Assembly: GCA_027306585.1 (NCBI GenBank)
Contig: DAHUZJ010000099.1
Location: 1-38,139 of the forward strand
Length of the DNA: 38,139 nucleotides
Reading direction: 5' to 3'
DNA from: Acidimicrobiaceae bacterium
Lineage (GTDB): Bacteria > Actinomycetota > Acidimicrobiia > Acidimicrobiales > RAAP-2
The translations under genes were made by a program, and so were the position numbers. The notes beneath the pieces were generated by a model. That model made no database searches. It had not been told where the DNA came from and worked only from the letters and a program-made list of their open reading frames with translations. This document shows positions 1 through 38,139 of this stretch, piece by piece; within the stretch, counting starts at the first letter, position 1, and each line of letters opens with the position of its first letter.

Positions 1-3
1 ATC

Positions 4-339
4 TCAGTCTCCCTTCGATTGGACAGTGAGTTCGGGGATCGCCGACAGGTCGAGCTCAGGGATCTCGAGGGCGGCGGGCAGCAGCCGGGCGCCCTTCGGA
101 CGCGTCTCGGGCTCTCTCTTGGCGCTCGGGCCCGCACGCAAGCTCTCCGCTCAGTCGAGGACGTCCTGGGGATGCCAGCGCCGACCCTGCATGCCGAGGT
201 CGAGTGGCGCCGGGAAGGCCGGGTTGCGAGCGATCAGCTCGTCGATCGAGCGGAACCCCGTGAAGGCGGCGACGTCGTCGTCATCCCAGAGACGACCGAG
301 GGGCGGCGCCGGCGCCGGGGAGTAGGTGGGGTCCCACAT
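4..339 (-). pseudogene. AlpA/MerR-like helix-turn-helix protein broken by an in-frame TGA
   Basis: Reading leftwards from an ATG at 339, the frame gives 62 residues ending RRWHPQDVLD, then TGA at 151-153, then 48 more open codons to a second TGA at 4-6. The first part (DDDVAAFTGF, then FPAPLDLG, then RRWHPQDVLD) resembles the small winged helix-turn-helix of AlpA/excisionase-like DNA-binding proteins, where the last motif is normally followed by Trp (DVxxWL). Here TGA stands exactly where TGG would be expected and is followed by AESLRAGPS in the same frame, so a single G-to-A change would explain it. The family match is moderate. The protein may still be made as a 62-residue product. It lies in a run of decayed genes, which favours loss of function. 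Confidence 0.5.
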
Positions 340-494
340 GCCCCTGATGGTCCGTGGTCCTCCCGGAGCGGCAACCAATTTTCGCGAAAATCGTGGAGGG
401 TGACCGTGTGTGGCGTGGTCCGATGGTGGGTGCTCACCGCCGATTTCTGGGTCCGAACCTGTGGACAAGGCGCCTGAGCTGGGCATTTGGGTCC

Positions 495-584
495 CCCAAG
501 GGCATCACCCAGATCTACGAGGGGACCAACCAGATCCAGCGGGTGGTGGTCGCCCGCAGCATCCTCGGACCTCCGTCCACGTAG
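495..584 (+). pseudogene. Acyl-CoA dehydrogenase, C-terminal remnant only
   Basis: The frame reads PKGITQIYEGTNQIQRVVVA and continues to a TAG at 582-584. ITQIYEGTNQIQR is the hallmark C-terminal helix of acyl-CoA dehydrogenases; the YEGTNQIQ stretch sits over the flavin. A complete enzyme has about 380 residues, and nothing upstream in this frame resembles the rest of the family: the frame opens at 354 with unrelated sequence. This is the last 29 codons of a gene whose body was deleted, with a recombination joint near 490. It is too short to have enzymatic function. Confidence 0.8.
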
Positions 585-669
585 TTCACCGGGGTACCGC
601 CGCACCACCGCTCGAGCATCCGGGTCGGCGGAGACGTCGATCTCGGTGGACGACCAGGACCACCGCCGA

Positions 670-696
670 CCATCCTGCCGCCGTCAGGCAGGATGG
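670..696. terminator. Strong hairpin, probable terminator relic
   Basis: A perfect 10-base-pair stem (CCATCCTGCC with GGCAGGATGG) encloses a 7-base loop. It lies 85 bases downstream of the acyl-CoA dehydrogenase remnant stop and just before the ribosome-binding site of the DUF1330-like fragment. No T-run follows, as is common in GC-rich actinobacteria. It could be the intrinsic terminator of the lost dehydrogenase or a regulatory hairpin of the following fragment. Nothing else is recognisable between 585 and 669. Confidence 0.4.
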
Positions 697-710
697 AGAG
701 CGGAGGGGCC

Positions 711-830
711 GTGGCGGCGTGCGCCATCTTCCATGCCGAGGCCACCGACGAGGAGCAGCTCGAGTGCTTCCGCGCGGCAGCACCCCGGACGATCGCCGCC
801 GCTGGCGGCCGGATCATCGTGCGCGGGCCC
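711..830 (+). pseudogene. DUF1330-like protein, N-terminal fragment
   Basis: A GTG at 711 is preceded by GGAGGGGCC, a good ribosome-binding site. The first 40 codons (AACAIFHAEATDEEQLECF, then APRTIAAAGGRIIVRG) follow the start of DUF1330 proteins, which are ferredoxin-fold dimers of about 95 residues with the pattern VTDxExxxxYxxAAxxxIAxxGGRxLVRG. After RGP the likeness stops, although the frame stays open to 1343, and the sequence runs into the 3' end of the opposite-strand methyltransferase remnant. I read it as a gene whose second half has been replaced. The family call rests on a short stretch. Confidence 0.4.
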
Positions 831-855
831 GATCAACCGGCGGCGCTCGACTCCG

Positions 856-1760
856 TCAGTCGGCACGGCGCCGGGCGCGCAGCACGACGTCGTCCACGTG
901 GTGCGACGCAGAGGCGGCCCCTGGCGGACGTGGGCGCTGCTCGTGAACCACGATGTCCCAGTCCGGCGAGCCGGCGAGAGCCGCTGCGAAGTCGTCGACC
1001 CCGATGTAGGCGTCGGGGCCGAATGGCCGGCTGTCGGCGTGGGTGTCGAGCGGCGCGCGCATCGGCTCGAGATCGTGGCCGACCACGAGGAGCGTGCCGC
1101 CTGGGGCAACCGCGCCCAGGATGCTGCCGACGCCCCGCGCATCGGGGCTGCGCGGTATCGCCGCGTACTGCGCCGATACGAGATCGAACGCCGCGGCGTC
1201 GAACGCGTCACGTGCGTTCGCGTCAGCGTGCCTGCACTCGACGGGCAGAGACCGAAGCCGATCATCGCCCCGACGCGGCTGCCGTCGGCGGCCGCTTGCA
1301 GCACCTGCTGGCTCGGGGGCCGGTCATGTTGCCGGCGGCGTAGAGGCCGGCGACGGCCGTCTGCCCGGTCTCGTCGGTCGCCACGACATCGCCGAGCCCG
1401 CTCGAGTGTGCAACCGGCCGGAGGCCGAGCGGCTCGAATGGCTCGACCTGCGCCTGGAACCTCGGACCGACCACGACCGCGTCGGCGTCGGACGCCCGGA
1501 GCCGATCGAGCACGGGGTCGTCCGCCTCGATGTCAGGGAGCCGGTCCACGAGGCCCGTGGCGGCAAGGACGCGACGAGCGACGATCGCATGACCGCCGAG
1601 GAGCTCGACACGCAAACGGTCGCCGTCGGTGCGGGTCACGCGACGGACGTGACCGGCCAAGACCTCCCCCCCGTAGCTGCGGACCTCTTCCCGACCGGCG
1701 GTGACGAGCTCCGACGGCGGGTGCCCTTCGTGTCCCAGGTAGCCGTGCAGGTGTGCAGTG
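856..1760 (-). pseudogene. Remnant of fused FAD oxidoreductase / SAM methyltransferase
   Basis: Three pieces of one protein follow each other leftwards. First (about 1756-1560) is the start of a thioredoxin-reductase-like fold: HGYLGHEGHPPSELV, later RVLAATGLVDRLPDI. Next (about 1540-1316) comes its end, GQTAVAGLYAAGNMTG, joined without the intervening NAD-binding domain. After a one-base frame change near 1305 the frame reads VLQAAADGSRVGAMIGFGL. Third (about 1250-856), in yet another frame, is the C-terminal half of a class I methyltransferase (FDLVSAQYAAI, PGGTLLVVGHDLEP). The N-terminal FAD GxGxxG and the SAM-binding half are missing. Fusions of these two domains in this order are known in actinobacteria. 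At least three deletions or frame changes make this a pseudogene. Confidence 0.7.
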
Positions 1761-1811
1761 GAGGCGCGAGGCGTGGTCGCCCATGCCCTCACACTGCGGC
1801 GGCCCGTCGGA

Positions 1812-2024
1812 CGCGCAATCAAGCGGACCATCAGCCTCGACGTCCTGCTGCCGATGGCGAGCGCTCTGCAGGTGGGCCTCGACGAGCTGCTGAACGTGCG
1901 GCTCGAACCGGCCCCCACCGCAGTGCAGCAGCAGGTCCACCCCGGCCACGACTGGTTCTTCGTCTTCGACGGGCGCGTGCGCTTGTCGCTCGGCGAGCAC
2001 GACATCGTGGTCCGGCGGAACGGC
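1812..2024 (+). pseudogene. XRE-cupin regulator remnant
   Basis: In the frame opening with GTG at 1758, SLDVLLPMASALQVGLDELL matches the end of an XRE helix-turn-helix domain, and HPGHDWFFVFDGRVRLSLGE with HDIVV matches the cupin domain of XRE-cupin repressors (usual form: HEGYEWLYVLxGRLRLxLGxHDLVL). The usual linker of about 35 residues between them is shortened, the start of the helix-turn-helix is gone, and the cupin breaks off after VVRRNG, where an in-register continuation (GEAAEF...HWFG) would be expected. It is divergent from the oxidoreductase/methyltransferase remnant, the usual arrangement of such regulators with their targets. No gene is recognised at 2025-2221. Confidence 0.6.
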
Positions 2025-2221
2025 CACCCGTGGCCTCCGCGGACGCCGTGGGAGGGCGTTCCGCCGAGCGGGCGCGGTGGAGCCGCAGTGGCGCAAATGT
2101 GGGAAGAAGGCATCTGCGATGGGCGGTGCAACGGCCACCGCCCTGGACGTCTCGGCAGGGTCCTCCTCCGGCTGCGTTGCGGCGCCGGCTTCTCGAGAGA
2201 AGTTCGCTAGCCTGCGCCCTC

Positions 2222-3133
2222 ATGACGGCATCGGCAGAGGGATCCGGCGCGGAGCGTTCGGTGGTCGGCGTGATCGGGCTGGGCATCATGGGCGGGGCGA
2301 TGGCCCGGCACTTGCTGGCAGCAGGGCGCGAAGTGGTCGGCTTCGACGTGGCCGAGGGGCCGACCACGACGTTCACGGAGGCCGGCGGATCGGCACTGGG
2401 GGGAGTGGCGGCGGTGGCCGCCGCCGCCGACGTCGTCATCCTGTCCCTTCCCTCGGTGGCGGCCTTCGAGGACGTCGCGAGCCAGCTGGCATCGGCGACG
2501 GACGCCCGCGCCCAGGCCGTCGCCGACACGAGCACGATGCCGCTCGACCTCAAGGTGCGGGCCCACGAGCAGCTGGCCGCGAACAGTCTCTCGCTTCTCG
2601 ACTGTCCGATCAGCGGAACGGGCGCTCAGATGGCGGCGATGGACGCCGTCTTCTACGCGAGCGGCGACCAGTCGGCGCTGGCGCTCGCCGAGCCCGTCCT
2701 CGCCGAGTGCGGCAAGGGGGTCTTCAGCCTGGGCGCCTTCGGCAACGGGACCAAGCTGAAGCTGGTGTCCAACCACTTGGTGACCATCCACAACGCGGCC
2801 GCCGGCGAGGCGATCGCCCTCGCCCGCCACGGCGGCATCGACCCGGCGGTGGCGCTCGAGGCGCTGGCCGCCGGTGCCGGTACGTCCCGGATGCTCGAAG
2901 TGCGGGGGCCGATGATGGTCGCGGGCGTCTACGAGCCGCCCATGGCGAGGTTGGAGATCCTCGTCAAGGACGTGGAGATCATCACCGACCTGGCCCGCAC
3001 GTTGGGCGTCCCGCTTCCCGTCTTCGCCGCCGCTGCCCAGCTGCTCCTCGGTGCGGTGGCGTGCGGGTGGGAGACATCCGATCCCGCCAGCGTGCACGCG
3101 GTGATCGAGCGGCTCGCCGGCGCGTCATCCTGA
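2222..3133 (+). CDS. NAD(P)-dependent 3-hydroxyisobutyrate dehydrogenase family oxidoreductase
   Basis: This 303-residue protein is a member of the beta-hydroxyacid dehydrogenases, which oxidise short 3-hydroxyacids or reduce semialdehydes with NAD(P). The Rossmann motif GLGIMG lies near residue 19, the substrate-loop motif CPISGTG near 128, and the catalytic lysine lies in GNGTKLKLVSNH near 177, with the family Asn four residues after it. Length and domain order (N-terminal Rossmann, C-terminal all-helical NAD-binding_11) are normal. The ATG at 2222 is chosen because the family begins about 15 residues before GLGIMG; the open frame upstream to 1043 lies over the decayed genes. The substrate cannot be read from the sequence. 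The gene stands alone, facing the cupin gene tail to tail. Confidence 0.85.
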   Translation: MTASAEGSGAERSVVGVIGLGIMGGAMARHLLAAGREVVGFDVAEGPTTTFTEAGGSALGGVAAVAAAADVVILSLPSVAAFEDVASQLASATDARAQAVADTSTMPLDLKVRAHEQLAANSLSLLDCPISGTGAQMAAMDAVFYASGDQSALALAEPVLAECGKGVFSLGAFGNGTKLKLVSNHLVTIHNAAAGEAIALARHGGIDPAVALEALAAGAGTSRMLEVRGPMMVAGVYEPPMARLEILVKDVEIITDLARTLGVPLPVFAAAAQLLLGAVACGWETSDPASVHAVIERLAGASS

Positions 3134-3172
3134 CCGAACTGGCGGTCGTGGCCGTCGGGAGCAGGCCGAGTG

Positions 3173-3514
3173 TCAAGCGCGGGAGCCCGGTGGGCCTCGA
3201 TCAGCGGCATGAAGGGCGAGCCATCTCGTTCCCGGAAGGGTCTCGACCAGCCGGTGAGGAACGTGCGCCGGCAGCAGGACCCAGTCGCCATCACCGAGGT
3301 CCAAGCGCTGGCCCTGCACCTCGAGGATCGCTGCACCGTCGAGCACCACGACCCATTCGTCGTGGGCCTGGTCGTAGTCGACGGGTGCCGCGAGATGCCC
3401 GCTCAGGACGTGCTCGATGACGGCGCCATCGATCCGAGCAATTTCCTCGGCGTGCTCGCCGAGCTTGGGCGCCTCGACACCGGACCGAAGGTGGCCCCGA
3501 ACCAGTGGCGTCAT
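3173..3514 (-). CDS. Small single-domain cupin protein
   Basis: A 113-residue protein with one conserved beta-barrel. HDEWVVVLDGAAILEVQGQ is the first cupin motif, and GDWVLLPAHVPHRLVET is the second with its metal-binding His. Related cupins of this size often contain EYDQxHDEWVVVLEG and are of unknown function; a metal-dependent sugar or acid isomerase or a sensor are possibilities. The start at the ATG at 3514 is chosen because family members begin near TPLVRGHLRSG. The frame is open upstream past 3580, with a GTG there, so a longer form cannot be excluded. It lies 181 bases downstream of two PLP enzymes on the same strand and may be cotranscribed with them. Confidence 0.75.
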   Translation of the reverse strand: MTPLVRGHLRSGVEAPKLGEHAEEIARIDGAVIEHVLSGHLAAPVDYDQAHDEWVVVLDGAAILEVQGQRLDLGDGDWVLLPAHVPHRLVETLPGTRWLALHAADRGPPGSRA

Positions 3515-3695
3515 GTGAGGCGCTCGTGATGCCAGGAGCAGGTACAGAGGATCCTTCACCATAGGGCACACCGCCGTCACGTTGCGATCGGATCGGGTCG
3601 CCGCCTGGGCGATGGCCTCCCGCCATTCCTGCGCCGCGGTGACGCCACCTTCCCCAAGGCCGGGCGTCGTGCGGGAACAGCCCGTGTCCGCGCTC

Positions 3696-6571
<2,876 letters not shown>

Positions 6572-6744
6572 GGGACACGATCCTGCCACTTCGGGCCTGC
6601 AATGGCGCGGCGAGGCGCCGAGGCTGTGGGCGCCGAGGCGTTCGATGGCGCCGCCGGCTTCGGTCGAGGTGACGTTCGGCCCTGGTGCCGCCGCGGGCGC
6701 GTTCCTCATGCTCGTAACGTGGTGCACCCGGTCGGCTGTCCTGG

Positions 6745-8187
6745 GTGCCGGGCGCGGCCGCACAAGCGGGGGAGCGTGCCCGGCTCGAGCCCGGCGAGCG
6801 GGCCGAGCGTGGCCGGGAGGCCCGGCGGCGCACCCCCCGTGCAGCCCACGGGGAGTGGCGCCCGTCGGAGGGCCGTGCCGACCCCGTCGCCATCCTCGAG
6901 GCCCAGGCGCGCTCGCGGGTTCCAGAACTGCTCGCCATCCGGTACGGGCGGATGGTGGTGTCCCCGTTCGCCTTCTACCGGGGCGCGGTTCACCTGCTAC
7001 CGGGGAGCGGCGGCGGTCATGGCCGCCGATCTGGCGACGACCCCTGACTCGGGGATCGCCGTCCAAGCGTGTGGCGACGCCCACATCTCGAACTTCGGCG
7101 GGTTCGCCGCCCCGGACCGGCGCATGGTCTTCGGTCCCAACGATTTCGACGAGACGCTCCCCGCAGCCTGGGAGTGGGACGTCAAGCGCATGGCCGCAAG
7201 CGTGGAGACCGCGGGCGCGACGTGGGCCTTTCGCCGTCGGCCCGACGTGGCCTCGTCACCGCCTGCGTGCGCGAGTACCGGAAGTGGATGCGCGGGTTCG
7301 CCGGCGAGAGCCACCTCGACGTCTGGTACGACCGCCTGATCGCCAGCGAGCTGGTCGAGCGCTTCGGTGGACGTCTCGGCGACAAGGGGCGGATCCTCTT
7401 CACGAAGCCGTTGGCCAGGGGGCGCCGAAAGACCAGCGTTCGAGTGGTGACCAAGCTCACCGAGACCGTCGACGGCGAGCTGCGGTTCCGCCACGTGCCC
7501 CCGCTCCTCGTGCCCATGCGGGCGATGACCGACGTCGCCCACGGGCAGGAGGAAGCCGAATTCGTCCGGGACGTCATCTCCGAGTACACCGAGAGCCTGG
7601 ACGACGAGCGCCGCTACCTCTTTGCCAGCTACCGCTTCGTCGACTTGGCAAGGAAGGTCGTCGGTGTCGGCAGCGTCGGTACCCGAGCCATCATCTGCCT
7701 GCTCGTCGGCCGCGACGGTCGGGATCCACTCGTCCTCCAGGCCAAGGAGGCGCAGGCGTCGGTCCTCGAGCCCTATTTCGCTCCGAGCCAGTACGAGAAC
7801 CACGGCGAGCGAGTGGTTCGGGGCCAGCGGATCTCGCACGCCGCCGTCGACATCTTCCTCAGCTGGCAGCGCAGCACGGGCTTCGACGGCAACGAGCACG
7901 ACTTCTACGTGCGGCAGCTCTGGGACTGGAAGGCATCCATCGACCTGTCGACGATGACCGAGTGGGGATCGCACTCCTACACCCGCGCGTGCGGCTGGTC
8001 GCTGGCCCGTGCCCATGCCCGGTCGGGCGACCGCCTGGCGATCGCAGCCTATCTCGGCAAGTCTCCCGCCTTCGAGGAGGCCGTGGCGCCGTTCGCCCGC
8101 ACGTACGCCGACCAGAACGAGCGCGACCACGAGCGGCTGTTGGACGCCGTGGCGGACGGCATGGGCCCCGTCCTGAATGGCGCCTGA
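6745..8187 (+). pseudogene. DUF2252 family protein, disrupted by two frameshifts
   Basis: DUF2252 proteins are kinase-like-fold proteins of about 430-460 residues and unknown role. All parts are present but in two frames. 6745-6990 (frame 1) gives RVPELLAIRYGRMVVSPFAF. 6997-7215 (frame 2) gives YRGAAAVMAADLA, CGDAHISNFGGFAAP, FGPNDFDETLP and WEWDVKRMAAS. From about 7215 to 8187 (frame 1 again) comes GLVTACVREYRKWMRGFAGE, then the rest to a normal end. The first shift coincides with a 22-base imperfect tandem duplication at 6975-7018; the second needs loss of one base near 7215. Frame 1 meets a TGA at 7045-7047, so the intact protein is not made unless both shifts are sequence errors. The start is a GTG at 6745 with no clear ribosome-binding site; a later start is possible. 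Confidence 0.8.
6975..7018 (+). repeat. 22-base imperfect tandem duplication inside DUF2252
   Basis: CTACCGGGG occurs at 6975-6983 and again at 6997-7005, exactly 22 bases apart, and the bases after each copy (CGCGG and AGCGG) are also alike. Removing one 22-base unit joins the codons into FYRGAAAVMAADLA, the conserved DUF2252 sequence. The duplication therefore appears to be the cause of the first frameshift. Confidence 0.7.
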
Positions 8188-8256
8188 TCCCAGGCGGCTC
8201 CCCTGCGGCCCGCACCCGTCCTGCCGCACCCCGGCTGAGCCCGCCGCCGGGCCGTC

Positions 8257-9651
8257 CTACCGGGCTCGCGACCGAGCGAACGTGCTGGCAGCGGCCAGAG
8301 CGGCCGCGGCCGCGGCCGCGGCCGCCACCGCCAGCATCGCCATGCGATCGGAGCCCATGGCTTGCCCCGACGACGCGCCCGAACCGACGATGGCGGCGAC
8401 GACGGCCACACCGACAGCCGCGCCGAGCTGCCGGCTCATGTTGACGAGCCCGCTGGCCAGACCCTGCTCGGTGTCCGCCACTCCTTGGGTGGCCGCGACC
8501 GTGGTGACGAAGGCGCAGATGGCGTTCCCCAGGCCGGTGAAGGCGAAGGCCACGGCCAGTAGCGGGTAGCTCCTCGTGCCGGCGAAGACGCCGAGCATGG
8601 CGAGACCGAGCCCAGCGCTGGCCACCGACAGCACGAGCAATCGTCCGAGGCCGACCCGACGAGAGAGCTCGAGACCTCCGATGACGGCGACGAACCCCAC
8701 GATCCCCTGCGGGAGTATGGCGAGACCGGTGGCGAGCGGGGAGTAGTGCAGCACGAGCTGCAGGTAGAGGGGCATCACCAGTAGTTCCCCTGCCGTCCAG
8801 GCGCCAAGGAGGACCATGATGACGTTGGCCGTGCGCAAGGACGCCAGGCGCAGGATGCCGATCCGGACCAGTGGGCTCGGGTGGCGTCGCTCGACGACGA
8901 CGAAGCCCAGGAGAAGGGCGGCGGCGGCCAGGAAGCCGGCCGCCGTGGACGGTGCCGACCAGCCACTGACCGGCCCCCGAGACACGCCGTAGACGACGGC
9001 GGCGATGCCGGCCGTGACCAGGACGGCACCGCTCAGGTCGAGGCGCAGTGCACCGGCCGGGCGCGGTGGCTCGGTCAACAGCAACGGAGCGCAGGCGGCC
9101 GCCACCAGCCCGACGGGGACGTTCACCCACAGGACGGCACGCCAGTCGAGGAACTGCACGAGCAACCCACCGAGCACGAGCCCGGCCACGAACCCGATCG
9201 CCGCCGTCGCCCCGTAGAAGCTCAGGGCCCGCGTGCGGGCAGGCCCTTCGGGGAAGGTCGTCGTGATCAGCGACAGTGCCGTCGGGGCGATGACGGCGGC
9301 GCCCAAGCCCTGGAATGCCCGCGCCGCGATGAGCACGACGACGGTCGTCGACAGTCCTCCCGCCAGCGACGCGATCGAGAAGAGGACCAGACCGACGGCG
9401 AACATGTGGCGCCGGCCGAACAGGTCACCGAGCCGACCGCCGAGGACGAGGAAGCCGCCGAAGGTGATGGCGTAGGCGGTGATGACCCATTGCGCCGTCG
9501 CGGCCCCGGCATGCAGGTCTCGTTCGATCGAGGCCAACGCGATGTTGACCACTCCGAAATCCAAGATGACCATGAAGGACGCCGCCAGCATGAGCGCCAG
9601 CGCAGCGCCACGGTGCCCCGCCGAATTCGTGTTCGAGCGGTCGCCCGTCAC
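8257..9651 (-). CDS. MFS multidrug efflux transporter, DHA2 (EmrB/QacA) type
   Basis: A 464-residue, very hydrophobic membrane protein with the MFS signature GGRLGDLFGRR between transmembrane helices 2 and 3, ARAFQGLGAAVIAPTALSL (motif with drug-pump character) in helix 4-5, and GLVLGGLLVQFLDWRAVLWV as motif C typical of exporters. It probably expels drugs or other amphipathic compounds using the proton gradient. The GTG at 9651 is chosen: GGAGG lies eight bases upstream and VTGDRSN begins the cytoplasmic N-terminus, while the frame upstream runs back across the operator and TetR gene. The C-terminal helix contains an alanine run encoded by repeated GCGGCC. It is divergent from a TetR gene with a palindrome between them, so it is very likely repressed by it. 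Confidence 0.9.
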   Translation of the reverse strand: MTGDRSNTNSAGHRGAALALMLAASFMVILDFGVVNIALASIERDLHAGAATAQWVITAYAITFGGFLVLGGRLGDLFGRRHMFAVGLVLFSIASLAGGLSTTVVVLIAARAFQGLGAAVIAPTALSLITTTFPEGPARTRALSFYGATAAIGFVAGLVLGGLLVQFLDWRAVLWVNVPVGLVAAACAPLLLTEPPRPAGALRLDLSGAVLVTAGIAAVVYGVSRGPVSGWSAPSTAAGFLAAAALLLGFVVVERRHPSPLVRIGILRLASLRTANVIMVLLGAWTAGELLVMPLYLQLVLHYSPLATGLAILPQGIVGFVAVIGGLELSRRVGLGRLLVLSVASAGLGLAMLGVFAGTRSYPLLAVAFAFTGLGNAICAFVTTVAATQGVADTEQGLASGLVNMSRQLGAAVGVAVVAAIVGSGASSGQAMGSDRMAMLAVAAAAAAAAALAAASTFARSRAR

Positions 9652-9683
9652 CCGCAGGTCCTCCCTCCACCCCCCTCGCCAAG

Positions 9684-9708
9684 TATACGAAACGAACCGT
9701 ATCGTATA
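9684..9708. promoter_or_regulatory. Palindromic TetR operator between MFS and TetR genes
   Basis: TATACGA, 11 bases, then TCGTATA: a perfect 7-base inverted repeat. Read as 10-base arms it is ATACGAAACG / CGTATCGTAT with 3 central bases and one mismatch. It is AT-rich in a roughly 70% GC neighbourhood, lies 32 bases before the MFS start and 22 bases before the TetR start, and so overlaps both promoters. This is the classic position for a TetR-family repressor that controls itself and a divergent pump. Confidence 0.75.
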
Positions 9709-9730
9709 GGATCTGGTAGCGTCCAGCCCG

Positions 9731-10438
9731 ATGGCACCTGCCGCTCGTCCTGGCCCTCGATCCGCTCCCGGCGCCGGCACCGAGCCGCCTCGCCGTGGCC
9801 GGCCCCGGAGTGAGGACACGCATCGCGCGATCCTCGGGGCGGCGCTTTCGTTGCTCGCCGAGCGCCCGTTGACCGACATCAGCGTCGAGGAGGTGGCAGC
9901 ACGGGCGGGGGTCGGCAAGGCCTCGGTCTACCGCCGATGGCCCTCCAAGGGCACCCTCGCCTTCGACGCCTTCGTGAGCGAGTTCGGCAGGCGCCATCCG
10001 GCAGTGGACACCGGCAGCTTCGCCGGCGATCTCTTGGCGGACCTCCGGGCCTGGGTGCGTGCCGTGCGGGCGACCACGGTCGGACAGACGCTGCGAGGGC
10101 TCCTGGCAGAGGTCCAGCGCGACCCCGACCTGGCCGACGCCTGGAAGGAGCGGTTCGTGGAGCCCATGCGGACACAGCACCGGGCGATGGTTGAACGGGC
10201 CATCCTCCGCGGCGAGGTGCCGCCCGGCATCGACGTCGACTTCCTGCTGGACCTGCTGTACGGTCCCGCCTACCACCGTCTCTTGCACGGCCACCTGCCG
10301 TTGAGCGACGCGTTCGTGGTGGGCGTGGTCGACGCCGTTGTGGCCGCCGTGGGGTGCGGCCCTGCCACCGGCCGTCCCCCCCCTGCTGGGGGTCGCGGAC
10401 GGCGGGAGCCCGAGACCAGGACGCCCGCTCGAGCGTGA
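9731..10438 (+). CDS. TetR/AcrR family transcriptional repressor
   Basis: A 235-residue regulator. The TetR_N helix-turn-helix lies at about residues 29-78 (THRAILGAALSLLAERP, EEVAARAGVGKASVYRRWPS). A ligand-binding all-helical domain resembling TetR_C follows to about 215, and a basic, Pro/Gly-rich tail ends the protein. It starts at the ATG at 9731, directly after the operator. It is divergent from the MFS efflux gene 79 bases away, so the inferred job is to repress the pump and itself until an inducer binds. The inducer is unknown. Gene end and hairpin at 10509-10535 separate it from the convergent amidohydrolase. Confidence 0.9.
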   Translation: MAPAARPGPRSAPGAGTEPPRRGRPRSEDTHRAILGAALSLLAERPLTDISVEEVAARAGVGKASVYRRWPSKGTLAFDAFVSEFGRRHPAVDTGSFAGDLLADLRAWVRAVRATTVGQTLRGLLAEVQRDPDLADAWKERFVEPMRTQHRAMVERAILRGEVPPGIDVDFLLDLLYGPAYHRLLHGHLPLSDAFVVGVVDAVVAAVGCGPATGRPPPAGGRGRREPETRTPARA

Positions 10439-10508
10439 GCCCCTTCTCCGGCCTCCGACGCGTGCGCAAAGGACCCTCTCGGAGGGTGGGCGGTGGGTCG
10501 GCGAGGCC

Positions 10509-10535
10509 GACCTCGTCGAGTCCGTCGACGAGGTC
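10509..10535. terminator. Bidirectional hairpin terminator
   Basis: An 11-base-pair perfect stem (GACCTCGTCGA with TCGACGAGGTC) around a 5-base loop lies in the 142-base gap between the convergent TetR and amidohydrolase genes. The placement and stem strength suit a terminator serving both strands, although no T-run is present. Confidence 0.6.
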
Positions 10536-10580
10536 CCCACGCCGTCGGTCGGAAGGAAGCGACCCCGAAGGCCGCGACGC

Positions 10581-11873
10581 TCACTGCCGTCCGTGGGCTG
10601 TCAAGGTCCCCGCGAGGTGGTCGCACGCGGCGTGGACGTGGAGTCGCACGCCGGTCACGAGGGTGTCGTCGTCGGCGTAGAACTGCGGGGTGTGGTTGGA
10701 GACCAGCCCCCTTCCGCCGGGAGTGGCGATCAGGCGCCCGTGCTGGAATTCGGTGTCCTGGACGCCGAGCATCACGTACAGGCCGCCGAAGCGGTTGACG
10801 AGCTCCGAGACGTCGTCGTAGGCGAGCATCGGGTCCGTCTGGACGACGTTGTCCGCGCCGACGACCCGGCGGAAGGTCGGGAGCCCCGCCTCCACCCATT
10901 CCTCGGTGTTGTGGACGGCAGGGACGTCTTGGAGGAACTCCACGGAGGCGGTGCAGCCGAAGGCAGTCGCCGCGCCGGTGGCCAGGGCCTCGAGCCGTTG
11001 TTGGACGTCTGGCATGTCGGCTTCGATCGTGCATCGGATGGTGCCCCACAGGGTGACGGTCTCGCCGATGATGTTGAAGCGGCCGACGTCCTCGATGTGG
11101 CCGATGCTGACGGTGACCGGGTCGAAGGCCGACACCCTCCGGTAGAGCTGGCCGATGCCCGTGAGCAGCGCACCGGCGGCCGGCATGGGGTCGACCCCGA
11201 GCCACGGCGTCGAGCCGTGCACCTGTTGGCCGCCAACCACGATCTTGACCAGGCAGGACGCTGCGTACTCGTTGCCCACTCGATAGCCGAGGACGCCTTT
11301 CGGCAGCGGCGTGACGTGGATGCCGAAGGCCATCGTCGGCACCGGGTCGGTGAAGGCGCCCTGGGCGACCATCTCTCGGGCACCCCCGGGCTCGGGGACC
11401 GGCGGGCCTTCCTCCGCCGGCTGGAACACGAACATCACGGTGCCGGGCAGTCGCTCACGCACGCTGGCAAGGACGGAGGCCGCCCCCATGAGCATGGCGG
11501 TGTGGCAGTCGTGCCCGCAGGCGTGGGAGACCGGGAACGGGCCGCCGGGGTACTTCTCGTCGACGACGGTGGACGCGAACGGCACCCCGGCGAGCTCCTT
11601 GACCGGCAGGGCGTCCACGTCGGCGCGCAGGGCGACCACCCGCGAGCCCGGCTGGCCGCCGCGCAGGATCCCGACCACGCCGTGACCGGCGATCCCGGTG
11701 CGCACCTCGTCGAGGTCGAGGGAACGGAGGTGGTCCGCCACGAAGGCGGCGGTCTCGGCCTCTCTGTTGGGCAGCTCGGGATGCCGGTGCAGGTGATGAC
11801 GCCATTCGACGACTCGGGCCGCGGTCGCGGCAGCACCGCCGTCCAGGTGCGCAAGGAACGCGAGGTCGATCAT
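10581..11873 (-). CDS. M20D-family metal-dependent amidohydrolase
   Basis: This 430-residue hydrolase resembles the N-acyl-amino-acid/IAA-amino-acid/hippurate hydrolases that cleave an amide bond with two metal ions. Visible features: HHLHRHPELPNREAETA (26-42), the usual N-terminal signature; ALRADVDALPVKE (81-93); the metal motif HACGHDCH (117-124), with Cys119 and His121 as ligands; QPAEEG (151-156) with the catalytic and metal Glu; a central dimerisation domain; and NHTPQFY near the end carrying the last metal His. Start is the ATG at 11873, although the open frame extends far upstream. There is no signal peptide, so it is cytoplasmic. The gene is alone, divergent from the HtrA gene; the 225 bases between hold no feature I recognise. 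Confidence 0.88.
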   Translation of the reverse strand: MIDLAFLAHLDGGAAATAARVVEWRHHLHRHPELPNREAETAAFVADHLRSLDLDEVRTGIAGHGVVGILRGGQPGSRVVALRADVDALPVKELAGVPFASTVVDEKYPGGPFPVSHACGHDCHTAMLMGAASVLASVRERLPGTVMFVFQPAEEGPPVPEPGGAREMVAQGAFTDPVPTMAFGIHVTPLPKGVLGYRVGNEYAASCLVKIVVGGQQVHGSTPWLGVDPMPAAGALLTGIGQLYRRVSAFDPVTVSIGHIEDVGRFNIIGETVTLWGTIRCTIEADMPDVQQRLEALATGAATAFGCTASVEFLQDVPAVHNTEEWVEAGLPTFRRVVGADNVVQTDPMLAYDDVSELVNRFGGLYVMLGVQDTEFQHGRLIATPGGRGLVSNHTPQFYADDDTLVTGVRLHVHAACDHLAGTLTAHGRQ

Positions 11874-12098
11874 CACGGGCCCTCGGGTGGTCGGTTCGGA
11901 TGGCGGGACCGCTTGTGCGGAAACGCGCAACGGACGAGGGATCATTCCAGCTGAGCCCGCACCGCGCAAGGGCGGCCGACGCCGGCGCGGAGGTGGGTGC
12001 CGAGGCCACGATGAGGTACCGGACGGCACGTTCGGCCCTACGGCTGGCGGGATGTCGTGGGCCATCGTCGACGGTGAGGCATCGTGGGAAGGAGGCCC

Positions 12099-13336
12099 GT
12101 GCCGTCGGACCAGCAGGAGCAACCCGCACGGTCGATCTCCGCCTCGCAGGTGCCAGGACCGGAGTCGGGGCAACGCCGGCAGGCGCCACCGCCGGTCGCC
12201 GCGGCCGGCGACGGGCAGGCGCCACCGTCGGTCGCACCCGAACGTCCACCGGCCCGCGCCTTCGCGGTGATCTTCGCAGCGGTGCTCGCCTTCGTGGCAG
12301 CCGGGCTCGGCGTCGGGCTCGGGTATGCCGTCTTTCGTCCCACCACACCCACCACCACACCCACCACCACGCCGACCACCACCACGCCGACCAGCGGCCC
12401 GATCACGTCGACCGACGTCGCCGCCATCGCAGCGAAGGTCGATCCCGCCGTCGTCGACATCGATACGACCTTGGCGTACCAGACAGCGACCGGAGCCGGT
12501 GCGGGCATGGTCGTGACCTCGTCGGGCGAGGTCCTCACCAACAACCACGTGATCGATGGCGCGACCTCGCTCCGCGTGACGGACGTCGGCAACGGCAGGA
12601 CGTACGGCGCTTCGGTCTTCGGGTACGACGCCAGCGCCGACATCGCCGTCGTGCAGCTGACGGGGGCGTCGCACCTGCCCACGGTGTCGTTCGCCCGCGC
12701 CTGGGCGGCGATCGGCCAATCCGTGGTCGCGATCGGCAACGCAGGCGGGAAGGGTGGCACGCCGAGCGCCGTCTCGGGGACGGTGACCGGGCTCGACCAG
12801 TCGGTCGCGGCCCAAGACGAGCTGTCCGGGACGACCGAGCACGTGAGCGGCCTTATCGCGACCGACGCACCGATCCAGGCGGGTGACTCGGGCGGCCCCT
12901 GGTCACGACCGCCAGCAGGGTGCTCGGGATGAACACGGCGGGAAGCTCGCGCTACGACCTCGCCCAGGGGGCAACGCAAGGCTTCGCCATCCCCATCGGC
13001 ACGGTCAGCGCAGTCGCCACCCAGATCGCGCACGGCGTGTCGTCCGCCACCGTCCACATCGGCCCGACGGCCTTCCTGGGGGTGCAGGCGACCAATGCCG
13101 GCACGATCGGCGCGGTCGTCGTCGAGGTGCTGCCCGGTACGGCGGCGACAGGCATCGGACTGGAGGCCGGCGACACCATCGCCTCGCTCGGCAGTCAGGA
13201 GATCCGGAGCCCCACAACCTTGTCCAAGGTCCTCCAGGCCGAGAAGCCCGGAGCCACGCTCCGGATCAGCTGGCGGGACCGGCTCGGCCAGTCGCACTCG
13301 ACCAGCGTCACGCTGACGAGCGGGCCCCCGGCGTGA
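12099..13336 (+). pseudogene. HtrA/DegP-like membrane serine protease with PDZ, frameshifted at the active Ser
   Basis: Domain order: a cytoplasmic Pro/Gln-rich tail, one transmembrane anchor (FAVIFAAVLAFVAAGLGVGL), a Thr-Pro spacer made of short repeats, a trypsin-like protease (His150 in NNHVIDG, Asp181 in SADIAVV, Ser264 in GDSGGP) and a PDZ domain (FLGVQATN, then GLEAGDTIASLG). After GDSGGP the frame changes: 12099-12899 reads on to a TGA at 12930-12932, while LVTTASRVLGMNTAGSS and the PDZ lie in the next frame, ending at 13336. Restoring one C in the C-run at 12896-12899 repairs everything. Either this is a sequencing error in a homopolymer or a recent inactivating mutation. The start could also be the GTG at 12084; 12099 follows GGAAGGAGG. 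Confidence 0.8.
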
Positions 13337-13446
13337 CCGGAACGACCGCCTCGGCCACGGCGGCCTTGGCGACAACCGCCTCGGTCATGGCCACCCGTTG
13401 CCTTCGGCCCTAGTGCGCCTGGTGGCGCCGTGCCAAGCATGAGGGC

Positions 13447-16257
13447 GTGGGACCCGACAGCAACGCCCTGGACGAGGTGGCGGCCGATGTGCCCGACCAG
13501 GAGGCCGGGGAGGGACAGGACCCGCGTATCCAGCTGGCGTTGCTGTACCGGAACCTTCGTAGCTCGCCCCGCGGCCTCTCGGACCTCCAGGCCGGGCGGC
13601 GTCTGGCCCGCTACGGCCCCAACGAGCTGACCCGTCGACAGCGCCGGCGATGGCCGGGCGAGCTGGCTCGGCAGGTCACGCATCCGCTGGCGCTGCTCCT
13701 GGCGGCGGCGGCCGTCCTGGCCGAGGTCAGCGGCACCACGCGGCTTGCGGTCGCGATCCTCGTCGTGATCGTGCTCAACGCGGCCTTCGCCTTCGTCCAG
13801 GAGCTGGAGGCGGAGCGCGCGGTCGAGGCGCTGGCCGCGTACGTGCCCGACCGGGCGCGCGCCATGCGGAGCGGCACCGTCGTCGAGGTGGACGCCAAGT
13901 CGCTGGTGCCGGGCGACGTGATGGTGATCGAAGAGGGCGATCGCATCTGCGCCGACGGCCGGCTCATCGAGGGCTCGCTGCAGGTGGACCTCTCGATGTT
14001 GAACGGCGAGTCCCGCCCAGCCACCCGATCGGCCGATCTCCTCGACACCTCGGGCTCGCTCCTCGAGGCCCGGGACCTCGTCTTCTCGGGGACTGCCTGC
14101 GTGGGCGGGGAGGCGCGCGCCCTGGCGACCAGCACCGGGATGCACGCCGAGCTGGGTCGCATCGCGTCGCTGTCCCAACGGACCGGCCAGCAGGAGAGCC
14201 CGCTGGAACGGCAGGTCAAGCGCATGGCCCGGCTGATCGCCGCCGTCGCCATCGGTGCCGGGTTGGCCTTCCTGCCGATGGGAGCCGCCGCCGGCCTGTC
14301 GCTGGCGGCGGCGGCGACCTTCGCCATCGGCCTCTTGGTCGCCAACGTGCCCGAAGGGCTGCTGCCGATCATCACGCTGGCCCTGGCCGTGGGCGTGCGT
14401 GACCTTGCGCGCCGTGGGGCGGTGGTCAAACGCCTGTCGGCGGTGGAGACCCTCGGCTCGACGACCGTGATCTGCACCGACAAGACGGGCACGCTCACTC
14501 AGAACCGGATGACCGTGGCCCGGTTGTGGGTGGCGGGCAGCGACCTCGAGGTCCCCCCGGGGGCCTGGCGGGACGCGCCGGCCGCGGTCCACGCCCTGGC
14601 GCGGACGGCCGTCGCCTGCACGCACCTCCAGGCGTCCACGACGGGGAACGGCTCGGGCGATCCCACCGAGGTCGCGCTCCTCACCCTCGGCGACGCCCTC
14701 GGCGACGGCGCGTCGACCGCCGACCGGTCGAAGCGGCGGATCGCCACCTTCCACTTCGACCCGACCGTGAAGCGGATGTCGACCGTCGACGAGGAAGACG
14801 AGGAAGACGAGGAAGCAGACGGCATCGTCGCCGTCCACACCAAAGGCGCCCCGGAGACGGTGCTGCCGTGCTGCTCGCGCCTCGCGACCGCAGATGGCGG
14901 GGATCGACGGCTCACGGCACGCGACCGAGCGGAGGTCTTGGCGGCCGTCGGACGGTACGCGGGCGACGGGCTCCGGGTACTGGCGGTGGCGCGTCGCCCG
15001 GTCGCCGACGGGCCTCCCGAGCGCCGGGAAGCCGCCGAGGCGGACGTGTGCCTGCTCGGCTTGGTGGCGATGATCGACCCGCCGCGCCCCGAGGTCGCAC
15101 CCGCGCTGGTGCGGGCTCACCGGGCGGGGATCCGCTTCCACGTCGTGACCGGCGACAACGGCCTCACCGCCGCTGCCATCGCCCGACAGGTGGGCATCGG
15201 CGGGCCTGACGCGCCGATCGTGACAGGGGGAGCGCTCGACGCGATGAGCGACGAGGAGCTCGACCACCTGCTCGCGAGTGGACGGGAGATCGTGTTCGCC
15301 CGCAGTTCGCCGGAAGCGAAGCTCCGGATTGCCGACGCCCTACGCGCCCGGGGTGAGGTCGTGGCGATGACCGGCGATGGCGTGAACGACGCCCCGGCAT
15401 TGCACCGGGCGGACATCGGGGTGGCGATGGGGCGATCCGGAACCGACGTCGCACGGGAAGCGGCGACGATGGTGCTCACGGACGACAACGCCGCCACGAT
15501 CGTCGCTGCCATCGAGGCTGGACGGCGGGTGTTCGACAACGTCCGCAAGTTCGTCGTGTACATCTTCACTCACGCCGTGCCCGAAGTGGTGCCCTTCCTC
15601 GTCTTCGCCCTGTCCGGCGGAGCGATCCCGCTCCCGCTCACCGTGATGCAGATCCTGGCCGTCGACCTCGGCACCGACACGTTGCCGGCCCTCGCGCTCA
15701 GCCGGGAGCCCGCGGAGCCAGGGTTGATGGACCGTCCTCCTCGCTCCCGGAAGGAGGGCGTGATCACCCGGGGAATGCTCGCTCGCTCGTGGGGGTTCAT
15801 GGGCGTGATCTCGGCGGTCCTGGTGATGGCGGGGTACTTCGCGGTGCTGCTCCACGCCGGGTGGCGTCCTGGCGCCGCGACGGGAACCGGGACGCGCCTG
15901 CACACCGCCTACCAACAGGCCACCACGGTTGCCTGGCTCGGGATCGTGGCCTGCCAGGTGGGAACGGCTCTTGCCGCGCGGACTGAGTGGGCCTCGTTGC
16001 GATCCATCGGCGTGCTCACCAACCGTCTCCTCCTTCTGGGCATCGCCGTCGAGCTCGGATTCGCGTTCACGCTGATCTTCGCCGCGCCGCTCCACGGGTT
16101 GTTCGGGACGGCGTCGCTGTCGCCTGGGCAGCTGGCGATCGTGGTCCCGTTCCCCTTCATCGTGTGGGGTGCCGACGAGCTGCGGCGCTGGCGGGCACGT
16201 CGAAATCGTCGTGGTGCTCAGGCCGGCGTGGAGCGCCCTCAGTGCGGGTGGCCGTGA
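13447..16257 (+). CDS. P-type cation-transporting ATPase, P2 class
   Basis: A 936-residue ion pump. In order: an N-terminal cation-ATPase domain (ARYGPNELT), membrane helices 1-2, the actuator domain with [10 protein letters not shown] (usually TGES), helices 3-4 with NVPEGLLP near residue 300, the phosphorylation site [10 protein letters not shown] with Asp345, the nucleotide domain ([11 protein letters not shown]), the hinge [12 protein letters not shown] (642-653), and six C-terminal helices. VPEGL in helix 4 is shared by Ca2+, Na+/K+ and related P2 pumps, so the ion may be Ca2+, Na+ or K+ and is not decided here. An acidic EEDEEDEE repeat sits in the nucleotide domain. Start is a GTG at 13447 with a weak ribosome site. 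Its end overlaps the convergent gene's end by 19 bases. Confidence 0.9.
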
Positions 16258-17693
16258 AAGAAGGTGTGCACCTGGACGGCGATGGACGGGTACAGGAGCA
16301 CGGCGAGCACGACGCCGGCGACGACGGACCCCGAGACGAGCCACAGGCGCAGCAGCCGGCTGCCGGGGGTGGTGCGGCGGTAGGTGGCGCCCCGGCTGAG
16401 GTCCCGGCGCAGCACGCCCGGGACCTGCCACATGTACGCCAGCACGTGGACCGCCAGGATCACGAACCACAGGACGAAGTCGTACCGGTGCACCACGTAG
16501 AGCCAGCCGTTGGGATGGTGGACGACCACCAACGCGATGCCCGAGGCGAACAGCACCACCGTCGTGAGCACCAGGAAGGGTGCGAGCACGCGTAGCAGAG
16601 GCTTCGGCGGGCCCTTGCGGACGAAATCGGGGTGACCGGAGTAGTAGCGGATGAAGCGCCAGCTCGTGCTGGCGAGCTTGATGAGCACGGGAGGGACGAG
16701 CATCAGCCCGACGATGACGTGCAGCGGCATCATGCTGCCGATGCGCACCAGGGTCACTCCCTCGACGAAGAGCAGCACGAACAGCACCGCAGCCGCGGCA
16801 GCGGTCAGTCGCTCGTTGGCGGCGGCACGGGTGCGTTCGCCAACCCCGGCACCGGGAGCCGCCAGCTCGCTGATCAGGGTGGTCAGCTCCTCGCGCGGGT
16901 TCCGTGCGGCGGCGTCGGTCTCGAGCGTGCCGCGCAGCAGCGTGGTCCCGACGGCGAGCGTCCCGCTGCCGGCCGAGCCTCCTGCGCCGGCGAACCCGAG
17001 GTCGGGCACGCCGCCGGACGCGCTGCCCGGTCCACCGGCGTGCGGGAAGCCGGGCAGCGAACCGTCGCCGCGGACGGCGCGATCGGCGCGGACCTGGGCT
17101 CCGTAGGACCGCCAGCGGTGCACGGCCAGGAGGACGATGGCGACGACCGCAAGCGCGCCCAAGACGTACCCGGCGTCGCTGAACGCGTGGACGATGGCGT
17201 GCCACCGGCTCCCGAGCGCGTAGCCGATGCCGGCCCAGGCGCCGTCCCAGATCAGGCTGCCGGCCGCCGTCAGCAAGCCGAAGGAGAGCGGCGGGACCTC
17301 GGCGACGCCGGCGGGAAGGGCGACGAAGTTGCGGATCACGGGTAGGAGGCGGCCACCGAAGACGCCCCAGCGCTGGTGGCGCGCGTACCAGGCCTCGGCC
17401 CGGTCGAGATCGTGGTGGGTGAGCAGAAGGTACTTGCCGTAACGGTCGACGATCGTCCGGCCCGCCGTGCGGCCGATCGCCCAGGCGATGTAGGCGCCGA
17501 CGACCTCGCCCGACGCGCCGGCCACGATGGCGCCGGGCAGGCTCAGGTGCCCGGTGGCAGCGAGCGCGCCGGCGAAGCCGAGGGTGAGCTCGGAAGACGT
17601 CGGGATGCAGCACGACTGGGCGACGCTGAGGAGGAAGATCGCCAGGTAGCCGAACGAGCTGACGAGGTTCGTCGGGTTGATGAGGGCGTCCAT
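16239..17693 (-). CDS. DedA-family membrane protein fused to a cytochrome b561-like domain
   Basis: A 484-residue membrane protein in two parts. Residues 1-190 are a DedA/VTT domain: [32 protein letters not shown] and the motif [18 protein letters not shown], as in DedA proteins proposed to move lipids or to be proton-linked. A Gly/Ser-rich linker (about 200-290) follows. Residues about 300-484 form four helices with conserved histidines ([26 protein letters not shown]), resembling b-type cytochromes of the b561 or formate-dehydrogenase-gamma kind. DedA proteins alone are about 200 residues, so this is a fusion. ATG 17693 follows a strong AGAGGAGAG site. Fusion function is unknown; a redox-coupled membrane role is a guess. 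Confidence 0.8.
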
Positions 17694-17850
17694 TGGCTCT
17701 CCTCTTTTACTCGCGCCCACCGGGGTGCGCAGGTCGGCACCGGCCCGGCGTCGGCGACGACGCTATTGCCAGAGGGCGCCCCGATGGCGGAAATACGGGG
17801 ACACGGCGCTCCTTGCGCCCGGCACCTGAGATCTTGCTGAAAGTGAGAGC

Positions 17851-17886
17851 GCGGCGGCCACGGCAATCGCGGCGGCCACGGCAATC
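17851..17886. repeat. 18-base tandem repeat, two perfect copies
   Basis: GCGGCGGCCACGGCAATC at 17851-17868 is repeated exactly at 17869-17886. It lies in the 206-base gap between the RraA-like stop and the DedA-fusion start, immediately downstream of the RraA-like gene. The rest of the gap (17694-17850) shows no gene. Confidence 0.8.
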
Positions 17887-17899
17887 GCGGGGCAGCCGC

Positions 17900-18529
17900 T
17901 CAGCGCCCGGCTTCGTCGGCAACGGTGCGGGGTGCGGACGGCGTGGCGCCCAGCCGGGACTCGAGCGCCTCCAGGCGCTGTGCATCGGCCGCTCGACGCT
18001 GCTCGGCGCGGGCCAGCGCGTGGTCGCGCGACGCTGCCGGCCAGACGACCACGCCGTTGGCGTCGGCGACGACGAAGTCCCCCGGCCGGACGATCACCCC
18101 GCCGAGCGACACGGGCACGTCGATGCTGCCGGGCTCGTCCTTCCGGCTGGCGACGGTGGTGGTCCCTCGGCACCACACACCGAGCGGGAGCGACCGGACC
18201 TCGTCGGCGTCGCGCACGAGCCCATCGGTGATGAGCCCGCCGATGCCGGCGAGGAGGAGCTCCCTCGCCATCAGGTCGCCGATCATCGCCGTACGCGACC
18301 AGGCGCCACCCGCCACGACCAGGATCTCGCCGTGGTGACCGCCGGCGGCAGCGATCTGGCGCACGACGCCGTTGTCGTCGAGGGCCGTGAGCGCCGTGGT
18401 CACGCGGCCGGCCACTCGCCGCTCCGGCGACAGGGCACGGATCCACGGCAGGACGGCACCGGCCGGCCCGACGGCGTCGGCCGCCAGCGTCGAGTCGAGC
18501 CAGTCCGGGAGCACCGGGTCGTCGGTCAT
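17900..18529 (-). CDS. RraA-like protein (dimethylmenaquinone methyltransferase/HMG aldolase superfamily)
   Basis: A 209-residue protein of the RraA fold. The family includes 4-hydroxy-4-methyl-2-oxoglutarate/oxaloacetate-type aldolases, and RraA itself, which binds RNase E. GRVTTALTALDDNG, then GGAWSRTAMIGDLMARELLLAG (the family's Gly-x-x-x-Gly-(D/E) active-site region near residues 73-94), then ITDGLVRDADEV (100-111) with the Asp and Arg that hold the metal and carboxylate, and VRPGDFVVADANGVVV (147-162) are all present. The active-site arginine and aspartates suggest an enzyme rather than an RNase regulator; substrate unknown. A helical C-terminal tail is rich in Arg. The gene appears to be transcribed alone. 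Confidence 0.85.
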   Translation of the reverse strand: MTDDPVLPDWLDSTLAADAVGPAGAVLPWIRALSPERRVAGRVTTALTALDDNGVVRQIAAAGGHHGEILVVAGGAWSRTAMIGDLMARELLLAGIGGLITDGLVRDADEVRSLPLGVWCRGTTTVASRKDEPGSIDVPVSLGGVIVRPGDFVVADANGVVVWPAASRDHALARAEQRRAADAQRLEALESRLGATPSAPRTVADEAGR

Positions 18530-18638
18530 CGAGCCTCCTTGGCGGGCCGCCAGCGATCGGAGCGGTGGCTCGGCGGTCGAGCCCCACCTGACATGCTGCC
18601 GCGCCGGCGCGCCGTTGCCGGGGACCCGTGGCGCGCGC

Positions 18639-18680
18639 CGCCGCGCTCAGCCCGCCGCGCTCAGCCCGCCGGGCTCAGCT
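18639..18680. repeat. 14-base tandem repeat, three imperfect copies
   Basis: CGCCGCGCTCAGCC occurs at 18639-18652 and 18653-18666, followed by a diverged third copy at 18667-18680. The array overlaps the last codons of the DUF1707 gene and fills part of its downstream gap. It looks like slippage in GC-rich sequence. Confidence 0.65.
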
Positions 18681-19076
18681 TGCCGGGCGGCCCCGCCGGT
18701 GCCGGGATCGACGCCACAGGGCGAGGACGACCACCCCGACGACGAGCCAGGGCACCCGCGGCATCCATGGCGACGGGACGTACTGCCAGGGCAGGGACAG
18801 CAGGAGCACGACGACGGCCACGGCTACCCACAGCCCGCCGCGGTGGTGCTCCCGGGGGGCGACCGGTGAGCTCGAAGGAAGGTCCGGCAGATCGTGGAGG
18901 AGCCCGGTGAGGTCGCCCCGCGTCTTGGCCGACGTCGCACGGTCCAGGCGCTCTTGCAGCTCGGTCTGGTCGAGGCGGCCGTCGGCGAAGTGGCGGGACA
19001 AGGCCTCGGCGACCTCGTTGCGCTCGGCGTCGCCGATCCGGATGGTGGGGTCGAAGGCGCGGCGAGAGGCGCTCAT
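18675..19076 (-). CDS. DUF1707 (SHOCT-like) membrane protein
   Basis: A 133-residue protein. Residues about 10-60 are a DUF1707 domain, with the family sequence IRIGDAERNEVAEALSRHF, ADGRLDQTELQERLDRA and KTRGDLTGLLHDLP. After a linker come two hydrophobic helices (GLWVAVAVVVLLLSLPW and VPWLVVGVVVLALW) and a basic C-terminus. DUF1707 proteins are common in actinobacteria and often sit with PspC domains; they are thought to act in envelope-stress signalling, but a direct role is not established. ATG 19076 overlaps the upstream PspC gene stop (ATGA), so the two are translationally coupled. The 14-base tandem repeat runs through its 3' end. Confidence 0.88.
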   Translation of the reverse strand: MSASRRAFDPTIRIGDAERNEVAEALSRHFADGRLDQTELQERLDRATSAKTRGDLTGLLHDLPDLPSSSPVAPREHHRGGLWVAVAVVVLLLSLPWQYVPSPWMPRVPWLVVGVVVLALWRRSRHRRGRPAS

Positions 19077-19342
19077 CGGCGGAGCTCCTCGAAGAGGTGC
19101 TCGGCGATGGCTTCGTCGGCGCCCTCGTCGGGGACGAGCAGCCACGCCGCGAGGTACAGCGGGATCCCGAGCCCCCCGGCGAGCGTCAGCACGACCAGGA
19201 GGACTCTGACCACGACCACGTCGACGTCGAGGTGGTCGGCGATCCCGGTGGCGACCCCGGCCACCATGCGCCCCTCGAGGCTGCGGCGGAGGGGTCGCGA
19301 GCGCCGGTCCAGCGGCTGGTGCACTGCGGCATGCGTCTCCAT
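19073..19342 (-). CDS. Small PspC-domain membrane protein
   Basis: An 89-residue protein made almost entirely of one PspC domain. RPLRRSLEGRMVAGVATGIA contains the conserved basic GRxxAGVxxGIAxxL signature, followed by DVDVVVVRVLLVVLTLAGG, a helix, and IPLYLAAWLLVPDE, a second. PspC domains sense or respond to damage to the cytoplasmic membrane in phage-shock and LiaF-like systems. It is first of a coupled pair with the DUF1707 gene and is divergent from the PspC-kinase gene. The pairing of PspC, DUF1707 and a PspC-kinase suggests a single envelope-stress locus. ATG 19342 is the first start in the frame. Confidence 0.88.
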   Translation of the reverse strand: METHAAVHQPLDRRSRPLRRSLEGRMVAGVATGIADHLDVDVVVVRVLLVVLTLAGGLGIPLYLAAWLLVPDEGADEAIAEHLFEELRR

Positions 19343-19386
19343 GCGGAGATGGTGCGCCGTCCGGCAGGGCAGGGGAATCGGGATGG

Positions 19387-19417
19387 GCCCCCGAGGGCAC
19401 CCGGATTGCCCCCGAGG
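19387..19417. promoter_or_regulatory. Direct repeat in the divergent promoter of the PspC genes
   Basis: GCCCCCGAGG occurs at 19387-19396 and again at 19408-19417, 21 bases apart, which is two DNA turns. It lies 45 bases upstream of the PspC start in the 311-base gap (19343-19653) between the PspC/DUF1707 pair and the PspC-kinase gene. The spacing would suit two protomers of the neighbouring LuxR-type response regulator. This is a guess from position. I see nothing else in that gap. Confidence 0.3.
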
Positions 19418-19653
19418 CCGCTCAGGGGGAACCCTGATGGCCGGGCCGATCGGGCCGTGGGATCATGGCGGGCATCCACGAGCGCGTCGATCCCGTTGCG
19501 CCGCCGCCGAGCGGGCCGCCGCGCAGCTCCGGCGGGGCGCATTGGTGCCCACCCGGCGGGCGCGCCGGTCCGTGGCGTCGCGGCCCGGTGCAGTGGCCCG
19601 CAGCACCGTGGACGTCGAGCCTCGGTGCCCGCTGGCACGCGCGCCGAGGAGGG

Positions 19654-20883
19654 ATGGGCCAGGGGCCGTGGCGACGGAGGGCCGACGACCGCCTGTGTGG
19701 CGGGATCGCCGGTGGCATCGCCCGGCGTCTCGGGATCGACGCAACGGCGGTGCGGATCGTCGTCGTGCTCCTCGCCCTGGCCGGTGGCTTCGGTGCCGTG
19801 GCCTACGTCGTGGCCTGGCTCCTCCTGCCGCTCGACGGCGAGGACGAGAGCATCGGCACGCGCATCGTGCGAGACGGCCGGGGGGTGGCGCTGGCGCTCG
19901 CCTTCGCCCCTGCGCTCGTGGTCGTCCTCGTCGTCGGCGCCGTGCTGCACATCGGCGTGCTGACGTCCTTGGCCTGGCCCGTCTTCGCCTGTGCTGCAGG
20001 GTTCGTCCTCGTGTGGCGGAACTGCGGCCCGGAGGAACGCGCCTGGCTCCACGCCACGCTGGACCCCGTCGTCCGGCTGGGGGTCGGCCCCCGGCGGTCG
20101 TGGCGGGCCGTGGCGGCGCGCATCGTGGTGGCGCTCGTCCTCCTGGCGGTGGGCATGACCGTCCTGGCTGCCCAGCACCCGAGCGCGGTCGCGGTGGTGC
20201 GTCCGTTCATCGGGGCCGTCCTCGTCGCCATGGCCGTCGTGGTCTTGTTCGGGCCTTGGTGGTTGCGGCTCATCCGTGACCTGGTCACCGAGCGGCAGGC
20301 ACGCGTGCGGGCCGAGGAGCGCGCCGACATGGCAGCGAGGGTCCACGATTCGGTCCTTCAGACGCTGGCCATGATCCAGCGATCGTCGGACCAGCCGCAG
20401 AAGGTGCTGCAGCTCGCCCGGGCACAGGAGCGAGAGCTGCGCTCGTGGCTCTTCGACGGCGAGGCCCCGGGACGCGTCGCCGACGGGGCCACGACCGTGG
20501 CCTCTGGCGTGGAGCGGCTGGCAGAGGAGGTCGAGGCGCTCCACGAGGTGCCGGTCGACGTCGTGACGGTGGGGGACTGCCCACTCGACGACCCCCTCCG
20601 CGCCGTGCTGGCCGCGGCGCGCGAGGCGACCGTCAACGCCGCCAAGTGGTCGGGCGCACCGGTCGTCGCCCTGTTCGCCGAGGTCGAGCCGGCCACCGTG
20701 TCGGTGTTCGTCCGCGATCGGGGACGGGGCTTCGACCTGGCGGCGGTGGGGACGGACCGGCGGGGGATCGCGCAGTCGATCCAGGCGCGGATGCAACGCC
20801 ATGGCGGCCACGCCGCGGTTCGCACCGCACCGGGCGAGGGTACGGAGGTGGAGCTGACCATGCCTCGGGTGGGGCAACGGTGA
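19654..20883 (+). CDS. PspC-domain sensor histidine kinase (HisKA_3/NarL type)
   Basis: A 409-residue kinase. Residues 8-65 are a PspC domain (DDRLCGGIAGGIARRLGID, then a helix to WLLLPLD). Four further transmembrane helices lie at about 78-100, 103-121, 155-175 and 185-205. The phosphoacceptor His231 sits in AARVHDSVLQTLAMIQ. The ATPase has an N box (REATVNAAKW), a G1 box (DRGRGFD) and a G2 box (GEGTEVEL). It lacks an extracellular sensor, so it probably senses the membrane directly. ATG 19654 follows GAGGAGGG. Its stop overlaps the response-regulator start by 4 bases, giving a coupled two-component pair. The layout resembles LiaSR-type or MacS-type envelope-stress kinases. Confidence 0.9.
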   Translation: MGQGPWRRRADDRLCGGIAGGIARRLGIDATAVRIVVVLLALAGGFGAVAYVVAWLLLPLDGEDESIGTRIVRDGRGVALALAFAPALVVVLVVGAVLHIGVLTSLAWPVFACAAGFVLVWRNCGPEERAWLHATLDPVVRLGVGPRRSWRAVAARIVVALVLLAVGMTVLAAQHPSAVAVVRPFIGAVLVAMAVVVLFGPWWLRLIRDLVTERQARVRAEERADMAARVHDSVLQTLAMIQRSSDQPQKVLQLARAQERELRSWLFDGEAPGRVADGATTVASGVERLAEEVEALHEVPVDVVTVGDCPLDDPLRAVLAAAREATVNAAKWSGAPVVALFAEVEPATVSVFVRDRGRGFDLAAVGTDRRGIAQSIQARMQRHGGHAAVRTAPGEGTEVELTMPRVGQR

Positions 20884-21587
20884 GCGACCCGGTGCCGGCG
20901 GACCACGCGGCGGCCCGTCCGGACGCGGCGGCCGGTCCGGGTGCGCCGCGGGTGTTCCTCGTCGACGACCACCACCTGTTCCGGGCCGGCGTGCGGGCCG
21001 AGCTGGGCGACGCCGTGCAGGTGGTCGGCGAGGCCGACGACGTCCCCGCCGCCGTCGAGCTGATCTGCGAGCGGCTCCCCGACGTGGTCCTCCTGGACGT
21101 CCACCTTCCCCAGGGTGGTGGCCAGGCGGTGCTCGAGGCGGTACGGCCCCGCCATCCCGAGGTCCGGTTCCTGGCGCTCTCTGTGTCGGACGCGCCGGAG
21201 GACGTCATCGCCGTCATCCGTGCCGGCGCCCGGGGCTACGTGACCAAGGCCATCTCCGGTCCCGAGCTGGTCGACGCGGTCCGGCGGGTGGCCGCAGGGG
21301 ACGCCGTCTTCTCGCCCCGATTGGCGGGCTTCGTGCTGGACGCCTTCGCCGCCCTGCCGGACGACCGCGCGCCCACCGCCGTGGATCCGGAGCTCGAGCA
21401 GCTGTCGGCCCGGGAGCGCCAGGTGCTCCGCCTCATCGCCCGGGGCTACACCTACCGGGAGGTGGCGCGCGAGCTCCAGATCTCCGTGAAGACGGTGGAG
21501 ACGCACGTCTCGGCGGTGCTCCGCAAGCTCCAGCTCTCCACCCGCCATCAGCTCACGTACTGGGCCACCGAGCGGCGGCTTGTCTGA
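20880..21587 (+). CDS. LuxR/NarL-type response regulator
   Basis: A 235-residue DNA-binding partner of the preceding kinase. The receiver domain holds the acidic pair (29-30) in FLVDDHHLFRAG, the phosphorylated Asp73 in LLDVHLPQGG, a switch Ser in ALSVSDAP and Lys123 in YVTKAISG. The C-terminal LuxR helix-turn-helix is LSARERQVLRLIARGYT, then ISVKTVETHVSAVLRKLQ. About 20 Ala/Pro-rich residues precede the receiver. It starts with GTG 20880 in a GTGA overlap with the kinase stop. Its targets probably include its own divergent promoter region at 19343-19653; this is inference. Confidence 0.92.
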   Translation: MSDPVPADHAAARPDAAAGPGAPRVFLVDDHHLFRAGVRAELGDAVQVVGEADDVPAAVELICERLPDVVLLDVHLPQGGGQAVLEAVRPRHPEVRFLALSVSDAPEDVIAVIRAGARGYVTKAISGPELVDAVRRVAAGDAVFSPRLAGFVLDAFAALPDDRAPTAVDPELEQLSARERQVLRLIARGYTYREVARELQISVKTVETHVSAVLRKLQLSTRHQLTYWATERRLV

Positions 21588-21618
21588 GGCCTCCGGGACG
21601 GCGCGGCCGTGAGGTCGG

Positions 21619-21637
21619 GCCGGTCGCTGCCACCGGC
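21619..21637. terminator. Hairpin between convergent genes
   Basis: GCCGGT, 7 bases, then ACCGGC: a 6-base-pair stem in the 69-base gap between the response-regulator stop and the TPP-enzyme stop. A bidirectional terminator is plausible, but the stem is short and no T-run follows. Confidence 0.35.
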
Positions 21638-21656
21638 GCAGGGGTCCGGCCGCGGC

Positions 21657-23333
21657 TCAGGTCTCGTGCCAGCGGGGCGAGGTCGTGCGCGGCGGGAAGA
21701 GCGCCGCTCGGCACCGCACCAACCGGGGCTCCCCGCTCGACAGGGCGCGCCCGAGGGCGCGGGCCAGCGGGTCGCCCACACCCTCGACGTCCTCGGCGGG
21801 GATCCCGAAGGCGGCGGCGAGGGCCGGGAAGTCCGGCGTGCGGAGGTCGGTGCCCCGGGGGGCGGCCTCGTGGCGCTGGTCGAAGCGCAGCATGCCGTAG
21901 CCGCCGTCGTCGACCACGAGCACGGTCACGGGCAGCTCCTCCTGGGCCAAGGTCGCCAGCTCGCCGAGCGCGAACATGGCGCCACCGTCGCCGCACACGA
22001 CGAGGACCGGCTCGGCGGCCCCGGCCGCCGCGCCGACCGATGCCGGCAGCGCGTAGCCGAGGGTCCCCCAGCCCATGGGGTACTGGAGCCGCCGCGGCCG
22101 GGCCGGGGCGAGGTACCCGGCCAGCCAGTAGCCGGCGATCGCCATGTCCACCACGACCGTGGCCCGAGCGGTGGCCAGGTCTTGCACGATGCCGACGAGC
22201 CGAGTCGCGTCCGCCGTCCTCGGGTCGTCGCCGAGACGGCGCCAGACGCCGGCGACGACCCGGGGCACGTCGTCGGCGAGCCCGGACCCACGCCCGGGCA
22301 GCCGCCGGGCGAGCTCGGCGAGGGCCCACCCGGCGTCGGCGGCGACCCCGTGGACGGCCCTTCCGGGCACCGCCAGCCGCCCGGGATCGACGTTCACGTT
22401 GACCACTGCCGGCGGCAGCGCCAGGGACAGGTTCTTCGTGTTCATCCCGTCGAGCTCCGACCCGACGACGAGCAGGGCCTCGGCGCGGGCCAAGAGGGCT
22501 TCGACCTCAGGCTCGTGCGGCGGCAGCGGCACGAGGCAGGGGTGCTCCGGGGGGAGGAGGCCCCGACCGGCGAAGGTGGTGAGGACGGGTGCCCGGAGCC
22601 GTTCCGCCACGAGGGCCAGCGCCGCCGCGGCATCCGCCTGCACCACGCCGCCGCCGGCCCACACGGCCACCGTCGCCGCCCCGGCCAGCACCGCAGCGGC
22701 TTGCTCGAGCCCGGCGGGGTCCTGCGGCACCACCCGCGGCGCGGCAAGGGCACGGTCCGCCGGAGCGGCGGGTGCCGGCGCACCGAGCACGTCAGCCGGC
22801 ACGTCCACGTACACCGGACCCTGTGGGGCGGTCATCGCCTGCCGGATGGCGGCGGCGACGTCGGCCACGGCGTCGTCGGGCGTCCTCGGCGTGAACACGG
22901 CCTTCGCGAGGGGGCGGAACATGCCCGCCTGGTCGGACGACTGGTGGAGGGCGCCCCGCACCCCGGCCTCGACCACGGCGCGGGGGACCTCGCTGGCGAC
23001 CAGGACCACCGGCGAGCGCGACGCGGCGGCCTCGCCGAAGGCGCCGGCAGCGTTGGCGGCGCCCGGGCCGGTGGTCACCAGGGCGAAGCCGGGTCGTCCC
23101 GAGGCGCGGGCGAAGCCGTCGGCGGCGTAGACGGCCGTCTGCTCGTGGCGGACGTTGACGATCCGGGGGAGCCCGTCCTCGGCACCATCGTGGCCGTCCT
23201 CCGGGTCCTGGCCGATGCGGCCCGCCCGCCAGAACGCCAGGTTGTGGACACCGGGTAGGCCGTAGACGGTCGCGGCGCCGGCGGCCGCCATCTGTTCGAG
23301 CAGGCGACCGGCGACCGTGGACGTCGTGGGCAT
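21657..23333 (-). CDS. Thiamine-pyrophosphate enzyme, acetolactate synthase-like
   Basis: A 558-residue TPP-dependent enzyme with the three-domain plan of acetolactate synthase and its relatives. Residues 5-170 are TPP_enzyme_N with the catalytic Glu64 in NVRHEQTAVYAADGFAR and VTTGPGAANA; about 205-335 is the central nucleotide-like domain; about 380-540 is TPP_enzyme_C with CGDGGAMFALGELA (447-460). The usual GDG...NN metal motif ends in Asp-Asp (475-476, VVDDGGYG) rather than Asn-Asn. An extra acidic segment (GQDPEDGHDGAEDG, 41-54) precedes the Glu. It probably decarboxylates a 2-oxoacid or makes an acyloin or lyase product. It is last in a same-strand run with an M24 protein and a split transketolase, 55 bases from the former. 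Substrate unknown. Confidence 0.85.
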   Translation of the reverse strand: MPTTSTVAGRLLEQMAAAGAATVYGLPGVHNLAFWRAGRIGQDPEDGHDGAEDGLPRIVNVRHEQTAVYAADGFARASGRPGFALVTTGPGAANAAGAFGEAAASRSPVVLVASEVPRAVVEAGVRGALHQSSDQAGMFRPLAKAVFTPRTPDDAVADVAAAIRQAMTAPQGPVYVDVPADVLGAPAPAAPADRALAAPRVVPQDPAGLEQAAAVLAGAATVAVWAGGGVVQADAAAALALVAERLRAPVLTTFAGRGLLPPEHPCLVPLPPHEPEVEALLARAEALLVVGSELDGMNTKNLSLALPPAVVNVNVDPGRLAVPGRAVHGVAADAGWALAELARRLPGRGSGLADDVPRVVAGVWRRLGDDPRTADATRLVGIVQDLATARATVVVDMAIAGYWLAGYLAPARPRRLQYPMGWGTLGYALPASVGAAAGAAEPVLVVCGDGGAMFALGELATLAQEELPVTVLVVDDGGYGMLRFDQRHEAAPRGTDLRTPDFPALAAAFGIPAEDVEGVGDPLARALGRALSSGEPRLVRCRAALFPPRTTSPRWHET

Positions 23334-23388
23334 GCCTGCGATGTTGCCACGGCCGCCGCTGCGCCCGTCGTGGCGGGCGCAGCGGGGC

Positions 23389-24780
23389 TCAGCCCCGATC
23401 GGTCCCCAGCGGCCCGACGCCGAGCGGGTCGCCGAACCCCGTCCAGTAGCGGGTGCCGGCGACGAGCAGCTCGCCGGCGGGGAAGCGGGTGATGACCCGG
23501 CACCCGGTGTCGGTGACCACGACCTCCTCCTCGATGCGGGCGGCGGCGCTGCCGTCCTCCGTGGGCCAGTAGGTCTCCAGGGCGAAGACCATCCCGGTCT
23601 CGAGGACGACCGGGTGCTCGAACGAGTGGTACCGGCTCATGAGAGGCGGCTCCCAGTTGCTCAGCCCGATGCCGTGGCAGTACTGCAGGCCGAAGGCTTC
23701 CTCCTCGTCGGCGAAGCCGAAGTCGGCAGCGGCCGGGAAGGCAGCGACGATCTCGTCCGACGTGGCGCCGGGCCGGATGCGGGTGATGGCATCGTCCATG
23801 AAGCCCCGGGCCCGGGCGTAGGCGTCCCGCTGGGAGCGAGAGCTGCTGCTCACGTTGAAGGTGCGGTAGTAGCAGGTGCGATAGCCGTTGAACGAATGGA
23901 TGATGTCGAAGTAGGCGGTGTCGTCCGGGCGGATGAGCCGGTCGGAGAACACGTGCGGGTGCGGCGCGCAGCGCTCGCCGGAGATGGCGTTGACGGCCTC
24001 CACCTCCTCGCTCCCGTGCTCGTAGAGGTAGCGGTTGACCAGGGCCACGCACTCGTTCTCGCGGACACCCGGCCGCAGGAACTGGTAGAGCTCGTCGTAG
24101 GCGCCGTCCACCATGCCGGCGGCGTGCTCCAACAGGGCGATCTCGTCGGTGGTCTTGATCGCCCGGACCTGCTGGAGCAGGCCCTGGCCGTCGACCACGT
24201 CGAGCCCTTCTGCCTCCAGGGCCCGCAGCACCGGCAGCTCGACCACGTCGATGCCGAGCGGCTCGCCGGCCAGCCCGAGGTCACGCAGGATCCCGGCGAT
24301 GCGCCGCGCGTTGCCCGCCTCCACGCCGACGTGCTCGGGTATCGAGCCGCGCCAGCTCGAGAGGCCCGCCCGCCACGACTCCTGGCCCAGCCAGTCGGCG
24401 TAGGCCCGGTGCTGGCGGGCCGACGACCCGATCGTCCAGAGGATCGGGTCCTGGCCGCGCGGGAGGAGCACGCAGCGGAAGAGCTTGTCCCGGGCCCAGT
24501 TCCCGATGTGCGTGCCGGTCGTGTACCGGATGTTGTTCATGTCGAAGAGGAGCAGCGCACCGAGGTCGCTGGCCGCAAGCGCCGCTCGGGCGCGCGCCAG
24601 GCGCGCGGTGCGCAGCCGCCCCATGTCGGTGCGATGCTCCCAGTCGACCGCGGTCACCGCCCCTGGCGACGCGATCGCCCCCGGTGCGGTCACCGGGGTT
24701 CCGACCGCCCGGTTCGCCGCCGCCACCGCCGCAGCGATCGACGCTGCCGAAAGACGGCCGTCGTGACTGACTTCGGTCAT
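23389..24780 (-). CDS. M24 (pita-bread fold) hydrolase-like protein with altered metal site
   Basis: A 463-residue protein of the creatinase/prolidase/aminopeptidase P family: a creatinase N-domain (about 55-200) and an M24 domain (about 212-440). The five usual metal ligands would be Asp, Asp, His, Glu, Glu. Here Asp292 (YFDII), His369 (YCHGIGL), Glu402 (FALETYWP) and Glu417 (RIEEEV) are present. The second Asp, expected eleven residues after the first, is Cys303 (NGYRTCYYRTF). ALETYWPTEDG and GELLVAGTRYWT resemble the M24 group that includes DMSP lyase DddP, but DddP keeps the paired Asp, so I do not assign that activity. ATG 24780 follows GAGAGGGGG. It lies between TPP enzyme genes and probably acts in the same pathway. 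Confidence 0.8.
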   Translation of the reverse strand: MTEVSHDGRLSAASIAAAVAAANRAVGTPVTAPGAIASPGAVTAVDWEHRTDMGRLRTARLARARAALAASDLGALLLFDMNNIRYTTGTHIGNWARDKLFRCVLLPRGQDPILWTIGSSARQHRAYADWLGQESWRAGLSSWRGSIPEHVGVEAGNARRIAGILRDLGLAGEPLGIDVVELPVLRALEAEGLDVVDGQGLLQQVRAIKTTDEIALLEHAAGMVDGAYDELYQFLRPGVRENECVALVNRYLYEHGSEEVEAVNAISGERCAPHPHVFSDRLIRPDDTAYFDIIHSFNGYRTCYYRTFNVSSSSRSQRDAYARARGFMDDAITRIRPGATSDEIVAAFPAAADFGFADEEEAFGLQYCHGIGLSNWEPPLMSRYHSFEHPVVLETGMVFALETYWPTEDGSAAARIEEEVVVTDTGCRVITRFPAGELLVAGTRYWTGFGDPLGVGPLGTDRG

Positions 24781-24865
24781 GGTGTCCCCCTCTCCCTGTC
24801 GGGATGTCGCTCGGTGTCTCGTCTCATGGGTGCCCGGCCGGCGTGCGGGCGACGGGGCCGCCGCG

Positions 24866-25900
24866 TCACACCGGCGCGTACTGCCCGGTCTCGACCGCCA
24901 CGTCGTCGGCGGGCGGCGGCGTCCCGGGCCGGCCGAGGGCGCCCCACGCGGTGGCGACGACCGTCTGCACGTCCAGCCCGTGGTGGCGGAAGAGCCACGG
25001 TGCGCTCGACGCTCGGGCGAACGTGTCGAGGACGCCGATCCGGCGCAGCGGCGGGCCCCCGCCCTCCTCGGCGAGGACCTCGGCGACGGCAGAGCCCAGG
25101 CCACCGACGACGGAGTGGTTCTCGGCCGTGACCACCGCCCGCACCCCGGACGCCGCCTCGAGCACGGTCGCCCGGTCCAATGGCTTCACCACCGGGACGT
25201 TGACCACGGTGGCGGCCACGCCGGCGGCTGCCAGCGCGTCGGCCGCCCGCAGTGCGGTCGCCACGAGCATCCCCGACGCCAGGATCGCCACGTCGTCCGC
25301 GCCGCTGCGGCGCAGCCACTGTGCCCGGGCGAGGTCCAACCCGTGCGCGGGGCCGAAGAGCACCGGCACCTCGCCGCGCTTGAGGCGGAGATAGCAGGGG
25401 CCGTCGTGGTCGGCCAGCAGGCGGACCGCCTGGCGCACCTCGGTGGCGTCGGCCACGTCGCAGACCAACATGCCGGGGAGCGCCCGCATGAGGGCCACGT
25501 CGTCGACGGCCTGGTGCGAGGGGCCGCCGGGGCTGGACAGGCCCGGCATGAACCCGATCACCTTCACGTTGAGGCGCGGGTAGGCGAGCTGCAGGGCCAC
25601 CTGCTCGAAGGGTCGCCGCGTGGCGAAGGCCCCGAAGGTGTGCACGAAGACGCACCGACCGGCGCGCGCCAGGCCGCCGGCGACCCCCATCAAGTGCTGC
25701 TCCGACATGCCCACGTTCACGAACTGGTCGGGGAGCGCGTCCCGGACGAGGTCCGTCTCCGTCTGGCGGGTGAGGTCGGCACCGAGGGCGATGACCTCCG
25801 GCCGCTCCCGGGCCAGCTCGAGAAGTGCCGTGCCGTACGGCTTGGTGGTCGTCGTCCACGGCGGCTCGAGGAGGTCCGCCGAGCGCAGGTCGTTCGTCAC
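24866..25900 (-). CDS. Transketolase, C-terminal (pyrimidine-binding) subunit
   Basis: A 344-residue half-transketolase that pairs with the next gene upstream to bind TPP across their interface. The Pyr domain holds the activating Glu67 in VNVGMSEQHLMGVAGGLA, and FVHTFGAFATRRPFEQ and GLSSPGGPSHQAVDD line the substrate channel. The C-terminal domain (about 195-310) begins after LKRGEVP. Split transketolases usually take special sugars or ketols rather than the pentose-phosphate set; AptA/AptB of apiose breakdown are one known split pair, named only as a comparison. ATG 25900 overlaps the stop of the N-subunit gene by 4 bases, so the subunits are made together. The spacing to the M24 gene is 85 bases. 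Confidence 0.87.
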   Translation of the reverse strand: MTNDLRSADLLEPPWTTTTKPYGTALLELARERPEVIALGADLTRQTETDLVRDALPDQFVNVGMSEQHLMGVAGGLARAGRCVFVHTFGAFATRRPFEQVALQLAYPRLNVKVIGFMPGLSSPGGPSHQAVDDVALMRALPGMLVCDVADATEVRQAVRLLADHDGPCYLRLKRGEVPVLFGPAHGLDLARAQWLRRSGADDVAILASGMLVATALRAADALAAAGVAATVVNVPVVKPLDRATVLEAASGVRAVVTAENHSVVGGLGSAVAEVLAEEGGGPPLRRIGVLDTFARASSAPWLFRHHGLDVQTVVATAWGALGRPGTPPPADDVAVETGQYAPV

Positions 25901-26829
25901 GGCGCCGCGAGCTCCCGCCGGGCCGCGTCGGCGTCGCCCGGCCCGAGCGTGATGAAGTGGGTGTCACCGGAGCGAAGGGACGGGGGCAGCCCGCGCGACA
26001 TCGTCGTGCGGGCCAGGACCACCGACGGCCCGCCGGTGCGCCGGGCTGCGGTGAAGGCGGCGACGAGCGCGCCCACGTCGTGGCCGTCCACCTCGTGGAC
26101 GTCCCATCCGAACGCCCGCCACTTGTCGGCGATCGGTTCGACCGTGGTCACCGAGGCCACCGGGCCGTCGACCTGCGAGCCGTTGCAGTCGAAGACCGCG
26201 GTCAGTCCCGTCAGCTGCCGGTGGGCGGCGAACATGGCCGCCTCCCACACCTGGCCCTCCTCCAGCTCGCCGTCGCTGCAGAAGGCGTACGTCCGCCGGT
26301 CCGCCCCGACGAGGGTGGCTGCGAGCGCCAGTCCCGCGGCGACCGACAGGCCCTGCCCCAGGGCGCCGCACGTGGCGGCCAGCAGCGGGGTCCGTTCCGT
26401 GGAGATGCTCTCGAGCCAGCTCCCGTCCGTCCCGTAGGTCGCGAGGGCCGCCTCGTCGAGGAGGCCGGCGTCGGCGGCGGCGGCGTAGTGGGAGATGACG
26501 TAGTGGCCGGGCGAGAGGACGACGTAGTCGGTGCCGTGGCGCACGACCGCGCGGTACAGGACGGCGAAGACCTCGGCCGAGGACATGGCCTGCCCGAGGT
26601 AGCCGAGCCCGCTGGGCGCCACCATCTCGACGGCCCGCCGCCGGATCCGCCGGGCCGCCGCCGCCAGCTCGCCGGGATCACTGGTGGGCGGGCGGCGTGC
26701 CGCGAGGGGCGCCAGGACCTCGGCGGGCGCGGTCCGCCACACGCCACCGCCGACCGGGCTGGCCACGGCGACGTCGCCGATGGCCGCGTTCGTGCCGTCG
26801 GTCACCCTGCCGGCCACCCTGCCGGCCAC
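25897..26829 (-). CDS. Transketolase, N-terminal (diphosphate-binding) subunit
   Basis: A 310-residue TPP diphosphate-binding subunit. LSPGHYVISHYAA (105-117) is the substrate-phosphate side, and CSDGELEEGQVWEA (184-197) with Asp186 and then Asn216 (DCNGSQ) forms the Mg-TPP motif; the usual GDGE is SDGE here. About 55 unusual residues precede the family start (ELAAAARRIRRRAVEMV). The start is uncertain: the frame opens with GTGs in a 12-base repeat (GTGGCCGGCAGG, two copies at 26806-26829) coding VAGR twice, and no good ribosome site is seen, so translation may begin at 26805 or later. It is first in the run and divergent from a GntR gene. Its stop overlaps the C-subunit start. Confidence 0.85.
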   Translation of the reverse strand: MAGRVAGRVTDGTNAAIGDVAVASPVGGGVWRTAPAEVLAPLAARRPPTSDPGELAAAARRIRRRAVEMVAPSGLGYLGQAMSSAEVFAVLYRAVVRHGTDYVVLSPGHYVISHYAAAADAGLLDEAALATYGTDGSWLESISTERTPLLAATCGALGQGLSVAAGLALAATLVGADRRTYAFCSDGELEEGQVWEAAMFAAHRQLTGLTAVFDCNGSQVDGPVASVTTVEPIADKWRAFGWDVHEVDGHDVGALVAAFTAARRTGGPSVVLARTTMSRGLPPSLRSGDTHFITLGPGDADAARRELAAP

Positions 26830-26838
26830 CCTGCAATC

Positions 26839-26857
26839 TGGCCAACTGGCTGAGCCA
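26839..26857. promoter_or_regulatory. Candidate GntR/FCD operator upstream of the transketolase operon
   Basis: TGGCTGAGCCA (26847-26857) is an inverted repeat, TGGC-N3-GCCA. It matches the 11-base spacing of FadR-subfamily GntR operators (TNGT-N3-ACNA in general form). The palindrome TGGCCA precedes it at 26839-26844. It stands 10 to 28 bases in front of the transketolase GTG and in the 189-base gap shared with the divergent FCD-type GntR gene. The link to that regulator is inference. Confidence 0.4.
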
Positions 26858-26895
26858 CTTCGATGTCCTACGTCGGCCTAGGCTCTCCTGTCAAG

Positions 26896-26927
26896 GGCCC
26901 GGCCCGGCCCGGCCCGGCCCGGCCCGG
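26896..26927. repeat. GGCCC simple repeat
   Basis: Six consecutive copies of GGCCC (plus GG) in the promoter gap between the transketolase operon and the GntR gene. It is probably a slippage tract; whether its length varies between strains, and so affects expression of the divergent genes, is unknown. Confidence 0.85.
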
Positions 26928-27018
26928 TCGGCTCGCCGTGCAGCCTGGGCGGTCCGGCGGTCCCATTCAGCCCGGTCACCCTGCGCCCGACCCCACGACC
27001 GAGAAACGGAGGACCAGC

Positions 27019-27810
27019 GTGGACGCAGCGAGCGACTCGTCGCCCCTCCGCCGCGTGCCCTCGGCCGCCTTCCGCCCTGTGGCGAGGCGTCGGCTGGCCG
27101 ACGAGATCGTCGAACAGGTGAGGCGGCTCCTCGTCGAGGAGGGCCTCACCGAGGGCGACCGGTTGCCGTCGGAGCGGGACCTGGCCGCCCGGGTGGGGGC
27201 CAGCCGTGCGGTCGTCGCCCAGGCCTTGCGCACCCTGTCGCTCATGGGACTGGTGGAGATCCGTCCCGGCTCCGGCGCCTACGTGCTGCGGGACCCTGCC
27301 ACGATGGTGCGGGCGTCGGTCGACCTCATGCTGGACCTGCGCGAAGGGTCGCTCGCGCATCTCTGCGAGCTCCGGTTGTGGCTCGAGACGATCGGTGCCG
27401 TGGAGGCCGCCCGCCGGCCGGACGCAGGGCTCTACCGGCGCCTGGCCGGCGCGCTCGACCGTCTCGTCGGCAGCGAGGGCAACCCGTCGTCGCTCGTGGC
27501 CGCCGACACGAACTTCCACGCCCTCGTGGTGGCGGGAGCGGGCAACCCCTACCTGACCACGCTCTACGAGAGCGTCCACACCGTCGTCGTCACGGCCGAG
27601 TTCGAGCGCTGGGTGCGCACCGACGAGCCGCCGTCGTGGCTCGGCAACCGCCAGGGCACGGCGCACGACCGGCTCCACCGGCCCATCCTCGAGGCGGTGG
27701 TGGCGGGCGACGAGGCGGCCGTCCGGCAGGCCTTGCACGTCCACCACGAGGCCCTCCTCGAGCACCTGGCGATCCTGGGTGGCGCAAGCCCGGGTCGCTC
27801 CGGCCGCTAG
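27019..27810 (+). CDS. GntR-family regulator with FCD ligand domain (FadR subfamily)
   Basis: A 263-residue regulator. The winged helix-turn-helix lies at about 25-90: RRRLADEIVEQVRRLLVEEG, GDRLPSERDLAARVGASRAV, then VEIRPGSGAYVL. An FCD domain follows (LCELRLWLETIGAVEAARRP, DTNFHALVVAGAGNPYL with the Asp and His of its usual metal site, and DRLHRPILEAVVAGDEAAVR). FCD domains bind small organic acids or sugar acids. GTG 27019 has GGAGG seven bases upstream and is chosen over the frame start at 26863, which runs through the repeat tract. It is divergent from the transketolase/M24/TPP run, so it is the likely local repressor of that run; its inducer would be the pathway's substrate or an intermediate. 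Confidence 0.9.
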   Translation: MDAASDSSPLRRVPSAAFRPVARRRLADEIVEQVRRLLVEEGLTEGDRLPSERDLAARVGASRAVVAQALRTLSLMGLVEIRPGSGAYVLRDPATMVRASVDLMLDLREGSLAHLCELRLWLETIGAVEAARRPDAGLYRRLAGALDRLVGSEGNPSSLVAADTNFHALVVAGAGNPYLTTLYESVHTVVVTAEFERWVRTDEPPSWLGNRQGTAHDRLHRPILEAVVAGDEAAVRQALHVHHEALLEHLAILGGASPGRSGR

Positions 27811-27821
27811 GGTGCCGGCAC

Positions 27822-28565
27822 GTGACCGCTGCCACAGCTCGTGCCGGACTGGCCGACCGCATCCGCAGCCTGACCGATCTGCTGGTCGGCCGGTCCGTCC
27901 CAGACGACGCCCTGCGGGAGGCCATCGCCGCGCTCGAGGCGGCTGAGGAGCGGCTGCGGGCCGTCGCGGCCCCGGGCAAGGCGCCGCGAGGCAACCCCGA
28001 CCACCGTGGCCAACCCGGGGTGTTCTTCCCGACCAGCCCGGTGATCGGCCATGCGAACCCGCTGGCCCCACCCGTCGACGTCTGGGCCGTCACCGGCTCC
28101 GACGGGCGGCGAGAGCTCCGCGGCCGGGTCCGCTTCGGCGTCGCCTACGAAGGGCCGCCGACCTGTGTCCACGGGGGTGTGATCGCCCAGATGTTCGACG
28201 AGATCCTGGGCGTGGCGACCATCCTCACGGGTACCGGCGGGATGACGGGCACGCTGACCGTCCGTTACCGCCGGCCCACTCCCTTGCTGGCCGACCTGGA
28301 CGTCGAGGCCCGGCAGGTGGGGGTGGAGGGCCGCAAGATCCACTGCCGGGCCGGCCTGTACCTGGCGGGCGAGCTGACGGCGGAGGCCGACGCCATCTTC
28401 ATCACGGTGCCCCCCGAGAAGGTGCTGGCGTTCGTGGAGGAGCACGTCAGGACGACGGGGAAGGACCTCGTCGACCCGGAGCTCGAGGACCTGGTGGCGA
28501 ACGGAGGGCACTTCCTGGGCGGTCAGGGCGTCCTCGGCGGCGTCGACGGTCCGCTCCCGCGCTGA
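27822..28565 (+). CDS. Hotdog-fold thioesterase (PaaI/4HBT-like)
   Basis: A 247-residue protein whose residues about 85-200 form a 4HBT hotdog domain. GPPTCVHGGVIAQMFDEILG is the central helix with the HGG motif that holds the CoA thioester, preceded by RVRFGVAYEG and followed by TGTLTVRYRRPTPL and GRKIHCRAGLYLAGELTAEA. The N-terminal 85 residues form a helical segment (ALREAIAALEAAEERLRAV) and a flexible linker outside the fold. It would cleave an acyl-CoA; the acyl group is unknown. GTG 27822 begins 11 bases after the GntR stop, so it may be cotranscribed with that regulator. Its end faces lgt, and a hairpin lies between. Confidence 0.85.
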   Translation: MTAATARAGLADRIRSLTDLLVGRSVPDDALREAIAALEAAEERLRAVAAPGKAPRGNPDHRGQPGVFFPTSPVIGHANPLAPPVDVWAVTGSDGRRELRGRVRFGVAYEGPPTCVHGGVIAQMFDEILGVATILTGTGGMTGTLTVRYRRPTPLLADLDVEARQVGVEGRKIHCRAGLYLAGELTAEADAIFITVPPEKVLAFVEEHVRTTGKDLVDPELEDLVANGGHFLGGQGVLGGVDGPLPR

Positions 28566-28574
28566 CGGCGACGG

Positions 28575-28594
28575 CCGCTACTCTCCCGTAGCGG
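28575..28594. terminator. Hairpin at the thioesterase/lgt junction
   Basis: CCGCTAC, 6 bases, then GTAGCGG: a perfect 7-base-pair stem starting 10 bases after the thioesterase stop and including the lgt stop (TAG on the minus strand, 28578-28580). It suits a terminator used by both converging genes. Confidence 0.5.
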
Positions 28595-29555
28595 GCACTG
28601 GGGCGGCGGCCGCCGGCCCGTCGACGCCCCCGGGGCTCGCAGGTCCGACCTCCGCCACCCCCGCCGCCCCCGCCACCCCCGCCGCCGTGGCGCCATCCGC
28701 TGTCCGCGGCTCCCCGAGGGGCGCGTCCGGGCCGCCGGCGCTCGCCACGGCCGGCCGGGCGCCCGCCAGCCATTCCCGCCAGCGACGCCAGGTCCGGACC
28801 AGGACCACGGCGCCGGCGACCGACAGCGCCAAGCCCGCCAGCTGGACCAGGTTGGAGCCCAGCCGGTTGCCGTACGCCAGCCACAGGTGCTGGTCGACGG
28901 TGCGCTCGATACCCCACAGCACCATGGCGGTCCCCAGCACGGCACCCGGCGGGTACCCGGCGCGCGGCGACCGGTCGGGCCACCGGTCGAGGTGGCGCTC
29001 GAGGGCGAGCAGGACCACGAAGATGGTGACGTCCTCGATCGCCTGGAAGATGGGCACGGGCAGGCGCTTCCCGACCTGGCCGGCGTAGGCCATGCCGAAC
29101 CACTGGGTCGTGCGATGGCCGCCACCGGCCACCATCAGCTGCGGTCCGAGGAGGCGTCCCATCGCCCACGCCGCGGCGAGCACTGGTGCCACCAGGTCGA
29201 GGGCGCGGCCCAGGCCGAGCTGGGGGCACCGCCGCCGGGCCATCGCGACGCCGGTCGGCACCCCGAGGAGGAGCCCGCCCCACGACGACAGCCCGCCGTG
29301 CCAGATCTGCACCACCTGGCCGGGTTGCTGCAGGTAGAAGGAGATGTTGGCCAGGACGTGCATGGCCCGGGCGCCGATGACGGCGGCTACCAGCACCCAC
29401 AGGAACATGGCGATCAGCCAATCGGTGGGGTAGCCGGCGCGCCGGAGCCGGCGCTCGAAGTAGCGGTAGGCGAACCAGAAGGTGACCGCCAGCCCGATGC
29501 CGTAGGTGTGGACCTGCAGAGGTCCGAGGTGGAACACGACGGGGATCGGCTTCAT
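28578..29555 (-). CDS. lgt: Lgt-like prolipoprotein diacylglyceryl transferase, divergent
   Basis: A 325-residue integral membrane protein with the Lgt plan: start VVFHLGPLQVHTYGIGLA (the Tyr of the periplasmic loop), helices, QIWHGGLSSWGGLLLG, ALDLVAPVLAAAWAMGRLLGP, and a C-terminal helix region. Lgt moves diacylglycerol from phosphatidylglycerol to the lipobox Cys of secreted lipoproteins. The central signature of active enzymes, GRxGNFxNxExxG, is degraded here to GRLLGPQLMVAGG: the catalytic Arg is kept but the Asn and Glu are not, and HPTQLYE near the end reads PVPIFQA. About 60 Ala/Gly/Pro-rich residues follow the last helix. Either a specialised paralogue or a protein of different substrate; a canonical Lgt may exist elsewhere. 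Confidence 0.75.
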   Translation of the reverse strand: MKPIPVVFHLGPLQVHTYGIGLAVTFWFAYRYFERRLRRAGYPTDWLIAMFLWVLVAAVIGARAMHVLANISFYLQQPGQVVQIWHGGLSSWGGLLLGVPTGVAMARRRCPQLGLGRALDLVAPVLAAAWAMGRLLGPQLMVAGGGHRTTQWFGMAYAGQVGKRLPVPIFQAIEDVTIFVVLLALERHLDRWPDRSPRAGYPPGAVLGTAMVLWGIERTVDQHLWLAYGNRLGSNLVQLAGLALSVAGAVVLVRTWRRWREWLAGARPAVASAGGPDAPLGEPRTADGATAAGVAGAAGVAEVGPASPGGVDGPAAAAPVPATGE

Positions 29556-29699
29556 GGGTGCGCCCCCAGTATTGTCCGCCGGTTCGCAGACCAGGAGGTC
29601 GCGGGGCTGCGAGCGTTCCCTCCCGATGGACGTTCCCGGGTGGACGGTGATCGTGGGCCGGGCGGCGATCTCCCGCCCGTGCGTCGTGCCGGGTGCTCC

Positions 29700-30854
29700 C
29701 TACGGCCGGCCGGCGCCGGCGAACCCTGTGCCCAGCCGCACGCCGGTGATCCACACCGAAGCCCCCGTGTACGGTGCCTCGATCATCTGGCCGCCACCGA
29801 TGTACATCGCCACGTGTGTGCCGCCACCCGGGCCGTAGAAGAGCAGGTCACCCGGTTGCAGGTCGGAGATGGGGACCGGGGTGCTGTCGGCCATCTGGGC
29901 CCCGGAGAAGTGGGGGAGCGAGACGCCCGCCTGGCCCCAGGCCCACGCCGTCAGGCCGGAGCAGTCGAACCCGACGCCGGGCGACTCACCGCCCCAGACG
30001 TAGGGCACGCCGATCTGGGACTCCGCCGCGGCCACGGCGGCGGCACCGGCTCCCCCGGCCGACGGCGGCGGCGGGACGTTGGCCGGGGCCGACACCGTTT
30101 GTGCCGGGGTGTTGGAAGCCGGTGCTTGCGCGGCGGCGAGCCTGGCTTGCGCCGCCCGCTGGTCGGCTTGTGACTGCGCCAGCTGCTGTTGCGTGATCAG
30201 TGTGGCGACCTGCCCCTTGACCTGGGCGAGGCTGGCCTGCTGCTGGGTCTGCAGTGTCTGGGCCTGCTGGTAGGCCTGCTGGGACACCTGGACGGCCTGG
30301 GTCGCCTGCTGGTCCTGTGTGCGCAAGGTGGTCTGCTCGGCGTTGAGCTGGTTCTGCGCCGTCTGGAGCTTGGCCATGGCGGTGCTCAGGTCGCCCTGGG
30401 CGACCCTGGAGAACTCGGTGGCGGCCGCCGTCTGTGTCTGGTTGCCCGAGAAGAGGGGGTTGGTGGCGGCCGACCCGTCGGTCACGTAGGCCTCGAGGGC
30501 GATCGCCTTGAGGCTGGACCGGTCCTTGACGACCGTCGCCTTCGCCTGGGAGATCTTGGCCTGGGTGGCGGTGATCTGCTGGTCCAGCGACGCCTTCTTC
30601 GCCTGCGCCGCCAGGTACTGCTGGTCGAGAGCGTCGATCTGGCGACCCGTCGTCTGGATCTGTGTCTCCAGCTGTGCTGCTTTTGCCTGCGCACTCGACA
30701 GCTGGCTGGCGGACGCACCCGACTGCAGCGCGAGCATGGCGCACAGGGGCACCACGGTGAGAACCGCCGCTGGAAAGACGATTCTCCGCTGTAGCCGAAG
30801 GCGTTGCTCCGACCGGGCCGTCGAGTGGCGCGGACGCCCCTCTTGGTCAGTCAC
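29700..30854 (-). CDS. Secreted NlpC/P60 peptidoglycan endopeptidase with coiled-coil domain
   Basis: A 384-residue secreted cell-wall hydrolase. A basic N-terminus and hydrophobic stretch (IVFPAAVLTVVPLCAMLAL, then SGASAS) form a signal peptide or anchor. Residues about 50-240 are a Gln/Ala-rich coiled coil with many LxxQxxQ heptads, as in RipA- and CwlO-type enzymes, where the coil is inhibitory or interacts with FtsEX. After a Pro/Ala linker comes NlpC/P60 (about 275-384): YVWGGESP, catalytic Cys in FDCSGLTAWAW, LQPGDLLFYGP, catalytic His in THVAMYIGGG. It cuts stem-peptide gamma-D-Glu-to-diamino-acid bonds. GTG 30854 is chosen; a TTG at 30893 opens the frame. Nothing in this gene suggests disruption. 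Confidence 0.87.
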   Translation of the reverse strand: MTDQEGRPRHSTARSEQRLRLQRRIVFPAAVLTVVPLCAMLALQSGASASQLSSAQAKAAQLETQIQTTGRQIDALDQQYLAAQAKKASLDQQITATQAKISQAKATVVKDRSSLKAIALEAYVTDGSAATNPLFSGNQTQTAAATEFSRVAQGDLSTAMAKLQTAQNQLNAEQTTLRTQDQQATQAVQVSQQAYQQAQTLQTQQQASLAQVKGQVATLITQQQLAQSQADQRAAQARLAAAQAPASNTPAQTVSAPANVPPPPSAGGAGAAAVAAAESQIGVPYVWGGESPGVGFDCSGLTAWAWGQAGVSLPHFSGAQMADSTPVPISDLQPGDLLFYGPGGGTHVAMYIGGGQMIEAPYTGASVWITGVRLGTGFAGAGRP

Positions 30855-30974
30855 AATGCCCGAGAGTCTTACCCATACAGGCCGGGAAAGCAACCATTTC
30901 GGGTCGCCGCCGGCTGCACCCGGGGTCCGCCCTGAGGCTCATCTCCCCTGGTCAGCGCCGATTCTCGCTGAACC

Positions 30975-31053
30975 GAACGTCCCACAATCTTCATATTGTG
31001 AACGTTCTTCGCAGCTCATTACGACCCGTACGCGGCGGCGTCGCCGAACGTTC
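30975..31053. promoter_or_regulatory. Regulatory-looking motif cluster in the 335-base gap
   Basis: In the gap between the NlpC/P60 start and the lyase start (30855-31189), the palindrome GAACGTTC occurs at 31000-31007 and 31046-31053, and a near copy, GAACGTCC, at 30975-30982. Between the first two lies an inverted repeat CACAAT-N6-ATTGTG (30983-31000). This stretch has lower GC content than its surroundings. It is probably a promoter or operator region for either divergent gene. I found no other feature in this gap and no convincing riboswitch. Confidence 0.4.
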
Positions 31054-31189
31054 ACCGTAGCCCACCAGGGGATGGTGCCCGCAACACGGTGGCGGCCGGG
31101 CGGTCGCGACCCTCGACCTCGAGGTGAGGTGGATGCCTCGGTGCGGAGTGGAGTGGAACGGCCTCCGGCGTCGGCTTAGCATTCTCGCC

Positions 31190-32137
31190 ATGTCTGCACG
31201 CTCCCGCGACCTGCCGCGCCGCTCCTGCCTGTCGACCCCCGGGGCGACGGAGAAGTTCCTGGCCAAGGCGCCCTCCGTCTCGGCCGACATGACGTTCCTC
31301 GACCTCGAGGACTCGGTGGCGCCGCTGGAGAAGGTCGGGGCCCGCAAGAAGGTCGTCGACGCCATCAAGAACCTCACCTGGGACGACCGCGTCCTGTGCG
31401 TGCGTATCAACGCGTGGGACACCGAGTGGACCTACGGCGACGTCATCGAGGTGGTCGGCAACGCCGGCGAGCGCCTGGACGAGGTGATGCTCCCCAAGGT
31501 CCAGTCGGCGGCCGAGGTCGTCGCCCTCGACCTGCTGCTCACCCAGGTCGAGAAGAACTCGGGGCTGCCCGTGGGCCACATCGGCATCGAGGCCCAGATC
31601 GAGACCGCCCGGGGCCTCATCAACGTGGAGGAGATCTGCGCCGCCTCGCCGCGGCTCGAGACCGTCATCTTCGGGCCGGCCGACTTCGCCGCCTCGATGG
31701 AGATGCCCGTGCTGACCGGCGGCGTCCAGGTCCCCGAGTACCCTGGCGACCACTTCCACTACGTGTTCTCGAAGATCCTCATGGCCGGCCGGGCGAACGG
31801 CCTCCAGGTCATCGACGGGCCGTACCTCTACGTCCGCGACCTCGACGGGCTGCGGGACTTCGCCCGGCGCACCCGGGTGCTCGGCTACGACGGCAAGTGG
31901 GCCCTCACGCCCGACCAGGCGGCCGTCCTCAACGAGGTCTACTCGCCCACCCAGGAGCAGTTCGACCGGGCATGGGACCTGCTCGAGGCCTACCGGAAGG
32001 CCACCGAGGAGGAGCGCAAGGGCGCCGTCATGTTCGGGGACGAGATGATCGACGAAGCCAGCCGCAAGATGGCCCTCAAGTTCGTGACTCGCGGCGAGCG
32101 GGCGGGGCTCAGCCGCTCGCCGTCGAGCGAGGCCTGA
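31190..32137 (+). CDS. CoA ester lyase of the HpcH/CitE family (malyl-CoA lyase type)
   Basis: A 315-residue beta-barrel lyase. LPRRSCLSTPGATEKF, then LDLEDSVAPLEK (metal Glu/Asp region), VCVRINAWDTEW, EVMLPKVQSAAEV, GIEAQIETARGLIN and VIFGPADFAASMEMP are the family's conserved strands. CitE-like proteins of this length in actinobacteria cleave (3S)-malyl-CoA or beta-methylmalyl-CoA, giving glyoxylate and acetyl- or propionyl-CoA. Actinobacterial members with the tail EEERKGAVMFGDEMIDEASRK sit in ethylmalonyl-CoA pathway clusters. It faces tail to tail the methylsuccinyl-CoA dehydrogenase-like gene, which supports that role. ATG 31190 is chosen over the earlier open frame because family members start at this point. 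The substrate is not proven. Confidence 0.85.
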   Translation: MSARSRDLPRRSCLSTPGATEKFLAKAPSVSADMTFLDLEDSVAPLEKVGARKKVVDAIKNLTWDDRVLCVRINAWDTEWTYGDVIEVVGNAGERLDEVMLPKVQSAAEVVALDLLLTQVEKNSGLPVGHIGIEAQIETARGLINVEEICAASPRLETVIFGPADFAASMEMPVLTGGVQVPEYPGDHFHYVFSKILMAGRANGLQVIDGPYLYVRDLDGLRDFARRTRVLGYDGKWALTPDQAAVLNEVYSPTQEQFDRAWDLLEAYRKATEEERKGAVMFGDEMIDEASRKMALKFVTRGERAGLSRSPSSEA

Positions 32138-32206
32138 GCCGGCCCGCCCCGGTGGGCGCCCCTTCGGCGCGGCGGAACCGGCCGGCCGGGCTCGGCCGGG
32201 CCCGCC

Positions 32207-33802
32207 TCAGCCTGCCCGCTCGACCAGCCGCCGGGCGATGACCTTGAGGGCCAGCGTCTCGTCGGCGCCCTCGAAGATGGACAGCACCCGGGCGTCGACG
32301 AAGTAGCGGCTCACCGGGTACTCCTCCGCGTAACCCATGCCGCCGTGGACCTGCATCGCCTCGCGGGTGACCCACTCGGCGGCCCGGCACACGTAGGCCT
32401 TGCTCATCGACGCCTCGAGGGCGCCCTCGCCCTGCCCCATGAGCCGGGCCACGTGGTAGGCGAGCTGGCGGGCGGACTGCACGACGACCGCCATCCGCCC
32501 GAGCTTCGCCCGGGTCAGCTGGTAGTCGATGATCGGGGCGCCGAACACCTTGCGCTCACGGGCGTAGGCGAGGGCGGCCTCGTAGGCGGCCTGCATGACC
32601 CCGACGGCACGGGCCGCCGTCTGCAGCCGGCCGTTCTCGAAGCCCTGCATCTGCAGGTAGAAGCCACGGCCGAGGCCCTCCTCGCCGCCGACCAGGTCCT
32701 CGGCCGGCACGAACCAGTCCTCGAAGGCGAGCTCGTAGGAGTGCATGCCCCGGTAGCCCAAGGTGTCGATGGGGCGGCCCTCGAGCTTGCCCGGGCGGCC
32801 GCCCTGGTGGAGCACGAACCCCTTGCCGTCGGCCGGTGCCTTCTCGACGAGGAAGAGCGACAGGCCCCGGTGCGCCTTCGACCGGTCGGGGTCGGTGCGG
32901 GCGAGCAGCATGAGCACGTCGGCGCGGGCGGCGAACGTGCACCACGTCTTCACTCCGTTGACGAGCCAGCCGCCCTCGGTCGGGGTGGCCGAGGTCGTGA
33001 TCCCCGCCACGTCCGAGCCGTAGTCGGGCTCGGTCACCGCCACCGCCGCCAGCACCTCGGCGGTGGCCAGCTTGGGCAGCCACCGGCGCTTCTGCTCCTC
33101 GGTCCCGCCGTGCACGAGGGCCCGGGTGAGGATCTCGGGGCGCGTGATCAGCGAGCCGCCGATGCCGAGCGAGCCCCACGACAGCTCCTCGGTCGCCACC
33201 ACCATGCCCAGCTGGTCGCTCTCGTCGCCGGTGGCATACCCTCCGTACTCCTCGGGGACCGACAGCCCGAACCCGCCGATCTCCGCCAAGCCGGTGACGA
33301 TCTCTTCGGGGATGTCGGTGTTGGCCCGGTGGACGTGCTCGGCGTGGGGCCGGACCTCGTTCTCGGCGAACCGGTGGAAGGTGTCGCGCACGAGGTCGAA
33401 ATCGTCCCCCAAGTGCCGGGGGCCTTCCTGGTCGCAGAGGGCGGCGAGCACGGCGGGGTCCCGGTGGGCGGTCACGAAGGGGCGCGCCCCGTCGAGGGCG
33501 TCGTCGTCCACGCCCCACGAGGCTGCCCGGCCGATGACGCGGCCGGCCAGGTCGGCGACGGCGTCGGCCACGAAGGCGCAGGCGATGCGGGCCTCGAGCT
33601 CGCCGTGGGCCCCGTAGTCGAGGACGGCCCGGGCCGTGGTCACCGCCGCCGCCGCATGGGCGAGGTCGTAGGCCACCACCTGCTGCTCGTCGATCCCGGC
33701 GGCGCCCACCTGGCGGACGGCGCGGTCGACGACCGCTTGGCACAGCCCGACGGCGTCGGCGGCAGCGGCGAGGTCCGGGGTGGGGAGGGTCTCGGGAGCC
33801 AT
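32207..33802 (-). CDS. mcd: Acyl-CoA dehydrogenase, (2S)-methylsuccinyl-CoA dehydrogenase type
   Basis: A 531-residue flavoprotein, about 150 residues longer than ordinary acyl-CoA dehydrogenases because of an N-terminal helical extension (1-145). The core shows FDLVRDTFHRFAENEVRPHAEH, FGLSVPEEYGGY, AVAVTEPDYGSDVAGITTSAT (FAD and substrate), RKVFGAPIIDYQLTRAKLG, MQVHGGMGYAEEYPVSRYF and the C-terminal LSIFEGADETLALKVIARRL, where other family members have YEGTNxIQ. Extended N-terminus and that ending fit the (2S)-methylsuccinyl-CoA dehydrogenases of the ethylmalonyl-CoA pathway, which make mesaconyl-CoA. The lyase and MaoC genes nearby would act later in that pathway. Ordinary branched-chain acyl-CoA oxidation is the alternative. 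Start is the ATG at 33802. Confidence 0.8.
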   Translation of the reverse strand: MAPETLPTPDLAAAADAVGLCQAVVDRAVRQVGAAGIDEQQVVAYDLAHAAAAVTTARAVLDYGAHGELEARIACAFVADAVADLAGRVIGRAASWGVDDDALDGARPFVTAHRDPAVLAALCDQEGPRHLGDDFDLVRDTFHRFAENEVRPHAEHVHRANTDIPEEIVTGLAEIGGFGLSVPEEYGGYATGDESDQLGMVVATEELSWGSLGIGGSLITRPEILTRALVHGGTEEQKRRWLPKLATAEVLAAVAVTEPDYGSDVAGITTSATPTEGGWLVNGVKTWCTFAARADVLMLLARTDPDRSKAHRGLSLFLVEKAPADGKGFVLHQGGRPGKLEGRPIDTLGYRGMHSYELAFEDWFVPAEDLVGGEEGLGRGFYLQMQGFENGRLQTAARAVGVMQAAYEAALAYARERKVFGAPIIDYQLTRAKLGRMAVVVQSARQLAYHVARLMGQGEGALEASMSKAYVCRAAEWVTREAMQVHGGMGYAEEYPVSRYFVDARVLSIFEGADETLALKVIARRLVERAG

Positions 33803-33880
33803 GGGGTTCTCCTCTGTCGTGCCTCTCGCGGCGTCCCGGACCCTACCCGCCCCCGGGCACCGGGCCCTACGGGTGGACGC

Positions 33881-34570
33881 TCAGGCCAACGGGCGTCGCC
33901 CGAGGACGGTGACCAGGGGCGGGAGGACGATCGGGTCGTCTCCGGGGTCCATCTCCGTCAGCGACGCCAGGTAGTCGGCCACCGGTCCGGGCCCGGCGCC
34001 GGCCGGTGCCTCCGCCCAGGCGTCGACCACCTCGAGGCCCGCGTCGCGGACCAGCGCGGGCAGAAGGGCGCCGATGTCGGGGTGCCGGGCGTCCGGCATC
34101 GACAGCGGGGCACCGTCGACCCGCCCCGCCGAGGTGATCGGCTCCTGGGCCACCACCCAGCCCCCAGGACGGACGGCGCCGGCCATCCGGGCGAGCACGG
34201 GCACGGGGTCCAGCACGTGCAGCAGCAGGAAACGGCAGAAGGCGAGATCGACCGGTTCGGGCAGGGTCAGGTCCTCGGCGGCCTGCGTGATGGCGAGCAC
34301 CTGGCTGAACTCGGCCGCGGCGGCGGCCACCACGTCGCGGGCCAGCGGGTCGCTGTCGACGGCGTAGACGCGCCCCTCGCGCCCGACGACCTCGGCCAGG
34401 GCGACCGCGACGTCGCCGCCCCCGGCGCCCACGTCGACGCACCGCCAGCCGGGGCCGAGGCCGAGGCGCTCGAGGGCGGTGGCCAGTGGACGGCGGTAGA
34501 CGTCGTCGCGGAGCCCCTTCATGGGGTGGCCGCCGGCGGCGTGCGGGTCGTGTGCCGGCGAGAGGTCCAC
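33881..34570 (-). CDS. Class I SAM-dependent methyltransferase
   Basis: A 229-residue methyltransferase with a UbiE-like fold. CVDVGAGGGDVAVALAEVVG is SAM motif I, VYAVDSDPLARDVV the acidic loop after strand 2, EPVDLAFCRFLLLHVLDPV motif IV, and RPGGWVVAQEPI the post-motif. LVRDAGLEVVDAWAEA follows near the end. The substrate-binding part is short and does not identify the acceptor. GTG 34570 is chosen for GAGGA eight bases upstream and because AHDPHAAGGHPMKGLRDDVY begins related proteins; ATG 34522 is the alternative. It is divergent from the DUF6941 gene and has no visible tie to the flanking CoA enzymes. Confidence 0.85.
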   Translation of the reverse strand: MDLSPAHDPHAAGGHPMKGLRDDVYRRPLATALERLGLGPGWRCVDVGAGGGDVAVALAEVVGREGRVYAVDSDPLARDVVAAAAAEFSQVLAITQAAEDLTLPEPVDLAFCRFLLLHVLDPVPVLARMAGAVRPGGWVVAQEPITSAGRVDGAPLSMPDARHPDIGALLPALVRDAGLEVVDAWAEAPAGAGPGPVADYLASLTEMDPGDDPIVLPPLVTVLGRRPLA

Positions 34571-34630
34571 GGCCAGATCCTCGCACGGGACGGCGCCGGG
34601 TGGTGCCCCACGCCGTCGTTGGTAGCCTCG

Positions 34631-35068
34631 ATGCCCGTGAAGGTCACGATGCTGTTGTGCGACAGCGCCCAAGTGGCGGACGGGAAGCTCTACATCCTCG
34701 GTGGCGGCTGGTCCATGACCGGTCCGGACCCGGTCCCGTCCGCGGTGGCGCTCAAGATCGACGTCGAGTGGAACGAGGCGGAGCGACCCCACCACTGGGA
34801 GCTGTTCCTCGAGGACGCCGACGGCCGGCCGGTCATGGTCGACACGCCCGAGGGGGCGCAGCCGGTCGAGGTGCGCGGGGAGTTCACCGTGTCGCACCCG
34901 CCAGGGGTCCCCGAGGGGTCCCCGATCGACGTCGCCCTCGCCGTGAACATGGGTCCCATCCCACTGCGACCCGGCACCCGGTTCACGTGGCGGCTCGTGA
35001 TCGACGGCGAGTCCCTCCCCGCCGCGTCCCTCGGCTTCACGACGCGCCCGGTGCCCCAAGCCTCCTGA
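34631..35068 (+). CDS. DUF6941 family protein
   Basis: A 145-residue beta-rich protein. KVTMLLCDSAQVADGKLYI, then LGGGWSMTGPDP, VALKIDVEWNEAERPHHW, FLEDADGRPVMV, VNMGPIPLRPGTRF and WRLVIDGES repeat the sequence order of DUF6941, a family of about 130-145 residues with unknown function, frequent in actinobacteria and proposed only as a small beta-sandwich. There is no signal peptide. ATG 34631 is the first start. The MaoC gene begins two bases after its stop codon, so the two are cotranscribed. In known genomes it often neighbours MaoC or enzyme genes, but no functional link is established. Confidence 0.8.
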   Translation: MPVKVTMLLCDSAQVADGKLYILGGGWSMTGPDPVPSAVALKIDVEWNEAERPHHWELFLEDADGRPVMVDTPEGAQPVEVRGEFTVSHPPGVPEGSPIDVALAVNMGPIPLRPGTRFTWRLVIDGESLPAASLGFTTRPVPQAS

Positions 35069-35069
35069 C

Positions 35070-35582
35070 GTGACCACCTACGACCGGCCCTTCGGGCGCA
35101 CCTTCGACGACTTCGTCGTCGGCGACGTGTACCGGCACTGGCCAGGGAAGACGATCACCGAGTCCGACGACCATCTCTTCTGCATGATCACGATGAACCA
35201 CCACCCGCTCCACACGAACGCGTGGTTCGCGGAGGAAGAGACGGTGCACGGCAGGAACGTCGTGGTCGGCAACCTCGTCTACTCGCTGGCCCTCGGCATG
35301 AGCGTGCCCGACGTCAGCGGGTCGGCGATCGCCAACCTCGAGGTGGAGTCGCTCGTCCACCGGCACCCCACGTTCCACGGCGACACCATCTACGCCGAGA
35401 CCAAGGTGGTCGACAAGGTCGAGTCCCGCTCGAAGGACGACCGTGGCATCGTGACCGTCGAGACGAAGGCCTTCAACCAGCGCGGCGAGGAGGTCTGCTT
35501 CTTCCGGCGCAAGGTGATGGTCTGGAGGGCGGCCGCCGCGCCGGCGCGCCGCCGCCCGTACGGCGACGACGTCTGGGGCTGA
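35070..35582 (+). CDS. MaoC-family dehydratase, mesaconyl-CoA hydratase candidate
   Basis: A 170-residue hotdog enzyme. FDDFVVGDVYRHWPGKTITE, then DDHLFCMITMNHHPLHTN (the R-specific hydratase motif DxxxxNxxHxxP appears here as MITMNHHPLH), then NVVVGNLVYSLALGMSVPDV, AIANLEVESLVHRHPTFHGD and a beta-rich end. In actinobacteria, single-domain MaoC proteins carrying exactly this GKTITExDDHLF/VPDVSG arrangement occur in ethylmalonyl-CoA pathway operons, where they hydrate mesaconyl-CoA to beta-methylmalyl-CoA. Start is a GTG at 35070. It follows DUF6941 directly and precedes mutY by 10 bases. The lyase and dehydrogenase of the same pathway lie 3 kb upstream. Confidence 0.85.
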   Translation: MTTYDRPFGRTFDDFVVGDVYRHWPGKTITESDDHLFCMITMNHHPLHTNAWFAEEETVHGRNVVVGNLVYSLALGMSVPDVSGSAIANLEVESLVHRHPTFHGDTIYAETKVVDKVESRSKDDRGIVTVETKAFNQRGEEVCFFRRKVMVWRAAAAPARRRPYGDDVWG

Positions 35583-35592
35583 GCCGGGCGCG

Positions 35593-36480
35593 GTGGCGGA
35601 GGCGGAGGTCGCCGCCTTCCGCCGCTCCGTGCTGCGCTTCGCCGCCGCCGGCACCGGCCTGCGGGACCTCCCGTGGCGCCGCACCCGGGACGCCTGGCGG
35701 GTGCTCGTCAGCGAGACCATGCTCCAGCAGACCCAGGTCAGCCGGGTCCTCGGCCCCTACCGTGCCTTCCTCGAGCGCTTCGGGGACCCGGCGGCGTGCG
35801 CCGCCGCCTCCCCCGGGGAGGTCGTCCGGGCGTGGACCGGCCTCGGCTACAACCGCCGGGCTCTCAACCTGCACCGGGCGGCCGTCGCGTGCACCGAGCG
35901 CCACGGCGGCCGGGTCCCGGGGGAGCTCGAGGCGCTGCGGTCGCTGCCTGGCGTCGGCCCCTACACGGCGCGGGCGGTGCTGGCCTTCGCCTTCGAGGCC
36001 GACGTCGGCGTGGTCGACACCAACGTGGCCCGGGTGCTCGCCCGCGCCCTCGCCGGCCGCCCGCTCCGCCCCGCCGAGGCCCAGGACCTCGCCGACCGCC
36101 TCGTGCCGCGCGGGCGGTCCTGGTTGCACAACCAGGCAATGCTCGACCTCGGCGCGCGCTACTGCACGGCACGGAGCCCCGCCTGCGACGGGTGCCCCGT
36201 CCGGCGCCGGTGCCGGTGGGCGGCCGCTGACGGCGTCCCGCCCGATCCGGCCACGGGCTCAGCCGGCACCTCACGGCCGCAGAGCCGGTTCGACGGGTCG
36301 GACCGGCAGGGGAGGGGACGCCTGGTGGCGGCCCTGCGCAAGGGTCCCGTGGCCGCCGCGGGCCTGGCGGCGACCACGGGCTGGCCCGACGACCACGGCC
36401 GGGCCCGACGGGTGGCGGACGGGCTGGTGGCGGAAGGGCTCGCCCGCTGGTCCGGGGAGCGGACCCTGGTCCTGCCGTGA
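35593..36480 (+). CDS. mutY: A/G-specific adenine glycosylase MutY
   Basis: A 295-residue DNA repair enzyme that removes adenine paired with 8-oxoguanine. Helical domain: LPWRRTRDAWRVLVSETMLQ, with the catalytic Glu in SETMLQQTQV; GYNRRALNLHRAA; helix-hairpin-helix LPGVGPYTARAVLAFAFE; the second catalytic Asp in VVDTNVARVLAR; and the 4Fe-4S cluster cysteines (C-x6-C-x2-C-x5-C in YCTARSPACDGCPVRRRC). The usual C-terminal NUDIX-like domain that recognises 8-oxoG is replaced by a short winged-helix-like tail (RGRLVAALRKGPVAAAGLAA), giving the short actinobacterial form. Start is the GTG at 35593. It lies in a tight same-strand run. Confidence 0.92.
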   Translation: MAEAEVAAFRRSVLRFAAAGTGLRDLPWRRTRDAWRVLVSETMLQQTQVSRVLGPYRAFLERFGDPAACAAASPGEVVRAWTGLGYNRRALNLHRAAVACTERHGGRVPGELEALRSLPGVGPYTARAVLAFAFEADVGVVDTNVARVLARALAGRPLRPAEAQDLADRLVPRGRSWLHNQAMLDLGARYCTARSPACDGCPVRRRCRWAAADGVPPDPATGSAGTSRPQSRFDGSDRQGRGRLVAALRKGPVAAAGLAATTGWPDDHGRARRVADGLVAEGLARWSGERTLVLP

Positions 36481-36556
36481 GCCCGGCGGCGGGCCGCGGT
36501 CACGGCGCGGAGGGGCCGAGCCAGGACCGAACGTGCCAGCGGATACCGTGGAGGCG

Positions 36557-37426
36557 GTGCGAGTCTCGTTCTTCGGGGTACGCGGGTCGTGCCCCTGTGC
36601 AGGTGCGCGCTACCACCGCACCGGGGGCAACACCTCGTGCGTCCTCGTGGAGGTCGAGGGTGAGCCGCCGCTCGTCCTCGACCTCGGGACGGGCCTGCGG
36701 GAGCTGGGCGACCGGCTCACCCGGGAGCTCGCGGCCGCCGGCGGCGGCCGCCGCCTGGAGGCCAACGCCCTTCTCACGCACCTCCACTTCGACCACATCC
36801 TCGGACTGCCGTTCTTCGGCCCGCTGCACGAACCCGGGGCGCGCCTCGTCGTGTACGGACCCCGTCCCGGCGGCACCGGCCTCCACGAAGCCCTCCACGG
36901 CGCCGTCCGGCCGCCCTTCTTCCCGGTGCACATGTCCGAGTTCGCCGGCGACCTCGAGCTCCACGAGGTCGGTGACGAGGACTTCGCCCTGGGCGCGCTG
37001 AAGGTCCGGGCCCGGTCGGTGGCCCACCCCGGCGACACCCTGGCCTTCCGGGTGGACGCCGACGGCCGTTCCCTCGCCTACCTGCCGGACCACCAAGCCC
37101 CGCTCGACGGCCGGACGATCGCTGACGGCGTCCTCGACCTGTGCGACGGCGTGGACCTGCTGGTGCACGACTGCCAGTACACCGAGGACGAGTTCGCCGG
37201 CAAGCGGGACTGGGGCCATTCCACCGTGGCGTACGCGGTGCACGTGGCCGCCGCCGCCGGCGCGCGGCGCCTGCTCCTCTTCCACCACGATCCGTCGCAC
37301 GACGACGAGCAGGTCGACCGCATCCTGGCGCGGGCACGGGCGGTGCCGGAGGCCGCAAGGCTCGACGAGGTGGCCGCCGCCGTCGAGGGCCTGACCGTCG
37401 ACCTCGGTCCCGGGCCTGGTCGGTGA
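36557..37426 (+). CDS. MBL-fold metallo-hydrolase
   Basis: A 289-residue beta-lactamase-fold hydrolase with two metal ions. VSFFGVRGSCPCAG begins it, TGGNTSCVLVEV follows, and the metal motif HLHFDHILGLPFF (HxHxDH) is complete. AHPGDTLAFRV supplies the next His, LVHDCQYTEDEFAG the bridging Asp, and LLLFHHDPSHDDEQ the last His. The sequence resembles RNase Z/ElaC-like and cyclic-nucleotide or phosphodiesterase-like members. The exact substrate is unclear. Three GTGs (36533, 36548, 36557) are possible; VRVSFFGVRG is the family start, so 36557 is used, although GGAGG is close to it. It ends in a GTGA overlap with the flavin reductase gene. Confidence 0.85.
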   Translation: MRVSFFGVRGSCPCAGARYHRTGGNTSCVLVEVEGEPPLVLDLGTGLRELGDRLTRELAAAGGGRRLEANALLTHLHFDHILGLPFFGPLHEPGARLVVYGPRPGGTGLHEALHGAVRPPFFPVHMSEFAGDLELHEVGDEDFALGALKVRARSVAHPGDTLAFRVDADGRSLAYLPDHQAPLDGRTIADGVLDLCDGVDLLVHDCQYTEDEFAGKRDWGHSTVAYAVHVAAAAGARRLLLFHHDPSHDDEQVDRILARARAVPEAARLDEVAAAVEGLTVDLGPGPGR

Positions 37427-37908
37427 GCAGGCCGGCGACATCGGACCACGACCGGTTCCGGCAAGCGCTCGGCCACTTCGCCACCGGCGTCACGGTGGTC
37501 ACGGCGATGGAGGAGGGCCACCCGGTCGGGTTCACCTGCCAGGCGTTCACGTCCCTGTCCCTCGAGCCGCCGATGGTGGCGCTGGCCCCAGCCAAGTCGT
37601 CGACGAGCTGGCCACGCATCGCCCGCGCCGGCGCGTTCTGCGTCAACGTCCTGTCGGAGGACCAGGAGGCGGTGGGGCAGGCCTTCGCGCGCTCGGGAGG
37701 CGACAAGTTCGCCGACGTCGACTGGCGGCCGGGGCCGCTCGGCGTCCCCCTGCTCGAGGGCTGCCTCGCCTGGGTGGCCTGCGAGCTCGGGATCGTGCAC
37801 GACGCCGGCGACCACGAGCTCGTCACCGGCCGGGTCCGGCACCTCGGCGTCGGCGCCGGCGGTCCCCTGCTCTACTACCGGGGTGCGTTCGGCCGCCTCG
37901 CCCGCTGA
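37423..37908 (+). CDS. Flavin reductase-like domain protein
   Basis: A 161-residue protein of the HpaC/FRD family, which supplies reduced FMN or FAD to monooxygenases or carries heme or flavin. FRQALGHFATGVTVVTAMEEG is the starting signature, GFTCQAFTSLSLEPPMVALA the flavin loop, and AFCVNVLSEDQEAVGQAFAR and GDHELVTGRVRHLG follow. Length and motif order are normal. GTG 37423 sits in the GTGA overlap with the MBL gene, so the two are coupled. No monooxygenase partner is visible in the window. Confidence 0.85.
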   Translation: MSRPATSDHDRFRQALGHFATGVTVVTAMEEGHPVGFTCQAFTSLSLEPPMVALAPAKSSTSWPRIARAGAFCVNVLSEDQEAVGQAFARSGGDKFADVDWRPGPLGVPLLEGCLAWVACELGIVHDAGDHELVTGRVRHLGVGAGGPLLYYRGAFGRLAR

Positions 37909-37975
37909 GGCGCGCCGCCAGCGCCCACGGCGCCATGGACGCCCCGGAGAGCCGTGGCCGCTACCCTCGCGGGCC

Positions 37976-38139
37976 GTGGTCACCTTCCATGAGCCAGCGA
38001 TCGCCGAGGTCCTGCTCGTCCGGCCCGACGTCCACGGCGACGACCGGGGCCGCTTCGTCGAGACCTACCGCCGGCAATGGCTGCCCTTGGGACGGGAGAT
38101 GGTGCAGGCCAACCGGTCTGAGAAGGCGGCCGGGGCGGT
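37976..38139 (+). CDS. dTDP-4-dehydrorhamnose 3,5-epimerase family protein (partial, cut by window end)
   Basis: The first 54 codons are visible, from GTG 37976. VTFHEPAIAEVLLVRP, then HGDDRGRFVETYRRQWLPLG, follow the start of RmlC-type cupin epimerases (usual pattern: IxGVxxIxPxxFxDxRGxFxExYR). In a full gene of about 180-200 residues the catalytic His-Asp pair would come later and is outside the window, so activity cannot be judged. RmlC acts in dTDP-rhamnose synthesis for cell envelope glycans. It lies 67 bases after the flavin reductase gene in the same direction. Confidence 0.75.
   Translation, partial: MVTFHEPAIAEVLLVRPDVHGDDRGRFVETYRRQWLPLGREMVQANRSEKAAGA

Follow-up and report, generated by a model that had tools for sequence, protein, structure and literature searches.

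Transketolases and E1 enzymes both act through the same enamine of the 'active aldehyde', so that enzymes of the two types could stand in for each other. Among described transketolases, the split-chain enzyme of Carboxydothermus (6yaj/6yak) is built from the products of two genes, and AptAB of E. coli SE15, identified as an apulose-4-phosphate transketolase (PMC13001218), is a specialised split transketolase of a catabolic cluster, with apiose kinase, ABC and SDR genes as neighbours. The M24 fold has likewise been turned to small molecules: ectoine hydrolase DoeA and creatinase are C-N hydrolases of osmolyte and guanidine catabolism, and the DMSP lyase DddP performs a C-X cleavage, the metal ligands D295, D297, D307, H371, E406 and E421 being invariant in the DddP family (PMC4108388). 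We here compare with these systems a locus in which a split transketolase-like enzyme and an M24 protein are encoded side by side. The locus lies in the window, that is, the whole 38,139-nucleotide stretch of Acidimicrobiaceae DNA that was analysed, and includes the following genes.

27019-27810, plus strand: GntR-family regulator with FCD domain, divergent from the other four genes; reading frame open from 26863; Pfam GntR and FCD over cut-off
25897-26829, minus strand: TKN, the N-terminal half (alpha subunit) of a transketolase-like TPP enzyme (PF00456)
24866-25900, minus strand: TKC, the C-terminal half (beta subunit) of the same enzyme (PF02779 and PF02780)
23389-24780, minus strand: M24-fold enzyme of a Cys-ligand family (PF00557 and PF01321)
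21657-23333, minus strand: acetolactate-synthase-like (ALS-like) TPP enzyme (TPP_enzyme N, M and C)

The five genes that the preliminary description had placed at 21657-27810 were borne out by reading frames, coordinates and Pfam domains, all five being assigned well above cut-off. TKN and TKC overlap by 4 bp, and the gaps are 85 bp between TKC and M24 and 55 bp between M24 and the ALS-like gene. The cut-off of a curated NCBIfam function model was reached by none of the five gene products. Downstream of the unit, a CoA-ester-lyase-like (HpcH/CitE type) gene at 31124-32137 and an acyl-CoA dehydrogenase gene at 32207-33802 were recognised by eye from their translations; this segment (31124-33802) is outside the conserved neighbourhood.

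Using the M24 protein as query and one genome per species, we collected 80 loci. TKN, TKC and M24 were recurrent neighbours in 21 loci, from many families of Actinomycetota, two MAGs of Pseudomonadota and one MAG of Bacillota. Pseudonocardia thermophila and Mycolicibacterium chlorophenolicum are examples of carriers that can be cultured. In the closest group, defined by an M24 identity of 63% or more, the locus of M24 nearly always contains TKN and TKC as well; the prevailing order is TKN-TKC-M24, and the same GntR is generally present. The three genes are some kilobases apart in L018, L020 and L022, where the locus is still common to them. Where a transketolase-type (TK-type) locus had full flanks, GntR homologues adjoin the TK-M24 genes in 12 cases of 16. 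We also surveyed 397 genomes of the phylum for TKN with an identity of 50% or more; only the window's genome and one other, G119, have it, and M24 adjoins TKN in both. The recurrence in 21 loci, together with the adjacent M24 in both TKN-bearing genomes, indicates an association beyond chance.

The ALS-like gene was found beside M24 in none of the 16 TK-type loci and in none of the 29 E1-type loci described below, all with full flanks. The closest relatives (L004 and L006) carry GntR-TKN-TKC-M24 without it, and homologues of the ALS-like protein (51% identity in G280, 46% in G025 and G053) are encoded among unrelated genes. As the gene is never beside M24 elsewhere and its own homologues reside elsewhere, the conserved unit is GntR plus the three enzyme genes TKN, TKC and M24, not four enzymes. 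Of the four genes proposed earlier as conserved neighbours, TKN, TKC and M24 thus held (21 loci, with GntR), while the ALS-like gene did not; likewise, the proposal of two TPP systems under one regulator failed in all 45 loci with full flanks and applies to this genome only. The ALS-like gene is probably co-transcribed with M24 here, yet stands outside the conserved unit. A four-enzyme pathway in which the ALS-like enzyme supplies a further indispensable TPP step would agree with its position on the same strand as M24 after a short gap, and with the presence of another ALS-like gene at a distance of about 14 kb from the second M24 cluster in the window's genome, but its absence beside M24 in 45 loci and in the closest relatives, and the unrelated surroundings of its homologues, make such a pathway highly improbable.

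The ALS-like protein scored 216 bits against acolac_lg (cut-off 538), missing the acetolactate synthase cut-off, and 286 bits against its best curated model, NF005712 (cut-off 500). Its cofactor motif, VVDDGGYGM, contains DD instead of NN. The altered motif had been read correctly in the preliminary description, but it is not special: DD is common to a 49-51% identical homologue and a Streptomyces group, and other homologues have ND.

As for the transketolase-like pair, the best solved relatives were 6yak (N component of a split transketolase) for TKN and 6yaj for TKC. The pair shares with the Carboxydothermus enzyme and other split transketolases the two-gene build, the TPP/metal residues, E67 and H129; the TPP/metal and catalytic Glu residues are kept throughout, with SDG...N, E67, H109 and H129 invariant. 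The difference lies in the sugar-contact positions (H30, H103, H469 and D477 in yeast numbering). Every canonical enzyme in the comparison, and the majority of the split ones, has H, H, H and D there. In TKN, by contrast, Y77 and I142 occupy two of the substrate-His positions, as in 21 of 21 clade members, and M118 and G125 of TKC replace His and Asp in every clade member covering the site, giving Tyr/Ile/Met/Gly for His/His/His/Asp. A tree of the halves placed the TKN-TKC clade on one branch (support 100/100), apart from the canonical transketolases and AptAB, confirming that the split transketolase is separate from the pentose-phosphate enzyme. AptAB, itself a long branch, belongs to another branch (96/94, with L095/L099), keeps both His of the N-half, and has the apiose kinase cluster in place of M24 as its neighbourhood. 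Scores of TKN were 89 bits against TIGR00232 (cut-off 682) and 181 bits against NF004559 (cut-off 488), both indicative only for a half-protein. A separate canonical transketolase C-half is present at a contig end of the window's genome, ruling out the idea that the TKN-TKC pair is the only transketolase of this organism. From the replaced sugar-contact residues, the clade of its own and the separate canonical enzyme, TKN-TKC is considered to be a transketolase-fold TPP enzyme with a probably non-sugar-phosphate specificity.

On a competing view, TKN-TKC would be a sugar-phosphate transketolase, either ordinary or AptAB-like, with the M24 protein as an unrelated peptidase riding along. The fold and TPP residues are indeed transketolase-like, and the sister clade is found in a sugar-type cluster (MFS transporter, TIM-barrel isomerase, SDR, DhaK-like kinase). 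However, all members of the clade have the four substrate-contact positions replaced, a canonical transketolase is encoded separately at the contig edge, AptAB groups elsewhere with both His retained, and the association of M24 with the pair extends over 21 loci of several phyla; we therefore regard this view as quite improbable. The sister clade itself (L140/L141) probably represents a further split transketolase specialised for sugar catabolism, its clusters including an MFS transporter, a TIM-barrel isomerase and an SDR, and in L141 also the DhaK-like kinase and a GntR. In the nearest outside group (L088, L091 and L089) the sugar-contact positions are partly altered too, and L088 and L091 are located in sugar-type clusters.

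The M24 protein consists of Creatinase_N and Peptidase_M24 domains with the pita-bread fold. For its model (pLDDT 83.6), the nearest fold was DddP (TM 0.78-0.82, 22-24% identity), followed by prolidases, DoeA and creatinase; DddP was also the best curated model, at 116 bits versus a cut-off of 600. Of the D, D, H, E, E ligands of M24 metallopeptidases, four remain (D292, H369, E402 and E417), and Cys303 takes the place of the second Asp. One altered metal ligand had been reported for this protein, and rightly so: Cys303 is invariant in 81 of 81 family members and is retained by two paralogues with 36% identity. Both His of PHPH, together with many residues nearby, are likewise invariant or nearly so. 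Aligned with the DddP ligand set, the window's protein has D292, I294, C303, H369, E402 and E417; Asp307 of RdDddP, a metal ligand (PMC4108388), corresponds to Cys303, and Asp297 has no counterpart. As ligands invariant within the DddP family are altered here, the M24 protein is not a DddP. It differs from DoeA and creatinase in neighbours and ligand set, at 18-21% identity. Members of the family, mostly annotated as 'Xaa-Pro peptidase family protein', are spread over Actinomycetota, Chloroflexota, Myxococcota, Pseudomonadota, others and plasmids. The two distant paralogues (36%) are encoded in the same genome at G000:C106:3501-4736 (L135, followed by an HbpS/GlcG-like gene) and G000:C120:349-1602 (L136), and both keep CYYRTF; the Cys-M24 superfamily extends beyond the present unit.

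The mode of regulation was then examined on the spacer between GntR and TKN, where two elements were predicted.

26865-26894, minus strand: putative promoter of TKN-TKC-M24, with -35 box TTGACA at 26889-26894, 18-bp spacer and -10 box TAGGAC at 26865-26870
26845-26859: predicted operator, a near-palindrome, ACTGGCTGAGCCACT (26844-26860, AAGTGGCTCAGCCAGTT; consensus AAnTGGCTnAGCCAnTT)

The operator is placed just downstream of the -10 box, and its 15-bp form has exactly one match in the 2.98-Mb genome of the window. TTGAC(A/G) boxes occur at the equivalent position in most related promoters. All 14 assessable loci with this GntR have the operator before TKN, whereas the 7 TK-type loci that lack this GntR do not; the sequence of one of the latter, L021, ends 330 bp upstream. 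The co-occurrence of operator and GntR gave a Fisher p of 8.6e-6, a value that overstates independence because the loci are related. By leave-one-out scan, the site in the TKN promoter was the top site of the locus in 13 of the 14 GntR loci, and that of the window topped the whole window; in the 14th locus (L013) it was second to a site before a LIV-type ABC operon. Further operator copies were detected in L017 and L019 before an LLM-type oxidoreductase gene, itself next to an aldehyde dehydrogenase gene, and these additional positions fit a catabolic regulon. A search of the window's own genome for a second operator gave only three one-mismatch sites, which are not claimed as operators because the reversed control pattern gave 15. 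The regulator thus combines a GntR HTH, an FCD domain and a predicted palindromic operator in its own divergent promoter. The operator is presumably bound by GntR, and the co-occurrence provides strong sequence-based evidence that GntR controls TKN-TKC-M24 and, in relatives, also a transporter and an oxidoreductase. The same spacer contains a run of CCCGG/GGCCC pentamer repeats (26899-26926) just upstream of the -35 box, and 18-bp tandem repeats were observed in the TKN leader region of G119 (L137).

Members of other M24 branches reside in operons of the order (GntR)-beta-hydroxyacid dehydrogenase-E1alpha-E1beta-M24-E2 in Ktedonobacteria, Myxococcota, Sysuimicrobiota and others. When an E1-type locus was defined by E1beta, 29 loci with full flanks were obtained; E1alpha was present in all 29, E2 in 22 and beta-hydroxyacid dehydrogenase in 25, and the gene order E1alpha-E1beta-M24-E2 was repeated in many. 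These PDH/BCKDH-type operons have in common with the window the M24 family, the FCD-GntR class and homologous TPP domain pairs, whereas the TPP pair of the window is of transketolase type and without E2. A few M24 relatives have no TPP gene nearby. With the E1-type branches in E1alpha-E1beta-(E2) operons, a single M24 family has two kinds of alpha/beta thiamine enzyme as alternative partners. In the M24 tree, the TK-type members group together without exception (support 100); after rooting on paralogues, their branch was located among the E1-type branches, with moderate SH-aLRT (86-88) and a long-branch root; this arrangement suggests a single exchange of the TPP partner of M24 in evolution. 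Both types of unit are present in the window's genome and in G119, and are side by side in L021 and L075; rather than replacing each other, the two TPP systems may therefore act on different substrates. In the window's genome, the E1-type version contains a second Cys-M24 (L134, G000:C40:59155-60396; 54%), with E1alpha, E1beta, aldehyde dehydrogenase, a further M24 protein, beta-hydroxyacid dehydrogenase and LacI as neighbours.

The position of the M24 gene directly between those for E1beta and E2 in many loci, and next to TKC in the TK type, could also be understood if M24 were a metal-free pseudoenzyme or assembly factor, acting as a structural partner of TK or E1. We judge this very unlikely, since D292, H369, E402, E417 and the His pair of PHPH are invariant or nearly so, as in a working active site. 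Another alternative is a true peptidase or amidase, which would act on a peptide-like or N-acyl substrate and set free an amino acid or a keto acid, the TPP enzyme only degrading that acid. The M24 fold agrees with it, as do the amidase and LIV transporter genes accompanying M24 on a Paenarthrobacter plasmid and a related unit on a Variovorax paradoxus VAI-C plasmid (L175:10251-14381), in which GntR-TKN-TKC (50% to TKC) is followed by amidase, penicillin-acylase-family and ABC transporter genes without M24, the amidase standing where M24 would be. In the TK pair of L175, the first His position is Y and the others are V/L/L. The closest fold and curated model, however, is DddP rather than a peptidase, one metal-bridging Asp is Cys throughout, and most loci have no peptide uptake genes; a role as peptidase or amidase therefore appears unlikely.

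Taken as a whole, the observations are best explained by a GntR-switched TKN-TKC-M24 catabolic operon in which the M24 product is cleaved by the TPP enzyme, an explanation to which we give about an even chance. In such an operon, a carboxylate inducer, either the substrate or an early intermediate, would release GntR from the operator. M24 would cleave a carbon-heteroatom bond of the imported compound, through a one-Cys metal site or with Cys303 as nucleophile, and its product, a small 2-oxo acid or alpha-ketol, would be split by the alpha/beta TPP enzyme. In the E1/E2 version, the 'active aldehyde' could then pass to CoA; in the TK version, the acceptor would be an aldehyde or keto compound. 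The beta-hydroxyacid dehydrogenase, present in most relatives and absent from the window, may handle the hydroxyacid or semialdehyde partner product. The claim of an undescribed GntR-controlled unit was supported by the conservation of neighbours and by the operator co-occurring with GntR. No report joining M24/Xaa-Pro proteins with transketolase or E1 genes in one pathway was found in a literature search that covered few subscription journals, and for this reason the unit is considered likely, though not certain, to be novel.

With respect to the substrate, RidA, amidohydrolase, amidase and branched-chain-amino-acid-type transporters are recurring neighbours; the first three favour a nitrogen-containing substrate, and the evidence points to a nitrogen-containing carboxylate at least as much as to a sugar acid or ketol. 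Ribose-type ABC transporters in L017, L019 and Phaeobacter favour a polyol or sugar acid in some loci. The transporters are not of the same type in all loci, and the substrate may accordingly vary as well. Should the unit prove correct, widespread 'peptidases' and 'transketolases' are misannotated and belong to one or two unknown catabolic pathways, and the conserved operator offers a direct handle on the inducer and thereby on the substrate. A bolder proposal, put forward tentatively and with clearly less than even prospects, is that of a new enzyme pair, in which a Cys-ligand M24 protein makes the donor for a transketolase-fold enzyme that is not a transketolase, its partner being swapped between PDH-type E1(E2) and TK type; the pair would provide a catabolic route for a common natural compound outside present pathway maps. 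A pantothenase role for M24 (pantothenate to pantoate, followed by dehydrogenases and branched-chain E1/E2) was considered as well. Its chemistry fits the E1-type neighbours; as no supporting gene or paper was found, it is kept only as one candidate.

Several plasmids carry E1-type versions of the unit. In Phaeobacter and Pacificitalea plasmids (L174, L176 and L179), an SDR-M24-E1alpha-E1beta-lipoyl protein-aldehyde dehydrogenase-E2 operon, with E3 too in Phaeobacter, is transcribed away from genes for a ribose-type ABC transporter, beta-hydroxyacid dehydrogenase and ThuA. Occurrence of M24 on plasmids of sulfonamide-degrading Paenarthrobacter raised the idea of sulfonamide breakdown. It was rejected, because heterocyclic sulfonamide products accumulate as dead ends in strains of this genus (PMC10873849) and because the reported sadA plasmid of strain SD-1, NZ_CP101187, is not the M24 plasmid. 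The M24 plasmid of Paenarthrobacter ureafaciens SD-1 is NZ_CP101190 (42 kb; L171/L180), half of which is a catabolic island. The island includes E2, fused E1alpha/beta, VOC, oxidoreductase, amidase, LIV ABC, RidA, cupin, enoyl-CoA hydratase, beta-hydroxyacid dehydrogenase, M24, flavin reductase and GntR genes; this strain is a good culturable entry point to the substrate.
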